This document shows positions 1 to 64,000 of a DNA stretch of 64,000 nt, piece by piece. Numbering within the stretch: position 1 is the first letter of the stretch; every line of letters starts with the position of its first letter. A program made the translations under genes and the position numbers. The notes beneath the pieces were generated by a model. It was not told the origin of the DNA, did not search any database, and saw only the letters and a list, made by a program, of their open reading frames with translations. Source of the stretch: Spirochaetales bacterium. Lineage in GTDB: Bacteria; Spirochaetota; Spirochaetia; UBA9216. Location: assembly GCA_016839055.1 (NCBI GenBank), contig JAEKNX010000007.1:62001-126000 (forward strand), read 5' to 3'.

Positions 1-852
1 CTGAAAGCCGTGGGAAACCGGATTCCCGTCGGCCCCGAGGTGACCGGACATTTCCCAGATATGACTGAACAGGTGCTCCGCGCCTGAGGCGGCTCGGGAG
101 CGTCCGAGGACCTGCATTGCAAGTCCGCTGAAGTTGAGTCCTTCGAAGATTCGAGACAATGCTTCAGGCTCTGCCGCGGCGAGTTTTTCCGGAGATGAAA
201 GCCATCCCTCAAGCCGGGGCTGGACAATCTCCCAGACGGAAGAGTCGATCGGATCATCCCCGGTAAAGTCGGCAATTATCCAGTCCGCCCCGGCTGTCAG
301 TTTGCTTGCGAGGTCTCCGTAACCCGCGGCCGAGCTTTCCGGAGGAGCAGTTTCGAGGATGTCTGTATCGGCGATGATCACCCTCGGAGCAGGGCATTCC
401 ATGGTCTGCTTCCGGCCTTCCGAGCTAAGGGCGGCTCCGGATGAGCAGTAGCCGTCCATCGAGGCAGCCGTGCCGACGCACATATAGGTTTTTCCTGTCT
501 CAAACGCAGCCCTCTTTACCAGATCATTTATCGTCCCGGATCCTACCGCGACAAGGACTGAATCAGGGTGTTTATCAATCTCAGAGGTGATACTCCTGAC
601 GTTTTCGTAGTCGGCAAGGAGAAATGGCGGGACGGTGAATATCACCGGGGGTAGTATTTCGAATCCGCCGGATTTAAGGCTGACGCTGAGCTTCTCTCCG
701 GCTGCCTTCCAGGTATTTGTATCTGCAACTATTATAACCTTATTCTCATCCCAGTAAGAATTGAGTAGACTTCCGCACTCGTCGAGAGCCCCGCTGCCGA
801 TAACCAGATTGTCAGTATTTTTTGCTTTTGCAAGAATTTGTTTTAAATTCAT
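1..852 (-). CDS. araM: sn-glycerol-1-phosphate dehydrogenase, AraM type (C-terminus beyond window edge)
   Basis: This minus-strand frame is open for 284 codons from the ATG at 850-852 to the window edge, so the C-terminal part is missing. The translation has the family marks: GSGTINDLVK for dinucleotide binding, CVGTAASMDGY, and the metal/active-site stretch SRAASGAEHLFSHIWEM. Proteins of this family reduce dihydroxyacetone phosphate to sn-glycerol-1-phosphate with NAD(P)H and a metal ion. The His in AEHLFSH is a likely metal ligand, by family knowledge. The gene is divergent from the sensor gene at 929. A TAAAAT hexamer lies five bases before its ATG, so the leader may be very short. Confidence 0.88.
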   Translation of the reverse strand, partial: MNLKQILAKAKNTDNLVIGSGALDECGSLLNSYWDENKVIIVADTNTWKAAGEKLSVSLKSGGFEILPPVIFTVPPFLLADYENVRSITSEIDKHPDSVLVAVGSGTINDLVKRAAFETGKTYMCVGTAASMDGYCSSGAALSSEGRKQTMECPAPRVIIADTDILETAPPESSAAGYGDLASKLTAGADWIIADFTGDDPIDSSVWEIVQPRLEGWLSSPEKLAAAEPEALSRIFEGLNFSGLAMQVLGRSRAASGAEHLFSHIWEMSGHLGADGNPVSHGFQ

Positions 853-928
853 GATATATTTTAACATCCTTTTTAAATTATTTAATTATATACTGGACAT
901 TTGTGGCGATTATTTCGACAATAGGTGT

Positions 929-2584
929 ATGTATAGCGGAAGTTTGTCTGATTCTTTTCAGTTGGCGGTTTCGGTAAATTGCCTTTCATTACTTGTTATA
1001 ATATCAGTAGTCTATCTTGTCTACTTTCTCCAGACACGTGAGAAAACCTTTCTCTCCGGGGTAGTTGTTACTGTTGATATTATGCTTTTTGTACTCGCGG
1101 AGACGCTGATTATTCTGATGGGATGGTGGGATAATGTCCCTGTAGGAAGGCTTCTGCACCGGGCCGAACAGGTGCCGATATATTTTTTCCTTGTAAGCCT
1201 GCCGTATTTTCTCCAGGCTTCGTTTCCTGCCGGGGGATTTTTCAAGGTTGTGCTTAAGGTGATGTTCTGGGCCGGACTTGTTTTCGCCGTCGCTGTCTCG
1301 GCCGCCGGATATATTTTTCCGGATTCACTTGTGTCGATAACCGAGGCCTCGCTTACTCCGCCTGAATCTCCTGGAGATTTTACCAGGGGGCTGGAGGGGC
1401 CTCTCTACAAATTAAGAGACATCTCTCTGTCCATCTACATCTTCCTTGCCATTGTATATTCCATTTTCTATCTGCTTAAGAGTCAGAGGAATTTTCAGAA
1501 TATTATGCTGTTATTCGGACTTACATTTTCCATTTTCGGCGGTATCGATGATATGCAGTATCTGTACACTGGTAGAAATTTGCTGTTGGACGGGCTCCGG
1601 TTTTCCCGCTTCACCCTTGGTGCCACGCTGATGATGATTTTTTTCCTGGCTGCTGTATTCAGCAGGTATTTTGAAGCGCACACCAGGCTGCTTGAAAAAA
1701 CCCATGATCTTGAAATATCCGAAGGAAAATATTCGCTTCTTATGGATGCTGCCGATGAAATTCTGTTTTCTCTATCGGCAGAGTTGAAAATTATCTCGGC
1801 AAATCATAAGGCGGAGCATTTATTTTCTCTCCATGATCAGAAGAAGAATTTCATGGACTGCCTATACCATAGTGAGTTCGAATCGATGGCTGATAATCAG
1901 TACTATCGCGAACAGCTTCTGGAGCTGTGGGATGCCGGAAGCAAGCTATCTTTCAATACTTACATCGAAGACCCTGTCACGCGTGAACCAGTTGAGTATC
2001 ACTTCAGGTTCGACTGTTTCGAAGGTGATGATCTCGAACTGATAGGCAGGGCCTGGAAGTCGGCCTCATCCAGACTCCTTGAGTTCGTTGATACCGAGAG
2101 GCTGTCGCTGAAAGTGGATAATTACATAGTTTTGGTCGGTGATATCGTAGACAGATTAACCTCCAATCTCAAGCGTTACCTTGAAGAGGGTGAGGTTATG
2201 ATGTTAAAGATGGGGCTGCAGGAGATGATTATAAATGCGATGGAACACGGGAATCTGAATGTAACCTTCGACGAGAAGACAAAGGCTCAGGAGGAAGATC
2301 GGCTCTTTGAGTTTATGAGTGAACGTCGACAGCTTCCGGAATACCGAAACAATAAGGTTATGATTGACTATTTTTTCGATGAGACAAAGGTTGTTTACCG
2401 GATAACCGATATGGGACCCGGCTTTAATTATAAGCAGATTATGGCCAGAGTTAAGAATGAAGTTAACCAGCAGGAGCTCTCGCACGGGCGGGGAATTATC
2501 ATGACTCAGGCCGTTTTTTCAAGTGTCGAATATAACCGGAAGGGTAACCAGGTTTTATGCATCAAGGAATTCAGCAAGGGGTAG
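929..2584 (+). CDS. Membrane sensor protein with PAS-like and RsbW-type ATPase domains
   Basis: This is a 551-residue protein. The open frame extends upstream to 761, but that part overlaps the divergent dehydrogenase gene. The ATG at 929 with a weak AGG upstream opens directly onto the first membrane segment, so it was chosen. Roughly the first 240 residues form several hydrophobic helices. A PAS-like stretch follows, and the C-terminus is a GHKL ATPase: QEMIINAMEHGN (N box), ITDMGPGFN (G1) and HGRGIIMTQAVF (G2). No phospho-acceptor histidine box is visible. The ATPase looks like the anti-sigma/serine kinase (RsbW) group rather than a classical histidine kinase. The target is unknown. The next gene starts 4 bases later, so the two are probably co-transcribed. 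Confidence 0.75.
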   Translation: MYSGSLSDSFQLAVSVNCLSLLVIISVVYLVYFLQTREKTFLSGVVVTVDIMLFVLAETLIILMGWWDNVPVGRLLHRAEQVPIYFFLVSLPYFLQASFPAGGFFKVVLKVMFWAGLVFAVAVSAAGYIFPDSLVSITEASLTPPESPGDFTRGLEGPLYKLRDISLSIYIFLAIVYSIFYLLKSQRNFQNIMLLFGLTFSIFGGIDDMQYLYTGRNLLLDGLRFSRFTLGATLMMIFFLAAVFSRYFEAHTRLLEKTHDLEISEGKYSLLMDAADEILFSLSAELKIISANHKAEHLFSLHDQKKNFMDCLYHSEFESMADNQYYREQLLELWDAGSKLSFNTYIEDPVTREPVEYHFRFDCFEGDDLELIGRAWKSASSRLLEFVDTERLSLKVDNYIVLVGDIVDRLTSNLKRYLEEGEVMMLKMGLQEMIINAMEHGNLNVTFDEKTKAQEEDRLFEFMSERRQLPEYRNNKVMIDYFFDETKVVYRITDMGPGFNYKQIMARVKNEVNQQELSHGRGIIMTQAVFSSVEYNRKGNQVLCIKEFSKG

Positions 2585-2588
2585 GCGT

Positions 2589-3158
2589 ATGAAGGTAATA
2601 GGTATAAACGGCAGTCCGAGAAAAAACGGTAACACTGCCGCTATGATAGGAAGCATTTTAGATGACCTCTCGAATAATGGAATTGATGGAGAGATATTCC
2701 AGCTTGGCGGCAACCTTGTCCGCGGCTGCAGCGGATGTAACTGGTGCAAGGATAATCAGGTTGGGCGCTGTGTATTCTCCGATGACTGCATCAATGAATG
2801 CATCGAAAAGATGGCTTCCGCCGATGCCGTTATCATCGGATCTCCGACTTATTTTTCAACTTTGACAACCGAAACAAAGGCTCTTATTGACAGGGGCGGG
2901 CGCATCTGCCGTTCCCAGGGGCTTCTCAGACGTAAAGTCGGCGCGGCCGTAACTCCTGTTCGGCGGGCAGGCTCGATGAATGTCTTTCAGAGTATAAACA
3001 ACTTCTTCCTTATTCAGGAGATGATAGTGCCAGGCTCATCCTACTGGAACATGAGCCTCGCCGCCGCCCCGGGAGATTATGAAAAGGACGAAGAGGGTGT
3101 AAAAACAATGAAGACCCTCGCTGAAAACATATCGTGGCTGATGGGGAAGCTGAACTGA
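2589..3158 (+). CDS. NADPH-dependent FMN reductase / iron-sulfur flavoprotein family
   Basis: This is a 189-residue flavodoxin-like protein. It begins with MKVIGINGSPRKNGNT, the phosphate-binding loop for FMN in the NADPH-dependent FMN reductase family. A cluster of cysteines at about residues 44-67 (CSGCNWC, then CVFSDDC and CIEK) resembles the compact cysteine motif of archaeal-type iron-sulfur flavoproteins. SPTYFSTLT is the second flavin loop. The ATG at 2589 is preferred over an upstream in-frame start at 2523 because it matches the family N-terminus and sits just after the previous stop. It probably carries electrons in the cytoplasm. The partner is unknown. Confidence 0.85.
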   Translation: MKVIGINGSPRKNGNTAAMIGSILDDLSNNGIDGEIFQLGGNLVRGCSGCNWCKDNQVGRCVFSDDCINECIEKMASADAVIIGSPTYFSTLTTETKALIDRGGRICRSQGLLRRKVGAAVTPVRRAGSMNVFQSINNFFLIQEMIVPGSSYWNMSLAAAPGDYEKDEEGVKTMKTLAENISWLMGKLN

Positions 3159-3235
3159 GAGGCGGAAGAGCTGATACCCTCTAATCTGTCTTTGCGTCAG
3201 TTTGTTTTACTCAATTATATATTCCAGGTGATACT

Positions 3236-4177
3236 GTGAGAAAGAAAGATCTTTTTATCAAAGCTGCGCGCAGAAAGGTTAGATATACACTCTCTCTGCC
3301 CGAACGGATTATTCGCTCTCTCGCGGCCCTCGCCGGCGGAACAACAAGCTTTCTTACAGACAACTTATTTCCTGAATCAATACGCAAGACTACAATTTAC
3401 AATGTGAGCATCGGAATGATGCAGCGATTTGTTGTTGAGCAGGTTGCCGGTATGAAAAGGGAAGAGGCTGATAAGAAGAAAGAGTTAGGTGATGATTATT
3501 TTCAGAGGAAGATGGTCGGAACAGCCCTCGAAGCGGCCGGATTATTGGCGATGAGGTTCTCTCCTCTTTGGGTATTTGCAATTGCAGCTGACGCGGCAGG
3601 CGGGAGCAAGGTTTTTCTTCAGCGCCTGGTTAAACATCTCAAAGACAATGATATAATCTCCCGCGATGCCAAAGTTACAGAATTACTTGATGTCCTTGAG
3701 GCAGTGCAGGAAGCCTCCGGCAGGAGCGCTGTATCTATTGATGCTCCGCCGCTGTCACGGGAAAAACTTTCCGACTTAGCCAATGAGATGAAAAACGATT
3801 ATGGCCGGGTATTCAAGACCACGGCAAATCTGATACCAAGACTCGATACTATTTGGGCAAATATGGAGCAGCTTGCAAAGCGCGAAAACATCTCCATCGA
3901 ACGTCTGGGCGGGGTAATAACAGTTGATGCTTTATTTTGGAGCAGGAAAGGACTTGGCATGGTCTCTGCGGCCGGCAGGACAGGGGCCGAATTATTCGAT
4001 GAGAAGATCCTCGAGAGTTACAGGAAAACATTGAAGTCGGTTTCCGAAAAAGGAATCGAGAACTATATGAGCGTCCATATGCGTCCGTTTGTGAAATCCG
4101 CAAAATCTCACTTTGATCCCGGACGGGAAACCTGGATTGAGAAAGGGTTCAGGAAGAGAAAGAAAGATGGAAATTGA
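3236..4177 (+). CDS. Hypothetical protein, unrecognised
   Basis: This is a 313-residue protein read from a GTG start with a CAGGTG-like ribosome site. I do not recognise the family with confidence. The N-terminus is basic. The middle contains two moderately hydrophobic, alanine-rich stretches (about residues 24-45 and 98-125) that could touch a membrane. The C-terminal end is lysine- and arginine-rich. There is no signal peptide. It lies 77 bases after the flavoprotein gene and is followed by a strong terminator, so it may be the last gene of the unit that starts at 929. Confidence 0.6.
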   Translation: MRKKDLFIKAARRKVRYTLSLPERIIRSLAALAGGTTSFLTDNLFPESIRKTTIYNVSIGMMQRFVVEQVAGMKREEADKKKELGDDYFQRKMVGTALEAAGLLAMRFSPLWVFAIAADAAGGSKVFLQRLVKHLKDNDIISRDAKVTELLDVLEAVQEASGRSAVSIDAPPLSREKLSDLANEMKNDYGRVFKTTANLIPRLDTIWANMEQLAKRENISIERLGGVITVDALFWSRKGLGMVSAAGRTGAELFDEKILESYRKTLKSVSEKGIENYMSVHMRPFVKSAKSHFDPGRETWIEKGFRKRKKDGN

Positions 4178-4210
4178 ACGTTGCTAAAGAGTTTAATTGA
4201 GAGAGAAAAT

Positions 4211-4245
4211 AAAGCCATTAGTCAGCATGCTAACTAATGGCTTTT
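4211..4245. terminator. Bidirectional intrinsic terminator
   Basis: A perfect stem AAAGCCATTAGT / ACTAATGGCTTT with a 10-base loop ends in TTTT on the plus strand and has an A-rich start that gives T-residues on the minus strand. It sits between convergent genes ending at 4177 and 4282. Confidence 0.88.
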
Positions 4246-4281
4246 CCTCTATTTTGAAGTTGAATAAACTCTCAGATGAAT

Positions 4282-5472
4282 CTACTCGTAACTGAGCGCC
4301 TGGATGGGGTCAAGCCTTGATGCCCGCACCGCGGGATATAATCCGAAGAAGACTCCGATCGCAGCGGAAAATCCTATGGCCAGAACATAGGCCGACAGCA
4401 CCGGAGAAAAACTCCATTTCATAAGTTCTGTAACAAGTTTTCCAAGGACGGTTCCGAGGATGACTCCGAGAATGCCGCCAATAATCGTGAGGACAGCCGA
4501 CTCGGTCAGAAACTGCCCTCGAATTGCCGATGCCTGCGCACCTAATGCTTTTCTGATGCCTATTTCCCGGGTTCGTTCGGTGACAGAAACCAGCATTATA
4601 TTCATGATACCGATACCGCCTACAAGAAGAGATATTCCGGCAATTGCCGCGAGGACAAGATTCAGCGTTTTTGTCACCTTGTTGAACATTTCGGAGATTG
4701 ACGATGGGGAATCTACCCAGAACCCATCTTTTTCACTCGTCTTTGTTTGCAGGTATTCGTTCACATCGGTATTTGCCTGGGCGGCAACCGATGCATCCGC
4801 TGCTTTAAGGAAAAAAGAGTTTACAACCTCAACTTTTGCAATCCTGCTCCGGTAGTAGTTCAGATCCATCAGGATAACATCATTGAAACTTAATCCCATA
4901 TTGGCATCCTTCTTTTTCATTACTCCTATGACGGTAAACTGGTATGTGCACTGGTTTATTATAAGTTTCAGAGGTTTGCCAACCGAGCCTCCGGCCGGGA
5001 AGAGGGTCTGAGCTGTCTTGTTGCCAAGAATTATTCCCGGATATTTGTCAATTGAATCTGAATCTGAAAAAAAGCGGCCTGCGGGCATCTCGATATTGAA
5101 GACTTCGGCATAGGAGGGGGAGATACAGTTTACTTCAAAAAAGGCGGTTTTGTTCCGGCTTTTCGCAAGTGCTGAAACCTGATGGTTCGGTGTAGAAGCT
5201 ATTATTGTGTCGAGCATGTCATCAAGCTCTTCTCCGAGTCCTGAATGAAAGACTTTTTGGCTTCGGGCGTTTCCCCACCCCCCATAGATCATGATCAGAT
5301 CCATTCCTCCGCTTGCAATCTCGTTTTTGATGTTTGAGGTAGCACTGTTTCCGAGGGTTGTAATCAGGATGACTGATGAGACGCCTATCATTATTCCAAG
5401 AAGGGAGAGCAGGGTACGCATCTTGTTTGTGATAAAGTTCTTCAGGGATAGTTTGATGTTTTCAATAAACAT
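4282..5472 (-). CDS. ABC transporter permease, MacB/FtsX type
   Basis: This is a 396-residue inner-membrane permease of the MacB type. One N-terminal helix (about residues 18-40) is followed by a large periplasmic domain and three C-terminal helices. The FtsX domain is recognised by GGIGIMNIMLVSVTERTREIGIRKALGA. It is the last gene of a four-gene operon in which each gene overlaps or abuts the next; here the start overlaps the ATPase stop by 11 bases. With the ATPase, adaptor and TolC-like protein it should form a tripartite pump that expels substrates from the periplasm. The substrate cannot be read from sequence. Confidence 0.9.
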   Translation of the reverse strand: MFIENIKLSLKNFITNKMRTLLSLLGIMIGVSSVILITTLGNSATSNIKNEIASGGMDLIMIYGGWGNARSQKVFHSGLGEELDDMLDTIIASTPNHQVSALAKSRNKTAFFEVNCISPSYAEVFNIEMPAGRFFSDSDSIDKYPGIILGNKTAQTLFPAGGSVGKPLKLIINQCTYQFTVIGVMKKKDANMGLSFNDVILMDLNYYRSRIAKVEVVNSFFLKAADASVAAQANTDVNEYLQTKTSEKDGFWVDSPSSISEMFNKVTKTLNLVLAAIAGISLLVGGIGIMNIMLVSVTERTREIGIRKALGAQASAIRGQFLTESAVLTIIGGILGVILGTVLGKLVTELMKWSFSPVLSAYVLAIGFSAAIGVFFGLYPAVRASRLDPIQALSYE

Positions 5473-6163
5473 TTACTATCTCCGGCTCGAGCTTTCCGTC
5501 TCTGACACGGACGACTCTTCTGCATTGTTGACTAACCTCGGGATCGTGGGTGACGATGATGATCGTCCGTCCCTCGCTATTTAGCTGTCTGAATAGATCC
5601 ATTATAAGTTCTCCGGTTGTCGTGTCCAGGGCTCCTGTCGGCTCATCTGCGAGGAGAAGGCTTGGATTAGTTACAATGGCACGTGCAATTGCTGCCCTCT
5701 GTTTCTGCCCGCCTGATAGTTCTGTCGGTCTATGTTTTAACCGGTCTCCGAGTCCGACTTTCTGCAGCGCCGCTGTGGCAAGCCTGTTTCGCTCGGAGGT
5801 TTTTACCCTTGAATACAATAGGGGTGTCGCGACGTTTTCTAAGATGGAAAGCCGCGGCATTAGGTTGAATTGCTGGAAAATAAAACCGATATTCCGGTTT
5901 CTTATTGTCGAGAGACGTTTGTCGCTCAGAATTGAGATATCCTCTCCGTTAAGCCTTACCCTGCCGTCTGTGGGCCGGTCAAGGCAGCCGATGATATTCA
6001 TAAGCGTTGATTTTCCGGAGCCCGACGGCCCTACTATCGAGGTTAGCTCCCCCCCTCCTATTGTCAGCGACAGTCCGTCCAGGGCCTTTACAATATTATC
6101 TCCCATCCTGTAGTCACGATGAATGTTTTCAAGTTCGATTACGGGGTTGATATTTACATCCAT
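5462..6163 (-). CDS. ABC transporter ATP-binding protein, MacB/LolD type
   Basis: This is a 233-residue nucleotide-binding subunit, the usual length for the stand-alone MacB/LolD class. All motifs are intact: Walker A GPSGSGKST near residue 42, signature LSGGQKQRAAIARA, Walker B LLLADEPTGALD and switch histidine in IIVTHDP. The short linker LNGEDIS and the QFNLMP Q-loop are typical of the class. It powers the permease encoded immediately downstream. Its start overlaps the adaptor gene's stop by 10 bases, which suggests coupled translation. Confidence 0.93.
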   Translation of the reverse strand: MDVNINPVIELENIHRDYRMGDNIVKALDGLSLTIGGGELTSIVGPSGSGKSTLMNIIGCLDRPTDGRVRLNGEDISILSDKRLSTIRNRNIGFIFQQFNLMPRLSILENVATPLLYSRVKTSERNRLATAALQKVGLGDRLKHRPTELSGGQKQRAAIARAIVTNPSLLLADEPTGALDTTTGELIMDLFRQLNSEGRTIIIVTHDPEVSQQCRRVVRVRDGKLEPEIVNVY

Positions 6164-7134
6164 AATGAGTCTTCCTTCCCCATTATCTGGCTAGTTAGGA
6201 CTACTTCCTCACCCTCTACCAGGCCGCCTAAGATGATAGTCTTCCCGTTTTTCCATTCTTTTATTTTGATCTCTCTTTTTACAGTACTTTCGCCGCTTTT
6301 GACATTCGCATAGACCTTATCATCTTCCCATATGACCGCGGTTTCCGGGATGACGAGGAATTCGGCTGGTTCATCTGTCAGAATTTCAACCTTGAAAGAA
6401 TAGGGGATGAAGATTCTTGGATCCGGCTCATCTATAATGAGTTCAATATCGACTACCGGAAGGCCGTTATTGTTTAACCGTCCTATCCTGGCCACCTTGG
6501 AGACTCGCCCCTCGAAGGTTTCTCCCGGGATGGCGTCGAAGCTGAATACGCCCTTCTGACCAACCTCGATTCTGGCAATATCAAGTTCGTCGACAACTAC
6601 CGAGGCCTTTAGACTACTGTCGTCTATGAGTTTAATCAGGTAGCCGGCACCCGAACTTGTCAGGTTTACTTCACCTACCTGCTTCTTTATCTCGGCTACT
6701 ATTCCGCTAAATGGAGCGGTGATTATTTTATTCTTCATGGCAGTGTGCAGGGCCTTAAGTTCCTTCTCCATTAGGGCAATCTTGCGGGGTGATTCGGAAT
6801 ACCTCTGCTGCTCAAGTTCATATTCCTTAGCCTCGATAGCGTATTCATCATTGCTGGTATCAATGCGGGCGAGGATGGTTCCTTCATCAACCCTGTCCCC
6901 CTCTTCGGCGTTTATTTCAGTTATTTTGGCATCGCTGAAAAAGCCGAGTTCTCGCGATTTAAGCGGTTCAATATTGCTGCATACCGTGACGCTTTCCTGA
7001 ATTATTATTCTCTCGACCATTGCGGTGTTTATCGGAGAGACGGCGTTTTCTGCCTTATTACCGAACGGAAGTTTTTCGCATCCTGAAAGAATCAGGATGG
7101 TAAGAACTGCCGTACTTAATATTGTCTTCTTCAT
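6154..7134 (-). CDS. Efflux periplasmic adaptor (HlyD/MacA family) lipoprotein
   Basis: This is a 326-residue protein with a lipoprotein signal ending in ILILSGC (Cys19). A short barrel-sandwich half (SRELGFFSDAKITEINAEEGDRVDEG), a brief helical hairpin and the second lipoyl half (ITAPFSGIVAEIKKQVGE) follow. A beta-barrel domain and membrane-proximal domain end the protein. The hairpin is short compared with typical MacA. It bridges the permease to the outer-membrane channel encoded 4 bases upstream. Confidence 0.9.
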   Translation of the reverse strand: MKKTILSTAVLTILILSGCEKLPFGNKAENAVSPINTAMVERIIIQESVTVCSNIEPLKSRELGFFSDAKITEINAEEGDRVDEGTILARIDTSNDEYAIEAKEYELEQQRYSESPRKIALMEKELKALHTAMKNKIITAPFSGIVAEIKKQVGEVNLTSSGAGYLIKLIDDSSLKASVVVDELDIARIEVGQKGVFSFDAIPGETFEGRVSKVARIGRLNNNGLPVVDIELIIDEPDPRIFIPYSFKVEILTDEPAEFLVIPETAVIWEDDKVYANVKSGESTVKREIKIKEWKNGKTIILGGLVEGEEVVLTSQIMGKEDSLWM

Positions 7135-7138
7135 ATTT

Positions 7139-8548
7139 CTATCCTTTTATAAGTGTTGAAATGTTGTTTAACAGTAGATATCTGTCAATATTCAGTATCT
7201 GCCAGTCGATGTCTATCAGTTTCTTCTGATCTCTTGCCTTGATAATTTCGATTTCCCGAATCAGGCCGTTTTCATACTTATCTTCCATTTCACCCAAATA
7301 TTTCTCGATGAAGGCTTCGGATATTTCAAGATTTTTTCGACTGCTTTCAAGCTGTTTTATTTCTGTCTCGATTGACAGAATTGAGTCGTTAACTGATTTT
7401 TCTGCAATTTCAAGATTTAAGTGCGCGATCAGCAGATTATATTCGCCTATTCTGTGATTCATATTCTTTTTTTCTTTATCCGAAAAATTGAGGTTGAGGC
7501 CTGCTGTAACTGAGCCCCCCGAAGATTCATTCCAGCCACCCTTTAGCGAGAGGGTGAAATCCTCAAATGTACCCGTGACTCCGGCCGATAATGCCGGCTT
7601 GCTTCCTGCTTCAAGAGTCTGACTTCCTTCGAGATTCAGATTAAGCTGTGGAGGAATGTCGGCGATAAGGTCTGAGATTTCAGCTTCTTTAAGGCTCACC
7701 GAGGCCTGTTGATCCTTGATGGAGTAGAAGTTCGCGTTTTCAATAGTCGGGCAAAGAGGCAACCGGATCAGAGGCAGACTAGGCGCCTCTGTGAGGCGGA
7801 TACCAGTGAGCCGGTAAAATTTATCGAGCTTGGCATCAAATTCGATCATGTATCCGGCGGTTTGGGTTTCTATGTTTCTGATTTCCATAAGGCTTGAAAG
7901 ATGAATACTCCCGTTTCTGAGAAGCATTCCCGCTCTGAGTTTGTTTTCCAGTAGATTTTCCTTCTCAAAGAGGTTGGTATCATTTGTAATAATGTTTTTA
8001 TTCAGGGTGGACAGTCCTTTAATTAACATAAGAAGCTCATTCTCTATTTCTTTCCCGCGCAGGATGATTCTCCGCTCAAGATTGTCCTCTGCTTCTGTCC
8101 GTCTTATGTCCTTCGCCTTATTTTGTTTTTCTATTCCCAGCAGTTTGTTAAGATCCTGAGTGATTTCAATAGATGGAGTGAATACAGCGCTGCCGTCTGC
8201 GGTTCTGTAGGTGATTGGGAGTCCGGCCTTAACCGATGCTCCAATATCTTCAGGCAGGCAAATCTCGGCAAAGGGTGCGGCGGTGATACTCTGGCCACCC
8301 TGCTTTCCAATGTTTGAAACCGAGAGGCCATCCGTACTTGTTCCGGCACCGAGCTGTACTCCGTGCTTGTAGTCTTCTATTTCATTTTGAAGTAGAAGTA
8401 TCCGGCCCTCCTTCCGCAGGGCTTCGGTCTGCCTGTCACGCTCAATGGCCGAGTTAACAATCCTTGCAAGGTTTATCTCTTCTGCCGCAATCTGCGAAAT
8501 TGACAATATGATTAATAAAGCGGCAGCTGCCGCAGTTCGAATTTTCAT
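7139..8548 (-). CDS. TolC-like outer membrane efflux protein
   Basis: This is a 469-residue secreted protein, first gene of the efflux operon. It has a classical signal peptide (residues 1-22, ending IAAEE), long heptad-rich helices around residues 150-240 and 370-460, and amphipathic strand segments between, as in outer-membrane efflux proteins. The family resemblance is in fold pattern rather than strong motifs. The ATG at 8548 is preceded by a good AGGAG site. It would supply the exit duct for the pump. Confidence 0.82.
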   Translation of the reverse strand: MKIRTAAAAALLIILSISQIAAEEINLARIVNSAIERDRQTEALRKEGRILLLQNEIEDYKHGVQLGAGTSTDGLSVSNIGKQGGQSITAAPFAEICLPEDIGASVKAGLPITYRTADGSAVFTPSIEITQDLNKLLGIEKQNKAKDIRRTEAEDNLERRIILRGKEIENELLMLIKGLSTLNKNIITNDTNLFEKENLLENKLRAGMLLRNGSIHLSSLMEIRNIETQTAGYMIEFDAKLDKFYRLTGIRLTEAPSLPLIRLPLCPTIENANFYSIKDQQASVSLKEAEISDLIADIPPQLNLNLEGSQTLEAGSKPALSAGVTGTFEDFTLSLKGGWNESSGGSVTAGLNLNFSDKEKKNMNHRIGEYNLLIAHLNLEIAEKSVNDSILSIETEIKQLESSRKNLEISEAFIEKYLGEMEDKYENGLIREIEIIKARDQKKLIDIDWQILNIDRYLLLNNISTLIKG

Positions 8549-8584
8549 TATGTTCTCCTGATTTTCATAAATGTACTAGTGCGC

Positions 8585-8624
8585 ATTGTAAAGAGAATTA
8601 AGCTTTTGTAAAGCTTTTGTTAAG
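8585..8624. promoter_or_regulatory. Efflux operon promoter and direct-repeat operator
   Basis: Three direct repeats, TTGTAAAG at 8586-8593, TTGTAAAG at 8606-8613 and TTGTTAAG at 8617-8624, are spaced 20 and 11 bases, about one helical turn each. On the minus strand two of them coincide with a plausible promoter for the efflux operon: -35 TTTACA (8607-8612) and -10 TACAAT (8585-8590), 16-base spacer. Direct repeats on one helix face are the usual binding mode of OmpR-type regulators such as the one encoded at 10390. Confidence 0.6.
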
Positions 8625-8672
8625 AAGTAGTTTTGACCTTGTTTTAGTCTTCTTTTCAAAAGGATTATGAAC

Positions 8673-8678
8673 TAAAAT
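8673..8678 (+). promoter_or_regulatory. -10 element of the sensor kinase gene (leaderless)
   Basis: TAAAAT lies exactly six bases before the ATG at 8685, so the predicted +1 is the start codon itself. There is no ribosome-binding site. The -35 region is weak, which fits control from the nearby repeats. Confidence 0.55.
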
Positions 8679-8684
8679 ATAAAA

Positions 8685-10403
8685 ATGAAATGGATTATGC
8701 CTACGATATTACTGCTGTGTACAGTTTTTACTATAGTTGTCAGTTATTGGAGATTCGATGCTGTAGGTATCGAAAAGGAATCAATCGAAAACGATATTGA
8801 TCAGTATTCTTTTGACTGGATTGAGAATTATTATATTGAGATGGATTCCGCAGTTCAGATCTTTTTCGATCAGGGATATTCGGGCAACGATTTTTTAAGT
8901 TTCTTTTCCAAGACATTAGAGCAGCGGCTTTCGTTCTGGAATGATTTCAGCCTGCTGCCTTCTGTCATTGACAAACTCCTTCTCTTTGACGAAGCCGAAG
9001 GCAGCTACCTCTATGTAGATATGGCAGATGGCCGAATTCGGAGTGAGTTTCCGGAAGTAATGGAAGCCTATCTGGCCTCTGGGCCAAACAGAGTGACCGA
9101 GAATCCGTATTACATGGCCAGCTTTCCTCTGTATTATGGAACGAAGGAGCTTCCGCAGCCTTTCATCCGTTTCTCCGAAGGAGACCGGAGTGTCCTGATT
9201 CTCCTTGACTATCAGGCATGGCGTTTTGAACTGCCTTCACTACTGAGTAAGATTACTAATATTCGCGGGGATAATAATACTAAGCTCTTCTCTATTTCGA
9301 TTCTCGAAGGCGGGCAGGAGCTTGCTGATGAAATAATTGCCGCCGAAGACCGGGAAGGATTCCCGCTAACTCAACTGGAGGTTGTTGCTGATTACAATTT
9401 GGGTAGGTCCTTCGGGGTGATGGAGATTCCTGAGATTTTGTCGGAGAACAGTGGCCTTCAATATTCGGTTTTGACGCGGAATCGGCTCAATAACGGCGCG
9501 GATAGTTATCCGGATGAAGAGATCTTTAATGATTACATGAACGTAAAGGTCCCCGGGATCAGCCTCTGGGCTGAATTGAGAAAGGACAAGAACGCTATAA
9601 TGATACAAGCGGTTATGGTTCAGCTAGGGGCCATCCTTTTAAGTTACGCGGCGCTTGCCCTTCTTTTTACGCTATTTATTATTCTGTATAGATACAACCT
9701 TAAGGCTTCCAGGCTCGTGGCTGAACAGCGGAGCTTTGTAGCCAATGTTTCCCATGAGCTTCGGACCCCTCTTGCTGTTATCTGCAACGCAGGAGCAAAT
9801 ATGGAAGAGGGTTTTGTTGAAGGCATGCAGCGGGTAAAGAAATACGGCCGGATGATTTCTGAAGAAGGCGGCCGGCTGACTATTATGGTTGAGGGTCTAC
9901 TCCTGTATTCAGGCTTTCAGCTAGGGCGGAGCCGGAAAGAAGAGCTGCAGGTTGATGTTATTATGTCAGAGATTATAAAACCTATAAAGTTTCTCTGTGA
10001 GCAGAAATCGATAATTTTTGAACAGAAGATCGAACCGAATCTGAAAATCTTCGGAGACAGCGATGGAATCCGCTCCTCGGTGATGAATCTTTTAACTAAT
10101 GCCGTTGTTCACGGAGGAGAAGGCGGATGGGTCAGGCTTACAGTCGCTTCAAGCGGATGTTATCTTGAAATAAGAGTAGAAGACGGCGGCCCGGGAATTA
10201 TCAAGATTGAACAAAAAAAAATCTTTGCTCCGTTTACGAGGGGCTCTACGGCAGAAGCGAATGCCGTACCCGGAAGCGGCCTTGGGCTGAGTCTTGTTGA
10301 AAAAGTTTCAGCACTCCACGGAGGAAGCGTGGAGATTGAATCTGAGCCAGGAAGGGGCGCGGTGTTTACGTTAAGACTATTAATGAGAGATGATAATGAA
10401 TAA
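8685..10403 (+). CDS. Sensor histidine kinase of the efflux locus
   Basis: This is a 572-residue inner-membrane kinase. TM1 is at residues 3-22, followed by an unrecognised extracytoplasmic domain of about 280 residues and TM2 at about 310-337. HisKA then has the phospho-acceptor in SHELRTPL (His357), and the ATPase has NLLTNAVVHGG, VEDGGPGI and GSGLGLSLV. No HAMP domain is evident between TM2 and HisKA. It overlaps the response regulator gene by 14 bases and is divergent from the efflux operon, so it very likely senses an envelope-active compound or stress and controls the pump. Confidence 0.93.
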   Translation: MKWIMPTILLLCTVFTIVVSYWRFDAVGIEKESIENDIDQYSFDWIENYYIEMDSAVQIFFDQGYSGNDFLSFFSKTLEQRLSFWNDFSLLPSVIDKLLLFDEAEGSYLYVDMADGRIRSEFPEVMEAYLASGPNRVTENPYYMASFPLYYGTKELPQPFIRFSEGDRSVLILLDYQAWRFELPSLLSKITNIRGDNNTKLFSISILEGGQELADEIIAAEDREGFPLTQLEVVADYNLGRSFGVMEIPEILSENSGLQYSVLTRNRLNNGADSYPDEEIFNDYMNVKVPGISLWAELRKDKNAIMIQAVMVQLGAILLSYAALALLFTLFIILYRYNLKASRLVAEQRSFVANVSHELRTPLAVICNAGANMEEGFVEGMQRVKKYGRMISEEGGRLTIMVEGLLLYSGFQLGRSRKEELQVDVIMSEIIKPIKFLCEQKSIIFEQKIEPNLKIFGDSDGIRSSVMNLLTNAVVHGGEGGWVRLTVASSGCYLEIRVEDGGPGIIKIEQKKIFAPFTRGSTAEANAVPGSGLGLSLVEKVSALHGGSVEIESEPGRGAVFTLRLLMRDDNE

Positions 10404-11097
10404 AGAGAGAAGAATACTCCTGGTTGAAGATGAGCCTGGAATGCAGCTGACAGTCATGGACAGACTTGAGGGGGAGGGATATAAGGTCGACTGTGCCGAG
10501 AACGGTCTTGACGGCTGGAAGATGGCGGAGATCGGGGCCTATGATGTAATTCTTCTTGATGTAATGCTCCCCGGGAAGAATGGTCTTGAGATCTGCCGGG
10601 ACCTGCGGGCCTCAGGGATTAAGACGCCCATCATGATGGTCTCAGCCAAGACCCAGGTGATTGATCGAGTGCTTGGGCTTAAGATGGGGGCAGACGATTA
10701 TCTTATTAAACCGTTCGATCTAATAGAGCTGACGGCCAGGATTGAAGCCCTTCTCCGTCGTAACGGCATAGAGGCGGAAACTGCGAGTGATGAGACATCC
10801 TTCAGTTTCGGATCTTTTAGGATTGATTATCCTGATAAGGCTATGTACCGCGGAAGCGAAAAGGTCGAGTTATCCTTTCAGGAATATAAATTGCTTGAGT
10901 TTTTTGTTCGAAACAGAAATAAAATACTCAGCCGCGAGAAACTCCTCGACGGGGTCTGGGGTTATGATGAAATGCCGTCGACGAGAACCGTTGATGTACA
11001 CGTTGCCTGGCTTAGGCAGAAGCTGGAGGCCGACAAGGCTAACCCCGTGTATATCAGGACGGTCAGGAAATATGGATACAAGTTTGTCTCCGATTAA
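10390..11097 (+). CDS. OmpR/PhoB-family response regulator
   Basis: This 235-residue regulator has a receiver domain with acidic pocket VEDEP, phospho-acceptor Asp57 in VILLDVMLPG and the conserved Lys in LIKPFD. A winged-helix DNA-binding domain follows (FQEYKLLEFFVRN, then TRTVDVHVAWLRQKLE). The ATG at 10390 and a second ATG two codons on are both possible. It is the partner of the kinase whose gene it overlaps. The likely targets are the direct repeats at 8586-8624. Confidence 0.93.
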   Translation: MIMNKERRILLVEDEPGMQLTVMDRLEGEGYKVDCAENGLDGWKMAEIGAYDVILLDVMLPGKNGLEICRDLRASGIKTPIMMVSAKTQVIDRVLGLKMGADDYLIKPFDLIELTARIEALLRRNGIEAETASDETSFSFGSFRIDYPDKAMYRGSEKVELSFQEYKLLEFFVRNRNKILSREKLLDGVWGYDEMPSTRTVDVHVAWLRQKLEADKANPVYIRTVRKYGYKFVSD

Positions 11098-11173
11098 ACC
11101 TCCATGCTATTATCATCTCCAATGAAGGCTGAAGAAGTAATTACTGCAATTAATAAGGAAGAGTCTTTGCCCC

Positions 11174-12166
11174 TTAAAAGTGTCCGCCGACACCGATGGT
11201 GAGCACCGGGCCAGCAACAAAATCCTCGCCGTAGAAGACTCTAATGTCAAATCCTCCGATATAAGCGGTGATTGTTCCTCCAAGAATGACAGAACCTGTA
11301 AATTGAACAGCCGGTGAGACTTCTATCCCTATACCTAATGCCAGCTCCGAAGGATCCCCCAAACATACACTACCTCCAAAGAAAACTGTTCCGCGGTCAA
11401 AATCCTCAAGAGAAAAAAGTATACTTAATGATGCGCCGACATAGAAAATTTCGATAATTGGGAAAAGTCCTCCAAAGTATGCTCCCAGGCAGACGCCGTC
11501 TATTAAATCGAACTCCAAAGGTCCGCCTGCGAGCATTCCGAAATCAAGAAAGATCGGCAGATTTATTGACGGTGGTTTTGGGGCGGGTATGATTTTTGGT
11601 GTTGAGGCCGCCGGGGCGGTTGAAACTTCAGGCTTTGAGGTTTCCCGTGCCGAAGCAGGGGGCTCGGGGCCGGCAGGCTGCTCCCTTTCTGTGAAGATGC
11701 TGATTATCCTGCCGGTATCATCGACAAGATAATCGAGGCTGCTGTATTTGTCAGAGACGCTTTTCAGGGTTTCTCCAGTCTCCACCTCTACCAGACTCAT
11801 ATTCAGAATATAACGTGAACCAAGTTTTCCGAGGCTTCCGATAAAAATGAAGCGCGCGGCAAGTAGTTTTCCAATCTCAAGCTGGCAGCTTTCATCCGTG
11901 CAGCCGTCGTATGAGAATTTCAACTCACTGAGAATTGTCTGGCGCTGCGTCCTGTCGATAACCCGGAATTTGTTGCTTGCGACAAGATGTCCGGAAAAAT
12001 AATCAACGAGGATTGCTGCTTCCTGCTCCGAAACCTGACTGACAGTGAAATCTAAAACAGTGGCAATAGGTTTCTCGGTTTCGCTGAAGAGAACTTGTGT
12101 TGATATTACGAGAAAGGCTGACATGATGAAAAAAGAAAACTTCTTATTAACAAGAATCTTTTTCAT
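11174..12166 (-). CDS. CsgG-like secreted protein with Pro-rich linker
   Basis: This is a 330-residue exported protein with a signal peptide (about residues 1-29). Residues 30-165 form a domain resembling the CsgG/LpoB-type fold (ATVLDFTVSQVSEQEAAILVDYFS, then VIDRTQRQ and GKLLAARFIFIGSLGKLG). A Pro/Ala-rich linker follows at about 175-205, then a glycine-rich C-terminal domain that looks like outer-membrane strands. It is paralogous in its N-terminal half to the broken gene at 49003-49944, including the CTDES/CTDEA motif. Function is unknown. An envelope role is inferred. Confidence 0.7.
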   Translation of the reverse strand: MKKILVNKKFSFFIMSAFLVISTQVLFSETEKPIATVLDFTVSQVSEQEAAILVDYFSGHLVASNKFRVIDRTQRQTILSELKFSYDGCTDESCQLEIGKLLAARFIFIGSLGKLGSRYILNMSLVEVETGETLKSVSDKYSSLDYLVDDTGRIISIFTEREQPAGPEPPASARETSKPEVSTAPAASTPKIIPAPKPPSINLPIFLDFGMLAGGPLEFDLIDGVCLGAYFGGLFPIIEIFYVGASLSILFSLEDFDRGTVFFGGSVCLGDPSELALGIGIEVSPAVQFTGSVILGGTITAYIGGFDIRVFYGEDFVAGPVLTIGVGGHF

Positions 12167-12172
12167 GTTATG

Positions 12173-12201
12173 ATTTTAATCCTGTTTTCCTTCCTTGGCA
12201 A
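12173..12201 (-). promoter_or_regulatory. Promoter of the CsgG-like gene (leaderless)
   Basis: On the minus strand, -35 TTGCCA (12196-12201), a 17-base spacer and -10 TAAAAT (12173-12178) lie six bases before the ATG at 12166. The transcript should begin at the start codon. Confidence 0.65.
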
Positions 12202-12230
12202 GTTCTCCATTATCCAGTTCTCCATTATCC
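12201..12230. repeat. Tandem duplication of a 15-bp unit
   Basis: AGTTCTCCATTATCC occurs twice head to tail. It begins at the -35 of the gene at 12166, so it may be a recent slippage event. Confidence 0.8.
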
Positions 12231-13080
12231 AGAGCCAATAAATCATTACGGATCTGAGAAGACCTGCCGTCATGGCCTGTCCGGCACGTCTGCGTGTTAA
12301 ACAGAATGAATATAAGCTTTGTCTATCCCCATACTAGTGGATCTTCCTGTATGTTATGTTATTAATTTGGTAAGGTAATCTATTATTTAGGTAGAGCTTA
12401 CAGCAATTTGACTGCAATTCCCCCAAATGTCAGCCCTTGCTGACCCGACACCATCAGAAAAAGGTTCGGAAGACCTCAATTTTTCTCAGGTGGCACCGGG
12501 GCCCCCAGCGGCGACATACAAAGGCAGCCAAATTTAGAACTACTGACGTCCCGGAAGCGGGAATTAGAATTTTTCAAAAAGTGGCAAAGAGGAATAATTT
12601 AGACATATTTAAGATTATTCGGGGGCTTCCGGAGATTGAATTATGAATTACTGTAGAGCTTATATGAAAGTATGAGCTGAAATCAAAAACATCGCTGCCG
12701 ACACCAATATCAATAGCCTGCTTTTAAGTTCCCCCGTATGTTTTAATAATTCCCTAAAAAGTTCCAAATGATCAAATCGTGTGGGAAAATACGTTCTGTA
12801 GAATAGATGGAGGGTTAAATTGAGTACTTTAATCTCTATCCCTTTTTGATACCATTGCCCTGCGTTGTTAAGTCCCTGAACTTCGGGATAGGAGATGCAG
12901 AAATCCTTACAGAATAGAATTTAACTATTTACACAGCTATCTAAGCAAAGTAATGAATTAGGTAGAATTCATTACTTTTTCCGTGACAGTAAATATCATT
13001 GGTGTGGAAGAGGGAAACGCAAGTAACCGAATCACCCTTAACCAGGAGCTATGAAAGAGGAATTTTAGATTTTAAGTATT
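12231..13080. other. Long non-coding stretch
   Basis: No convincing gene is visible in about 850 bases. It holds one copy of a dispersed repeat (12543-12631). The rest shows no recognisable coding pattern, tRNA or insertion sequence. A 69-codon open frame at 12437 is treated as spurious. Confidence 0.5.
12543..12631 (+). repeat. Dispersed repeat, copy 1
   Basis: About 90 bases match, in opposite orientation, 50027-50123. The first 27 bases (12543-12569) are identical and contain the small hairpin TCCCG-GAAG-CGGGA. A second conserved block GGCAAAGAG then AATAATTTAG follows, and the similarity ends near GGGCTTCCG. Both copies lie upstream of paralogous CsgG-like genes. Confidence 0.75.
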
Positions 13081-13089
13081 ACAAATAAT

Positions 13090-13118
13090 TAGACAAGGTT
13101 AAAAAATAGTGATATTAT
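13090..13118 (+). promoter_or_regulatory. Promoter of the PaaX-led operon
   Basis: -35 TAGACA (13090-13095), a 17-base spacer and -10 TATTAT (13113-13118). The predicted +1 is near 13125, leaving a leader of about two bases before the ATG at 13127. Confidence 0.65.
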
Positions 13119-13126
13119 TATGAATC

Positions 13127-13897
13127 ATGAAGGAAAGTGATCTGATATATGGAATAATGGCGTCTCTCGGTAAAGAGGAATACTCCATTGTCTATATGAA
13201 ATACCTGCTTGAACCTTTTAATGTTTCAGATTCCTCATTAAGAACGACTCTGTCCAGAATGATGGAAAAAGGACTCCTTAAATCGAGGAAAACAGGTAGA
13301 TTGGTTTTTTATTCATTTGAGGAAAAAGGTCTTAGAATAAGGGGTAATGTTTCTTATTCGTTTCATACATCAGACTGGAGCAAATGGGACAACACATGGT
13401 GGGGGTATGTTTTCACTATTCCATCGGGGGATAAAAATCTCAGGTATAAAGTCAGAACAAAACTGGAAAAATACAGGTTTGTATCTCTCTACCCGGGATA
13501 CTGGATAAGACCATTTCATGAAAGTGAAAAGATTGATGAAAAATTTAATGATCTAATGAACTCAGGGTACGGTCATCTGATAAAAGTAGAATTTATATCA
13601 GAACTGACAAAAGAGGGAATAAGTGAACTCTGGAAAATTGAATCAGTAAATGAAGATTTTGAAACGGGATTGAAGCATTTGAATGAATCAATTTTAAAAT
13701 TACCAAATGTAGATCCTCAAGAGGCTTTCAGGCTTAAAATGTTGATTGGTAATGAAATTGTACACTTATTATTCCGGGATCCCCTATTGCCGAAATGTTT
13801 TCTCCCGAATAACTGGAAAGGGGAAGAGTTACGGAAATTATTTTCCGATTGGGAAAAGGCGGTAAATATCAAAGCAGAATTATTCTGGAATATTTAG
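13127..13897 (+). CDS. PaaX-family transcriptional regulator
   Basis: This is a 256-residue regulator. The N-terminal winged helix reads SDSSLRTTLSRMMEKGLLKS, the typical PaaX recognition segment. The central domain carries WDNTWWGYVFTIP and FVSLYPGYWIRP, also found in PaaX, the repressor of phenylacetate catabolism. No phenylacetate genes are nearby, so the ligand is probably different. It leads a three-gene, visibly AT-rich operon and may control it. The mRNA is nearly leaderless. Confidence 0.82.
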   Translation: MKESDLIYGIMASLGKEEYSIVYMKYLLEPFNVSDSSLRTTLSRMMEKGLLKSRKTGRLVFYSFEEKGLRIRGNVSYSFHTSDWSKWDNTWWGYVFTIPSGDKNLRYKVRTKLEKYRFVSLYPGYWIRPFHESEKIDEKFNDLMNSGYGHLIKVEFISELTKEGISELWKIESVNEDFETGLKHLNESILKLPNVDPQEAFRLKMLIGNEIVHLLFRDPLLPKCFLPNNWKGEELRKLFSDWEKAVNIKAELFWNI

Positions 13898-13923
13898 GAT
13901 TATGAATCGTAAAGGAGAAAACA

Positions 13924-14364
13924 ATGAATTATTCAATGGCAGCTATTCTAACTGGGATAATCACAGGGGTAATCAGTTTCATTATCGGGTCGGGACTATG
14001 GTTTGCTCCGTGGGCAGTTAAAATAAATAATAAAGCCAAGGATTTACCGATTTGGAAGAATCTTCCCGTTAAAACCTTTTTGCCATGGGTATTTATCTGG
14101 GGCTTGGTTTTTTCCATTATTATGGCAATTACCTATATGTTTGTTAAAGATCTACTACCGTTAAATCTGATAGTGAAGGGATTGATTTATGGAATAGTTA
14201 TATGGGTTTTTAAAAATCTTTCTGAAGCAGTAAACAATCTTTTACTGATTGATAAACCGATCAATTATACATTTTTGGAATTAGCTAATTCTTTTATTGG
14301 ATTGTCTGTATCGGGGATTCTCATCGCTGTACTTTTCGGAGCTTTTACGAAATCACTACAATAA
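13924..14364 (+). CDS. Hypothetical membrane protein
   Basis: This is a 146-residue protein with four predicted membrane helices (about residues 5-28, 51-73, 80-98 and 120-141). I do not recognise the family. The start has a good AAGGAGAAAAC site. It lies 26 bases after the PaaX-type gene and 15 bases before the next gene, so it belongs to the same operon. Confidence 0.7.
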   Translation: MNYSMAAILTGIITGVISFIIGSGLWFAPWAVKINNKAKDLPIWKNLPVKTFLPWVFIWGLVFSIIMAITYMFVKDLLPLNLIVKGLIYGIVIWVFKNLSEAVNNLLLIDKPINYTFLELANSFIGLSVSGILIAVLFGAFTKSLQ

Positions 14365-14379
14365 TCAGAGGGGGATAAT

Positions 14380-15345
14380 ATGGAAAATATAATAAACCAG
14401 ATTCAGGAATCATCTCCTATATTGAAATTCCTTGTTACAAAAGACTTATTAGTTCAGGATATTCAGAGTGAAGAAAACAAACAGCTCAGAAGAGACGCAT
14501 GGAACGATCCTGTTGTAATTGGGATTATTGAAGAACTGAAAGAATGGCCCGGGGATATTCTGAAAAGACACAATGATGCGAAACTCCTGATTCATAAACT
14601 ATCCTTTATAGCTGATCTGGGTTTTAACATCAATGATGAAGGATTAAAAGAGATTACAGAAAAAATCATGGAACATGAATCTCCTGAAGGAGTTTTTCAG
14701 GTAGAAATTAATATTCCAGTCCATTTCGGAGGTACAGGTAAAGATCAATTTTCATGGATGTTATGTGACGCACCGTTGCTTATGTACTCTCTGGTGAAGC
14801 TCGGTATTGAAAGGCCGAGACTTGAAAAAGGGCTTGAATATCTTATATCTCTCGGGCAGAATTACGGTTATCCCTGTAGTGCCTCCTGTGATCTGGGAAA
14901 ATTTAACGGTCCTGGAAAGAGAGGTACTCTCTGCCCCTATGCCAATCTTCTCATGGCAAAACTTTTCACTGTTTTACCGGATAGACAGAATGAAAGACAT
15001 TGCCAGATGGCAGTGGAGGCTCTTCTTGATCATCTGGATAAGAAGGATAAAAGATATCTTTTCGGTATCGGGAGTGATTTCAGAAAGCTGAAATTTCCTT
15101 TTATCTGGTATGATATTCTTCATGTTGCTAATGTGCTGTCACATTTTGATTATGCGGTTAAAGATAAAAGATTTGCGGATATAATCGAGCTGATAAAAGG
15201 AAAAGCTGATAAGAATGGTTTCTATAAGGCTGAGTCGGTATGGACTGCCTGGAAACAGCTGGATTCGGGGCAGAAAAAGATTAATTCAAACTGGATAACA
15301 TTTATGGTCCAGAAGATTTCCTTATTCCTGACTACTCCAAAATAA
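14380..15345 (+). CDS. Hypothetical protein, possible alpha/alpha-toroid (terpene-cyclase-like) fold
   Basis: This 321-residue cytoplasmic protein has repeated helical segments separated by glycine-rich turns, such as MLCDAPLLMYSLVKLG and LEKGLEYLISLGQNYG, then NSNWITFMVQKI at the end. This layout recalls prenyltransferase or squalene-hopene-cyclase-like toroids, but no DxDD motif is present, so no activity is assigned. Two cysteine-containing segments (CSASCDLG, LCPYANLL) could bind a metal. It is the last gene of the PaaX-led operon. Confidence is for the gene, not the fold. Confidence 0.65.
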   Translation: MENIINQIQESSPILKFLVTKDLLVQDIQSEENKQLRRDAWNDPVVIGIIEELKEWPGDILKRHNDAKLLIHKLSFIADLGFNINDEGLKEITEKIMEHESPEGVFQVEINIPVHFGGTGKDQFSWMLCDAPLLMYSLVKLGIERPRLEKGLEYLISLGQNYGYPCSASCDLGKFNGPGKRGTLCPYANLLMAKLFTVLPDRQNERHCQMAVEALLDHLDKKDKRYLFGIGSDFRKLKFPFIWYDILHVANVLSHFDYAVKDKRFADIIELIKGKADKNGFYKAESVWTAWKQLDSGQKKINSNWITFMVQKISLFLTTPK

Positions 15346-15640
15346 GCATCCCGGGAGAATCCAAGAACCATAAAGAAGACATGGGCCTTGATTTCTAATC
15401 CTGTGAACTCATAATAAATACGCGCGATATAACCAAAATCAACCTGGGCTATTCCCCCCCCCAGGCGGTAGGCTTGTATGGCTCAGTTCAGCTGCCATTG
15501 ACGCTTCAGGATCAACGGGAGGGTTGATTACCCCCGATTTCTAATGGTGAGCGTCGACAGTAAGGCAAGGTCATGACGTGTGATAGTGTTTATCAAGATG
15601 AGAGATAATCTGAAAGTTTCTTTCCACTTGTGCCTGACAT
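15346..15640. other. Intergenic stretch with a nine-cytosine run
   Basis: No gene was found. A run of nine C residues (15454-15462) is flanked by CCTGGG and CCCAGG, which could pair. Homopolymer runs of this size are prone to slippage, but no coding frame crosses it. Confidence 0.4.
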
Positions 15641-15644
15641 GTAT

Positions 15645-15663
15645 TATACTCTGCAATGCAGAG
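15645..15663 (+). promoter_or_regulatory. Promoter -10 and palindrome upstream of the hydroxyacid dehydrogenase
   Basis: A -10 TATACT (15645-15650) overlaps a perfect 7+1+7 palindrome CTCTGCAATGCAGAG (15649-15663). A repressor bound there would cover the start point. The ribosome site GAGGAG follows at 15661. Confidence 0.45.
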
Positions 15664-15674
15664 GAGATTGATAA

Positions 15675-16634
15675 GTGAGCGAAATTAAAGTAGTAATTCT
15701 TGATGATAGATACAGCGATTACGGGCAGGAAGAGACGGTACTGGCAGAACTCGGCGTAAAGCCCGAGATACACTGGCCGAAATCGGAAGATGACGCGGCT
15801 ATGATCCTTCATGACGCGGATGCGGTAATCTGCAATCTCTATCCTTTAACTGGAGACCTTATCCGGGGAATGAAAAAATGCCGCGTAATTTCTCGTTATG
15901 GTGTAGGTTATGACAATGTCGATGTAGAGGCGGCATCGGAGATGGGGATAGTCGTCTGCAATGTTCCAGATTACGCTATGGAAGATGCCTCAGATCATGC
16001 ACTGGCTCTGCTTTTCGGCTGCATAAGGAAAATTTCCTATCGTGACCGAATGATTAGACAGGGAAAATGGAACCTGCACCAGGACCAGCCATGTTTCAGG
16101 ATGGCCGGCAGAGTGTTAGGCGTAATCGGTTACGGTCATATCGGAAGCACTCTGGTACGAAAGATTTCCGGTTTCGGCTTTTCCAGAATCCTCGTTGATG
16201 ATCCGCGGGCCGATGAGAGCAGGATAAGGGCAGCAGGCGGTGAGAAGGCGAGTCTTGAGGATGTACTGCGATATAGCGACTATATCTCAATTCACTGTCC
16301 GCTTAAGGCTGAAACTAAAAACATGTTTGATTCAAAGGCTTTTTCCATGATGAAAGACGGGGCAATACTAATCAATACCGCCCGCGGCCCTATCGTTAAC
16401 GACGAGGAATTGTACAAGGCGCTTGTGCGCGGTAAACTCGCGGCAGCGGGGCTTGATGTCTACTCCGAAGATCCGCTTTCCCTTGATAGTCCGCTCCGGA
16501 CACTCGAGAATATTACCCTCACAGATCATGCTGCCTGGTACAGTGAGGAATCTATTATTGAACTAAAGACAAAGGCAGCCCGGAATGTCATCGAGGTGCT
16601 TAACGGCAAAGAGCCTTCATACCGGGTTAACTGA
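15675..16634 (+). CDS. D-2-hydroxyacid dehydrogenase (CtBP/SerA-like family)
   Basis: This is a 319-residue protein with a GTG start 7 bases after GAGGAG. The NAD-binding fold is shown by GVIGYGHIGSTLVRK near residue 156 followed by DDP. The catalytic triad is recognisable: Arg in INTARGPIVNDEEL, Glu in DVYSEDP and His in DHAAWYSEE. The length fits a form without the ACT regulatory domain, so it is not a typical serine-biosynthesis enzyme. It likely interconverts a 2-keto acid and a 2-hydroxyacid with NAD(H). It shares one base with the flavodoxin-ferredoxin gene that follows. Confidence 0.88.
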   Translation: MSEIKVVILDDRYSDYGQEETVLAELGVKPEIHWPKSEDDAAMILHDADAVICNLYPLTGDLIRGMKKCRVISRYGVGYDNVDVEAASEMGIVVCNVPDYAMEDASDHALALLFGCIRKISYRDRMIRQGKWNLHQDQPCFRMAGRVLGVIGYGHIGSTLVRKISGFGFSRILVDDPRADESRIRAAGGEKASLEDVLRYSDYISIHCPLKAETKNMFDSKAFSMMKDGAILINTARGPIVNDEELYKALVRGKLAAAGLDVYSEDPLSLDSPLRTLENITLTDHAAWYSEESIIELKTKAARNVIEVLNGKEPSYRVN

Positions 16635-17596
16635 TGAAGGCTCTTATAATCTATTTTTCAGGTACCGGCAATACAGGGATGATTACTGCAGAGATAGTTT
16701 CCCGGCTGAAACATAATGGCTGGGATGTCGAGGCCGTGTCGGTAGAAAATCTGGACTATAAATCACGTGATTTTAATTTCAACCTCCGTACAATGGATCT
16801 CCTCGGTTTCGGTTTTCCCGTGTACAAATTCAGTTATCCTGAAATAATGGAACAGATTTTTCCTTTCCTGTCAAATCTGCGGCCGTCTGCTAAGCCGTTC
16901 TTTGTTTTCTCAACCTACTGCCGTTTCGCATCAACTTCATTACATAGATTTACACTGAAAGTTGAGGCGGCCGGGACAGCAGAAGCCGAGCGGCCTCATG
17001 TGCCGGTTGCGCTTAGGGCGTTTAAATGTCCGTCCAACGGCATAGCATCGCTGAAAGATCCCGGGAGCAGTGCGTACAGCGAGGTGATGTACTTCGAAGC
17101 CGGCATAGGAAGAAGTCTGGATGATTTCTCAGCTGATGTGCTTGAAGGATGGAAGCGTTTTCACAGCGAACGAACAGGAATCCGTCACCGCGGCAGCCCA
17201 ATCGAGCAGCGGCGTGAACGCCTTGTCGGAAAGATAGAACAGGCGAGATATCCGCTTTTAAGCATAGATGCCGAAGCCTGTATCGGCTGCGGGCTGTGCG
17301 CTAAGCGCTGCCCCGAGGATAACCTTTTTATGGAGGACAAACTTGCCGTGCCGCGAGACGCGACAGGCTGCCTGCATTGTCTGCGCTGCCTTCATATCTG
17401 TCCGAAGCAGGCTATCTCGTTCGGCCCGCTTGTTCATGGCCCATTGCGCTATACACCGAAGATCCGGAAGCGGCTGTTCGCTGACGCGGAGGCCCTGCCT
17501 GTGGAAACCCCTGAACCTGGAACGCTCCTGGTTAAACTGCGCTGGGCTGCGGGAAACCTGAAGTATTTCATTAAAAAGACCTTAACTAACAGATAA
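16634..17596 (+). CDS. EFR1-type flavodoxin-ferredoxin fusion protein
   Basis: This is a 320-residue cytoplasmic redox protein. Residues 1-170 are flavodoxin-like with the FMN phosphate loop YFSGTGNTGM at residues 7-16. Residues 200-265 carry two 4Fe-4S motifs, CIGCGLCAKRCP and CLHCLRCLHICP. This combination is the EFR1 family. The gene overlaps the dehydrogenase stop by one base, so the two products are made together. It could supply or take electrons for that enzyme, but this is inference from position. Confidence 0.88.
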   Translation: MKALIIYFSGTGNTGMITAEIVSRLKHNGWDVEAVSVENLDYKSRDFNFNLRTMDLLGFGFPVYKFSYPEIMEQIFPFLSNLRPSAKPFFVFSTYCRFASTSLHRFTLKVEAAGTAEAERPHVPVALRAFKCPSNGIASLKDPGSSAYSEVMYFEAGIGRSLDDFSADVLEGWKRFHSERTGIRHRGSPIEQRRERLVGKIEQARYPLLSIDAEACIGCGLCAKRCPEDNLFMEDKLAVPRDATGCLHCLRCLHICPKQAISFGPLVHGPLRYTPKIRKRLFADAEALPVETPEPGTLLVKLRWAAGNLKYFIKKTLTNR

Positions 17597-17612
17597 GCCC
17601 GCAGCGGTGTAT

Positions 17613-17618
17613 TATAAT
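17613..17618 (+). promoter_or_regulatory. -10 element of the beta-helix lipoprotein gene (leaderless)
   Basis: TATAAT lies exactly six bases before the ATG at 17625, and no ribosome site is present. The gene therefore seems to have its own promoter despite the closeness of the upstream operon. Confidence 0.55.
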
Positions 17619-17624
17619 TACTTC

Positions 17625-19028
17625 ATGGTAAGAAAACTTATGAGAATGCTTCTTGCAGTTTTAATTATTCTGACGGCAGTCAGTTGTGAAACACCCGGGA
17701 CCTTCATGACAGAGGGGGTATATTATATAGATTCAAGTTCCGGCAGTGATGGCGGCAGCGGACTGACGCCTGATTCTGCCTGGCGGTCTTTGGATAAACT
17801 GAATAATGCGGTTTTCGCACCTGGGTCCTCGGTCCTCTTTAAATCGGGGCAGATCTTCCGGGGAAGCCTGAAGCCTTCATCCGGCACTTCCTCTAAACCG
17901 GTAACCTACAGCAGCTACGGCGGAGATGCGAGACCGATAATCCAGAATTCTCTGGATCTTGGTAATTCTTCGGACTGGATAGATAACGGAGGCGGCATAT
18001 GGAAGGCCTCAGACGCTTTCAGCTTTGATGTCGGTAATATTGTCTTCGAACACGGTTCCTGCGCTGTCCGAAAGTGGAGCCTTGCTGACTTGAGCGCCGA
18101 TGGCGATTATTATTTTGACACTTTCTGGAAGATTCTGCATCTCAAATCAACATTAAATCCAGGAGACAGGTATTCCTCGGTAGAGGCGGCATTGACCGCG
18201 CACGTAATAGATCAAAGTAACCTTACGTACGCGCAATTCTCTAATCTGCATATCAGATATGGAGGCGCTCACGGATTCGGCGGAGGCGGAACGCAGGGGC
18301 TAATCATTCGGGATTGCGAGATCTCCTTCATGGGTGGCGGATTTCTGTATTACAATAATGGAGAGCCTGTCCGATATGGAAACGGCGTCGAGTTCTGGGG
18401 TGACGCATCCGATAATACCGTGGAAGACTGCTATATTCACGATATCTATGATACCGGAGTTACAAATCAGAATCATACTACATCGGCTGTTCAGGAGAAT
18501 ATTACCTACCGTAATAATATAATTGAAAACTGCGCGCTGGCTTCATTCGAATTCTGGAACCGTCCGGGGACCTCTGTGATGAGCAGTGTGGTCTTTGAAA
18601 ATAATACAAGCGTGAATCCGGGAGGCGGCTGGGGCGCACAGCGGCCGGATCTTCATGGAAGCCATGTTTCGGTGTTTGGAAATGAGGCCGTTCTTGATAA
18701 TGTTGTCATCCGGAATAATATTTTCTACGGCGGGAATATGATTTACTTTTTTGATCAGGGCGTGTGGGATTCCCCCGAGGTCCGGTCTGATTACAACTGT
18801 CTCCATCCTGTAGCAGATGGTGATTATGACTACCTCTGTGTGATCTGGGACAATAACAGCATAGATTCCTCGGTTAAATACGGCGCGGGTAATCTTGCTG
18901 AGCTTCGCAGTGCTTCCGGGCGTGAGGCCAATTCTATAGTTGCAGATCCTCAGTTTGCGGCGCTGGAATATCCTTACACGCTATCGGATGGTTCGCCATG
19001 TCAAGGCCTGGGAGCTTCAGGGTATTGA
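17625..19028 (+). CDS. Surface lipoprotein with right-handed beta-helix fold
   Basis: This is a 467-residue exported lipoprotein. The signal peptide MVRKLMRMLLAVLIILTAVSC ends at a lipobox Cys. The body shows repeated short strands with asparagine ladders (NNTSVNPGG, RNNIFYGGN), and the start YYIDSSSGSDGGSGLTPDSAW is typical of parallel beta-helix proteins related to pectate-lyase or polysaccharide-binding folds. The aromatic-rich middle may bind sugars. No catalytic residues can be assigned. A start at 17607 in the same frame is possible but less likely. Confidence 0.78.
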   Translation: MVRKLMRMLLAVLIILTAVSCETPGTFMTEGVYYIDSSSGSDGGSGLTPDSAWRSLDKLNNAVFAPGSSVLFKSGQIFRGSLKPSSGTSSKPVTYSSYGGDARPIIQNSLDLGNSSDWIDNGGGIWKASDAFSFDVGNIVFEHGSCAVRKWSLADLSADGDYYFDTFWKILHLKSTLNPGDRYSSVEAALTAHVIDQSNLTYAQFSNLHIRYGGAHGFGGGGTQGLIIRDCEISFMGGGFLYYNNGEPVRYGNGVEFWGDASDNTVEDCYIHDIYDTGVTNQNHTTSAVQENITYRNNIIENCALASFEFWNRPGTSVMSSVVFENNTSVNPGGGWGAQRPDLHGSHVSVFGNEAVLDNVVIRNNIFYGGNMIYFFDQGVWDSPEVRSDYNCLHPVADGDYDYLCVIWDNNSIDSSVKYGAGNLAELRSASGREANSIVADPQFAALEYPYTLSDGSPCQGLGASGY

Positions 19029-19058
19029 GGCTGAGCATTGTTGTATGATGAAGCTTTA

Positions 19059-20354
19059 TTAAAAGTTCTTCATGGCCATGCTGTCCTTTGCTTTTTCAAT
19101 ATCAACCGGACAGACCATTTTTCGAATCGGCAGGAGTGATAGGACTGGAAGAATCCCGGCTGCCGGCAGAATAATAATCCAGCTTGAAACCGAGAGAAGG
19201 GCGGCGAGCAAAAGGGGGAAAAGAGCGGAGGTAAGGTTCAGAGCTCCGTAGATTCCTGAATAGAGTGCTCTTTTATCATCCGGGCTTATCTGAACAAGGA
19301 CGGCTTCTGATGACATCTTGTGTGCTCCCGAGGCAGCTCCGAGCAGGGGCACTATGATATAGATTATTCGATAATCAGCTCCGGCAGAAACCGCTACAGC
19401 GGTCAGAAACGGCAGGATCCCTCCAAGAACGGCCTGTGTCCGAAGCAGTCCCTTGAACCCTAGAGGCTTTACAATCCTCGGCCAGATTAAGTTTGAAAGT
19501 ACCATACCGCCTATTTGAAGAAGAACTATAGTACCTATGAACTCATTTTTAATCTCATATGATGTAATGAATATCTTCATATAGAAGGGGATCATTACAA
19601 TTGATGCTGAGAGCAGGTTTGCTGTGAGTGCATAATTTCTGAATGTCTGGTCGGATTTAAGTATTTTAAACATTGACTTGAAGATCGAAACCTTTTTTGA
19701 TTGAGGACTGACGGCCGCAGGTTCTTCCCTGATGAGCCAGAAACCTGTTGAGGCAAGCGCAAGCATGGACGCGGCCATTACAAAAAGCAGGCCGTACCGA
19801 TACATTCCGCTCTCAGTTGAAATTATAAACCTGGTAAGAATCCCGGATATAAATACCCCAATACTCCAGAAAAACTGCTTGTTAAGAAAAAACTTCTTTC
19901 TGAGATTTCCCGGAATTGTTGAACCGATAAGAGATACGTAGGTGATGCCCGCGAATGCGCCGCTGAGGGTGAACAGCATCAGCCCGCCATAGATCATTGC
20001 AAGTACGGCAGCTGTGCTGTATCTGTCCGCCGAGAAAAGGAGAACGCCGATAAGGAAAAAGGCCGTCATTCGGGCATAGATTCCTATTAACAGAAATGGT
20101 TTCTTTTTCTTTCTTGACTGGAGAAAGGGCGAGAAAAGGAGCTGTGAGACAAGCGGAAGGCCGACCATAATTGTAGTCAGTATTCCGATGTGGATTTCGG
20201 CTCCGCCGCTCTGAACTATTAGAGCCGGGAGGACGGTATTTATTTCGGTGAATGTGACTGCAAGGGCCAGAAAAACCCCATGTATCAGAAATCCTGAGTA
20301 GCTTAATTTTTGATTTTTTGTTGCCCCCGAAAATGGCTTTTTTTTGTTATCCAT
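19059..20354 (-). CDS. Major facilitator superfamily transporter
   Basis: This 431-residue protein has about 12 hydrophobic helices with a central cytoplasmic loop at about residues 210-235 (REEPAAVSPQSKKVS). The loop after TM2 is basic (FLQSRKKKKPFLL), as expected of MFS carriers. The substrate is unknown. It is divergent from the TetR gene at 20469, with only about 115 bases between the starts, so the regulator may also control it. Confidence 0.85.
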   Translation of the reverse strand: MDNKKKPFSGATKNQKLSYSGFLIHGVFLALAVTFTEINTVLPALIVQSGGAEIHIGILTTIMVGLPLVSQLLFSPFLQSRKKKKPFLLIGIYARMTAFFLIGVLLFSADRYSTAAVLAMIYGGLMLFTLSGAFAGITYVSLIGSTIPGNLRKKFFLNKQFFWSIGVFISGILTRFIISTESGMYRYGLLFVMAASMLALASTGFWLIREEPAAVSPQSKKVSIFKSMFKILKSDQTFRNYALTANLLSASIVMIPFYMKIFITSYEIKNEFIGTIVLLQIGGMVLSNLIWPRIVKPLGFKGLLRTQAVLGGILPFLTAVAVSAGADYRIIYIIVPLLGAASGAHKMSSEAVLVQISPDDKRALYSGIYGALNLTSALFPLLLAALLSVSSWIIILPAAGILPVLSLLPIRKMVCPVDIEKAKDSMAMKNF

Positions 20355-20360
20355 GGATCA

Positions 20361-20388
20361 ATTATAGACTCAATAATGAGAAATGCAA
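20361..20388 (-). promoter_or_regulatory. Promoter of the MFS transporter gene (leaderless)
   Basis: On the minus strand, -35 TTGCAT (20383-20388), a 16-base spacer and -10 TATAAT (20361-20366), which is six bases before the ATG at 20354. The predicted +1 is the start codon. Confidence 0.7.
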
Positions 20389-20394
20389 TAAAAC

Positions 20395-20423
20395 TTGACA
20401 ATCCGGCTTTTCGGGTTTATATT
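20395..20423 (+). promoter_or_regulatory. Consensus promoter of the TetR/ABC export operon
   Basis: -35 TTGACA (20395-20400), a 17-base spacer and -10 TATATT (20418-20423). The start point should lie near 20430, inside the palindrome at 20424-20455. Confidence 0.8.
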
Positions 20424-20455
20424 GTGACTATGGGGTCATGTGACTTCATGGTCAC
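20424..20455. promoter_or_regulatory. 32-bp palindromic TetR-type operator
   Basis: The site begins GTGACTATG and ends CATGGTCAC, and the inner parts GTCA and TGAC also pair. Twelve of sixteen positions are complementary, and it may be read as two overlapping GTGAC-type sites. It starts one base after the -10 hexamer, a position where a bound TetR repressor would block initiation. Confidence 0.7.
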
Positions 20456-20468
20456 TTGGGGAGGCTGT

Positions 20469-21113
20469 ATGCCGAAGGAAACTTTCTTTAATCTACCGGA
20501 AGAAAAACGCAGGCTCATAGAAAATACAGCAATAACTGAATTCGCGTCCTGCGGGTTCGATAAAGCTTCAATAAACATCATTGTCCAGAACTCAAGGATT
20601 TCAAAAGGGAGTTTTTATCAGTATTTCACCGATAAGAAGGATCTTTTTCTTCATATTCTTATTTCAGTAATTGCCGAGAAAAAACTAGCATATTTATCCC
20701 CTGTTTTGACAAACCCTGAAAAGCATGATTTCTTTACTTTTATCAAAGAACTTTTTATCTCAGGCCTTAAATTTGCCAGCGAAAATCCGGAGCTTGAGAA
20801 GATAGGTCTCTGGATTATGAATAATACAAATCATCCTGTATATAAAGAATTATTTAAAAAAACAGGTAATATCTCAATGAATATTTATAAAACCATTGTT
20901 TCAGAAGCACAGAGTAGAGGCGATTTCCGGGATGGCGTAGATGGTGATTTTATAAGTCATATCTTGCCCTCTTTGATGACTGGATCAATGGATTATTGCC
21001 TCAAAACTTCAAAAAAAGAAGGCGTCACAGGCCTGACCGGTATCAGCGATGAAATTATGGAAACAGTGGATCTAATGATGGAATTTATTAAAGAAGGAAT
21101 AGGAAACAATTAA
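20469..21113 (+). CDS. TetR-family transcriptional regulator
   Basis: This 214-residue regulator starts at the ATG with GGGGAGG upstream. The helix-turn-helix is at about residues 25-50: NIIVQNSRISKGSFYQYFTDKKDLF. The C-terminal two thirds form the ligand domain. It leads an operon with an ABC-2 exporter and probably represses it through the 32-bp palindrome. The ligand may be a toxic compound exported by the pump. Longer in-frame starts upstream would fall inside the promoter and were rejected. Confidence 0.92.
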   Translation: MPKETFFNLPEEKRRLIENTAITEFASCGFDKASINIIVQNSRISKGSFYQYFTDKKDLFLHILISVIAEKKLAYLSPVLTNPEKHDFFTFIKELFISGLKFASENPELEKIGLWIMNNTNHPVYKELFKKTGNISMNIYKTIVSEAQSRGDFRDGVDGDFISHILPSLMTGSMDYCLKTSKKEGVTGLTGISDEIMETVDLMMEFIKEGIGNN

Positions 21114-21127
21114 AGAAGGAGTGATGT

Positions 21128-21982
21128 ATGATTTCAGTAAAAAACCTTTCTCATTCGTATAGTCATGACGATAAACTTGCGGTAAACAACATCAGTTTTG
21201 AAATTGAAAAGGGCGAAACTTTCGGATTCCTGGGGCCTTCAGGCGCAGGGAAGTCTACCACTCAAGGCATTCTGACTGGTCTTTTAAAGCAGCAGGAAGG
21301 TGAGGTTATTGTCGCAGGCTACAATGTAAAGAAAGTTCAGAATGAACGATTTAATAAAATAGGTGTATCTTTTGAGCAGTCGAATGTGTACAGCAAGCTC
21401 ACCGCTAAAGAAAATCTTGATTACTACGCCAAGCTTTTTGATGTTCCCACCCGTGACTCAATGGAACTCCTACACCTTGTGGGGCTGGACGGGAAAGAGA
21501 ATGATCGGGCAGGTGAATTCTCAAAAGGAATGAAGCACCGACTGACATTTGCCCGTTCAATGCTGAATAACCCCGAACTCTGGTTCCTCGATGAACCTAC
21601 AACAGGGCTTGACCCGGCGATAGCGGCGACAATCAAGGACATTATTAGAGAACAGGCTGCAAAAGGCACTACCTCCTTTTTAACTACGCATAATATGTAC
21701 ATTGCCGACGAGCTCTGCGACCGGGTAGCTTTTATTATCGACGGGGAGATTAAACTCATTGACACACCTAAGAATCTGAAGCTGCAGTACGGCCGGAAAC
21801 TTATCGATATAGAATACATTGAGAACGGAAAAGTTGTAAAAGAGACTCTAAAGACCGTCACAGAAGAGGACCGCAGGCGTATCGGTGAGATTGTTAACAA
21901 TCATGATATCCAGACTATGCATTCTAAAGAGGCAACATTGGAAGAGATATTCATCCAGGTTACTGGAAGGGAGCTTGTATAG
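21128..21982 (+). CDS. ABC-2 type exporter ATP-binding protein
   Basis: This is a 284-residue ATPase with Walker A GPSGAGKST near residue 37, signature-region FSKGMKHRLTFARSM, Walker B LWFLDEPTTGLDP and switch histidine in TTHNM. The C-terminal extension of about 80 residues is common in drug-export ATPases. It starts 14 bases after the TetR gene with a strong AAGGAG site. It energises the two permeases that follow. Confidence 0.93.
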   Translation: MISVKNLSHSYSHDDKLAVNNISFEIEKGETFGFLGPSGAGKSTTQGILTGLLKQQEGEVIVAGYNVKKVQNERFNKIGVSFEQSNVYSKLTAKENLDYYAKLFDVPTRDSMELLHLVGLDGKENDRAGEFSKGMKHRLTFARSMLNNPELWFLDEPTTGLDPAIAATIKDIIREQAAKGTTSFLTTHNMYIADELCDRVAFIIDGEIKLIDTPKNLKLQYGRKLIDIEYIENGKVVKETLKTVTEEDRRRIGEIVNNHDIQTMHSKEATLEEIFIQVTGRELV

Positions 21983-21983
21983 A

Positions 21984-23171
21984 ATGAAACTATTAAGCTC
22001 TTATTTTAAAGAGATGAAGATTGCTGCCCGGGGGTTTTACTTTTACATAGAAATCTTTTTTGCAGTTATACTGCTTGTTATACTCCTTGTTGCAGTTAAT
22101 GAAAAATCGGTCAGCAAACAAAAGGAATTTCTGTACTACGACATGCCTGAGGCGTTTAAGGAGTTTGTAATACAAAGACAGATCGATAAGGGTGCTTTGA
22201 AGTTAATTGAACCTACCGAGTTTAAAATGAAAGCCATTGGGTTTGAAGTTAAGAATGAGGAAACCGGCGAAGTTGAAACTTATAATTTTGATGCGGAGAT
22301 TATTAGCTTGAGGACATACCAGGAGTATGATCTCGATACTGGTGAACTTAATAAGACAGCATATATCGCAGACAATGAAGAAGACATGATCCGCCTGGCT
22401 TATCAAGAACAGAAAATCGGTGCAACAGTTGCAGTAAACGATCAAGGTGAAAGATCCTTTCGGTACTATAACCAGGGTTATGAGACAGATAAATTTGTAA
22501 ACCTGCTCTACATTCTGCACAACAAAACGCCTGATGTGCTGGCAGCAGCAGTAGAGAGTCAGGAGGTCACAAAACTTGGCGATATCCAGACTTTAAATAA
22601 CCGCGAAAATCTTGTGCCTGTAATGGTTGTTTTCATGGGTTCACTTATGGGGTTCTTTATAGTCATGGCATATATATACCTTGATAAGGATGAAGGTGTA
22701 ATTCGCGCGTTTGCTGTTACACCCTCATCCATATGGAAATATCTTCTAACCAAAACCATGGTTATAATGACAACTGTCGTTGTATCATCCTCGATAATCA
22801 CAATCCCGGTCATGGGCTTGCAGCCGAACTATTTTCTGTTTTATCTACTGCTAATAATTTCAACATTTGCCTTTGCCTCCCTGGGCTTATTTATTTCAAG
22901 CTTTTTCGACACCATATCGAAGGCGTTCGGCGCACTGTATATAATCATGATTGCAATGATGATACCGGCGTTCTCTTACTATATTCCTAGTTTTGATCCG
23001 GTATGGCTCCGGTTTTTTCCGACCTATCCGCTGCTGCAAAGCATGAAAGAGATAATTATGATAAATACCGATTTGGGTTATGTTTTAACTTACTCAGCGG
23101 TTTTCCTGGGCGGCGGTGTCTTATTGTTTGTGCTGGCAAATTTCAGATTTAAGAAAACACTGACGGTTTAG
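21984..23171 (+). CDS. ABC-2 type exporter permease, first subunit
   Basis: This is a 395-residue membrane protein. The ATG at 21984, just after the ATPase stop and preceded by GGAAGGGAG, was chosen over an upstream in-frame start inside the ATPase gene. One N-terminal helix (about residues 19-39) is followed by an extracytoplasmic domain of about 175 residues and six C-terminal helices. This is the layout of ABC2_membrane_3-type proteins. It likely forms a heterodimer with the permease encoded at 23281. Confidence 0.88.
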   Translation: MKLLSSYFKEMKIAARGFYFYIEIFFAVILLVILLVAVNEKSVSKQKEFLYYDMPEAFKEFVIQRQIDKGALKLIEPTEFKMKAIGFEVKNEETGEVETYNFDAEIISLRTYQEYDLDTGELNKTAYIADNEEDMIRLAYQEQKIGATVAVNDQGERSFRYYNQGYETDKFVNLLYILHNKTPDVLAAAVESQEVTKLGDIQTLNNRENLVPVMVVFMGSLMGFFIVMAYIYLDKDEGVIRAFAVTPSSIWKYLLTKTMVIMTTVVVSSSIITIPVMGLQPNYFLFYLLLIISTFAFASLGLFISSFFDTISKAFGALYIIMIAMMIPAFSYYIPSFDPVWLRFFPTYPLLQSMKEIIMINTDLGYVLTYSAVFLGGGVLLFVLANFRFKKTLTV

Positions 23172-23179
23172 GGAGAAGT

Positions 23180-23263
23180 GATCAAAATGAACGTCCATGT
23201 TCATTTTGATCCTGAAGTTTGATGAGTCAAACTTCACTGCCGAACCCCTCCATCCATGGAGGG
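23180..23263 (+). repeat. Triple-hairpin array 1 (between permease genes)
   Basis: Three consecutive inverted repeats fill the gap. They are a perfect 13-bp stem (23180-23192/23199-23211), a perfect 10-bp stem TGAAGTTTGA/TCAAACTTCA (23213-23222/23227-23236) and CCCTCCAT/ATGGAGGG (23246-23253/23256-23263). The first and third have the apical sequence C(A/G)TCCATG. A ribosome site TTGGAGG follows, just before the next gene. Array 2 at 24302-24406 has the same architecture. Confidence 0.85.
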
Positions 23264-23280
23264 TATTATTTGGAGGATTT

Positions 23281-24282
23281 ATGTTAAGCAAAATATTTAA
23301 AGTATTTAGTAGAGAATTAAAGACCGCGCGGCGTGATTCAATGGCTATACTGATAATCGTAATGCCGGTACTTTTTGCATTTGGAATAACTCTCTTCACA
23401 CCGGGGCTGAATGACACAACTGTAAATATTGCTTTGCTTGAAAGCGACGATAAGTCACATATTGAGTATCTGGAGCAGTTTGCAAAGGTGGAAATTTTTG
23501 AAAACAGAGAAGATGTCCTGACGCGAGTAAATAAGCGTGACGATATGGCGGCAATAATGCAAAAAGGCGATGGTTACGAAATTATCCTTCAGGGCAACGA
23601 GCCTGAGATTGTTGAGGGATATGCAAAAGCACTTAATGCCCTTTATGAAATCGGTGCTAACAAAGAAGAAACAACTGCCGCTATGTATTCATTCGGGCAC
23701 ACAGTTTCACCGCTGAAGACCATGCTTGTGAACATGCTTATATCTATGACCATTATGCTCTCGGGTATGCTCATTGCGATAAGCATAGTAGGAGAAAAGG
23801 CTGATAATACAATAAACGCAATAAATGTTACTCCTGTATCTCAAACTTCATTTGTAATAGGAAAAAGCATGATGGGAGGACTGATAGCAATGGTTTCAAT
23901 CATAATCTCCCTTTTTATTACAGGCTATTATGACATCAATTGGTTTATGATTATACTTGTCGGGCTGACTTCTCTCATTCTCTCGCTGGTAGTAGGCTTT
24001 GTGCAGGGCCTCGCGAGCGATGACGTTATAGAGGCTGCGGCTAATGTTAAAATGATTATGATCCCTATCGCCGGCTCAATAGTAGGCTATGAGCTGCTCG
24101 CTGATAAATGGCAGTGGACAATGTACTGGAGTCCATTCTACTGGGCGTATAAAGCCAATAAACTTGTACTAACAAAAACAGCTGACTGGCCGACCATCCT
24201 TCTTTGTACTGGCATGGTACTAGTGTTGTCGCTTGTAGTATATTTTTTAGCAAAACCAAAAATCAGAGAAGGACTAAGTTGA
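23281..24282 (+). CDS. ABC-2 type exporter permease, second subunit
   Basis: This 333-residue membrane protein starts at an ATG with TTGGAGG upstream. One N-terminal helix (about residues 21-42), an extracytoplasmic domain of about 100 residues and six C-terminal helices give the same layout as the first permease but with a smaller outer domain. The two probably form the heterodimeric channel. Hairpin arrays lie immediately before and after the gene. Confidence 0.88.
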   Translation: MLSKIFKVFSRELKTARRDSMAILIIVMPVLFAFGITLFTPGLNDTTVNIALLESDDKSHIEYLEQFAKVEIFENREDVLTRVNKRDDMAAIMQKGDGYEIILQGNEPEIVEGYAKALNALYEIGANKEETTAAMYSFGHTVSPLKTMLVNMLISMTIMLSGMLIAISIVGEKADNTINAINVTPVSQTSFVIGKSMMGGLIAMVSIIISLFITGYYDINWFMIILVGLTSLILSLVVGFVQGLASDDVIEAAANVKMIMIPIAGSIVGYELLADKWQWTMYWSPFYWAYKANKLVLTKTADWPTILLCTGMVLVLSLVVYFLAKPKIREGLS

Positions 24283-24301
24283 AATATATTTTTTAAGGAG
24301 G

Positions 24302-24406
24302 AATGATAAAAGGCATCCGTGCCTTTTATCATTTTGAAGTTTTGCACGCAAAACTTCACTATCTGGACCTGCCATACCTTCGGTGCTACTTCGTAGTCGT
24401 GGCAGG
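24302..24406 (+). repeat. Triple-hairpin array 2
   Basis: The first stem is 14 bp and perfect (24302-24315/24320-24333, loop TCCG). The second is 10 bp, TGAAGTTTTG/CAAAACTTCA (24335-24344/24349-24358). The third is CCTGCCA/TGGCAGG (24368-24374/24400-24406), enclosing two small hairpins ACC/GGT and CTAC/GTAG, each with a TTC loop. The ends of the middle stem (TGAAGTTT, AAACTTCA, then CT) match array 1, while the outer stems differ in sequence but not in form. Confidence 0.85.
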
Positions 24407-24428
24407 AAATTTTTATAGGAGAATTTGT

Positions 24429-24653
24429 ATGGGTACTGGATTTTTATTAGGCGGAATTGCATGTCTACTTTATGCACTGCTGGTTGGTTATTTCGGGGGC
24501 ATAAAAAAAGTTCCGGGGCTGCTGAAGCTTGTTAAAATGAAGCTGGGTAAGAATATGTCCGATGACGGGGCTGCGAAGGCTTGTCTCATTATGTCCATCA
24601 TCATTCTGGCACTTGGTATCTTTCTCTTTGTTTACGGGGGTATCCGGGGGTAG
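24429..24653 (+). CDS. Small membrane protein of the export operon
   Basis: This 74-residue protein has two predicted membrane helices (about residues 2-22 and 50-70) joined by a lysine-rich loop. The family is not recognised. The start has TAGGAG at good distance. An upstream ATG at 24303 in the same frame lies inside the hairpin array and was rejected. It is the last gene of the TetR-led operon and could be an accessory subunit. Confidence 0.65.
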   Translation: MGTGFLLGGIACLLYALLVGYFGGIKKVPGLLKLVKMKLGKNMSDDGAAKACLIMSIIILALGIFLFVYGGIRG

Positions 24654-24660
24654 CAGATTT

Positions 24661-24692
24661 CCCCTTCTTACGCCCTTTGGAGTAAGGAGGGG
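24661..24692. terminator. Hairpin between convergent genes, probable terminator
   Basis: An 11-bp stem (24661-24671/24682-24692, one G-T pair) with a 10-base loop lies between genes ending at 24653 and 24706. There is no clear T-run, so termination is inferred from position and stem strength. Confidence 0.55.
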
Positions 24693-24705
24693 GAGCTTTA
24701 CTGAT

Positions 24706-24948
24706 TTATTTCTTTCGTGTAGACTTAACTCTGATTGATTCTCCGTCGATTTTTTTACCGTTTAAAGCCTGAATAGCAGCCTTTCCTTCTTTTAAATCGG
24801 GCATTTCAACGAATCCAAAGCCCTTGGATGCATTTGTTTTTTCATCCTTTACAATATTTAAAGAAGATATAAGACCAAAAGGGGTAAAGAGCGCCCTTAA
24901 TTCTGCTTCTGTTGTTTTTCTTGGCAGGTTTCTTACAATTATATTCAT
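24706..24948 (-). CDS. RNA-recognition-motif (RRM) protein
   Basis: This 80-residue single-domain RNA-binding protein shows the two RRM signatures, RNP2 IIVRNL at the N-terminus and RNP1 KGFGFVEM in the middle, with the aromatic residues that stack on RNA. The C-terminal tail is basic. Small single-RRM proteins occur in cyanobacteria, spirochaetes and others. They are thought to act as RNA chaperones or to bind mRNA leaders. Confidence 0.95.
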   Translation of the reverse strand: MNIIVRNLPRKTTEAELRALFTPFGLISSLNIVKDEKTNASKGFGFVEMPDLKEGKAAIQALNGKKIDGESIRVKSTRKK

Positions 24949-25077
24949 GGTTTCCTCTATTTCTGAAGTTTTGTTTACAGAAAATGAAGTATATCACGTT
25001 AATTAAGATTGAGAAAGATCCGGTGAGCCGCTGATGAGCTAATCCTGACAACCTCACAGATCGTTAATGAGTTTTTG

Positions 25078-25938
25078 TCACTTTTCTCTCTTCCGGTAAT
25101 CTCTGGGCGAGATCCCCATCACTCTTTTAAACGTCCTCGTGAAATAATAGGGATCGTCGATGCCGATTTGCCTGCTTATTTCACCTATCCGGTCCGATGT
25201 CATATCAAGGAGTGTGCAGGCCCGTTGGACTTTCATTTGAGTATAATGTTCAATTGGCGAATGTCCTGTCTTTTGTTTGAAGAGCCTGCAAAGATATTGA
25301 GGTGTCACCCGGACTTTGCTGCTAAGCTCGCCGAGGGATAGCGAGCGGCTGATCCTGTTTTCCATAATGGATATACATTCGGTTATAGTGCCGTAAGAGA
25401 TGCCTGTGCCTGAGAGTCTGTCTGCGCTGAGACTTCCGGCAAGGTGCCACATTCTGCCACATGCAAGGTTGTATCCCGAAGGACTTATTCCTTCCTGAAG
25501 TGAGTCACATATTAAAGTAAACAGATGCCTGCTTTCATCTCCTATCGTAAGGGGAAATGGAATATTTATAGCCGAGCCCGAAATGCGGCAGCTAATCTCG
25601 GGTGCGAGTATTCCCTGAAAGTGTATCCAGAATATTCCCCAGGGTGAGGCGTCAATACTGCCGTATCTGTGAGGTGTGTTTTTGCTGATAATAATTGCCT
25701 CTCCGCCTTTTATTTCAAAGTAGTTTTCGCCGCTTTCAAACCAACCCCTACCGCCATTGCAGATAATCAGTATATTAGATGAACATCCCGAAATTCTTGT
25801 GACGAGATGTTCTTTTGCGTTCGGAAAGCAGCCTATATCGGTGATAAAGAGCTGCTTTGAAATAATATCCGAGCTGATATAAAGTTCGGGAGGAATTACT
25901 ATTAATACCTGATTATTGAATCCATCCTGCTTTTTCAT
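25078..25938 (-). CDS. AraC-family transcriptional regulator
   Basis: This is a 286-residue regulator with an N-terminal cupin-like ligand domain (GGEAIIISKNTPHRYG) and a C-terminal pair of helix-turn-helix motifs: SLGELSSKVRVTPQYLCRLF, then DRIGEISRQIGIDDPYYFTRTF. It is divergent from the UroD-type gene at 26080 and probably activates it. The N-terminal domain suggests a sugar ligand, as in AraC itself. Confidence 0.9.
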   Translation of the reverse strand: MKKQDGFNNQVLIVIPPELYISSDIISKQLFITDIGCFPNAKEHLVTRISGCSSNILIICNGGRGWFESGENYFEIKGGEAIIISKNTPHRYGSIDASPWGIFWIHFQGILAPEISCRISGSAINIPFPLTIGDESRHLFTLICDSLQEGISPSGYNLACGRMWHLAGSLSADRLSGTGISYGTITECISIMENRISRSLSLGELSSKVRVTPQYLCRLFKQKTGHSPIEHYTQMKVQRACTLLDMTSDRIGEISRQIGIDDPYYFTRTFKRVMGISPRDYRKREK

Positions 25939-26011
25939 TCTTATAGGTTAATATAATCCAGTTATATGTGCAACTGAAAACATTTATTAACAGTAAATAC
26001 TGATGTATTAT

Positions 26012-26064
26012 ATAAATAGGTAATATCTATTTATGGATTGTCTATGTTTTAAAAGATAACATAG
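26012..26064 (+). promoter_or_regulatory. Two inverted repeats upstream of a UroD-type gene
   Basis: ATAAATAG/CTATTTAT (26012-26019/26027-26034, 7-base gap) and CTATGTT/AACATAG (26042-26048/26058-26064, 9-base gap) lie between the divergent AraC regulator and the methyltransferase gene. They could be regulator sites, or the second could be a hairpin in the leader. Confidence 0.45.
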
Positions 26065-26079
26065 GATGGGGAGTGATAA

Positions 26080-27345
26080 ATGACATCGAGAGAACGAGTT
26101 GAGAAGGCTTTAAGGCATCAGCAGCCCGACAGGGTGCCGATTGATCTTGGAGCATCCGGACAGACGGGAATAAACGCGAGCGTACTTTATGAGCTGAGAC
26201 GCGAGCTAGGACTTAAGGAAAGACCCATCGATATCTGTGAGCCCTTTCAGCTGCTCGGAAATGTTGATGAGGATTTGCGAAAGGCCTTGGGCGTTGATAC
26301 CGTCCCGCTATGGTGCCCTGTCACCCTGTTCGGAACAAGGTTCGGCAGCTGGAAAGACTGGAAGATGCCGGATGGTACACCGGTTAATATGCCTGGTGAT
26401 TTTCAATATGATGAGACTGCCGACGGCGGATACGTCGTCTATCCACAGGGAGACAGGACTGTGCCGCCGAGCGTCAGACTTCCCGAAAACGGAACATTCT
26501 TCGACAATATAGATCGGGCTCCCTCAATTGATGAATCCGATATGAACCCTATTCGTGATTTTCAGAATCTTTACGGCGTCTTTTGTGATGAGGATGCTCT
26601 TTTTCTTGAGAAGAGCTGCGGCGAGCTCTACAAGCAGACCGACTGCGCAATCCACTTCAATTTCAACGGCGGGGGCTTTGGCGACGCGGCAATTATTCCG
26701 GGGCCCTATGAGAAGCATCCCCGCGGAATAAGGAGGCTTGAAGAATGGTACATGGCTCACTATCTGTATCCTGAATATCTGAAGGAATTATTTGCCTGGC
26801 AGACCGAGCTGGCATTAACGAATCTGGAGATTATCAAGCAGGCTGTCGGAGATAGGATAACTACTATTAATATTTCATGCACCGATTTTGGAAGTCAATC
26901 AGGAGAGCTGATGTCGGTTGATCATTTCAGGGAATTTTATAAAGGTCATTATATTAAGCTTAACGAGTGGGTTCATGAAAATACTGGCTGGTTTTCACAT
27001 TTTCACTGTTGCGGCTCAATTGCTAATTTTCTGCCTGAGTTTGTGGAAAGCGGTTTTGATGTTTTTAATCCTGTTCAATTAAGCGCCGCCAATATGAATG
27101 GCCCTGAAATGAAAGCGAAATACGGCGATAAACTGACCTTCTGGGGCGGCGGCGTCGACACGCAGAAAACCTTACCCTTCGGCACTCCCGACGAGGTGCG
27201 TGCCGAAGTGCGGGAACGGCTTGATGTGTTCTCTCCCGGCGGAGGTTTTGTATTTAATACCATCCATAACATTGTCGGGGGTACTCCGGTTGAAAATGTT
27301 ATTGCAATGTTTGATGAGGTGAAATCATTCAATGATAATAAATAA
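26080..27345 (+). CDS. Uroporphyrinogen-decarboxylase-like methyltransferase, paralogue 1
   Basis: This 421-residue protein is of the UroD superfamily. It begins MTSRERVEKALRHQQPDRVP, the typical start of the MtaA/CmuA-like branch. The probable zinc site HFHCCGSI, the barrel segment VFNPVQ and WGGGVDTQKTLPFG are present. A later His (NTIHNIVGG) may replace the third Cys ligand of MtaA. It lacks the context of haem synthesis, so methyl transfer to or from a corrinoid protein is the likelier activity. It overlaps the epimerase-like gene by 14 bases. Confidence 0.85.
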   Translation: MTSRERVEKALRHQQPDRVPIDLGASGQTGINASVLYELRRELGLKERPIDICEPFQLLGNVDEDLRKALGVDTVPLWCPVTLFGTRFGSWKDWKMPDGTPVNMPGDFQYDETADGGYVVYPQGDRTVPPSVRLPENGTFFDNIDRAPSIDESDMNPIRDFQNLYGVFCDEDALFLEKSCGELYKQTDCAIHFNFNGGGFGDAAIIPGPYEKHPRGIRRLEEWYMAHYLYPEYLKELFAWQTELALTNLEIIKQAVGDRITTINISCTDFGSQSGELMSVDHFREFYKGHYIKLNEWVHENTGWFSHFHCCGSIANFLPEFVESGFDVFNPVQLSAANMNGPEMKAKYGDKLTFWGGGVDTQKTLPFGTPDEVRAEVRERLDVFSPGGGFVFNTIHNIVGGTPVENVIAMFDEVKSFNDNK

Positions 27346-28258
27346 GGGGAAATATAAGGACCTGGAATCAATCATCCTGGAAAATGATCTTCTCAGGGTA
27401 ACTCTTGTTCCGTCAGCCGGAGCTCGAACCGCATCAATGATTTATCTTCCTGAAAGGGAGGAGCTATTATGGCAGAATCCCTCGCCGACTCATGCAATGG
27501 TGAAGTATACACAGCCGTTCCCCGATGGAGAGGGTGCCGGTTTTGACGAAATGTTCCCGACGATAAATCCCTGCCCGTATCCCGATTCTCCCTGGAAGGG
27601 TATTGAAATGCCGGACCACGGTGAGGTATGGGCCCTGCCCTGGAATTGTGTAATTGAGCCTGATTGTGTCCGTCTGGACGTGCATGGAGTACGGCTTCCC
27701 TACAGGTTGAGTAAGAGTGTTAGGCTGGAAGGGGCGGTGATGAAATCTGTTTATCGTCTTGAGAATTGTTCTCCGTTTCCTATGCCCTTTCTTTATGCCG
27801 CGCATCCGTTGTTCAACGTCACTGCCGGAGATCGGATTATTGTGCCGGACAATCTTAAATCTGTGATTAATTCGGTTTCATCAGAAGCATTACCCGAATA
27901 CGGAGCCGAGCATGAATGGACGGATGCACTATCTGTCATGCCGCCTGAAAATCCCACGGGCTTTAAAAAATACTACTTCACCGGGAAAAATACGGAAGGA
28001 TGGTCTGCGCTGAGGCGTGAAGAACTCAGCCTTGAGATTAGAATGAGCTGCTCAGCAGAAGAGCTGCCCTATCTGGGAATCTGGATGAATGAGGGCGGCT
28101 GGGCCGATCAGTATAATCTGGCTTTAGAGCCTGCTAGTGCTCCGATGGATGATCTTCCGGCGGCACGCAGTTTCGATGCAGAATCGGTCCTTGGTCCGAA
28201 TGAGGTTCGTGAGTGGACGTTGGATATTTCTACAGCCACGTTCTGTCGGGGTTCTTGA
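27332..28258 (+). CDS. Aldose 1-epimerase (mutarotase)-like protein
   Basis: This 308-residue protein has the galactose-mutarotase beta-sandwich pattern. It starts with VTLVPSAGARTASMIYL, has an HGEVWALPW segment, a likely catalytic His in AAHPLFNV and a likely Glu in LALEPA near the C-terminus. It would interconvert sugar anomers or bind a sugar. It is co-translated with the UroD-type gene, which links that paralogue to sugar metabolism. Its 3' end overlaps the convergent AraC gene by 29 bases. Confidence 0.78.
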   Translation: MIINKGKYKDLESIILENDLLRVTLVPSAGARTASMIYLPEREELLWQNPSPTHAMVKYTQPFPDGEGAGFDEMFPTINPCPYPDSPWKGIEMPDHGEVWALPWNCVIEPDCVRLDVHGVRLPYRLSKSVRLEGAVMKSVYRLENCSPFPMPFLYAAHPLFNVTAGDRIIVPDNLKSVINSVSSEALPEYGAEHEWTDALSVMPPENPTGFKKYYFTGKNTEGWSALRREELSLEIRMSCSAEELPYLGIWMNEGGWADQYNLALEPASAPMDDLPAARSFDAESVLGPNEVREWTLDISTATFCRGS

Positions 28259-29108
28259 TATGAGATTGAGGCTTTGAACTAATCCTGTAAAAATGTGGGG
28301 AGATGCTGTATTTCTTTTTAAAACATCTTGAGAAGTAATATTCATCATTGAATCCGGATGCACGTGCGATCTCTTTTATCGTCATTGTACTTGAAAGCAG
28401 GTATTCTGCCTGCTGAAGTCTGATCTCTATAAGGTATGTTTGCGGTGAATATCCGGTTTCCCTTTTAAATTGTCTTGAAAAACCGGAACGGCTCATATGA
28501 ACGAAGTCTGCAAGATCGGTTACGCTAATATCTGTAGTGTAATTCCTGTCCATATATGCAAGAGCTCTTGTTACAGCTTTTCCTTTTCCTGCGTCATAAG
28601 CCGTTTCCGGTTCAGCAGTTGAAATGTTTTCCAGCAGAGTACTGAATAATTGAAAGAGCAAGCCTGAAAGTTCGAGTGACTGGGTTTGCTCAGAAATTGA
28701 AACTATTGCTTCAATTCTATCAGAAATCAGATCCGGTTGACTTTGCGAAAGATTCAGCACCGGGTTTCCCGGATGTACTTCGAGCTCTTTCAGCAGGGGA
28801 TTAGACAGGAAACCGTTGAATCCAATCCAGGATAGTTCCAGAAGATCCGTCTTTGAAGTTTTATAAGAATGCATAACTCCGGGAAACAGAAAGAAAAAAT
28901 TCTGCGGCAGCAGCCTGAATGTCTTTTCTGCAGATGTAAATTCACCACAGCCGTCATGAATCCATATCATAAAATAATCATCCAGAATCCTCGTGTTACA
29001 GTGATAATTGGATGCTGCAATCAGGCTTCCGGTCCAATTGACGAAAAGACCAGCCTTTTCAGACAGTCTACTTGCTTCAAATGTTTGGTAATTATAGCTT
29101 CGAAACAT
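28230..29108 (-). CDS. AraC-family transcriptional regulator
   Basis: This 292-residue regulator has an N-terminal cupin-like domain (RLLPQNFFFLFPGVMHSY) and a C-terminal double helix-turn-helix: SVTDLADFVHMSRSGFSRQF and MTIKEIARASGFNDEYYFSRCF. It is divergent from the UroD-type gene at 29203, its probable target. The 3' end overlaps the epimerase-like gene by 29 bases on the opposite strand. Confidence 0.9.
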   Translation of the reverse strand: MFRSYNYQTFEASRLSEKAGLFVNWTGSLIAASNYHCNTRILDDYFMIWIHDGCGEFTSAEKTFRLLPQNFFFLFPGVMHSYKTSKTDLLELSWIGFNGFLSNPLLKELEVHPGNPVLNLSQSQPDLISDRIEAIVSISEQTQSLELSGLLFQLFSTLLENISTAEPETAYDAGKGKAVTRALAYMDRNYTTDISVTDLADFVHMSRSGFSRQFKRETGYSPQTYLIEIRLQQAEYLLSSTMTIKEIARASGFNDEYYFSRCFKKKYSISPHFYRISSKPQSHIKNPDRTWL

Positions 29109-29113
29109 ATTTA

Positions 29114-29142
29114 ATTATATTCAAATCTGCATTTGTGTGCAA
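29114..29142 (-). promoter_or_regulatory. Promoter of the AraC gene at 29108
   Basis: On the minus strand, -35 TTGCAC (29137-29142), a 17-base spacer and -10 TATAAT (29114-29119). The hexamer ends five bases before the ATG, so the mRNA should be leaderless or nearly so. Confidence 0.7.
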
Positions 29143-29202
29143 CATAAGTCCATTCAGGACTGGATAAATGTGATGCATTATTTAGTAGATATGGAGGAGA
29201 TT

Positions 29203-30378
29203 ATGACAAATGCAGCACGATTGAATGAGACCCTGAGTATGGGACAGCCGGATAGGATTATGACCTATGATTATGCCGATAATAGCGAGATATTAACTGC
29301 TTACGGGGGATGGAGTCCGGATGAGAAGTATTCTTTTGAAGAAATTCTTGAATTAAATGCCAGGGCACATAAGGGAGTAGGGCTTGATATTACCCGTGCA
29401 TACCATGACCCGTTAAATCACTGGATGCATGGTAAGGTTGAGAACTGGGAGAGATATCTAAAAATTGTTCCCGGCAGCCTGGGCGTTGAATCGAGCGGTG
29501 ATACCTCATGGATAAACCGCAGGCCTTTCTCGAACTCTGCTGAACTTGAAAAATTTATGCCTCAGATGCCTGTCCTGGAAGAGATTCGAGCAGGATACGG
29601 GCCGGTGATTTCTTCCATAGTCGAGACGTTTAAAGCCTATGACAGGGTTTATATTGGCTGTGTTGAAGGCCCTTTGAGTGATGCATATACATATGCTGAT
29701 ATGGAGCTTCTTTCAATGGCTATATACGACGCACCCGAGCTGGTGGACAGGCTTTTAGCGGTTATGGGTGAATATTCCAGGCAATTGGCTCTGATTTATG
29801 CTGAAAACGATACCCCTCCTCTGCAGTTTATGGGTGAGGATATAGCCGGTACCGGCGGTCCGATTTTTTCACCGGTATTTATTGAAGAAAAATGCTTGCC
29901 CCTCTGGGATAAGATTGCCGCACCAATCAGAGAGCGAGGCGGAAAGTTTATCTATCATACCGATGGTCGTTATGGTGAATTGCTGAACCTGATATTCGGT
30001 AAATTTGATGCTGATTGTCTTAATCCTATTGAGCGCTGCGGCTGCAATGATATATTTGATATATTCGAAAGATATCCCGACAGATTCTATTTTGGAAATG
30101 TCTGCTGTGAAACAACGCTTCCATTCGGAAACCGCTGGGATGTTGAAGATGAAACACTCGAGCTCATCGAGAAGATAGGTCCGTCAAAACGGATATTCAT
30201 CGGTTCTTCGAGTGAGGTTCATGAAAAAATTCCTCTGTTGAACATTGAGGTGATGTATGGAACCGTGCATGAATATGGAGAATATCCGCTTGATATTGAC
30301 CGAATTCGCAAGCGAAGGGCTGAACTTAAATCAAAGCTGGCCGTCAGAGAAGAGGGCGCGGCAAAAGACTGGAAGTAG
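29203..30378 (+). CDS. Uroporphyrinogen-decarboxylase-like protein, paralogue 2
   Basis: This 391-residue protein starts at the ATG with GGAGGAG upstream. An earlier in-frame start at 29137 lacks such a site. UroD-superfamily marks include the N-terminal RLNETLSMGQPDRI and the C-terminal CCETTLPFGNRWDVEDE. The zinc-site segment reads HTDG where the other paralogues have HxCG, so a Cys ligand is lost and its metal chemistry may differ. It is divergent from an AraC regulator. Confidence 0.82.
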   Translation: MTNAARLNETLSMGQPDRIMTYDYADNSEILTAYGGWSPDEKYSFEEILELNARAHKGVGLDITRAYHDPLNHWMHGKVENWERYLKIVPGSLGVESSGDTSWINRRPFSNSAELEKFMPQMPVLEEIRAGYGPVISSIVETFKAYDRVYIGCVEGPLSDAYTYADMELLSMAIYDAPELVDRLLAVMGEYSRQLALIYAENDTPPLQFMGEDIAGTGGPIFSPVFIEEKCLPLWDKIAAPIRERGGKFIYHTDGRYGELLNLIFGKFDADCLNPIERCGCNDIFDIFERYPDRFYFGNVCCETTLPFGNRWDVEDETLELIEKIGPSKRIFIGSSSEVHEKIPLLNIEVMYGTVHEYGEYPLDIDRIRKRRAELKSKLAVREEGAAKDWK

Positions 30379-30400
30379 TTTTCTTCATTGAAATAAAAAA

Positions 30401-30424
30401 GGCCTTCGCGATTAAGCAAAGGCC
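30401..30424 (-). terminator. Terminator of the araFGH operon
   Basis: GGCCTT/AAGGCC stem with an inner GC pair, followed on the minus strand by TTTTTTATTTC. It sits between convergent genes ending at 30378 and 30449. Confidence 0.8.
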
Positions 30425-30448
30425 AATTGGAGGTTTGAAAAAAGGAAA

Positions 30449-31432
30449 TTATATGCTGCTTCTGTGTGTTTCTTTAAACTTGTCGACGAGTACTGCTATC
30501 AGAAGAATAGCTCCTCGGACAACATACTGGTAGAAAGTAGGAATATTCATAAGGTTCATTGCATTCTGTACAGTACCCATTATCAGAACACCGACAATTG
30601 CTCCCTGAATGGGCGCAATACCGCCTGAAAGTGAGACGCCGCCGAGAACACAGGCTGATATTACATCGAGAGAGAACCCTACGGAAGTATTAGGCTGGCC
30701 TGAAGTCATTCGGCTTGCAAGCACAACACCTGCAAAACCTGCCATTGCTCCCTGAATGGAGAAGATAAGAATTTTAACCTTGTTTACTCCGATACCGGCA
30801 AGACGGGCGGCTTCCATATTTCCGCCCATCGCCAGGGTGTTTTTTCCGTATGTTGTATTATTAAGCAGTACGCCGAATATAATAAAACATACAATAGTAA
30901 TCCAAATCGGATTCGGAAGACCTAGAAAAGAACCGTTTCCTATAGCAAAGAAACTAACCTTCTGAATGCCTACCGCACTTCCGCCCGATACTATAAACCC
31001 GAGACCTCTGATAATCTGCGCCATTCCGAGGGTTGTTATAAGTGCGTTGATTCCGGCCTTGGCAATTATTGTTCCATTTATCAGACCGAAGAGTGCGCCG
31101 CCGAGTACGCCTCCGATAACGCCTAATACTACACTGCCTGTGGTGTTTATAATAACTGCACAGAAAACACCTGAAAATGCAACGATGTTTTCAACTGAAA
31201 GGTCAAAGTCGCCGGAGGCAAGACAGAACAGCATTGTACATGCAACCATTCCGACCATGGATACCGAAAGTCCCAAACCAATCATATTTCTTAGGGTGAA
31301 GAAATACGGTACGAAAATAGAAAGGCCGATAAAAAGGATGATATAGATTACAACCATTCCTGATTTTTCCCATAGATCCTTGAACAGCGTCAGTACTGTT
31401 CTATTTGTCTGCTTTACAGCGGTGTTACTCAT
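30449..31432 (-). CDS. araH: L-arabinose/galactose-type ABC importer permease
   Basis: This 327-residue inner-membrane protein is of the CUT2 family, close to E. coli AraH in length. It has about nine to ten helices. The conserved cytoplasmic loop is GKNTLAMGGNMEAARLAGIGVNKVKI, and a second mark is SACVLGGVSLSGGIAPI. The gene overlaps araG by 8 bases. It forms the membrane channel for the sugar delivered by AraF. The assignment as araH rests mainly on its partner binding protein. Confidence 0.88.
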   Translation of the reverse strand: MSNTAVKQTNRTVLTLFKDLWEKSGMVVIYIILFIGLSIFVPYFFTLRNMIGLGLSVSMVGMVACTMLFCLASGDFDLSVENIVAFSGVFCAVIINTTGSVVLGVIGGVLGGALFGLINGTIIAKAGINALITTLGMAQIIRGLGFIVSGGSAVGIQKVSFFAIGNGSFLGLPNPIWITIVCFIIFGVLLNNTTYGKNTLAMGGNMEAARLAGIGVNKVKILIFSIQGAMAGFAGVVLASRMTSGQPNTSVGFSLDVISACVLGGVSLSGGIAPIQGAIVGVLIMGTVQNAMNLMNIPTFYQYVVRGAILLIAVLVDKFKETHRSSI

Positions 31433-32951
31433 TTATCTCACTCCTGTTCTTCTCTTCATCCACAGGCAGCGCCAGGGACAGTATTTTTTCTTCAGAAAAC
31501 TCACTTCTGTTTAATGATGCTACAATTTCACCTTCACGCATTATTATAATACGGTCGGAAACACCCATAACTTCCGGCAGGTCGCTGGAAATACAGATGA
31601 TGCCTTTTTCTTCTTCGGTAAGATTATACATCAGATGATAAATTTCATTCTTGGTTCCTACATCAATTCCGCGGGTAGGTTCATCCATTATGAGGATCTT
31701 TACATCTTCACTGAGCCACCTTGCCAGGATAACCTTCTGCTGGTTTCCTCCTGAAAGGTTTCCTACGAGCTGATCCTTCGACGGAGTCTTTATATCAAGC
31801 TGTTTAATGAATTTCATTGTGTTTTCAGCTTCTTTCTTTTTATCAATAAAAATACCGGCTTTGATATAATGTCTTCTTGCACTTATGTTGATATTTTCAT
31901 CTACACTCCGGACGGGAATTATACCGTCATATTTTCGATCTTCAGGACAATACATAAGCCCGTTCTCAACAGATGCCCGCGGGCTGCTGTGGTCGGCAGG
32001 CTTATTGTCGATTTTAACCTTTCCGCCGCTTTTCTGATCTATCCCATAGATTAGTCTCATAAGCTCTGTTCGACCGGCTCCGACAAGGCCGAAGAATCCA
32101 AGGATTTCTCCCTGTTTTACCTCGAAAGAAGCAGGTTTTTTCAGCCCGTCACCCATTACCTCTTTCACACTTAGAATACATTTGCCCTGTGGCCTTGGTC
32201 TGTAGCTGTATACATCGGTAATATCACGACCAACCATACGGCTGACAAGAATATCATGGGTTACTTCTTTCATATTTTCAAATGTCTGTACACGTTCGCC
32301 GTCTCGGAAAACTGTAACGCGATTGCAAATCTCAAATATTTCTTCCAGTCTATGTGAGACATAGATGATGGCTTTGCCGTTTTCGCTGAGATTCTTAATT
32401 ATTTTAAAGAGCCTTTTCGTTTCTTTATCTGAGAGAGAACTTGTAGGCTCATCGAATGCTATTATTTGAGAATCCTGAAGTAATGCCTTCGCAATTTCTA
32501 TCATCTGTCGCTGCGCAATTGAAAGCTCTTTTATTTTTTTTGCCGGATCAATATCTTCCATAATAAAATCGAGTTGGTCCTGCGCTATTTTTTTCATTTT
32601 TTTATGATCAACGAAGCCGTACTTTTTTGGCATATGACCCAAAAGAAGGTTTTCAGCTACTGACATATCCGGAACAAGATACAGTTCCTGATAAATAATT
32701 GCGACTCCAGAGTCTATTGCTGAGCGGGTGTTTTTAAAATCCTTCTGCTCTCCGTTAATAGAAAGGTAGCCTTCTGTTGGCGGGTGTGCTCCGCTGAGGA
32801 TCTTCAGCAGGGTAGATTTACCTGCACCGTTTTCGCCTACAAGTCCGTGAACCTCTCCCTGTTTTATATTGAATGTTATCTCATTTAATGCACGGACACC
32901 CGGGAAGGTTTTACCGACTGAATTAAATTCTAAATATGGTGTCATATTCAT
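31425..32951 (-). CDS. araG: L-arabinose/galactose-type ABC importer ATPase (two domains)
   Basis: This 508-residue protein has two fused ATPase domains as in E. coli AraG (504 residues). Domain 1 has Walker A GENGAGKST, LSIAQRQMIEIAKAL, FDEPTSSLS and the switch His in YVSHRLEEIF. Domain 2 has the usual degenerate P-loop GLVGAGRTE, LSGGNQQKVILARWL and IMDEPTRGIDVG. The start YLEFNSVGKTFPGVRAL closely resembles AraG. Its first domain is the natural comparison for the ABC-like domain of the kinase at 35599. Confidence 0.92.
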   Translation of the reverse strand: MNMTPYLEFNSVGKTFPGVRALNEITFNIKQGEVHGLVGENGAGKSTLLKILSGAHPPTEGYLSINGEQKDFKNTRSAIDSGVAIIYQELYLVPDMSVAENLLLGHMPKKYGFVDHKKMKKIAQDQLDFIMEDIDPAKKIKELSIAQRQMIEIAKALLQDSQIIAFDEPTSSLSDKETKRLFKIIKNLSENGKAIIYVSHRLEEIFEICNRVTVFRDGERVQTFENMKEVTHDILVSRMVGRDITDVYSYRPRPQGKCILSVKEVMGDGLKKPASFEVKQGEILGFFGLVGAGRTELMRLIYGIDQKSGGKVKIDNKPADHSSPRASVENGLMYCPEDRKYDGIIPVRSVDENINISARRHYIKAGIFIDKKKEAENTMKFIKQLDIKTPSKDQLVGNLSGGNQQKVILARWLSEDVKILIMDEPTRGIDVGTKNEIYHLMYNLTEEEKGIICISSDLPEVMGVSDRIIIMREGEIVASLNRSEFSEEKILSLALPVDEEKNRSEINE

Positions 32952-32975
32952 CTCTCTCTATGCTTGATGCAAATT

Positions 32976-33001
32976 AAAAACCGGCCTCCTTTCAGAGGCC
33001 G
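32976..33001 (-). terminator. Hairpin with T-run between araF and araG
   Basis: CGGCCTC/GAGGCCG stem (32982-32988/32995-33001, 6-base loop) followed on the minus strand by TTTTT. In binding-protein operons such partial terminators or 3' stabilisers keep the binding protein more abundant than the other subunits. Confidence 0.75.
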
Positions 33002-33029
33002 TAAATAATTATCTGATAATTAAAAATGA

Positions 33030-34034
33030 TTAATCCAGGCCGTTAGCTTTAAGCTCTTCAGCGTAATTGTCCCGGTCGATCATTACAGCTGAAGTCCATG
33101 TTGTTTTTGGGGGTTCAACACCTTCAGTAATCCATTTGTAAACAAATTCACTGGTTTCATATCCATGTCTCTTAGGACTGATAAGTGCTGTTGCATAAAA
33201 ACCTGTAACTTCTTCTTTCTTGAATTCACTGATAGCTGTTTCTGTGCCGCCGATACCAACACCAAGGATTTCTTCTGCTGCGAAACCGTTTCCTTCCATT
33301 GCACGGATCCCGCCAAGAGCAGCTTCATCATTAAGACCGCCTACCATCCAGTGTTTAATCTGAGGATTTTTGGTAATTGTAATAGATGCTGCGTTGAATC
33401 CACCTTCTGTATCAGTTGTCTTTTCAGGTGATTCAAAGACATATGCTTCGTCAAAACCCTTTTCAATAAGAGCGTCAGTCATTCCGTTTGTTCTGTCGAC
33501 TGCCGTAGGAAGCTCGTTAAAACTTATTCTCATGAAGCCGGTTTCTTTCTGAGCCCAGCCCCTTGCCTTCATCTGCTCAGCCATTGTGTAACCAACCTGC
33601 TTGCCTATTTCATATGCTGAGATACCCATGTGAGGAACATCTGCGATAGGAGTTCCGTCAGCACCGATGAATCTGTCATCAACTGAGAAAACTTTGAGAT
33701 TATTTGCTGCTGCTTTTGCAACAATTGCTGATCCGAGTTTTACATCCGGAGTACAGATTACAAATCCCTGTGCACCCTGTGCTGCAATATTATCGATTGC
33801 TGCAAGAACTTTTTCTCCATCAGGGGTACCAATTTCAAGTACTTTGAAACCGTAATCTTCACCTGCAACCTGAGCAAACTTCCACTCATTTTGAAACCAG
33901 GGTTCTTCGGGCATTTTTACAAGGAAACCAATTTTTACTTCGTCTGCTGCTCCGCTGTCCTGCTGACCGCCGGCAAACGCAATGCCGGTTACCATTAAAA
34001 TAATTAATGCTACCAAGATTAGACTTTTTTTCAC
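33030..34034 (-). CDS. araF: L-arabinose (or galactose)-binding periplasmic protein
   Basis: This 334-residue exported protein starts with GTG after a strong AAGGAGGG site. The signal peptide ends near residue 21 (GIAFAGGQQ). The mature part follows E. coli AraF closely: KIGFLVKMPEEPWFQNEWKF, GAQGFVICTPDVKLGSAIVAKA and a matching C-terminus. The E. coli protein binds L-arabinose, D-galactose and D-fucose, so galactose is also a fair ligand guess given the galactonate genes downstream in the window. It leads araFGH and has a sigma-54 promoter. Confidence 0.93.
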   Translation of the reverse strand: MKKSLILVALIILMVTGIAFAGGQQDSGAADEVKIGFLVKMPEEPWFQNEWKFAQVAGEDYGFKVLEIGTPDGEKVLAAIDNIAAQGAQGFVICTPDVKLGSAIVAKAAANNLKVFSVDDRFIGADGTPIADVPHMGISAYEIGKQVGYTMAEQMKARGWAQKETGFMRISFNELPTAVDRTNGMTDALIEKGFDEAYVFESPEKTTDTEGGFNAASITITKNPQIKHWMVGGLNDEAALGGIRAMEGNGFAAEEILGVGIGGTETAISEFKKEEVTGFYATALISPKRHGYETSEFVYKWITEGVEPPKTTWTSAVMIDRDNYAEELKANGLD

Positions 34035-34081
34035 AAGTCCCTCCTTAAAATTTACAAAGCTAACTTTGTTTTACTTTTTGT

Positions 34082-34100
34082 ATTGCAAAAATAGTGCCAA
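34082..34100 (-). promoter_or_regulatory. Sigma-54 promoter of araFGH
   Basis: Minus-strand TTGGCACTATTTTTGCAAT carries GG and GC separated by exactly 10 bases, matching the -24/-12 consensus TGGCAC-N5-TTGCA. The start point would be near 34073, leaving a leader of about 38 bases with AAGGAGGG before the GTG. An NtrC-type activator is encoded divergently at 34292. Confidence 0.88.
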
Positions 34101-34194
34101 GATGTACAAATAATTACTGTAATTATTAAGTCGTTGTTTAGACTGTATTTAGAATATATCAATTCGCGCTTGTTTTTATTGATATCCTAAAACA

Positions 34195-34244
34195 GGTAAC
34201 AAACCTGTTACTGATGGTAACAGATCTGTTACCATTTGGAAACA
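34195..34244. promoter_or_regulatory. Probable enhancer sites for the NtrC-type regulator
   Basis: Two palindromes GGTAACA-N4-TGTTAC(T/C) lie at 34195-34212 and 34216-34233, with centres 21 bases apart, or two helical turns. A third half-site GGAAACA starts at 34238, again 22 bases on. They lie about 100-170 bases upstream of the sigma-54 promoter, the usual position for enhancer sites. They also lie just upstream of the activator's own promoter. Confidence 0.8.
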
Positions 34245-34255
34245 GATTCCTTTTG

Positions 34256-34284
34256 TGTACAGAATAAGATGTTCCATGTATAAT
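34256..34284 (+). promoter_or_regulatory. Promoter of the sigma-54 activator gene
   Basis: -35 TGTACA (34256-34261), a 17-base spacer and -10 TATAAT (34279-34284). The predicted +1 is 34291, one base before the ATG, so the mRNA is essentially leaderless. The enhancer sites lie directly upstream and could allow autoregulation. Confidence 0.65.
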
Positions 34285-34291
34285 AATCTCG

Positions 34292-35602
34292 ATGAAACCT
34301 TCTGTTCTGATTGTCGATGATGAAATTAAGCTGTGTGAATCCCTTTCAAAGATCCTGACAGCGCATAACCTGCCCTCTGAATATACTGATGATCCAGAGA
34401 AAGCAGTTTCAATGATTCAGAAAAATGACTACCAGCTTGTTATTTCCGATATTAAGATGCCCGGGATGTCGGGCATATCACTGTTACAGCAAATAAGCTC
34501 GTTTAATAAGAATCTTCAAGTGCTTATGATTTCCGGATATGCATCGGTCGATAATGTTGTAGAGGCGATGAAACTAGGTGCGGTTAATTTTTATGAAAAA
34601 CCCCTCGATCTGCCCCGGCTGATTGAAGAAGTTAAGGGGCTTATTGGAGACTCCCGCGATACATCCGCTCCGAAAGAGGGAGAGATGATCATCTTTGATC
34701 AGATAATGAAGAACCGGCTGCAAATGGTTAATACAGCTGCGGCGACTGATGCTCCGGTCATCATCACCGGAGAAAGCGGAACTGGAAAAGAGCATTTTGC
34801 TACTGCTCTGCACGAGAACAGCAAAAGAAAGGATAAACCCTTTATTAAAATTAATTGTGCGGCTCTTCCCGAAGCCCTCCTTGAGAGTGAGCTTTTCGGT
34901 CATGAAAAGGGTGCCTTCACAGATGCAAAGAATGATCACAAGGGGAAATTTGAGATTGCAGAGGGCGGGACGCTTTTTTTTGATGAGATAGGTGACATGA
35001 GTCTGAAGACTCAGGCTAAACTGCTGCGTGTTCTACAGGAAAAAGAGTATGAACCCCTTGGGTCAAACAAGATTCGCAAGGCTGATGTCCGCTTTGTTGC
35101 GGCAACGCACCGAAACCTTGAGGAGATGATCGATAAAGGAACCTTCAGGCGCGATCTATACTATCGTCTAAGTGTAATCTGTCTTGAGATTCCTCCCCTT
35201 CGTGAAAGAAAGGAAGATATAATTCCGCTTTGTGATTATTTTTTATCATTATACTGCGGTAGTTATGACAAACCTGCAATTGTTCTGTCGGATGAAGTCA
35301 GAGATATTTTTCAAAATCACAGTTGGCCGGGGAATATTCGTGAGCTGAAGAATACAATAGAAAGAACTGTAATCTTCTCAAAATGCTGCGAGGTGTTAAG
35401 GGAAGATCTTCCAAGTCAGTATCAGGTTATGATTCCTAAGGAAAGTGAACCGCTTGCATCACTGCATGAGAAAGTTGATCGTGAGGTTGTTCTTGGTGCT
35501 CTGGACAAGGCTCACGGTAATAAATCTCAGGCTGCTGAATATCTTAATATCAGCCGCAAAACTCTCTATGCAAAGATGAAAAAACTGAATATCGAGTTAT
35601 GA
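34292..35602 (+). CDS. NtrC-family sigma-54-dependent response regulator
   Basis: This 436-residue activator has a receiver domain with Asp53 in LVISDIKMPG. Its AAA+ domain has Walker A GESGTGKE near residue 160, the sigma-54 contact loop GAFTDA at 207-212 (a variant of GAFTGA) and Walker B FFDEIG at 229-234. A Fis-type helix-turn-helix, NKSQAAEYLNISRKTLYAKM, ends the protein. Its stop overlaps the start of the kinase gene by 4 bases. It is divergent from araFGH, which has a sigma-54 promoter, so it is the obvious activator of that operon. Confidence 0.95.
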   Translation: MKPSVLIVDDEIKLCESLSKILTAHNLPSEYTDDPEKAVSMIQKNDYQLVISDIKMPGMSGISLLQQISSFNKNLQVLMISGYASVDNVVEAMKLGAVNFYEKPLDLPRLIEEVKGLIGDSRDTSAPKEGEMIIFDQIMKNRLQMVNTAAATDAPVIITGESGTGKEHFATALHENSKRKDKPFIKINCAALPEALLESELFGHEKGAFTDAKNDHKGKFEIAEGGTLFFDEIGDMSLKTQAKLLRVLQEKEYEPLGSNKIRKADVRFVAATHRNLEEMIDKGTFRRDLYYRLSVICLEIPPLRERKEDIIPLCDYFLSLYCGSYDKPAIVLSDEVRDIFQNHSWPGNIRELKNTIERTVIFSKCCEVLREDLPSQYQVMIPKESEPLASLHEKVDREVVLGALDKAHGNKSQAAEYLNISRKTLYAKMKKLNIEL

Positions 35603-37398
35603 ACAGCAGAACTGTTTTAAGTCTTCAGGGTATCGTCTATTCTTATGGAACTATTCCCGCCCTGCGCGGGGTGGATTTTGAGCTGCAGTATGGGGAGATT
35701 CATGCCCTTGCAGGAGATCATCGTTCTGGCAAGACCACTCTTGCGTCACTGATATCCGGGCATAGAAAAATTCAGACGGGACGTTTTTATTTCAAAGGAC
35801 AGAATATAGGTTTATTTTCTGTAAAAGCTGCTCTGGCTATGGGGATCGGTATTGTTCAGCAGGGTAAGGAGCTGATTCCGTCAATGAATGTTGTTGATAA
35901 TATTTTTATCGGCACAGGTTCGAGATTCATTCTCTCTAAAAAGGAAAAGAACAGAAGAGTGCAAAGAGCTACAGAACTGATAGATCTTATACATCCGGAA
36001 ATCCCCATGGATATCCCCCTTTATAAGCTTTCAGAACATCAGAAATTATTTGTTAATATCGCAAGGGCACTTGCCCGTGAACCGGAAGTGCTGATTGTTG
36101 ATGAGATATCCCAGAGTATGACTCCCGGCGAAATGGAGCAGATATACAAACTACTGTTTTTACTAAAAGAGCAGGGGAAGTCGATAATCTACATCACAAG
36201 CAACTTTAATGAGATTTTTCAGGTAGCTGATCGGGTGACGATAATGAAAGACGGGGTCAGGCAGGGTACTGAATCTGTCGGAGCAGTAGCCCCGTTAAGA
36301 CTCGTAAATATGGCCTTTAATTTCTCTATAACAGCTGAATCTCTTGAAGCGAATCATGCCTCAATGCCGCTTGCTACAACCCAGGAACATCTTATAAATG
36401 ATCTGCCTATCGGCGATATAATAGTCAATGAAAGGAAACAGGTGATCATCATCAATAAAGCCGCCTCTGATCTTCTTGAATTAACCATACATAAGGGAGA
36501 CTTGCTGCAGTTAGTCTTGGACAGTTTTAATGAAAATGATCAGGCAAAAATTTCAGAGACCATCGAGGAGAAAGTCAGTCATACCTTTCCGGGACTTTCA
36601 ATCGGTGATCGTTTTATCAATCTTACCCTCGCACCCATTTATAACAGCGAACAGCGGTTTATTGGTACAAATATAATGTTTGAAGACGTCTCTTTTGATT
36701 ATCATACCCGGGAATATCTTATGCAGGTGAAGAAGGTTGCCACAACCGCTGAACTTGCCGCCGGTGTTGCTCATGAGATAAAAAATCCGCTTACAATTAT
36801 TCAAAACTATCTGGAACTACTCAAGATGTCTCTGGAAGGCGACACTGAAAAGGAATATGTCGCATTTATTGAGAGTGAATTGAAGCGAATTGTTGAGATT
36901 ATCGGTAATTTGCTTTCATTTTCCCGGCTTAAACAGTCTGAGGTAATAAAGCTTAATATTATAAGCCTGCTTGAAGAGATTGTGATGCTTCTTGGTCATC
37001 AGCTTTCCAAGAATAGAATTAACATTGAAAAGAGTTTTCCGTCTCATCCTGTGATTATCACCGCAGAAGAAAATAAGCTTAAGCAGCTTTTTCTTAATCT
37101 GATATCCAATTCGATCGATGCAGTATTAGAACAAGGGGAAATAAGGCTTGAGATAGAAGAGGACTCTAAAGAAAAAACAGTAAGGGTTTCGGTAATTGAT
37201 AACGGTTATGGAATTCCTGTAGAGATTCAGGATGATATTTTTACACCGTTTTATACCACTAAGATTACGCGGACGAATACAGGACTCGGATTATCAATCT
37301 GTCAGAATATTGCCGAAGCCCATGGCGGGGTAATTACATTTCAGAGTATTCCTGGGAAGGGCACTCGTTTTACCGTGGCCCTCCCTTCGGAAATCTGA
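35599..37398 (+). CDS. Chimeric sensor kinase: sugar-importer ABC ATPase domain + PAS + histidine kinase
   Basis: This 599-residue protein has no membrane segment. Residues 1-243 resemble the first ATPase domain of AraG/RbsA importers: Walker A GDHRSGKTT at 39-47, a Q-loop Gln in GIVQQ, Walker B VLIVDE at 164-169. The signature is degenerate (LSEHQ at 144-148) and the switch histidine is Ser201 (YITSNFNEIF against YVSHRLEEIF in AraG). Residues 260-370 look like a PAS domain. HisKA follows with His392 in AAGVAHEIKNPL, then ATPase motifs N504, DNGYGIP and NTGLGLS. The ABC part probably binds ATP without normal turnover and may dock on the AraH permease. It is co-translated with the sigma-54 activator. 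The architecture is seen directly; the sensing role is inference. Confidence 0.93.
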   Translation: MNSRTVLSLQGIVYSYGTIPALRGVDFELQYGEIHALAGDHRSGKTTLASLISGHRKIQTGRFYFKGQNIGLFSVKAALAMGIGIVQQGKELIPSMNVVDNIFIGTGSRFILSKKEKNRRVQRATELIDLIHPEIPMDIPLYKLSEHQKLFVNIARALAREPEVLIVDEISQSMTPGEMEQIYKLLFLLKEQGKSIIYITSNFNEIFQVADRVTIMKDGVRQGTESVGAVAPLRLVNMAFNFSITAESLEANHASMPLATTQEHLINDLPIGDIIVNERKQVIIINKAASDLLELTIHKGDLLQLVLDSFNENDQAKISETIEEKVSHTFPGLSIGDRFINLTLAPIYNSEQRFIGTNIMFEDVSFDYHTREYLMQVKKVATTAELAAGVAHEIKNPLTIIQNYLELLKMSLEGDTEKEYVAFIESELKRIVEIIGNLLSFSRLKQSEVIKLNIISLLEEIVMLLGHQLSKNRINIEKSFPSHPVIITAEENKLKQLFLNLISNSIDAVLEQGEIRLEIEEDSKEKTVRVSVIDNGYGIPVEIQDDIFTPFYTTKITRTNTGLGLSICQNIAEAHGGVITFQSIPGKGTRFTVALPSEI

Positions 37399-37401
37399 GA
37401 G

Positions 37402-38487
37402 CTATTCGTTCAGTCCGTTCAGTTCTTTCATTATGTTTATATATGCGTGAAGGTTATTCCAGGATACTTCCGGTTCAATTATGTGGGTTGGCGATATCAG
37501 AAATCCTCGGTGATCTTCAGACAACCTGGCCATGTCGAGTACAGCATTCTTTACATCCTCAGCTGAGCCGAAGGGCATGGTGGTCTGGGTTCCGATAGAA
37601 CCCCAGAACGCAAGCCTGTCATGATATTTCCGGTATATTTCTGGAACATTCATGCTTTCAGGCTGAAGTGGATTTAGCACCTCAACTCCTGCGTCAATCA
37701 GGCCGTCGATGAACGGGGTTGCATGCCCGCATGAATGATAGGAAATTATTACATCCGGATTAACTGATTTCGCGGCTGCTATAACCCGGGAGAGTCTCGG
37801 CTGCAGGTATCTCATCCAGAGTTTCGGATCCATCATCGGAGTGCTCTGCATCCCGATATCATCACCGAGAGCAATTAAATCCACCCCGACTCCGGCCAGA
37901 AAGGCAGCAGTCCTCGATGAATGTTCGGTGATGCGGTCGAAAAGTCTTTCGGCTTTAGGATCCTCAAGCATCATATCCATCATCAGATCTTCCATGCCTC
38001 GAATCAGCCAGGAGCGTTCCCATATCGTCTGCTCCAGCCATGCCCGGACTGCAATATTTTGATCGTGAAGTTCGTTAACTCTATCAGTAAGCCGCTTTTT
38101 TTCGCCGTCGGCAATATCTGGCAGCCTATGGTTTTCAATATCTTCCATTGGGCAGCTTCCGGTTAGTGGGGAATGGAAATGTACCATGTGCATACAGGCC
38201 TCGGAGCCTTTGGACATTCCCGTCCCGAAAGGGTCTACTTCGAATTCGGCCGGCATATCCTTTTCAGCAAAAAGCTGCCTGCCATCCCCCGCATAGGTCT
38301 TTTCCATTCTGGTTTCAACAGAACGGTGAAACAATCCGAAATATTCTTCGATTGTTTTTCCGGTGTTCATGGCTTCAAATTCTTCTATCTTAAACGGAGT
38401 CAGGTCTATATCAGGAGGAAAATATCTCTGACCGTTTTCAGATTCTTCTTTTCGTAAAACCTTTAAAAAAGCTTCTCTCTTGTTCAT
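37402..38487 (-). CDS. Uroporphyrinogen-decarboxylase-like methyltransferase, paralogue 3
   Basis: This 361-residue UroD-superfamily protein begins MNKREAFLKVLRKE. The probable zinc site is YHSCGHATPF, followed by VLNPLQPESMNV and GSIGTQTTMPFG. A later His (SPTHIIEPE) could be the third ligand. It is convergent with the kinase gene, with 3 bases between stops, and divergent from an AraC regulator at 38623. Confidence 0.85.
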   Translation of the reverse strand: MNKREAFLKVLRKEESENGQRYFPPDIDLTPFKIEEFEAMNTGKTIEEYFGLFHRSVETRMEKTYAGDGRQLFAEKDMPAEFEVDPFGTGMSKGSEACMHMVHFHSPLTGSCPMEDIENHRLPDIADGEKKRLTDRVNELHDQNIAVRAWLEQTIWERSWLIRGMEDLMMDMMLEDPKAERLFDRITEHSSRTAAFLAGVGVDLIALGDDIGMQSTPMMDPKLWMRYLQPRLSRVIAAAKSVNPDVIISYHSCGHATPFIDGLIDAGVEVLNPLQPESMNVPEIYRKYHDRLAFWGSIGTQTTMPFGSAEDVKNAVLDMARLSEDHRGFLISPTHIIEPEVSWNNLHAYINIMKELNGLNE

Positions 38488-38493
38488 GATGTG

Positions 38494-38522
38494 ATTATCA
38501 ACTGATTATATTCGGTTGTGAA
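38494..38522 (-). promoter_or_regulatory. Promoter of UroD-type paralogue 3 (leaderless)
   Basis: On the minus strand, -35 TTCACA (38517-38522), a 17-base spacer and -10 GATAAT (38494-38499), which is six bases before the ATG at 38487. A TATAAT at 38505-38510 is an alternative that would give a short leader. Confidence 0.55.
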
Positions 38523-38609
38523 TAGAATAAATGAAGCATATAAGTGGATTTTTTGATTGTTAAATACGCAAAATAGCGAATTAGAGGTCATTTATGCGTG
38601 ATTATATTG

Positions 38610-38615
38610 TATAAT
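38610..38615 (+). promoter_or_regulatory. -10 element of the AraC gene at 38623
   Basis: TATAAT with a predicted +1 at 38622, one base before the ATG. No ribosome site is visible. Confidence 0.55.
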
Positions 38616-38622
38616 TTGATTG

Positions 38623-39498
38623 ATGAATACAGATAATACAGAACGTGTTTTCCCTCTTCCCTCTAAGATGATGCCCGGGGTAACCGTAATCGGTACCGGA
38701 AAAATAATACATGATGACTTCAATATAACCGGTATGAGGATACTAAGATCCTATGCAGCTGTCTTTATAGCGAAGGGCAGCGGCCAATACACTTCTCCGC
38801 AGCACCCTCAGGCTGTAGACCTTCCTGAAGGAAGTCTTTTCTTTCTCTTCCCGGGATCCCCTCATTGTTATGGTCCTGTAGGAGGAGGCTGGACCCAATA
38901 CTGGGCCGTATTTACCGGAGAGATAGCAGAGATGTTTGAGTCGCAGAAGCTTATTGATCGGAATTCTTTTATTCTGGAAAATATCAGACGGTGGGATGTT
39001 AAATCAACCTTTGAGGAATTAATTAAATTATCTGAAAGAAAACCGATTGATTATCAGATTCAGATGTCGGTGTTAATGTATCGTATGCTGCTCTCTGTAG
39101 TTCCGGGGGTCTCAGAGGGCGGACACTCTTTCGGAGCAAAAGAGCAGCTTGTTGAAGAAGTCAGGACCCGCCTGCAGGAGAATCTGCTTACAAGGCGTTC
39201 GGTTCCTGAGATTCTGAATATAGGCGGTTATTCATATAATTACCTGCGAGCAGTGTTTAAAGAGGTCACATCATTTTCACCAGTGCAGTATCTGAACCGA
39301 ATGAGGATTGAATATGTCTGTGAACAGCTTTCATATTCGAGCCAGTCTATTAAGGAGATTGCCTATAATGCAGGCTTTGATGATCCTCAGTATTTCAGCA
39401 GGATGTTTAAAAAAACAACCGGGATTACACCGGGCCAGTATCGCAGATCTATTCTGATATATCCCGATGCTTCCATGTCGGATGAAGGTTCGGTATAA
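38623..39498 (+). CDS. AraC-family transcriptional regulator
   Basis: This 291-residue regulator has an N-terminal cupin-like domain (DLPEGSLFFLFPGSPHCYGP) and a C-terminal double helix-turn-helix ending SIKEIAYNAGFDDPQYFSRMF. The ATG at 38623 is preferred to the TTG one codon earlier because the TATAAT places +1 at 38622. It is divergent from UroD-type paralogue 3. Its 3' end carries the promoter of the LacI gene that follows 7 bases later. Confidence 0.9.
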   Translation: MNTDNTERVFPLPSKMMPGVTVIGTGKIIHDDFNITGMRILRSYAAVFIAKGSGQYTSPQHPQAVDLPEGSLFFLFPGSPHCYGPVGGGWTQYWAVFTGEIAEMFESQKLIDRNSFILENIRRWDVKSTFEELIKLSERKPIDYQIQMSVLMYRMLLSVVPGVSEGGHSFGAKEQLVEEVRTRLQENLLTRRSVPEILNIGGYSYNYLRAVFKEVTSFSPVQYLNRMRIEYVCEQLSYSSQSIKEIAYNAGFDDPQYFSRMFKKTTGITPGQYRRSILIYPDASMSDEGSV

Positions 39499-39499
39499 T
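39494..39499 (+). promoter_or_regulatory. -10 element of the LacI gene (leaderless)
   Basis: TATAAT overlaps the stop codon of the AraC gene and lies six bases before the ATG at 39506, so +1 should be the start codon. TTCCAT (39471-39476) is a possible -35 with a 17-base spacer. Confidence 0.65.
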
Positions 39500-39505
39500 A
39501 AGATC

Positions 39506-40546
39506 ATGGCAAAAAATGTATCACTTCAGATTATTGCTGACTCATTAGGGATTTCCCGCGGTACTGTTGACAGAGCTATTCATGGACGCGGCCGTATAAG
39601 CACTGAAACCCGGGAAAGGGTGCTTGCCGAGGCGAGGCGTCTAGGATATATAGACCGAAAGGTTGAATCGTTTCTGCCTCTTCAGCAGGCGAAGGTCCTC
39701 ATTGCAGTCATTCCGGGTGGAGATCCGTTTTTTGAAAAAATAGAGGAAGGAATAAAAAAAGCTGTTAATGAGATGAATCCCAGCCCTGAGCTCGAATTGG
39801 TAAATATACAGCTTGATAATCCGGAGCTGCAAAGTGAGTATCTCTTATCTGTTTCCAGAAGAAACCTCGAATGTTGCGGACTTATAGTAGTTCCGTCCGA
39901 GGATCCCATTCTTAAGGATGCAATTAATGAGGTTGAAAACTCGGGCGTCCGGGTTGCGGCATTGAATACAGATGCTCCTGAAAGCGGAAGGTCGTTATTT
40001 ATCGGTCAGGACCTCTATGCTTCCGGCAGGGCAGCAGGTGAGCTGATGCTGAAAATGAATAATGAATCAACAGTTATCTTAAGCGGGTTCGATAATATAT
40101 GGGCGCACAGTGAGCGGGTCAGAGGTTTTCAGGATGTGTACCGGGAATCCGGCAGGCTTCATGATCTCATCGGCCCGTATTATACACATGACAATATAAG
40201 TGAAACCGGATTGATATTGCAGAACCTGCCGGACAGGTTTTCCGGAGTCTATTCGGTAAGCGGTTTAACAACCGAAGGTGCCGGCCGCAAGCTGCAGGAT
40301 AGTAATATTGATGATGTAACCCTTGTAGGTTTTGACTGCACCGAGGCTAATATCAAACTTCTTAAGGACGGTTATATCAGCTGTTTGATTTCACAATCGC
40401 CGCAACTCCAGGGATATCTTTCGGCCCGCCGGCTTATGAGTGTTGTCAATGGTGAGCTTCCTGCCGCAGATGGAGAAATCCGAATACCAATAGATATCTA
40501 TTTTAAAGAAAATATCGACTTTTATCTTAATCATCTTGAACTGTAG
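39506..40546 (+). CDS. LacI-family transcriptional regulator
   Basis: This 346-residue protein has an N-terminal helix-turn-helix, SLQIIADSLGISRGTVDRAI, and the usual hinge segment, followed by a periplasmic-binding-protein-like ligand domain (IAVIPGGDPFFEKIEEGIKKAV, then LVGFDCTEANIKLLKDG). The fold is that of sugar-binding regulators related to RbsB. The gene directly precedes the UroD/lactonase/dehydrogenase/dehydratase operon at 40642. The 26-bp palindrome at 40597-40622 is its likely operator. Confidence 0.92.
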   Translation: MAKNVSLQIIADSLGISRGTVDRAIHGRGRISTETRERVLAEARRLGYIDRKVESFLPLQQAKVLIAVIPGGDPFFEKIEEGIKKAVNEMNPSPELELVNIQLDNPELQSEYLLSVSRRNLECCGLIVVPSEDPILKDAINEVENSGVRVAALNTDAPESGRSLFIGQDLYASGRAAGELMLKMNNESTVILSGFDNIWAHSERVRGFQDVYRESGRLHDLIGPYYTHDNISETGLILQNLPDRFSGVYSVSGLTTEGAGRKLQDSNIDDVTLVGFDCTEANIKLLKDGYISCLISQSPQLQGYLSARRLMSVVNGELPAADGEIRIPIDIYFKENIDFYLNHLEL

Positions 40547-40596
40547 GCTCAGGATGATTAAAAAACTTGACAACTATTATATTAAACAGTTATTAT

Positions 40597-40622
40597 AATT
40601 TGCGTGCATATGCACGCAAATT
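40597..40622. promoter_or_regulatory. Perfect 26-bp palindromic operator
   Basis: The half-site AATTTGCGTGCAT is followed directly by its exact complement. It starts at or just after the -10 region (TATTAT or TATAAT) of a promoter whose -35 is TTGACA near 40567. It ends 19 bases before the ATG at 40642. A repressor there would shut off the sugar-acid operon. Confidence 0.75.
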
Positions 40623-40641
40623 TGGTTGACAGGTAGGTTCT

Positions 40642-41817
40642 ATGACAGGACGCGATAGACTATTAACAGTATTAAACGGTAAAAGAGCCGACAGGGTTCC
40701 GGTTACCATCTTTATTCAGGGGCAGGGCCATTTTATTACTCAGGTCAATCCAGAAACCGACCCCTGGGATTTTATTGCGCTGCAGAAGAATGTAATAGAT
40801 TATCAGAAAAGTCTCGGGCTCGATGTTCATGCACGAATGCTGTTCTTTAACCCGCATAAACCAATCTTTGCGCATCTGGGATTGATGAATGTCGATGTTG
40901 AAAATGAAAATTGGACAGTCACAAGGTCTGAAGAGCAGAACGGAGATACAAGACTGCTGAAACATGAAATTAAAACTCCAGATGGAATACTGAAGCAGAC
41001 CTTTTCGATTAATGAATCGCGTCCGGGGACTTTTATGTTTGCTTGTACAGAGAAGCCTGTGAATAATTTAGATGATCTTAAAATCGCAATGAAATATGAG
41101 CCTTCCTTCACTGATGAAATCAAGGCTGAGATGAAAAAGAATGTTCAGACGGTAAAGTCCGAAGTAGGTGATGCAGGTATTCTGTCTGCATGGACAAATG
41201 GAGGTCTGTTTAATAATGTATCCGGCTTCATTGACCATAATACTCTATATTCGGTCTTTCTTACGGATCCTGAATATTACAAAGAGCTGATGCGTTTTGC
41301 AAAAACAAGGGTATTTGATTTTACCGATGCTATAATTGAAGCAGGCGTGGATGCACTCTGTGTTGGCGGGAATGTTGCCGGGGGTTTCATAGGCGGAGCA
41401 TGTTTTGATCAGTATGTGCGCGAATATGAAACTGAATATATACAGCACATCCAGAGCAGGGGGAAACCTGTTATCTATCACAACTGCGGGCTTGCAATGG
41501 GGTTGGTGGACTCATATAAGAAAATGGGAATAAATAATATTGAACCCTTCAGTCCTGCTCCGCTTGGTGACGGTGATCTTGATGCGCTTGCGAGAATGAT
41601 GAACAATGAGTTCACGGTAACCGGAGGGGTTGATCAGGTTAATGTCATCCAGAAAGGAACTGTTGACGATGTAGAGAAGGTAACTTTAGAAACTATCTCA
41701 AAGGGTAAAAAGTTCGACCGTTATATTCTTCAGTCTGCTGATTTTCTTGAATATGGTACCCCGATTGAAAATGTTGAAGCCTTCGCCAGGACCGGATTGG
41801 CAAATTCTGAATACTGA
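40642..41817 (+). CDS. Uroporphyrinogen-decarboxylase-like methyltransferase, paralogue 4
   Basis: This 391-residue UroD-superfamily protein begins MTGRDRLLTVLNGKRADRVP. The zinc-site segment is YHNCGLAMGL, and the later region reads TGGVDQVNVIQKG. It is the first gene of an operon with a lactonase, a dehydrogenase and a galactonate-dehydratase-like enzyme, and its stop shares one base with the lactonase start. That placement ties this paralogue to hexose or sugar-acid breakdown rather than to haem synthesis. Confidence 0.85.
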   Translation: MTGRDRLLTVLNGKRADRVPVTIFIQGQGHFITQVNPETDPWDFIALQKNVIDYQKSLGLDVHARMLFFNPHKPIFAHLGLMNVDVENENWTVTRSEEQNGDTRLLKHEIKTPDGILKQTFSINESRPGTFMFACTEKPVNNLDDLKIAMKYEPSFTDEIKAEMKKNVQTVKSEVGDAGILSAWTNGGLFNNVSGFIDHNTLYSVFLTDPEYYKELMRFAKTRVFDFTDAIIEAGVDALCVGGNVAGGFIGGACFDQYVREYETEYIQHIQSRGKPVIYHNCGLAMGLVDSYKKMGINNIEPFSPAPLGDGDLDALARMMNNEFTVTGGVDQVNVIQKGTVDDVEKVTLETISKGKKFDRYILQSADFLEYGTPIENVEAFARTGLANSEY

Positions 41818-42671
41818 TGTTGTTAACCGCAGAAAGAGTTTTCACTGCCGGGAATGCTCTCGGAGAGGGACTATTTACACTAACAGATAACGAAATATAC
41901 TGGTTTGATATTCTCAGAGGTAAAGCCTATCATCTGGAAATTGATCAGATTAATATCGAAGAATTCAATTTAAATGGTTTCATATGCTGCGCAGGAAAAA
42001 CAACTGATGGGAAAATTATCTCAGCTGGTTTAAATGGCCTAACGATAGTTGACGATAGGTTTAAGACCCATAAAACTCTTTTCCCTGCTCCATTTGATAC
42101 AAAAGAGTTGAGATTTAATGATGGAAAAACAGGCCCGGACGGTGCATTCTGGGTTGGTTCTATGACACATGAAGGAGACCGCCCTGTTGGTAGTTTGTTC
42201 CGTGTCACAGACAAGATTGTCTCTGTTCTTGATGAAATGTTTATACCAAACGGTATAGGATGGAGCCCGGATCAAAAAACCATGTATGTTACAGATACGG
42301 GGTATAAAAAAATATCACAGTGGGATTTTAATGCAGAAACAGGACGAATGTCTAATGAACGAGTATTTGTTGATGCCGGAAAGCTGAATGGTGTGCCTGA
42401 CGGGCTTGCTGTTGATAGCGAGGGAAATATCTGGAGTGCTTTCTGGGGTGGCAGTTGTGTCTATGGATTCAGACCTACCGGAGAGATTCTCGCCGAGATC
42501 AGACTTGACGCCCGGAATCCAACCAATTGCTGTTTCTGCGGGACTGATTATGCATCACTTTTTATTACATCAGCCAGACATGGACTTTCTGATCCTAATC
42601 CGGCTGACGGATCGTTATTCAAAGTAGATACCGGAAATAAGGGCACTGGCCCGTATCCATTTATTTATTAA
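41817..42671 (+). CDS. SMP-30/gluconolactonase-family sugar lactonase
   Basis: This 284-residue protein is a six-bladed beta-propeller of the SMP-30/LRE family. Metal-site marks are visible: Glu in GEGLFTL, Asn in GPDGAFWVGSM, FIPNGIGWSPD and the Asp in VPDGLAVDSEGNIW. It opens aldonolactones, here probably galactono- or arabinono-lactone made by the dehydrogenase encoded next. The start codon overlaps the stop of the preceding gene. Confidence 0.9.
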   Translation: MLLTAERVFTAGNALGEGLFTLTDNEIYWFDILRGKAYHLEIDQINIEEFNLNGFICCAGKTTDGKIISAGLNGLTIVDDRFKTHKTLFPAPFDTKELRFNDGKTGPDGAFWVGSMTHEGDRPVGSLFRVTDKIVSVLDEMFIPNGIGWSPDQKTMYVTDTGYKKISQWDFNAETGRMSNERVFVDAGKLNGVPDGLAVDSEGNIWSAFWGGSCVYGFRPTGEILAEIRLDARNPTNCCFCGTDYASLFITSARHGLSDPNPADGSLFKVDTGNKGTGPYPFIY

Positions 42672-42686
42672 TAGTCTGGAGCGTAT

Positions 42687-43484
42687 ATGAGAAAAAAAGC
42701 ACTAATTACCGGTTCGGGGCGGGGAATAGGACGGGCAACGGCTGTTGAACTTGCCCGACGCGGATGGGATATAGGAATTAACTACAGCAGGAGTATAGAT
42801 GCGGCCTTTGAGGTCAAAGCCCTTGTCGAGGCTGAAGGCGCTGAAGCCGTTGTGATTAAGGCGGATGTAGGCAAGGTTTCCGAAATAAACCGGATGTTTG
42901 ATGAGTTCTACGGGTATTTCGGCAAGATAGATCTGCTTGTAAACAACGCCGGGGTTAGCCTGTTTAAACCCTTTATTAGCGTGGATGAACAGATGTGGGA
43001 CACCATTACCGACATCGATTGGAAGGGAACATATTTTTGCGCCCAGCGCGCAGCTCAGCTGATGATTAAAGACAATAACCCTGGAGTGATTCTTAACATG
43101 TCGTCGAATCAGAAAGACGGCTGCTGGCCGACATCAAGCGTTTACGGCCCAACCAAGGCCGCAGTTGCAAAGTTTACAAAGCATATCGCCATGGAGCTTG
43201 CACCCTTTGGTATTCGGGCAGTCGCAATTTCTCCGGGTTATACCGATGTCGGCTGGCCTAAAGAGAACCCGGTACATGAGGCAGTAGATAAAATACCGCT
43301 GAAGCGGTTTGCCGAGCCGGCTGAGATTGCCCGCGTTATTGCCGCCCTTGTGTCAGCGGACTTTGCCTACATGACAGGCAGCTGCCTTGATATTGATGGC
43401 GGAGCTCTGCTTCCGATTATTACAGAAAATGATCTCAATACTGATTGGTCTTCAGTTGAGGCAACAAAAGGGAATGCAAAATGA
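42687..43484 (+). CDS. Short-chain dehydrogenase/reductase, probable sugar dehydrogenase
   Basis: This 265-residue classical SDR has cofactor motif TGSGRGIGRAT near residue 8, NNAG, catalytic Ser in LNMSSNQ and YGPTK carrying the Tyr and Lys. It has a good ribosome site. Between a lactonase and an aldonate dehydratase, the expected reaction is oxidation of an aldose to its lactone. A fatty-acid reductase role is unlikely in this context. Confidence 0.9.
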   Translation: MRKKALITGSGRGIGRATAVELARRGWDIGINYSRSIDAAFEVKALVEAEGAEAVVIKADVGKVSEINRMFDEFYGYFGKIDLLVNNAGVSLFKPFISVDEQMWDTITDIDWKGTYFCAQRAAQLMIKDNNPGVILNMSSNQKDGCWPTSSVYGPTKAAVAKFTKHIAMELAPFGIRAVAISPGYTDVGWPKENPVHEAVDKIPLKRFAEPAEIARVIAALVSADFAYMTGSCLDIDGGALLPIITENDLNTDWSSVEATKGNAK

Positions 43485-44617
43485 AAATAACAAATCTTGA
43501 AATATTTCATGTTCAGCCTAGGTGGAGTTTCTTAAAAATATCCACTGATGACGGCATAGTTGGATGGGGCGAGCCTATTTTAGAAGGACGTGCGAAGACG
43601 GTTGAAGCCGCGGTTATGGAGTATAAGAAGTTTCTTATCGGGCAGGATCCGCTTCGTACCGAATATTTATGGCAGTCGATGTACCGTAATACATTTTACC
43701 GTGGCGGTGTTATCATGATGAGCGCTATAAGCGGAATCGAGCAGGCGCTGCTTGATATAAAGGGTAAGCACTATGGACTGCCGATTTACGAGATGCTCGG
43801 TGGTGTCTACCGGGATAAAATCCGGATATACGGTCACTGCTGGGGTGCAACAACCGAAAAAATAATAACCCGGGCGCTTGAGCGGCAGGAAAAAGGTTTT
43901 ACCGCCATAAAGATCCTTGTAGAGCCGTTTACAGCAAACAGGGGTGTTAAAAAATACATCGAATCCCAGATTACCTGTTTTGCAGAAATTCGTGCTGCCC
44001 TCGGCGATGAGATGGATATAGCAATAGATTTTCATGGCAGGCTTACGCCGGATATTGCAATCCAGGTGATTCGAGGTATCGAGAAGTATTATCCGCTTTT
44101 TGTTGAAGAGGCCTGCCTTCCGGAAAACACCGACGCCATGGCCAGAATATCCGCTGCCGTCGGTACATCAATGGCCACAGGCGAACGTCTCGTCGGCCGG
44201 GGCGCTTTCCGCCCATTGTTTGAATCAGGCGCGGTAGATGTCGTTCAGCCGGACCTCTGTCATGCCGGCGGAATTATGGAAGTAAAAAAAATCGCCGCTA
44301 TGGCTGAGACCTACTACTGCAAGGTAGCTCCGCATAACCCGCTCGGTCCCATATCGCTTGCGGCCAACATTCAGCTTGGCGCCTGTACACCCAATTTCCT
44401 TATAGCCGAACACTTCGGCATGAAGGAGGAATGGGATTTAGGTGAAGGTTATCTTGCAGAGCAATTTGTTGTAGAAGATGGTTATATAAGAATAAATGAT
44501 AAGCCAGGCCTCGGCATTGAGGTGAATGAAGACATGCTTTCCGAGCGCTCTTTTGACGGTAACTGGGACTCTCCCCGGCTGTATGCCGAGGATGACGAGA
44601 CAATTATCGACTGGTAA
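43481..44617 (+). CDS. dgoD: Galactonate dehydratase-like enolase-superfamily enzyme
   Basis: This 378-residue enzyme aligns well by eye with E. coli DgoD: PRWSFLKISTDDGIVGWGEP, SAISGIEQALLDIKGK and PDLCHAGGI. Metal ligands are Asp in IDFHGR, Glu in FVEEA and Glu in GERLVG. The two catalytic histidines are seen in DFHGR and APHNPLGPI. The reaction is dehydration of an aldonate to a 2-keto-3-deoxy sugar acid. The start overlaps the dehydrogenase gene by 4 bases. A close relative acting on another aldonate cannot be excluded. Confidence 0.88.
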   Translation: MKITNLEIFHVQPRWSFLKISTDDGIVGWGEPILEGRAKTVEAAVMEYKKFLIGQDPLRTEYLWQSMYRNTFYRGGVIMMSAISGIEQALLDIKGKHYGLPIYEMLGGVYRDKIRIYGHCWGATTEKIITRALERQEKGFTAIKILVEPFTANRGVKKYIESQITCFAEIRAALGDEMDIAIDFHGRLTPDIAIQVIRGIEKYYPLFVEEACLPENTDAMARISAAVGTSMATGERLVGRGAFRPLFESGAVDVVQPDLCHAGGIMEVKKIAAMAETYYCKVAPHNPLGPISLAANIQLGACTPNFLIAEHFGMKEEWDLGEGYLAEQFVVEDGYIRINDKPGLGIEVNEDMLSERSFDGNWDSPRLYAEDDETIIDW

Positions 44618-44624
44618 ATATCTT

Positions 44625-45377
44625 TTAACCTACAGCCTCCGAGATCTTATCTGAGGCTGTCTTTACTGCTTCTATAATTTCCAGACGGAGCTCCTCGGTT
44701 CGTCTTACCGACGGTAGAGAGACGCTGAAAGCGGCTATTGTTTCACCGGCGCTGCTAATTACGGGTGATGCAACACAGTAGACACCCTCTTCGTGTTCTT
44801 CTCTGTCTTCGGCGTAACCCTGCTGCCTGATCTCGTCAATCTCAGACAGCAGCTCCTGAATTCCCGCGATGGTATTCTCGGTATATTTAATGAATCTTAC
44901 GGTTTTTATATAGTCATGAAGTTGGCCGTCGGACATTCCCGACAGCAGCACCTTGCCGATTCCTGTGCAGTAGAGCGGTGCGTGACTTCCGGTTTTTGAA
45001 TTCATCACCACCCGCAGGTTCCTGTTCGATTCGCGTTTATCTAGATATACAAGCTCATCATTATCGAGGACGGCCAGGTGGATTGTTTCCAGTGTCTTCT
45101 TATGTAGTTCATCAATGAAAGGCCGGGCAATATCCTTAATGTCCCTAGCCTCCTGGACTGAAGAGGCAAGGGTGAGAATCTTCGGCGAGAGGGAGTACAT
45201 ACTGCTCGCATCATCTTTCCTTATATACCCAAGCTGAATAAGGGTCCCCAGCAAGCGGTAGGTTGTGCTGCGGTGAATATCTGTCATTTCAATAATCTGC
45301 GAAGCGGTGAGGCGCTTATGTTTGCCAAGCAGCTCGAGAAGTCCTAAGGCTCTGGTTACAGTTTGTGCGGTGTCCAT
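44625..45377 (-). CDS. IclR-family transcriptional regulator
   Basis: This 250-residue regulator starts at the ATG six bases after TATAAT. The N-terminal winged helix reads LTASQIIEMTDIHRSTTYRLL, and the C-terminal effector domain has CTGIGKVLLSG and EEGVYCVASPV. It is divergent from the aldolase-kinase operon and convergent with the dehydratase gene, so it probably controls the 2-keto-3-deoxy acid genes. A longer in-frame start 69 bases upstream was rejected. Confidence 0.92.
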   Translation of the reverse strand: MDTAQTVTRALGLLELLGKHKRLTASQIIEMTDIHRSTTYRLLGTLIQLGYIRKDDASSMYSLSPKILTLASSVQEARDIKDIARPFIDELHKKTLETIHLAVLDNDELVYLDKRESNRNLRVVMNSKTGSHAPLYCTGIGKVLLSGMSDGQLHDYIKTVRFIKYTENTIAGIQELLSEIDEIRQQGYAEDREEHEEGVYCVASPVISSAGETIAAFSVSLPSVRRTEELRLEIIEAVKTASDKISEAVG

Positions 45378-45383
45378 GAAGTG

Positions 45384-45412
45384 ATTATAGCAGGCAAAAT
45401 GGTGGAAAACAA
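45384..45412 (-). promoter_or_regulatory. Promoter of the IclR gene (leaderless)
   Basis: On the minus strand, -35 TTGTTT (45407-45412), a 17-base spacer and -10 TATAAT (45384-45389), six bases before the ATG at 45377. +1 coincides with the start codon. Confidence 0.7.
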
Positions 45413-45446
45413 CAGAAAACAGCATGTTGAGCTCTCTATGTCGCAA

Positions 45447-45500
45447 ATAATGAGCCTGTTATCTCATTATGTTGACAAGGGTCGCGGAGGATGGTACGCT
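45447..45500 (+). promoter_or_regulatory. Aldolase-kinase operon promoter with inverted-repeat operator
   Basis: ATAATGAG/CTCATTAT (45447-45454/45463-45470, 8-base gap) lies one base upstream of -35 TTGACA (45472-45477). A 17-base spacer and -10 TACGCT (45495-45500) follow. The repeat is well placed for the IclR regulator encoded divergently. Confidence 0.7.
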
Positions 45501-45533
45501 ACTGATGTAAAACATAAAATAAACGAGGAAAAT

Positions 45534-46193
45534 ATGGATAAACTCATTCCTGAAGAACTTGAGAAGAAGATAGAGGCTTCCGGTATTATTGCAGTTCTGG
45601 TAATAGATGACGCGGGGAAGGCTGTGAAACTGGCCCGGACTCTGCTTGACAGCGGGATAAGCGCAATGGAGCTGACCCTCAGAACCAAGGCCGCGATCGA
45701 CGCACTAAAGCTGATAACAGCCGAAGTGCCTGAGATGACTGCAGGAGCCGGAACAGTTTTAACTACGGCCCAGGTAGCAGAGGTGAAGGCAGCGGGTGCT
45801 GACTTTGCAGTTGCGCCGGGGCTGAATCCGAGGGTTATGAATGCGGCCGTAACAGCCGCTATTCCCTTTGCTCCCGGAATCTGTATACCGTCTGAAATTG
45901 AATGCGCCGTTGAAGCCGGCGCCCGTGTGCTCAAGTTTTTTCATGCTGAAGGCATGGGAGGGCTTAAGTATCTGAAAGGGATAAACAGTCCCTACGGATT
46001 TCTCGGACTCCGTTATATTCCTCTCGGCGGCCTTTCGATTGATAACATGCGCGGCTATCTTGAAGCACCTGAAGTTATCGCCCTCGGCGGCTCATGGATT
46101 GCTCCGGCAAATCTTATCAATTCCGGCGACTGGGGCGCTATTGCCAGAAACGCTGACGCAGCGGTTAAGATCATGCGCGAGGTGAGAGGATGA
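45534..46193 (+). CDS. 2-keto-3-deoxy-6-phospho-(galacto/gluco)nate aldolase
   Basis: This 219-residue class I aldolase has Glu in AMELTLRTK, AGAGTVLT and the Schiff-base Lys in VLKFFHAEG. It cleaves KDPG or KDPGal into pyruvate and glyceraldehyde-3-phosphate. The ATG at 45534 with GAGGAA upstream was chosen because the open frame upstream includes the promoter. It overlaps the kinase gene by 4 bases. Given a galactonate-type dehydratase nearby, KDPGal is a likely substrate, but the family does both. Confidence 0.92.
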   Translation: MDKLIPEELEKKIEASGIIAVLVIDDAGKAVKLARTLLDSGISAMELTLRTKAAIDALKLITAEVPEMTAGAGTVLTTAQVAEVKAAGADFAVAPGLNPRVMNAAVTAAIPFAPGICIPSEIECAVEAGARVLKFFHAEGMGGLKYLKGINSPYGFLGLRYIPLGGLSIDNMRGYLEAPEVIALGGSWIAPANLINSGDWGAIARNADAAVKIMREVRG

Positions 46194-47287
46194 TGGACAA
46201 GACGGTAGTAACCTTCGGAGAAATAATGGGCCGCATCGAGCCGGAAGGCTTTAAGCGGTTTCGGCAGGGAATGCCGGGTAAACTCGAGATTAGCTTCTCG
46301 GGTGCAGAGGCCAATGTTGCCGTTTCGAATAAGGTCATGGGCCGAAATGCTCGCTATATCACGGCCCTTCCCTCACACCCAATCGGGCAGGCCTGTCTTG
46401 ATTCAGTCCGGAAATTCGGTGTTGATACATCCTTTGTACACACTGCTGAAGGCAGGCTCGGGCTGTATTTTGTAGAAACCGGCGCTAACCAGAGGCCGAG
46501 CAGCGTTATCTATGATCGCGAGCTTTCGGTAATCGCCGGGACTCCCGCCGATGCCTATGACTGGAAGGGAGCGTTCAAGGGTGCAAACTGGTTTCACATA
46601 AGCGGAATTACTCCGGCAATTTCGGAGACCGCCGCTGGGGCGTCACTTGCTGCTGTTAAAGAAGCAAAGGCTGCAGGTCTTACCGTATCATGTGACCTCA
46701 ACTTCAGAAAGAAACTATGGAGGTGGCAGCCGGGAACATCTCCCCGGGATCTTGCTGAGAAGACTATCCGGGGAATGCTTCCCTATGTTGATGTTGTGGT
46801 CGGCAATGAAGAAGATGCATGGGATATCCTTCAGATTAAGGCGGGGGACACCGATGTGCATTCAGGGAAGCTTGAGATAAAAAGATATCCTGATGTTGCA
46901 AGGCAGATAATAAGTCAGTTTCCTAATGTTTCCAGGGTTGCAATCACTCTGCGTGAAAGCCTCTCGGCCAGCCACAACAATTGGGGAGCTATGCTGTTTG
47001 ATGCTGCTGCCGATAAGGCCTGCTTCGCCCCAATGAGCGGCGGGGAATATAAGCCCTTTGAAATTAAAAATATTGTCGACAGAGTCGGCGGCGGTGATGC
47101 TTTTTCGGCCGGTTTGATCTATGCTTTAACTGATGATGAGTTGTCAGCAAGTCAGCAGGATTCGCTTGCCTATGCGGTAGCCGCGTCCTGTCTATGTCAC
47201 TCGATAAAGCAGGATTTTAATTATTCAAGTCGGGATGAGGTTATGTCGCTTATGAAGGGCGATGCTTCGGGGCGGGTTAAGCGATAG
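46190..47287 (+). CDS. kdgK: 2-keto-3-deoxygluconate/galactonate kinase (PfkB family)
   Basis: This 365-residue sugar kinase is of the PfkB/ribokinase family. It has the N-terminal FGEIMGRIEPEG, the first signature SGAEANVAVSNKVMGR and the catalytic segment VDRVGGGDAFSAGL with the base Asp. It phosphorylates the 2-keto-3-deoxy acid made by the dehydratase and passes it to the aldolase whose gene it overlaps. Two adjacent ATG codons could serve as start. Confidence 0.9.
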   Translation: MMDKTVVTFGEIMGRIEPEGFKRFRQGMPGKLEISFSGAEANVAVSNKVMGRNARYITALPSHPIGQACLDSVRKFGVDTSFVHTAEGRLGLYFVETGANQRPSSVIYDRELSVIAGTPADAYDWKGAFKGANWFHISGITPAISETAAGASLAAVKEAKAAGLTVSCDLNFRKKLWRWQPGTSPRDLAEKTIRGMLPYVDVVVGNEEDAWDILQIKAGDTDVHSGKLEIKRYPDVARQIISQFPNVSRVAITLRESLSASHNNWGAMLFDAAADKACFAPMSGGEYKPFEIKNIVDRVGGGDAFSAGLIYALTDDELSASQQDSLAYAVAASCLCHSIKQDFNYSSRDEVMSLMKGDASGRVKR

Positions 47288-47375
47288 AGGTCCAACCGTT
47301 CCTCCGTCGGTCATTACTGCTAAAGGATGGCAATCATCAGGCAAAAGAGCTGTTTATTAATGCAGAACCTTTCTG

Positions 47376-48992
47376 TTATCTAAGATTACTGAATATATAG
47401 GCAGCGCCGGCTGCGGACGCAGGATCTCCTGCTCCGCCGTCTTCGCAGTATGAGCCAATAATAGCAGAATCTCCGCTTATACCAACAGAAACACCGAACT
47501 CATCGTATACATCTGCATCACCTGCGTGCAGTATGAGCATTTCAGTCCAGGTGGAATCCCCATTATTGTTAAATATGTAGGCAGCACCTGCATTATCTGC
47601 AGGATTTCCATCACCACCATCTTCTTTATCTGCTCCGACCATAGCGTAATCTTCGCTGATAGCTACAGAAGAACCGAACTGGTCTTCTGACTGAGCGTCA
47701 CTGGCATGAAGGATGGCAGTTTCTGTCCAGTTGTCATTACCGTCGTTTGTGAAAATATAGGCGGCACCTGACCCGTTGTGAGGATCCCCGGCTCCACCGT
47801 CTTCAAAACTAGCTCCAACAATAGCATTATTTCCACAGATGCCTACAGAAACCCCAAAAATATCAAAGGCCTTTGCGTCACTTGCCCCAAGTAGGGCTAA
47901 CTCAGTCCATAAGCCGTTGGCTTCGTCTCTTTTGAAAATGTAGGCAGCACCGGTATTATCTTCAGGGTTTTCGCCGTCTGCGGCTTTTGCCCCGACTATG
48001 GCATAATTTCCGCTAATACTCACTGAATAACCAAAGCAATCATCCGCCTGGGCGTCACTTGCGTGGAGAACAGATACCTGGCTCCATACTCCGTCGCCAT
48101 GGTTTTTAAAAGTGTAGGCAGCGCCTGCTTTCTCTATCGGGTTATTAAGACCACCGTCTTCGTTGCGTGCGCCTACGATAGCATAATCACCGCTTATGCA
48201 TACGGAAACACCAAAACAATCATCTGTTTGGGCATCACTAGCATGAAGTATCGTCGTTTGAGTCCAATTACCCTGGCCGTCATTTTTGAATATATAAGCG
48301 GCGCCAGCACTCGTTGTTGGATCTCCGTCTCCACCACATTCTCGAAATGCTCCGACTATAGCGTAATTTCCGCTGATGCTTACTGAAATACCAAACCGAT
48401 CTCCCATCTGGGCGTCACTGGCGTAGAGAACTGACTTCTCTGTCCATACACCTATTCCTTCGTCCTTATAAATGTAAGCTGCTCCTGCGTTTACTACCGG
48501 ATCTCCTGTGCCCTTGTCTTCTCTTTGGGCTCCTACAATAGCGTATTGACCACTTATACTTGTTGAAGTACCGAAAAGATCATCTGCCTGCATATCACTC
48601 GCATGCAGTATATTTTCAAAATTGATACTACTTTTAAAGATTGCTGTTACTTCAGTGTCTATTTCTGGCATAATGAAGCGGGCAGTTGCGCTGTCGGCAG
48701 TTAAATAGTCATGGTCTATTGTTAATCCGTTTCCGCTTATATTAACAATCCTGTTTTCATTAAGAATTGCGGTCAGGGTAACCTCTGTTCCCATAATTGT
48801 CTCAGTAACGTTAGGAACTACATCTTCACCTTCTGCAGCACCAGTTTTGGTAATGGTTATATTATGAAATTTGTCAGGATGAAGAGGATCATTTATATTG
48901 TCGTGGGGCAGAATCTCAGATGGTGCCAGGATGCAGGCAGCAACTAAAATCGACGATATGATTATAACTAAAATAAAAACAGTTTTTTTCAT
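47376..48992 (-). CDS. FG-GAP repeat lipoprotein
   Basis: This 538-residue lipoprotein has a signal ending at ILVAAC. A short N-terminal domain follows, then seven repeats of about 55-60 residues. Each starts with a form of HASDAQADDCFG, continues SVSISGNYAIVGA and ends AGAAYIFKN. These FG-GAP-like units form a beta-propeller, which suits a seven-bladed ring. Acidic residues in EDGGxGDP loops could bind calcium. The ATG at 48992 with GGAGAG is preferred over the longer open frame. It lies 10 bases after the broken CsgG-like gene. Confidence 0.82.
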   Translation of the reverse strand: MKKTVFILVIIISSILVAACILAPSEILPHDNINDPLHPDKFHNITITKTGAAEGEDVVPNVTETIMGTEVTLTAILNENRIVNISGNGLTIDHDYLTADSATARFIMPEIDTEVTAIFKSSINFENILHASDMQADDLFGTSTSISGQYAIVGAQREDKGTGDPVVNAGAAYIYKDEGIGVWTEKSVLYASDAQMGDRFGISVSISGNYAIVGAFRECGGDGDPTTSAGAAYIFKNDGQGNWTQTTILHASDAQTDDCFGVSVCISGDYAIVGARNEDGGLNNPIEKAGAAYTFKNHGDGVWSQVSVLHASDAQADDCFGYSVSISGNYAIVGAKAADGENPEDNTGAAYIFKRDEANGLWTELALLGASDAKAFDIFGVSVGICGNNAIVGASFEDGGAGDPHNGSGAAYIFTNDGNDNWTETAILHASDAQSEDQFGSSVAISEDYAMVGADKEDGGDGNPADNAGAAYIFNNNGDSTWTEMLILHAGDADVYDEFGVSVGISGDSAIIGSYCEDGGAGDPASAAGAAYIFSNLR

Positions 48993-49002
48993 GACATCTC
49001 TC

Positions 49003-49944
49003 CTAATAGCTAAGGCGGAATGATAAGGATGTTGCCCCTGGGCAGGGAAGAACTGCTGCAGAAATATTGACGGTCGGTTGAGATTCATTATCCTCAGATA
49101 AAAAAAGGATGGTCGACAGGATACCAAGCCCCAAGCCTGCACCTGATAGTGCTGCTCCTATAATAAAGTTCTGATTAGCGTTACCGTCCAAAGCTGCGAT
49201 ACGAGCTGCTTCTGCTGCATTATAAAGACTAGTAAAATCGGCTTCTGCAGAAGCTTCAGTATAAGATCTCTGAGCTGTAGTGTAGGTAGATAAAAGTGGA
49301 AGTGATACAGCAAGAAAATATGTTCCAATTCCAATTGCCCCCACGCCACCTGCCGCTGAAGCAAAAGCCGGGATGTTGAACTCGACAGTTTGTTCGGGTT
49401 CTGGTGATACTGTTGGTTCAATAATTTTAGAGCTTTAAGTTGTCCTCTTATCAGATGCCGTTATAATATCTTCATTCTTGGCATAGGGGAGTGATAGACT
49501 ATCGATGAAATGATAGAGATTGCCTAATAAATCGTCCATATCAGCATAAATACCATCGGCAGTACTCATCGTTTTTGATGTTTCGGTCTCAATCATCTTT
49601 GCGGAAAGCACTATTTTGGAACCTATGCTGCTCATACTGCCGACAACAATCAACTCGGCCGACAGCATCTTTCCTACTTCAAGCATACACGCTTCGTCGG
49701 TACAGCCAGATAATGAGAACTCAAGTTCATTAAGTACGGTTTCACGTTGAGCTATGTCAATTACAATGAAATATTCAGTTTTAAACAAGCCGGATGAGAG
49801 AATATCAATTATTGAATTCATATCTGATGAAGATACATCGTTTGTTTCAAAATCGAGTACGGTAAGAATCGGTTGATTATGTTCTGCGATGATGAAAGTT
49901 AGAAATACTGACATAAATAAAAATAAAAATAAGATTTTTTTCAT
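49003..49944 (-). pseudogene. CsgG-like gene split by an in-frame TAA
   Basis: One reading frame runs from the ATG at 49944 to the stop at 49003 except for a single TAA at 49435-49437. The first part (169 codons) has a signal peptide and the CsgG-like domain, paralogous to the gene at 11174 (VLDF, then QRETVLNELEFSLSGCTDEA). After the stop the frame continues with a Pro/Glu linker (EPTVSPEPEQ) and a domain with two hydrophobic segments. The joined length, 313 residues, matches the intact paralogue (330). It is probably a recent nonsense mutation, or a sequencing error. Confidence 0.75.
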
Positions 49945-50026
49945 AAATACTCTTTTAATTATATTTGATAAAAAGATAACACAAATTTATAGCATTTAGC
50001 AAGTAAAAATCCTTCGCTCCTATGAG

Positions 50027-50123
50027 CGGAAGCCCTTGGATAATCTATAAAATGTCTAAATACCTAAATTATTTCTCTTTGCCGCGTGTTGAAAAGTTCT
50101 AATTCCCGCTTCCGGGACGTCAG
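50027..50123 (-). repeat. Dispersed repeat, copy 2
   Basis: This is the inverted counterpart of 12543-12631. The 27-base core lies at 50097-50123. Similarity continues with a few substitutions and small gaps to about 50027. It is upstream of the broken CsgG-like gene, as copy 1 is upstream of the intact paralogue, but in the opposite orientation relative to the gene. Confidence 0.75.
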
Positions 50124-50200
50124 AATTGCTGCTATGTTTTTAACTTTGACAGTAGAATGTTCATCCGTTATTATAAAACAATAGTTTATCAGGGATTATT

Positions 50201-51574
50201 ATGGATTATATCTTCCCTATCAGTGCGGGTTTCGAAAAGTTCTACACTGTAAATCAGTTCTATACGGTTTCGGCGTATACCCTGTCATTGCTGTTAACTG
50301 TTTTTCTCATGGTTTTTATTTCCAGTCATATGGAGCGCGGCAGGCAAAAACGCCTGTTCATCTTCCTTATTATTTCTTTCTCGGTATTTCAGATAGCCGA
50401 AATTGCCCTGTCTGTTGCTCCCGCTTTTTCGTTTTTGCGCTTCTGGCTAATTGTGAGCTGCACTTCCCTTTTTATTTTCTCAAGGCTGAGTTTCCTTTTT
50501 TACGATACTATGGGGATAGTAAAAAGATCTCTTCGCGTTCCGCTCATCCTCATCTTTAGTGAAACTTTCATCTGGCTTATAGCCGCGGCTTTTTCTCCGG
50601 CGGACTTGTGTTTTTTCAACCTTCTGTCTTTTCATCGAATTGACCCCGGGGTTCTGTTCTGGTTGTTTCTCGCCGATTCAATCGGATGGATGATAAGCGG
50701 GATGATAGGCCCGGCTGCCTCAGGAAACCGGATGCTATCTGTTTCCAGACCGGGATATCTATGGTTCAGCCTTGGAGTTATTATATTCTGCATTGGGCTG
50801 GTATTTAATCATATTGTTTTCAGTAATATAGGTTCTCTGATTCTTCCGTCTGCCTCTCTGCTTCTTGTTCTCTGCTGGCGGGCAGCATTCATCCGTAGAA
50901 ATCTTCTGCAGCTGTATCTGGAGTCTTTTACCGAGATTATTGATCATATTCAGGCTTCTCTCATTGTAATTGATCGTGACGGCAGAATCATTGCCGTTAA
51001 CGGAATGAGATTTGAATTCCCTGAAATCCGAGACGTGGAACAATCGGCGGAATTGGCTCAAAAATTTTCTGATTATATGACCCCCGGATCAGGCGAGGAG
51101 TTTTTGCGGGCTTTACGCTCAAGAAAGCCGGAAGAGGTGGGGGAAGGCAGATTTACGATGTCCTCGGGAGAGAAGGAAATATCGCTCTCGTATGCCGTGA
51201 GTCCTGTTCTTTACTGGAGAAAAAGTGTCGCCTGGATGCTGCTGTTTATTGATGTTACTGAAGAAGAAAAGGATATCAGAATACTCGCGGCTCAGGAGGA
51301 AGAGGTTTCCAGTCAATACGGGGAACTGACCCTTTACAGAAATACAGGGATGTATCTTGAAATGGAAAAAAAACGGGAAGCTTTAATCGGGAATATTAAT
51401 TTCCAGTTAGCCGGGATAACCGAAGATTTGCAGGACCGTTTTATTTTTGAAACAAACGATTTGGCAGGAAACAAGGGAGTGGATTACATCATCAGCGGGG
51501 CCAGGGAGGGTCTTTCTGAGATAAGAGCATCTGTGAACCGGTTGAAACTCCTGCGTAAAGGAGGCATGCAATGA
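50201..51574 (+). CDS. Membrane PAS-domain signalling protein without kinase domain
   Basis: This 457-residue protein has about seven hydrophobic helices in the first 235 residues. A PAS domain follows (DHIQASLIVIDRDGRIIAVNGM), then a coiled-coil-like C-terminus of about 90 residues. There is no histidine-kinase, GGDEF or output domain. Its stop overlaps the LuxR-type regulator gene by 4 bases. It may act as a receptor that modulates the HisKA_3 kinase encoded at the end of the operon, which is inference. Confidence 0.78.
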   Translation: MDYIFPISAGFEKFYTVNQFYTVSAYTLSLLLTVFLMVFISSHMERGRQKRLFIFLIISFSVFQIAEIALSVAPAFSFLRFWLIVSCTSLFIFSRLSFLFYDTMGIVKRSLRVPLILIFSETFIWLIAAAFSPADLCFFNLLSFHRIDPGVLFWLFLADSIGWMISGMIGPAASGNRMLSVSRPGYLWFSLGVIIFCIGLVFNHIVFSNIGSLILPSASLLLVLCWRAAFIRRNLLQLYLESFTEIIDHIQASLIVIDRDGRIIAVNGMRFEFPEIRDVEQSAELAQKFSDYMTPGSGEEFLRALRSRKPEEVGEGRFTMSSGEKEISLSYAVSPVLYWRKSVAWMLLFIDVTEEEKDIRILAAQEEEVSSQYGELTLYRNTGMYLEMEKKREALIGNINFQLAGITEDLQDRFIFETNDLAGNKGVDYIISGAREGLSEIRASVNRLKLLRKGGMQ

Positions 51575-52221
51575 TTACTGTATTTCTGACCGATGATCAG
51601 ACTCTTTTTCTTGATTCTCTCGGTCTTTATCTTCAGGGAGACCCGGAGGTAGAGGTAATCGGCTCTTCTGTGACCGGCAGAGATACTATATCTGCAGTAA
51701 GAAAAAAACAGCCCCGCCTCCTTCTCCTTGATCTGAAGCTTCCGGATATGCCCGGGCTGGAAGTCGCCGAAGTATTAAAGAATGAGTTTCCGGAAATGAA
51801 AATAATCATTTTAACTTCTTTCGAGAATGAAAATGATATGCTTTCCGTTGTGGCCTGTGGAATTGACGGATATATAATCAAGGATATCTCGCCGGAGCAG
51901 CTGATCCTCGTAATAAAAACGATAGACGCAGGATTTTCGGTTATGCACCCGGGCTCGTATAAGTCAGTCAGCAAGGCAATCAGTAAAGAATTATGTCATT
52001 TTATCGAAATGAACGGCTGTTATGATTTTTCAAATTTCAACCTTCAGGAACAGCGGATTATAAAGCTGATTACAGAGGGGAAAAGTAATAAAGAGATTGC
52101 TTCGCTTCTGACATATACCGAAGGAACGGTGAAAAATTATCTTTCGAAGATCCTGCAGAAGACCGGATGCCGCGACAGAACACATCTTGCTGTACAGGCG
52201 CTTAAAAAGGACCTTGCATAA
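51571..52221 (+). CDS. NarL/LuxR-family response regulator
   Basis: This 216-residue regulator has a receiver domain with TDDQTLF, phospho-acceptor Asp in LLLLDLKLPD and Lys in GYIIKDIS. A LuxR-type helix-turn-helix ends it: EGKSNKEIASLLTYTEGTVKNYLSKIL. It is encoded between the PAS membrane protein and the SUMF1-domain protein, and the cognate kinase is probably the HisKA_3 protein at 53140. Confidence 0.92.
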   Translation: MITVFLTDDQTLFLDSLGLYLQGDPEVEVIGSSVTGRDTISAVRKKQPRLLLLDLKLPDMPGLEVAEVLKNEFPEMKIIILTSFENENDMLSVVACGIDGYIIKDISPEQLILVIKTIDAGFSVMHPGSYKSVSKAISKELCHFIEMNGCYDFSNFNLQEQRIIKLITEGKSNKEIASLLTYTEGTVKNYLSKILQKTGCRDRTHLAVQALKKDLA

Positions 52222-52225
52222 AAGG

Positions 52226-53143
52226 ATGGAAACAAGATTTCATATAGTCCGATTTCTCTGCTGGTTCGTGGCAACCGCCGCCGTTTATATTATCCTGCAG
52301 CAGAATGGATGGGGTTTCGCCGGCATTAACCCGATTCCCCGTCAATTGATTGTGAGTGAGTCCGGGGATCTAAAAGAAGATGTTCCGGAAATGGTGTTTG
52401 CAAAAGGCGGCCTGTTCTCCATCGGAGATCCGACAGGAGCTGCTTATTCAGCAGTGCCTGTCAGACAAATCAAAGTAGATGATTTTTTTATCAGTCGCTA
52501 TGAAATCACTTTTAATCAGTTCGATTCTTTCTGCCGTTATAGCGGGCTGCCGCTGCCTCCGGACGAAGGCTACGGCAGGGGAGACAGACCTGTAGTAAAT
52601 GTGAACTGGAATGACGCCGTTTCATACTGCAACTGGCTAAGCCGGCATGAAGGACTGGACGAATGTTATCAGCTCCCCTCTGATTCCGCAGAAGCGCCGC
52701 TGCCGGTTCATTGCAATTATAGGAAAAACGGCTACAGACTACCGACGGAAGCCGAATGGGAGTATGCGGCCCGGGGCGGGGTTCATCACAGAGGTTTAAT
52801 GTATGCCGGCAGCGACATAGCCGATGATGTAGCCTGGTATTTCGATAACAGCGGACGGCATCCGAAAGAAGCGGGCAGGAAACTGCCTAATGAGCTGGGT
52901 TTGTATGATATGAGCGGGAATGCTTATGAATTGACGGGAAGCTATTTGACAGGCAACTATAGTGAGCTGACCGACGGGGATGTTAATCCTTCGGGCCCGA
53001 AAACCGGGAGCTCTATCGCTATTCGCGGCGGAAGCTGTTTCTTCGACAGCTGGGGATGCCGGGTCTGGTACCGAAAAGGTCTTAATCCGTCAAGGCTGCA
53101 TCCTTATATCGGATTCAGAATTGTCCGGAGGGAAGGGTCATGA
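52226..53143 (+). CDS. SUMF1/formylglycine-generating-enzyme-like domain protein
   Basis: This is a 305-residue protein. An N-terminal hydrophobic segment (about residues 8-25) could be a signal anchor. The SUMF1 fold is clear: FFISRYEITFNQFDSF, NWNDAVSYCNWLS, YRLPTEAEWEYAARGG and IRGGSCFFDSWGCRVWYR. Two Cys remain near the active-site position, but the spacing differs from true sulfatase-activating enzymes and no sulfatase is nearby, so a binding or regulatory role is as likely. It sits between a response regulator and its probable kinase, overlapping the latter by 4 bases. Confidence 0.85.
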   Translation: METRFHIVRFLCWFVATAAVYIILQQNGWGFAGINPIPRQLIVSESGDLKEDVPEMVFAKGGLFSIGDPTGAAYSAVPVRQIKVDDFFISRYEITFNQFDSFCRYSGLPLPPDEGYGRGDRPVVNVNWNDAVSYCNWLSRHEGLDECYQLPSDSAEAPLPVHCNYRKNGYRLPTEAEWEYAARGGVHHRGLMYAGSDIADDVAWYFDNSGRHPKEAGRKLPNELGLYDMSGNAYELTGSYLTGNYSELTDGDVNPSGPKTGSSIAIRGGSCFFDSWGCRVWYRKGLNPSRLHPYIGFRIVRREGS

Positions 53144-54729
53144 TATCCGAGTGGCTTATCCGGGCATTTTCTAATATTGTAATCAGTCATGTCCTCTCAC
53201 TTGTTCTGCTTGTTGGTTTCAATTATTACATTTTTCTTCACGCAAGAATAAATACAATTATGAAAAGCTATATGATCTTATCTCTCGGCCCGTTTCTATG
53301 GATAATAGGAAAGCTATTAAAGACCGTATCACCGGTTATCGGGCTGCGATGGGTTTTTATAATGCTCCAGTACAGCGGAATGACGATTTTAGGACCGGCC
53401 TTTGTAATCTTCTGTCTGATATATCTGCTTCGGCGGAGATTGAAAACAGGCATCTACATTCTTTTATATGCCCCGGCAGTTATCTGTTATATTTTTATTC
53501 TAACAAATCCGGTTCATCATCAGTTTTATCCGGTATTTACTTTTTACAGGGATTCTTTTGGTCCTGTATTTTATGCACTTAAAATCTATATTTATCTTTG
53601 CACTGGGCTTGGTTTCCTAATCCTCATAGTTTCGGCCTTGACGCAAAAAAGAAAACGGACTATCCAGAGCCTTCTTTTTATATTGGCTGCCGCGGTTCCC
53701 TTGATCGGAAGCTTCTATTATCCGAGTCTCGGCAACTTATACTCCGGTCTCCGTTTCGATATTGTTCCCCTTTGCTTCAATCTGACCTTTATCTTTTTTG
53801 GCGTTGCAGTCTTCCTTTATGATTTTCTGGATATTTCTCCGATTGCTCATATGCAGATGCTAAATGCACTTAAGGAAGGAGTCGTAGTAAGCGACAGAAA
53901 AAACCTGATTGTCTATCAGAATGCGGCAGCTTCATTTTTAACTGATCCGCAGAACTCGAAGAGCATCAGACGGCAGGTCTATTCTCTGGACGGAAAGAGC
54001 TTTGAAAAGGATCTGAGACTGGAAAGTATTATCGATATTACTGATGAGAATGAGAGAAAGGCGGCAATAATCGGCAGGACGGAAAAGATCGAATTACTGT
54101 CCCACTCGATCGAGGAAAGTATTCGCACGGAACGGGAGATCCTTTATATGCAGCAGCGGACAGAAGCCGCCCGGGAACTGCATGATGTAATGGGTCATTC
54201 CCTCACCCTTTTGATAGCTCAGCTCGAAGCGCTGAAACTCACTGGTGACAGGGAAGCACGTGCAAAAAGATACAGAGAGATCCGGGAAACTCTGCCGGAA
54301 TGGAAAAACAATTTTGAATCTGTCATGTTCGAAAATCATGAAGAAGACAGAAGTAGTGGGCAGTTGAGCGACTGGCTAAAACCCTTGTTTAATTCCTGTG
54401 ATACAGATCAGCTTTCTCTGGATTTTGTTGTAAAGGGAAAAGAGGTCGCTGTTAATATTGAAAAAATCAGAAATATCTATGCTGCCGTTCGGGAGAGTCT
54501 CACAAACTCTCTCAGGCACGGAAAGGCTGATCATCTAATGGTATCGATTACTTTCGGTGAAGATTGCAGGATAATTATTATGGATAATGGTTCGGGATGC
54601 GAAGATATAATTGAAGGCAACGGACTTACCGGAATTAGAAAAAGAATGGAATCGATAGGAGGCTCAGCTGAGTTTTCTTCCGCTTCGTATGAGGGCTTCA
54701 TTACCCGTCTGACTTTTTCCCAAACTTAA
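53140..54729 (+). CDS. HisKA_3 (NarL-type) sensor histidine kinase
   Basis: This 529-residue kinase has about seven hydrophobic helices in the first 230 residues, a PAS-like segment (LKEGVVVSDRKNLIVYQNAA) and HisKA_3 with the phospho-acceptor in ARELHDVMGHSLTLL. The ATPase has VRESLTNSLRHGKA and DNGSGCEDIIEGNGLTGI. This kinase class pairs with LuxR-type regulators such as the one at 51571. It ends the four-gene operon. Confidence 0.93.
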   Translation: MISEWLIRAFSNIVISHVLSLVLLVGFNYYIFLHARINTIMKSYMILSLGPFLWIIGKLLKTVSPVIGLRWVFIMLQYSGMTILGPAFVIFCLIYLLRRRLKTGIYILLYAPAVICYIFILTNPVHHQFYPVFTFYRDSFGPVFYALKIYIYLCTGLGFLILIVSALTQKRKRTIQSLLFILAAAVPLIGSFYYPSLGNLYSGLRFDIVPLCFNLTFIFFGVAVFLYDFLDISPIAHMQMLNALKEGVVVSDRKNLIVYQNAAASFLTDPQNSKSIRRQVYSLDGKSFEKDLRLESIIDITDENERKAAIIGRTEKIELLSHSIEESIRTEREILYMQQRTEAARELHDVMGHSLTLLIAQLEALKLTGDREARAKRYREIRETLPEWKNNFESVMFENHEEDRSSGQLSDWLKPLFNSCDTDQLSLDFVVKGKEVAVNIEKIRNIYAAVRESLTNSLRHGKADHLMVSITFGEDCRIIIMDNGSGCEDIIEGNGLTGIRKRMESIGGSAEFSSASYEGFITRLTFSQT

Positions 54730-54832
54730 CTAAAGTAACTTCAGCACTGAAATTTGGTGACTATTTGCACTGACTAATTACAGCTGTCATTATTGACTTC
54801 CGGGGTTACGCTTATAGATATCGGAGGAAGAT

Positions 54833-55348
54833 ATGACAAGAATATTGAAGATTATGCTGATTCCACTCGCTGTGATTTTAATGATTGTTTTCACATCATG
54901 TGATCCTGCCGCAGCCGGCGGAGGGCTGGGCGCAGACTTTGACGAGACACTGTATTACACAAAGGCAGAAGTAGATGATTTACTTGGTAATGCAGTAGCC
55001 GAGGCTAAAACCTATGCTGACGGCCTGGGTTCTACAATTGCACCTCTGTCAGGAGATGGACCACATAAAAAAGTTTCTGATCTCTTTAATACGGCAGTAG
55101 ACCCATATTGGACTGTGCCCGACGGAGTAACTATTGGCATATTCAAAGTAGAATGTGTTTCTCTGAGCGGGACATCTGACATCATCTATTTTGGTCCGGC
55201 TGAAGGTGAAATAGATAATTATCCATTACCGACCGCGAGGCTGGCATTCACTGCCGCAATTGCAACAGAAGGAAACGGCACTCTGTTCGGCTGGACGAAC
55301 GATGCGGACAATGATATAAGTGTCACCTGCCTATACTGGATTAAGTAG
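54833..55348 (+). CDS. Small lipoprotein of unknown function
   Basis: This 171-residue lipoprotein has a signal ending at IVFTSC. A segment resembling the YTKAEVDDLL motif common in phage tail-fibre and surface-protein linkers follows, then a globular domain rich in Thr and Gly. The start has GGAGG at good distance. The family is not recognised. It is followed almost directly by the matrixin-type gene, probably in the same transcript. Confidence 0.72.
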   Translation: MTRILKIMLIPLAVILMIVFTSCDPAAAGGGLGADFDETLYYTKAEVDDLLGNAVAEAKTYADGLGSTIAPLSGDGPHKKVSDLFNTAVDPYWTVPDGVTIGIFKVECVSLSGTSDIIYFGPAEGEIDNYPLPTARLAFTAAIATEGNGTLFGWTNDADNDISVTCLYWIK

Positions 55349-55356
55349 GCAAGACA

Positions 55357-55941
55357 ATCCTTAATAGTACTCTATCGGCCAGTTTAGCATTTTTACTATT
55401 AATTCTTTCCATCGGATGTTCCTGTAAAAAGGTTGCGGACAGCCGATGGACTGACAGTGAAATAAATTATTACATTAACCGCAATGCTTCACCTCAGTCT
55501 GTGAGGGCTATTGAGACTGCCTTTGACAGCTGGGCAGCAGCCACTCATTTCAACTTCGCCTTCGCAGGACGTAACCATGCAGGTCTGAATAAAGACGGCA
55601 GGAATACTGTAAGCTTTTTAACAAACTGGCCTGATGACCTTCCCTTTGGACAGACTGCCTGGTGCAGGTGCTGGTTTGATAGAAGGGGGAATATAATCGA
55701 ATGCGATATTATCCTCAATCAGCAGCTTGCCCGCTTTACCACGATCGAAACAGGGAAGACTGATTCATATTACATTGAAGGCGTGGTGGCTCATGAAATA
55801 GGTCATATGATTGGACTCGGTCACTGTGAGCTCTTTACCTCGGTGATGAAACCCGACTCGCCGCCTGATGAATCATGGTTTAAAGGCCTAATTGATGATG
55901 AAACAATTTCCGAATACAGAGAACTCTATAATTTAGACTGA
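55357..55941 (+). CDS. Matrixin-type zinc metalloprotease lipoprotein with non-canonical start
   Basis: The catalytic motif HEIGHMIGLGH followed by the Met-turn SVMKP marks a metzincin/matrixin protease. Upstream of the first standard start (GTG at 55501) the same frame encodes SLAFLLLLILSIGC, a lipoprotein signal, and WTDSEINYYINR, the usual first strand of the fold. This part is clearly coding. The frame opens after a stop at 55342 and contains no ATG, GTG or TTG before the signal. ATC at 55357, with AGTAGG upstream, is the most plausible start. A lost start codon or sequencing error is the alternative. Confidence 0.75.
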   Translation: MLNSTLSASLAFLLLILSIGCSCKKVADSRWTDSEINYYINRNASPQSVRAIETAFDSWAAATHFNFAFAGRNHAGLNKDGRNTVSFLTNWPDDLPFGQTAWCRCWFDRRGNIIECDIILNQQLARFTTIETGKTDSYYIEGVVAHEIGHMIGLGHCELFTSVMKPDSPPDESWFKGLIDDETISEYRELYNLD

Positions 55942-55960
55942 CCCCCTTATTTGCTGCACA

Positions 55961-58396
55961 CTAGTCCGGCCGCCCCTTTCCCGTTGCAAGCGAAGGCTCG
56001 GCCGTGGCCGGATCTTCGGGCCAGAAGTGTTTCGGATAACGGCCGCGCATCTCAGATCTTATCTGAACCCATGAGCCGGTCCAGAACTTTCCGAGATCGG
56101 AGGTCGTCTGAAGGGGACGCATTGCGGGCGAGAGCAGCTCGACAGCCAGCTGGATTTTACCCTCAGCTATTGTCAGCGGAGAGGCGAGACCGTAAAACTC
56201 CTGAATTCTGCCCCTGATAAGCGGCTGCTGCGGATTTGAATAGTCCACATCCTTCTTCTGACCGGGGCGCAGGACTAGCTGGCGGGGGAAAATAGAATCG
56301 AGTTTGCTTTTCTGCTGCCAGTCGAGTCTTGCTTCAAGCGCATTTAAAAGTACTTTAGGTTTTAACTCTTCATCCATCCATGGAGCAAGCCAGTCTTCGA
56401 TTGAGTCTGCAAGAGTCTTGATATCACCGGAGGGCAGATCGGTTATTCCCGCTCCGAAGGCTGTTTTCAGCTTGCCGAGCAGCCGGTGAGAGCTTTTATC
56501 CAGCCGAAGAACCTCCGGTCCGCGTTTTTTTATAGCGGTCTTCAGAGCCTCTATTTTTTCCTCTCTGGAGGCTTTGTCGGCGGGAAGAGTTTTGATTTCG
56601 AGTTTCTCCAGTACTTCCCTGCGGACAACTTTAAAGCCGCCGGTATCCGGCAGGTAGGTCACCTCTCTCTTTACGGTCAGCATCTGCGGATGCAGCGAGC
56701 TTATATCATCGAAGCTGACTTCTTCTGCAAGCCGGCCGAACTGCCGCTCTTTCGGGCCGGATATCTCCGGGAAGACCGCCCATTCCGAGTCACAGGTTCG
56801 GCACTTAAGGCCGGCGCCTGAAACAAGCTCGAATCGTCCGGGGCCTGTCCTTCGTCCGATACGATCAGGGTAGGCAAGCGAGAGCAGAGCGCCGGTTGAT
56901 AAGGCCGGGGCCGGGGCTGAGTCTTGCGGTGTGCAGGTTTTCCTTATCTGACGAAGAATCTCATCAGCCTCTTTTCTAATCGGGGATAGATCTTTCCGTG
57001 ATCTTGCATCGTGAATTCTCTCTGAAAACGAGAGGTGGTCCTGCCGAAAACGGTAGCCCTCGGAGAGTACTGCGGCTACAAGAGCTGCGTCTATGGAATT
57101 AGGAGCCGCCGCTGCCATATGTCCCAGACGCGGGGACAGCGGAAGAGAGGCAAGAACCCTGCCTCTCTCTGTTATTCTGCCGTCCTCATCAAGTGCATCC
57201 AGCTGACGCAGCAGTTCTTCAGCCTGAGCCCAGAGCCCGTCCGGCGGCGGGCTTACCCACGGGAGTTCGGGGCTGTCCCAGAGGGCCGCCTGAAGCCTGG
57301 CACTAGAGAGGTCGCCGGTGAGAATTTCCGGATCCCAGCGCTCGATTAGTTCCAGATCTTCGGATTTACTCCAGAGCCGATAGTAGATTCCCGGGCTCAG
57401 CCTGCCTGCACGTCCTGCGCGCTGATCAGATGTGGCGCGGCTTAGCCTGCGGGTAACAAGGCGGGTTATCCCTGCTCCGGGCTGGAAAACCGGAAGCCGC
57501 TGAAGGCCGGAATCAACCACGGCAGTAACCCCTTCTATAGTAAGGCTTGTCTCGGCAATCGAGGTTGCGAGGATTATCTGGCGATTCGGGCCGTTATGAA
57601 GCAGGACTTTCTGCTGATTACCCAGTTCCATTCCGCCGTATAGAAGAGAAACATCAGCATCCGGATGCGCTTCGGAGAGTATCCGTAGAGCATTTTCAAG
57701 CTCGCTTCGGCCCGGCAGGAAAACGAGAATTTTACCTGTGGTTTCGCCCATAGCCTGCAGCACAGCCGTCGCTAATTTCTTTTCGGGTGATGCGTCGGGG
57801 TTGCCGTTGAAGAACCGCTTCTCGACTGGAAACATCCGTCCTTCGATTCTCTGGAAGCTAAACTCATCCAGGGCCTCTCGCCCCTGCCCCTGCCATGTTG
57901 CAGTCATCACAACTATTCCGGGAGCTTCTTCAGGCCCCACCGAGCGCCGCAGGTCCCGAAGGAAGGCTATAAGCAGGTCTCCCTCAATATGCCGCTCATG
58001 AAACTCATCGAGAATCAGCCAGTCATAATCTGAGAGGAAGGGGTCCGCCTGAAGAAGCCGGAGTGCGTAACCCTCGGTTACAACCTCTATCCGGGTAGCG
58101 GCTGATACCTTTGATTCACCCCTGACCCTGTAACCGGCAAGCTCTCCGAGGGGAGAGCCCAGGAGTTGGCTTATTCTCGCGGCAACTGATTTCGCGGCCA
58201 GTCTCCGCGGCTGGGTAAGCAGGATGCGTTTTGATGACAGCCCTGCATCCAGCATCAAAATCGGCAGCAGAGTTGTTTTGCCCGAACCAGTTGGAGCTTC
58301 AAGGGCCAGCGCTCTGGAATCACGCAGGATGGATTTAAAGGAACTGAATGCGGATTTTACCGGGTAGCCGGGCAGTTTCCGTGGAGTTTTAAGCAT
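55961..58396 (-). CDS. hrpB: ATP-dependent helicase HrpB
   Basis: This 811-residue DEAH-type helicase has motif I APTGSGKTT (residues 34-42), motif II DEFHER, motif III MTATW and motif VI QRAGRAGR. The C-terminal HrpB domain (ETPL-like PLTIAEGKIQLAVELLSPAMRPL) confirms the HrpB branch. It is likely an RNA helicase, but its cellular role is poorly known. It is divergent from the MATE gene. Confidence 0.94.
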   Translation of the reverse strand: MLKTPRKLPGYPVKSAFSSFKSILRDSRALALEAPTGSGKTTLLPILMLDAGLSSKRILLTQPRRLAAKSVAARISQLLGSPLGELAGYRVRGESKVSAATRIEVVTEGYALRLLQADPFLSDYDWLILDEFHERHIEGDLLIAFLRDLRRSVGPEEAPGIVVMTATWQGQGREALDEFSFQRIEGRMFPVEKRFFNGNPDASPEKKLATAVLQAMGETTGKILVFLPGRSELENALRILSEAHPDADVSLLYGGMELGNQQKVLLHNGPNRQIILATSIAETSLTIEGVTAVVDSGLQRLPVFQPGAGITRLVTRRLSRATSDQRAGRAGRLSPGIYYRLWSKSEDLELIERWDPEILTGDLSSARLQAALWDSPELPWVSPPPDGLWAQAEELLRQLDALDEDGRITERGRVLASLPLSPRLGHMAAAAPNSIDAALVAAVLSEGYRFRQDHLSFSERIHDARSRKDLSPIRKEADEILRQIRKTCTPQDSAPAPALSTGALLSLAYPDRIGRRTGPGRFELVSGAGLKCRTCDSEWAVFPEISGPKERQFGRLAEEVSFDDISSLHPQMLTVKREVTYLPDTGGFKVVRREVLEKLEIKTLPADKASREEKIEALKTAIKKRGPEVLRLDKSSHRLLGKLKTAFGAGITDLPSGDIKTLADSIEDWLAPWMDEELKPKVLLNALEARLDWQQKSKLDSIFPRQLVLRPGQKKDVDYSNPQQPLIRGRIQEFYGLASPLTIAEGKIQLAVELLSPAMRPLQTTSDLGKFWTGSWVQIRSEMRGRYPKHFWPEDPATAEPSLATGKGRPD

Positions 58397-58463
58397 GGTT
58401 GATTATCCGGAATATTTTGTTTTGAGGCAATGATCAAAATACCGGAAAACTGTATTATAAACT

Positions 58464-59807
58464 ATGAAATTGCTTAAGCTTCGGAGGGATGACTCCCGCA
58501 GTATGCTTCTACTCGCCTTTCCTGCGATGGTTACCCAGCTTTCGGCTACTATGGTGCAGATTGTGGATACTATTTTCATCGGCCAGATAAGCCCGCTTGC
58601 CCTGGCTGCCGCTGCGATTACCGGAATAATTATTTTCAATATTACTGCCGTAGGTGACGGATTTAGTACCGGTCTTGTTGCCACAGTTTCGAGGATGATC
58701 GGAGGCGGTGATCGTAAAAACGCATCCGTCTTCGCTACAACCGGAATAGTCGTTCTTACCCTCACAGGTGCCCTCTTTGTCCCCATTTTGCTTGCAGGTG
58801 CAGGAGTACTTTTTAAGATTCTTCAGATTCCATCTGAGCTTGAAGTGACAGCCTGGGAATATTATTCGGTCTTCATCTCCTTCGTCCCTGCTATCTTCGC
58901 TTTTGAGGCACTCAGCGCGACATTCAGGGCCAGGGGAGACACTAAGACTCCGATGATAGTCGGCTTCGGGATAAATATCGTCAACATATTTCTTGATTGG
59001 CTTTTAATTTTCGGTAAATGGGGATTCCCCGCCATGGGTGTCCGGGGCGCGGCCCTGGCTTCCGGCTTGAGTTTTTTTGTCGGCGCCCTGCTTCTGCTGT
59101 TGATATCAATATTTTCAAAAGAAGGACTTTTTACCCTGAAAAGATTCTATCTAAGCTTTTCACATTTTGTCAGGATTCTCCGTATCGGTATTCCTTCGAT
59201 GTTAGAGCGTTTTGCTATGTCATTCAGTCAGCTGCTGGTTATGTCTCTCGCGGTAAATCCTCAGGGAAGCCTCGCTATTGCGTCATTTCATATAGTCATG
59301 CGGCTCGCTTCGCTTTCTTTCATGCCCGGATTCGGCTTTGCAATGGCCACTGCGACCCTCACCGGTCAGCATCTTGGAGCTTCTGATCCGGAAGGCGCTG
59401 AACGGATGATATGGATTGGAACGTTTTACTGCGGAATACTCATGGCCGCTGTCTCTGTCATATACTTTGCTCTTCCCAATCAGCTTATCTCGCTTTTCAG
59501 CACCTCCCCCGAAATCATTCTTGCCACTGCCGGACCTCTCCGTATTTATGCGTGTTTCGCGGTTTTTCTGGCTCCGGCCATGGTTGCTCGCGGCGGGCTG
59601 CAGGGAGCAGGCGACACCGCCTTCACCCTCAAGACAATGCTTCTCTCCAGGTTTGTTATAAGACTCCCCCTGGCATGGCTTCTGGGTGTCTATCTGGAAC
59701 TAGGACTCTCAGGCGTTTGGCTAGCTATGTGTATGGATTTCATTCTCAGGGGGATTACCTTCATGATCTATACAAGGCGTGGACAATGGAAGACCAGAAC
59801 TGTTTGA
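58464..59807 (+). CDS. MATE-family efflux transporter
   Basis: This 447-residue protein has 12 predicted helices arranged as two similar halves. Family marks include MVTQLSATMVQIVDTIFIGQ near the start, then ATFRARGDTKTPM and the matching second-half segment GGLQGAGDTAFTLK. It exports cationic compounds using Na+ or H+. TATTAT five bases before the ATG suggests a leaderless mRNA. Confidence 0.92.
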   Translation: MKLLKLRRDDSRSMLLLAFPAMVTQLSATMVQIVDTIFIGQISPLALAAAAITGIIIFNITAVGDGFSTGLVATVSRMIGGGDRKNASVFATTGIVVLTLTGALFVPILLAGAGVLFKILQIPSELEVTAWEYYSVFISFVPAIFAFEALSATFRARGDTKTPMIVGFGINIVNIFLDWLLIFGKWGFPAMGVRGAALASGLSFFVGALLLLLISIFSKEGLFTLKRFYLSFSHFVRILRIGIPSMLERFAMSFSQLLVMSLAVNPQGSLAIASFHIVMRLASLSFMPGFGFAMATATLTGQHLGASDPEGAERMIWIGTFYCGILMAAVSVIYFALPNQLISLFSTSPEIILATAGPLRIYACFAVFLAPAMVARGGLQGAGDTAFTLKTMLLSRFVIRLPLAWLLGVYLELGLSGVWLAMCMDFILRGITFMIYTRRGQWKTRTV

Positions 59808-59853
59808 CTTAAGTGTCCTTAACTCTAGTGTAATTCGCCTGCCATTAGTTTTA

Positions 59854-60702
59854 TCAGAGTTCTTTTCTGCTGAGCTGAATTATATTCAGTAATCCTGTAA
59901 ACACCATGGTGAAAATGGTTCCTAAAAACATCGACCAGTATATATTCTTGTTCCCGGTCTTGAAAAACGGATCCAAAATGAATTCCAGGGCAATTCCGAG
60001 ATACATGATAGGCGGGATAAACCAGAATACTCTGTTCTGATTAGTTGGTTCGTCCTTTGCTTCTCTGTAAAGATAAATAGCAAAAATCTGGAAGATTATA
60101 TAGACTGTAATAAACCAGCCGAGATAGTTAGATAGGGGCACCCCCCAGAAGGGGCCTCCGCTTTTCCAAATCCAGGACTCCAATACTGTAGAGTGAATAG
60201 GATCAAAGCAGAAATTCCACATGACCATTATGAAACTTGCAAGGCAGGGAATAAGGATGATATCTTTTTTCCTAATACCCGTCGTATGATTATTTAGAAA
60301 GGATGCACCAAGTGACCATGATAGATAGGCGGTAAGAAAATATGCGGGCATAATTCCCCATGGGACGGCCCCTATCTTCGTTCCAAGATTTTCGGTGTAT
60401 TCATATTTCCCGAAGGGGAATCCGGAGATTATGCTGATAGATTCAGCTGTCCAGGAAATGCTGAAGGTGATAAGGAGCAGGAATAGAACGGCACCCCAGC
60501 CGTATCTTTTTACACCGTGACCGAAAACCACTACCGTCATGAAAAGTGCCTGTATTGTTCTAAAAGAATTAAGTCCGGTAATCTGTTTTGGGATCTCAAA
60601 AATGAGATAAATTAAAATCATAAATACTAATATGCTGTTATTGTCCCATAGCTTTTTAAATTTGCCTGAAAATGCAGTTGAGATACTCAAAGGAGCCTCC
60701 AT
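59854..60702 (-). CDS. CruF-like carotenoid biosynthesis protein
   Basis: This 282-residue membrane protein has about eight helices. The motifs SGFPFGKYEYTENLG, GAVPWGIMPAYFL and the acidic DPIH segment match the CruF/DUF422 family, which hydrates carotenoid ends (1',2'-hydratase) in bacteria and archaea. No other carotenoid genes are in the window, so the pathway is not shown here. Confidence 0.78.
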   Translation of the reverse strand: MEAPLSISTAFSGKFKKLWDNNSILVFMILIYLIFEIPKQITGLNSFRTIQALFMTVVVFGHGVKRYGWGAVLFLLLITFSISWTAESISIISGFPFGKYEYTENLGTKIGAVPWGIMPAYFLTAYLSWSLGASFLNNHTTGIRKKDIILIPCLASFIMVMWNFCFDPIHSTVLESWIWKSGGPFWGVPLSNYLGWFITVYIIFQIFAIYLYREAKDEPTNQNRVFWFIPPIMYLGIALEFILDPFFKTGNKNIYWSMFLGTIFTMVFTGLLNIIQLSRKEL

Positions 60703-60759
60703 TGTGTCATAGAGGAGTTTACCATAGGCCTAAGCCTGCCTGGGAAATTTATTTTGAAC

Positions 60760-60788
60760 TTGCAATATTCGTGATTCTAATTGATAAT
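60760..60788 (+). promoter_or_regulatory. Promoter of the EAL-protein gene
   Basis: -35 TTGCAA (60760-60765), a 17-base spacer and -10 GATAAT (60783-60788). +1 is near 60795, giving a leader of about four bases before the ATG at 60799. Confidence 0.6.
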
Positions 60789-60798
60789 TATTTCAAAT

Positions 60799-62475
60799 AT
60801 GACAGATAAATATAAATACATCGTTGATACTTCCCAGGATTTCATCACTTTAATTAATAAACAGTACGTTTATGAGGTTGTCAATCCTGCCTACGAGAAG
60901 ATTATACAAAAACCCCGGGTCGAAATAATAAATAGAAGTGTATCCGACGTCTGGGGTGAAGAAGTTTTCAGAAATAAAATTAAGGGGTATCTGGATATAT
61001 GCCTATCGGGTGAAGAAGTTCATTATATCGAGACCTTTAAATTCGGGATAGATAATAAGTATATGCATGTTTCTTACTATCCCTATCGTGAAAATGGTGA
61101 TGATGTTTCCCATGCCCTGGTTTTTACTCATGATATTACTAAAATGGGAAAGATTGAAACAAAACTTATCAATTATAAATATCGCGATCCGCTGACCGGC
61201 CTGTTTAATCGAAAATCGCTGGATATCATTCTTGATATGGAGCTGGAGAAGGCAAAGCGGTCGAGGGCGGAGAAGCTTAGAGCTATTCTTTTTATAGATA
61301 TTATCAATCATAAGGAAGTGAGTAAGAAGTTTGGTTATGAGATAGGGAACATCCTTCTTGAGAACACGGGACTTCGGATCCGGGAATGCCTAAGAGAGAG
61401 CGATTTTACTTTTTCGTATGTAGGAAGTGAGCTCGTCGTTGTATTGACCGCTGTTTCCGCTAAGGCTGATGCCGCAAGGGTGGCTGATAAATTGTACTTC
61501 AGCATTACCAATCCATATCAGCATCATAAATACTCAATCAAGCTTAAGGCCGGAATTGGCATAGTTATTTTTCCGGATGATGGTTTGGAGAAAGCTGTAT
61601 TAATGGAGAAGGCTGTCTCGGCCGCAGAGGAGGCTGTAAGCTCAGGAAAACCATATCATTATTATGATCAGAAGCTGCACGAAAAATCTATTAAACGGCT
61701 GAATATGGAGGCTGAACTGACAGCCGCCTTTCAGAATCAAGAGTTGGAACTGTACTACCAGCCGATCGTGGACTGCGAGGGAAAAATCCTTGGAGCGGAA
61801 GCTTTAATCAGGTGGAATCATCGGGAGAAAGGTCTTGTCTCCCCGATAGATTTCATTCCTCTTGCCGAGGACACCGGACTAATCGAGGAGATCGGGAAGT
61901 GGGTAATTTTTTCCGCCGCGCGTAAGCTGTCAAATTGGGGTGATAAGTATAATATCTATCTCTCACTGAATCTCTGTGCCAGGGAATTTGGGAACACTGA
62001 GCTTGTTGAGATTGTAAGGAATGCCCTGGCACAGGCAGATAAGCTTGATGCAGGATATCTTAAACTTGAAATCACCGAATCGGAGGGTGTTAAAAATCCT
62101 ATGCAATTTATTGAGCGGATAGAACTCCTTAAGGAGCTGGGAGTTGAAATTTATATCGATGATTTCGGAACAGGACATTCTTCGCTCGAATACCTGAAGA
62201 GCATCCCGGCCGAGGTCCTGAAGATTGACAAGATCTTCGTAGATAATATTCATACAAATGATGCCGACAGGAATTTTTTTGCCGCGATGGTTTCTCTTGT
62301 AAAAACCCGAGACAAGAAAATAATTGTAGAGGGTGTCAGCTGCAGGGAGCAGGCTGATATAGTAAAGGCTCTAGGATGCGAGCGTATGCAGGGATATTAT
62401 TTTTCAAAACCCCTCCGGGCGGAAGAGTTCGAAGCCTTGCTTATTAACGGTGAAACTCTTCCGGTAAAGGGCTGA
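60799..62475 (+). CDS. PAS-GGDEF-EAL protein with degenerate GGDEF, probable c-di-GMP phosphodiesterase
   Basis: This 558-residue cytoplasmic protein has a PAS domain (residues 5-115). Its GGDEF domain begins RDPLTGLFNRKS, but the catalytic motif reads VGSEL, so it should be inactive. The EAL domain has GAEALIRW, LEITESE and the metal site IDDFGTGHSSL. The second catalytic Glu region EGVSCREQ departs from the usual EGVET. Overall it is likely to hydrolyse cyclic di-GMP or bind it. The ATG at 60799 was chosen over a TTG six codons earlier. Confidence 0.9.
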   Translation: MTDKYKYIVDTSQDFITLINKQYVYEVVNPAYEKIIQKPRVEIINRSVSDVWGEEVFRNKIKGYLDICLSGEEVHYIETFKFGIDNKYMHVSYYPYRENGDDVSHALVFTHDITKMGKIETKLINYKYRDPLTGLFNRKSLDIILDMELEKAKRSRAEKLRAILFIDIINHKEVSKKFGYEIGNILLENTGLRIRECLRESDFTFSYVGSELVVVLTAVSAKADAARVADKLYFSITNPYQHHKYSIKLKAGIGIVIFPDDGLEKAVLMEKAVSAAEEAVSSGKPYHYYDQKLHEKSIKRLNMEAELTAAFQNQELELYYQPIVDCEGKILGAEALIRWNHREKGLVSPIDFIPLAEDTGLIEEIGKWVIFSAARKLSNWGDKYNIYLSLNLCAREFGNTELVEIVRNALAQADKLDAGYLKLEITESEGVKNPMQFIERIELLKELGVEIYIDDFGTGHSSLEYLKSIPAEVLKIDKIFVDNIHTNDADRNFFAAMVSLVKTRDKKIIVEGVSCREQADIVKALGCERMQGYYFSKPLRAEEFEALLINGETLPVKG

Positions 62476-62492
62476 TTCCAGCCAGGTGTTTG

Positions 62493-62522
62493 AAAAAAGC
62501 CCGCGCAACCTAAGCTGCGCGG
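62493..62522 (-). terminator. Terminator of the hydrolase gene
   Basis: CCGCGCA/TGCGCGG stem (62501-62507/62516-62522), followed on the minus strand by TTTTTT. It lies between convergent genes ending at 62475 and 62546. Confidence 0.85.
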
Positions 62523-62545
62523 CCTGAATATTGATTCTATTTAAA

Positions 62546-63445
62546 TTAGTTGAATGCTTTTCTGAATGTTTTGATTGTACCGTTAAGGATGGCTGAGCGG
62601 ATTTCAGGGCTGTCGCTGTAGAAGCTGTAGCTATGAGTGTCGCCTGTGACATCAAGAGTCTCACATCCTAATGCCGCTGCTGTAGCCTTGCTGACTGCGG
62701 GTTGTACAACAAAATCATCCTCACCGAAGATTACAAGAGCTTCTCCCTTGAACTCAGCACCTTTGTCTATTGGGTCATAAGCGAGCAGATCTTCAAACCA
62801 TTCGAGGCTGAGCTCCTGTTTTGCGCCGAAGATTGTAGTAAAGTCCGTATAACCGTCAGCCTGGGCTGTTGCGTAATATCCGTCCCATGCCTCCTGTCCA
62901 CCGAGAAAGCCTACCATGGTGTCAGCATCTCCAGCGGGGGCAAGGAGAACCATTCCGTCAAAGTTATGCATTCCGTCTGTTGCCATGGCAAGAGCAATAC
63001 GCCCGCCCATGCTGTATCCGAAAATACCAGTCCGGTCTTTGTCTATCGAATAATTTTCAAGGAGATAAGCAATAGATGAGTCTACATCATCTATCATATT
63101 TGAAAGAGTGTTCAGCTGGAAGCTTTCAGTGCTCTCTCCGCATCCTGGAAAATCCATTCGAACTGTCGCGATACCATGCCTGCCGAGTTCTTCGGCTATG
63201 TTTGTAAATCCTCCGTTCTCATCCTTTGTCCCGCCATGTCCATGAGCCATGACAACCAGAGGGAACCTTCCTTCACCTGATGGAATTATGACAGATGCGG
63301 GGATGACCGAATCACGGGCCGGAATCTCTACATTGTAGCTCTTTATTGCGTAATCGGCAGTTTCAGAAACCTTGGTAGTTGTGCAGCCTGTGAACATAGA
63401 CAGCAGGACTGCTATGACTAATAAGCTTTTCAATAGAGTTTTCAT
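62546..63445 (-). CDS. Alpha/beta hydrolase lipoprotein
   Basis: This 299-residue lipoprotein has a signal ending at LLSMFTGC. The hydrolase fold shows the oxyanion segment HGHGGTKDENG, nucleophile Ser in GYSMGG, acid Asp in FGEDDFVV and His in GDTHSYSF. It resembles dienelactone-hydrolase-like or acetyl-esterase enzymes acting outside the inner membrane. The substrate is unknown. The start has AAGGAG. Confidence 0.88.
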   Translation of the reverse strand: MKTLLKSLLVIAVLLSMFTGCTTTKVSETADYAIKSYNVEIPARDSVIPASVIIPSGEGRFPLVVMAHGHGGTKDENGGFTNIAEELGRHGIATVRMDFPGCGESTESFQLNTLSNMIDDVDSSIAYLLENYSIDKDRTGIFGYSMGGRIALAMATDGMHNFDGMVLLAPAGDADTMVGFLGGQEAWDGYYATAQADGYTDFTTIFGAKQELSLEWFEDLLAYDPIDKGAEFKGEALVIFGEDDFVVQPAVSKATAAALGCETLDVTGDTHSYSFYSDSPEIRSAILNGTIKTFRKAFN

Positions 63446-63607
63446 AAAATCTCCTTAATTATAATAGATTCAGTGTAGCTTTTAAGATGAACTTGCACAA
63501 GTTCTTTGTTTGAATAAGCTTATTTCTTGCATTCTATATTGTAATAAATTAGAATTCATTAGCTGTAGTAAATTTTCCGATTACAATTTGTTATAAGGAG
63601 TCAGATT

Positions 63608-64000
63608 TTGACAGATTCAGTTCAGGAACTTTTCGGAATGCTTCTTTCCGTTGACAGGGGCGGCATTGAACAGATCTTGAAAAGGACGATGACTGAAAGA
63701 GGAATTGAAGAAGTCGGGGAAACCCTTATGAAGGCAATGACTAAGCTTGGTGAAGGATGGGAAGACGGGAACGTGTCTCTGGCGCAGATGTATATGGGCG
63801 GCGTTATTTGTGAGGAGCTTTTATCCTCCATCATTCCTGAAACAGACAGGATTGATAATACTCTTCCAGTCGTGGGCTCAGCTGTTTTTCTCGATCATCA
63901 CGGTCTTGGAATGAAAATTGTATCGGCATTAGTCAGGACTCACCGATACCCTCTGGTTGATATAGGAATCGGAGTTAATACGGATAAAATAATTACTGAA
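63608..64000 (+). CDS. Corrinoid (B12-binding) methyltransferase protein, C-terminus beyond window edge
   Basis: The frame is open from a TTG at 63608, preceded by AAGGAG at 7 bases, for 131 codons to the edge. Residues 1-85 form the helical cap (KRTMTERGIEEVGETLMKAM, WEDGNVSLAQMYMGG). The B12 site DHHGLGMKIV follows, matching DxHxxG. Such proteins (MtaC/MtbC type) carry a methyl group on cobalt and are served by UroD-family methyltransferases like the four in this window. Confidence 0.9.
   Translation, partial: MTDSVQELFGMLLSVDRGGIEQILKRTMTERGIEEVGETLMKAMTKLGEGWEDGNVSLAQMYMGGVICEELLSSIIPETDRIDNTLPVVGSAVFLDHHGLGMKIVSALVRTHRYPLVDIGIGVNTDKIITE

Follow-up and report, generated by a model that had tools for sequence, protein, structure and literature searches.

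The window analysed here comprises 64,000 nucleotides of contig JAEKNX010000007.1 from a Spirochaetales bacterium, and all positions given below are those of the window. It contains an operon that encodes, according to Pfam, an ABC-transporter ATPase together with two ABC-2 type permeases. Array 1 is located between the stop codon of permease 1 (23169-23171) and the start of permease 2 (23281), and array 2 between the stop codon of permease 2 (24280-24282) and the start of a 74-aa protein (24429). Each array consists of three near-perfect hairpins (H1, H2, and H3), measures 105-125 nt, and lies between the stop codon of one gene and the start codon of the following one. The features of the locus are the following.

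23169-23175, + strand: stop codon TAG of permease 1 (23169-23171), which overlaps the 5′ (ancestral) Shine-Dalgarno sequence (SD) AGGGAG (23170-23175); the same TAGGGAGG-type junction, free of the element, is found in the spirochaete G008, the congener G001, and the majority of the remaining orthologous operons retrieved
23176-23263, - strand: match of array 1 to Rfam family RF03162 (TD-2), 51.5 bits, above the curated gathering cut-off of 48.7 bits
23180-23211, + strand: H1 of array 1, 13 perfect pairs (23180-23192 / 23199-23211), apex CGTCCATG
23213-23236, + strand: H2 of array 1, 10 perfect pairs (23213-23222 / 23227-23236), TGAAGTTTGA/TCAAACTTCA
23246-23263, + strand: H3 of array 1, 7 pairs, CCCTCCATCCATGGAGGG, apex CATCCATG
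23272-23283, + strand: 3′ SD GGAGG of array 1 and start codon of permease 2 (ATG at 23281)
24296-24301, + strand: 5′ SD-like sequence AGGAGG, abutting array 2
24298-24386, - strand: match of array 2 to RF03162, 43.3 bits, below the same cut-off
24302-24333, + strand: H1 of array 2, 14 perfect pairs (24302-24315 / 24320-24333), apex CATCCGTG, 5′ arm AATGATAAAA
24335-24358, + strand: H2 of array 2, 11 perfect pairs (24335-24345 / 24348-24358), TGAAGTTTTGC/GCAAAACTTCA
24368-24406, + strand: H3 of array 2, extended, with an irregular inner part, CCTGCCA...TGGCAGG (24368-24374 / 24400-24406)
24417-24431, + strand: 3′ SD AGGAG of array 2 and start codon of the 74-aa protein (ATG at 24429)

A preliminary description of this DNA had proposed two triple-hairpin arrays flanking the second permease gene, and both their coordinates and their pairings were confirmed. 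The second stem of 10 bp that it assigned to both is correct for array 1 but not for array 2, where there are 11 pairs, and the apex C(A/G)TCC(A/G)TG, described as shared, is present in both H1 hairpins and, among the H3 hairpins, only in that of array 1. Both arrays end about 10 nt before an SD, in agreement with the ribosome site that it had placed just after each of them. The SD-like sequence situated directly before each array (AGGGAG, 23170-23175; AGGAGG, 24296-24301) had been missed. When folding was compared with that of dinucleotide shuffles, both arrays folded far better on either strand, with z values of -4.8 and -5.1 on the + strand. It was also possible to see that a 116-aa ORF (24303-24653) begins inside H1 of array 2 and that another (23197-24282) begins in array 1; in both, gene callers may place the start codon wrongly. 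Array 2 is open and in frame with the 74-aa protein; a leader peptide or N-terminal extension was discarded, because other copies, for example L021, meet a stop codon.

The central palindrome of array 1, TGAAGTTT..AAACTTCA in H2, occurs 18 times in exact form in the genome, and the reversed-pattern control gives none. RF03162 gave 27 matches at E up to 1 in the window's genome and matches also in four congeners, and it was strongest in two genomes of 2.8 Mb (G029 and G049) that are probably of Treponema type, to judge from size and family, and carry the related family RF03155 (TD-1) as well. The covariance model of TD-1 had no match to the arrays of the window (22900-24700, E up to 1). This and related genomes were also searched with a model (R2) built from 15 copies. 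It detected 46 copies in the window's genome and 20, 19, 16, and 59 in its four congeners; outside the genus there were 8 matches each in G029 and G049 and a single match in G006 and in G008. The 50 remaining genomes of the class that were searched gave none, the genomes compared being mostly MAGs. Two of the copies (L012 and L013, at 120159-120347 of contig C3 of the window's genome) form a tandem pair of equal score, apparently a local duplication, and compound arrays were also observed at L018 and L144.

The position of the element with respect to genes was analysed in 52 copies that have the central palindrome, the long H1 stem being used to set their orientation; 44 of them had the canonical H1 apex. 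With ORFs and SDs called by simple rules and a permissive SD pattern, the SD and start codon of a sense ORF were found downstream of all 44 canonical copies, and on the antisense side of only 3 of the 44. The distance from H2 to this SD and start was mostly 41-54 nt, and greater where H3 was extended or the element compound; taking a 45-nt window, the downstream SD and start were present in 42 of 44 copies versus 6% of random positions in the same loci. The upstream gene was co-directional in 38 of 44, its stop codon usually lying at 12 nt or less from H1, and an SD-like motif was located within -12 to +2 of H1 in 37 of 44, versus 16% in upstream control windows. This placement was tested again on 30 loci found later with R2, and 29 of them obeyed it. 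Twenty of these loci took their orientation from the search, and 19 of the twenty obey; ten were in genome orientation, of which five plus-strand matches (L245-type) were read as they are and five minus-strand matches (L247, L254, L259, L261, and L266) were reversed; L259 and L268 were copies already known, which leaves about 28 new loci. In the window's lineage the element is thus nearly invariantly placed between two operon genes, at the ribosome binding site of the second.

The first junction of the ABC operon is filled in the window's genome (G000) and in G004. The 13 other orthologous records retrieved, among them the congener G001 and the spirochaete G008, have it empty. The empty junction consists of stop codon, SD, and start codon in G001, G008, and the other orthologous operons, which come from spirochaetes, Clostridia, and one actinomycete MAG. 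The comparison was extended to about 0.75 Mb of G003, where clear empty counterparts were found for five canonical copies (L021, L085, L101, L110, and L111); a sixth, that of L075, was less clear, with a weak upstream match. In addition, L021 and L072 are 92% identical elements with unrelated flanks. Taking into account the filled and empty junctions and the near-identical copies between unrelated genes, the element disperses, and it is not the result of parallel evolution of a regulatory leader. Of the options offered in the preliminary description, that of a mobile hairpin repeat was the one supported: there are tens of copies per genome, dispersed among unrelated flanks and with empty orthologous sites, as in a MITE-like element.

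The element of G004 at the first junction (L059) represents the same insertion as array 1 of the window (L001). The two agree in H2 and almost entirely in H3; the H1 of L059 is paired and yet largely different in sequence. To judge from these two copies, the difference suggests whole-hairpin replacement or palindrome correction. At the second junction of G004 (L068:2640-2775) there is a solo hairpin, CCCGCATCCGTGCGGG, where the window has the full triple array, and it may represent either a reduced version or a unit of its own.

A key aspect is the origin of the SD found on each side of the element. The clearest case is L085, whose empty site in G003 is GGGTATAGGGGTAGAAAATTATG and whose filled site is GGGTATAGGGG, the element, and TATATAGGGGTAAAAAGCTATG, with the same atypical SD of 8 nt, TATAGGGG, at the empty site, before the element, and after it. 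Long flanking repeats were seen in L059 and L021 (ATAGGRGGAATAAT; TAGGAGGAATGAT), and AGAGGA is common to both flanks of L111, so that a target-site duplication is clear in L085 and plausible in L021, L059, and L111. In most copies the direct repeats are degenerate and hard to distinguish from the general similarity of SDs. Among 44 copies, the 5′ and 3′ flanks of a copy were more alike than swapped flanks in a first permutation test (p=0.03), and a narrower anchored test, run afterwards as a second version, gave p=0.0009. From these flanking sequences, the duplication of the SD at insertion is supported, not proven. It might be proposed instead, within the reading of a mobile element, that the element brings its own 3′ SD, which would be retained only where it replaces that of the host, any short operon junction serving as target and no SD being duplicated. 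In favour of this, the 3′ ends are often TTTATAGGAG, and, given the shortness of operon junctions, an SD is close to any insertion made there. However, the 5′ SD abuts H1 in most copies, the near-identical L021 and L072 lose their similarity before the 3′ SD, and the host's own SD variant is present on both sides in L085, and less clearly in L111; a variant shared by both sides of L085 and its empty site is not expected from a constant element-borne SD. We consider an SD carried by the element rather unlikely.

The pairing of the stems was evaluated on 29 copies. Compensatory changes on both sides of H1 were found in 10 of 15 pairs in one alignment and in 12 of 14 in the other, values reached by 0 of 500 shuffles, and the covariation that had been guessed from two copies was upheld. 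H1 stems vary widely among copies while remaining paired, which simple copy-and-decay does not account for and which speaks against the mobile-element reading preferred below. Considering that an A-C mismatch on one strand is a G-U pair on the other, selection on an RNA of one strand should retain G-U and purge A-C. Within the stems both were equally rare (33 G-U and 38 A-C, binomial p=0.64), and this parity points to pairing that is kept or re-established in the DNA itself or on both strands, and argues against an RNA role as far as the stem sequences tell. Strong covariation alone is no proof of RNA-level selection, given that the stems here are almost perfectly compensated with G-U equal to A-C.

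These observations bear on a different explanation, in which the arrays are cis-acting RNA kept by selection at operon junctions, where a sense-strand triple hairpin would separate the cistrons by RNase processing, stability, or translational uncoupling, and initiation would be reset by the SD that follows the hairpins. The strict sense orientation, the fixed spacing to the SD, the very strong compensatory pairing, and the stable predicted RNA folds are all consistent with it, and TD-1, which is similarly placed, is typed as Cis-reg by Rfam. Against it, the G-U excess over A-C is absent from the sense strand, and from the other strand as well, most orthologous operons have no element, near-identical copies are dispersed, and the downstream genes are functionally unrelated. 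In 20 downstream proteins assigned with Pfam there were pyruvate-dehydrogenase-type E1 and E2, malic enzyme, malate/lactate dehydrogenase, a flagellar rod protein, prolipoprotein diacylglyceryl transferase, an aminotransferase, and others, and with such unrelated functions the hypothesis of a regulon was also rejected. We regard a cis-acting RNA as improbable, and the tuning of operon expression, which the preliminary description had considered, found no support as an account of why the element is present.

The reading we prefer, with a probability of about 0.7, sees in each array a single copy of a mobile DNA element of about 95-125 nt that is non-coding, non-autonomous, and rich in palindromes, belongs to the clan of TD-1 and TD-2, and in the window's genus inserts in one orientation into the SD region of operon junctions and duplicates the SD. 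No convincing terminal inverted repeats were seen when its ends were compared by eye. In the proposed mechanism the element would enter the SD region of an operon junction in a single orientation, and about 8 or more bases including the SD, its probable target, would be duplicated. The stop codon of the upstream gene would remain intact and the ancestral SD would stay before H1, while the duplicate located after H3 would serve the downstream gene, so that the operon could still be translated. The hairpins would be maintained as palindromic DNA, plausibly because they are recognised in single-stranded or cruciform form, or by palindrome correction between arms. In the mRNA, a triple hairpin would lie between cistrons. 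The hairpins must be transcribed within the operon mRNA, and a side effect on operon expression is plausible by analogy with ERIC, which alters the stability of upstream mRNA in an orientation-dependent manner (PMC2229807).

The two Rfam families of clan CL00124 were compared with the arrays. TD-2 (RF03162) has the same three-hairpin order, the central GAGTTT/GAAGTTT palindrome, and CNTCCNTG apices, and one array scores above its cut-off. It differs in that the Treponema-type copies occur in any orientation and away from SD sites, with neither SD placement nor orientation bias in G029 and G049, and in that Rfam lists it as a gene for an sRNA, on the opposite strand. TD-1 (RF03155) resembles the arrays in its sense orientation upstream of genes, with an SD ahead of a ATGATAAA-type left end and, at the right end, an SD and a start codon, although it is longer, with four hairpins and different apices. 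Reading by eye, the order of SD, ATGATAAA-type left end, hairpins, and SD was present in 11 of the 11 copies listed in G029 and G049. The copies of the window's genus likewise lie on the sense strand upstream of genes between two SD-like sites, and this common layout indicates that the SD-linked habit is common to the window's genus and TD-1. The absence of SD bias in the TD-2 of Treponema-type genomes indicates that not all of the clan targets SDs. There is perhaps an even chance that a mobile family exists which uses the SD itself as target and duplicates it, each operon insertion regenerating a ribosome binding site, with TD-1 and TD-2 as branches. If so, two unexplained Rfam families listed as RNA would be recast as dispersed DNA elements, and a mobile element could live inside operons without breaking translation by being flanked by two copies of the SD. 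No SD-targeted elements were retrieved by narrow phrase searches, which covered open-access papers, and TD-1 and TD-2 are absent from the main text of Weinberg 2010.

Taking the orientation given by Rfam, TD-2 might also be a minus-strand sRNA acting as a CsrA sponge, whose H1 and H3 apices, CANGGANG, resemble CsrA-binding hairpins. The window's genome has one csrA, and the Treponema-type H1 contains GUACAAGGAUGUAC on the minus strand, which fits the SELEX consensus RUACARGGAUGU (PMC7652899). But most SELEX ligands have four or fewer contiguous pairs (PMC7652899) and there are 13-14 here, the minus strand is antisense to an mRNA start in every canonical copy of the window's genus, promoter-like matches close to the arrays do not exceed chance, and the equality of G-U and A-C applies to this strand too, so that a sponge seems very improbable. 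In G029 and G049 (L149-L183), read on the Rfam strand, the CANGGANG apices of H1 and H3 have N where CsrA-binding motifs have N, and some H1 fit the consensus.

Among other repeats, YPAL/RU-2 of Yersinia and enterobacteria (168 bp) shares with a mobile element at SDs the internal inverted repeats, variably sized target duplications, and filled and empty sites (PMC2229807). Its targets span or adjoin dyad symmetry instead of an SD, and its sequence and host are different. ERIC and Correia/NEMIS are likewise short non-autonomous elements transcribed with neighbouring genes (PMC2229807); their architecture is different and the text of that review makes no mention of SD targeting. REP/BIME with RAYT are palindromic extragenic DNA repeats in tens of copies as well, but REPs are units of 20-40 bp tagged GTAG or CGTC (PMC3733652). 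No Y1 transposase (PF01797) was found in G000, G001, G002, G004, G029, or G049, and there was one frame-broken match in G003. Given its absence from the window's genome and the different layout, a REP/RAYT origin was rejected, and the BIME likeness raised in the preliminary description is not apparent.

In some copies (L008, L074, L127, L286, and 24368-24406 of the window) there is an extra hairpin nested in the H1 apex (CTAAAGTACTTCGTACTTT) or a larger H3, as if insertions could be accommodated in the apices.
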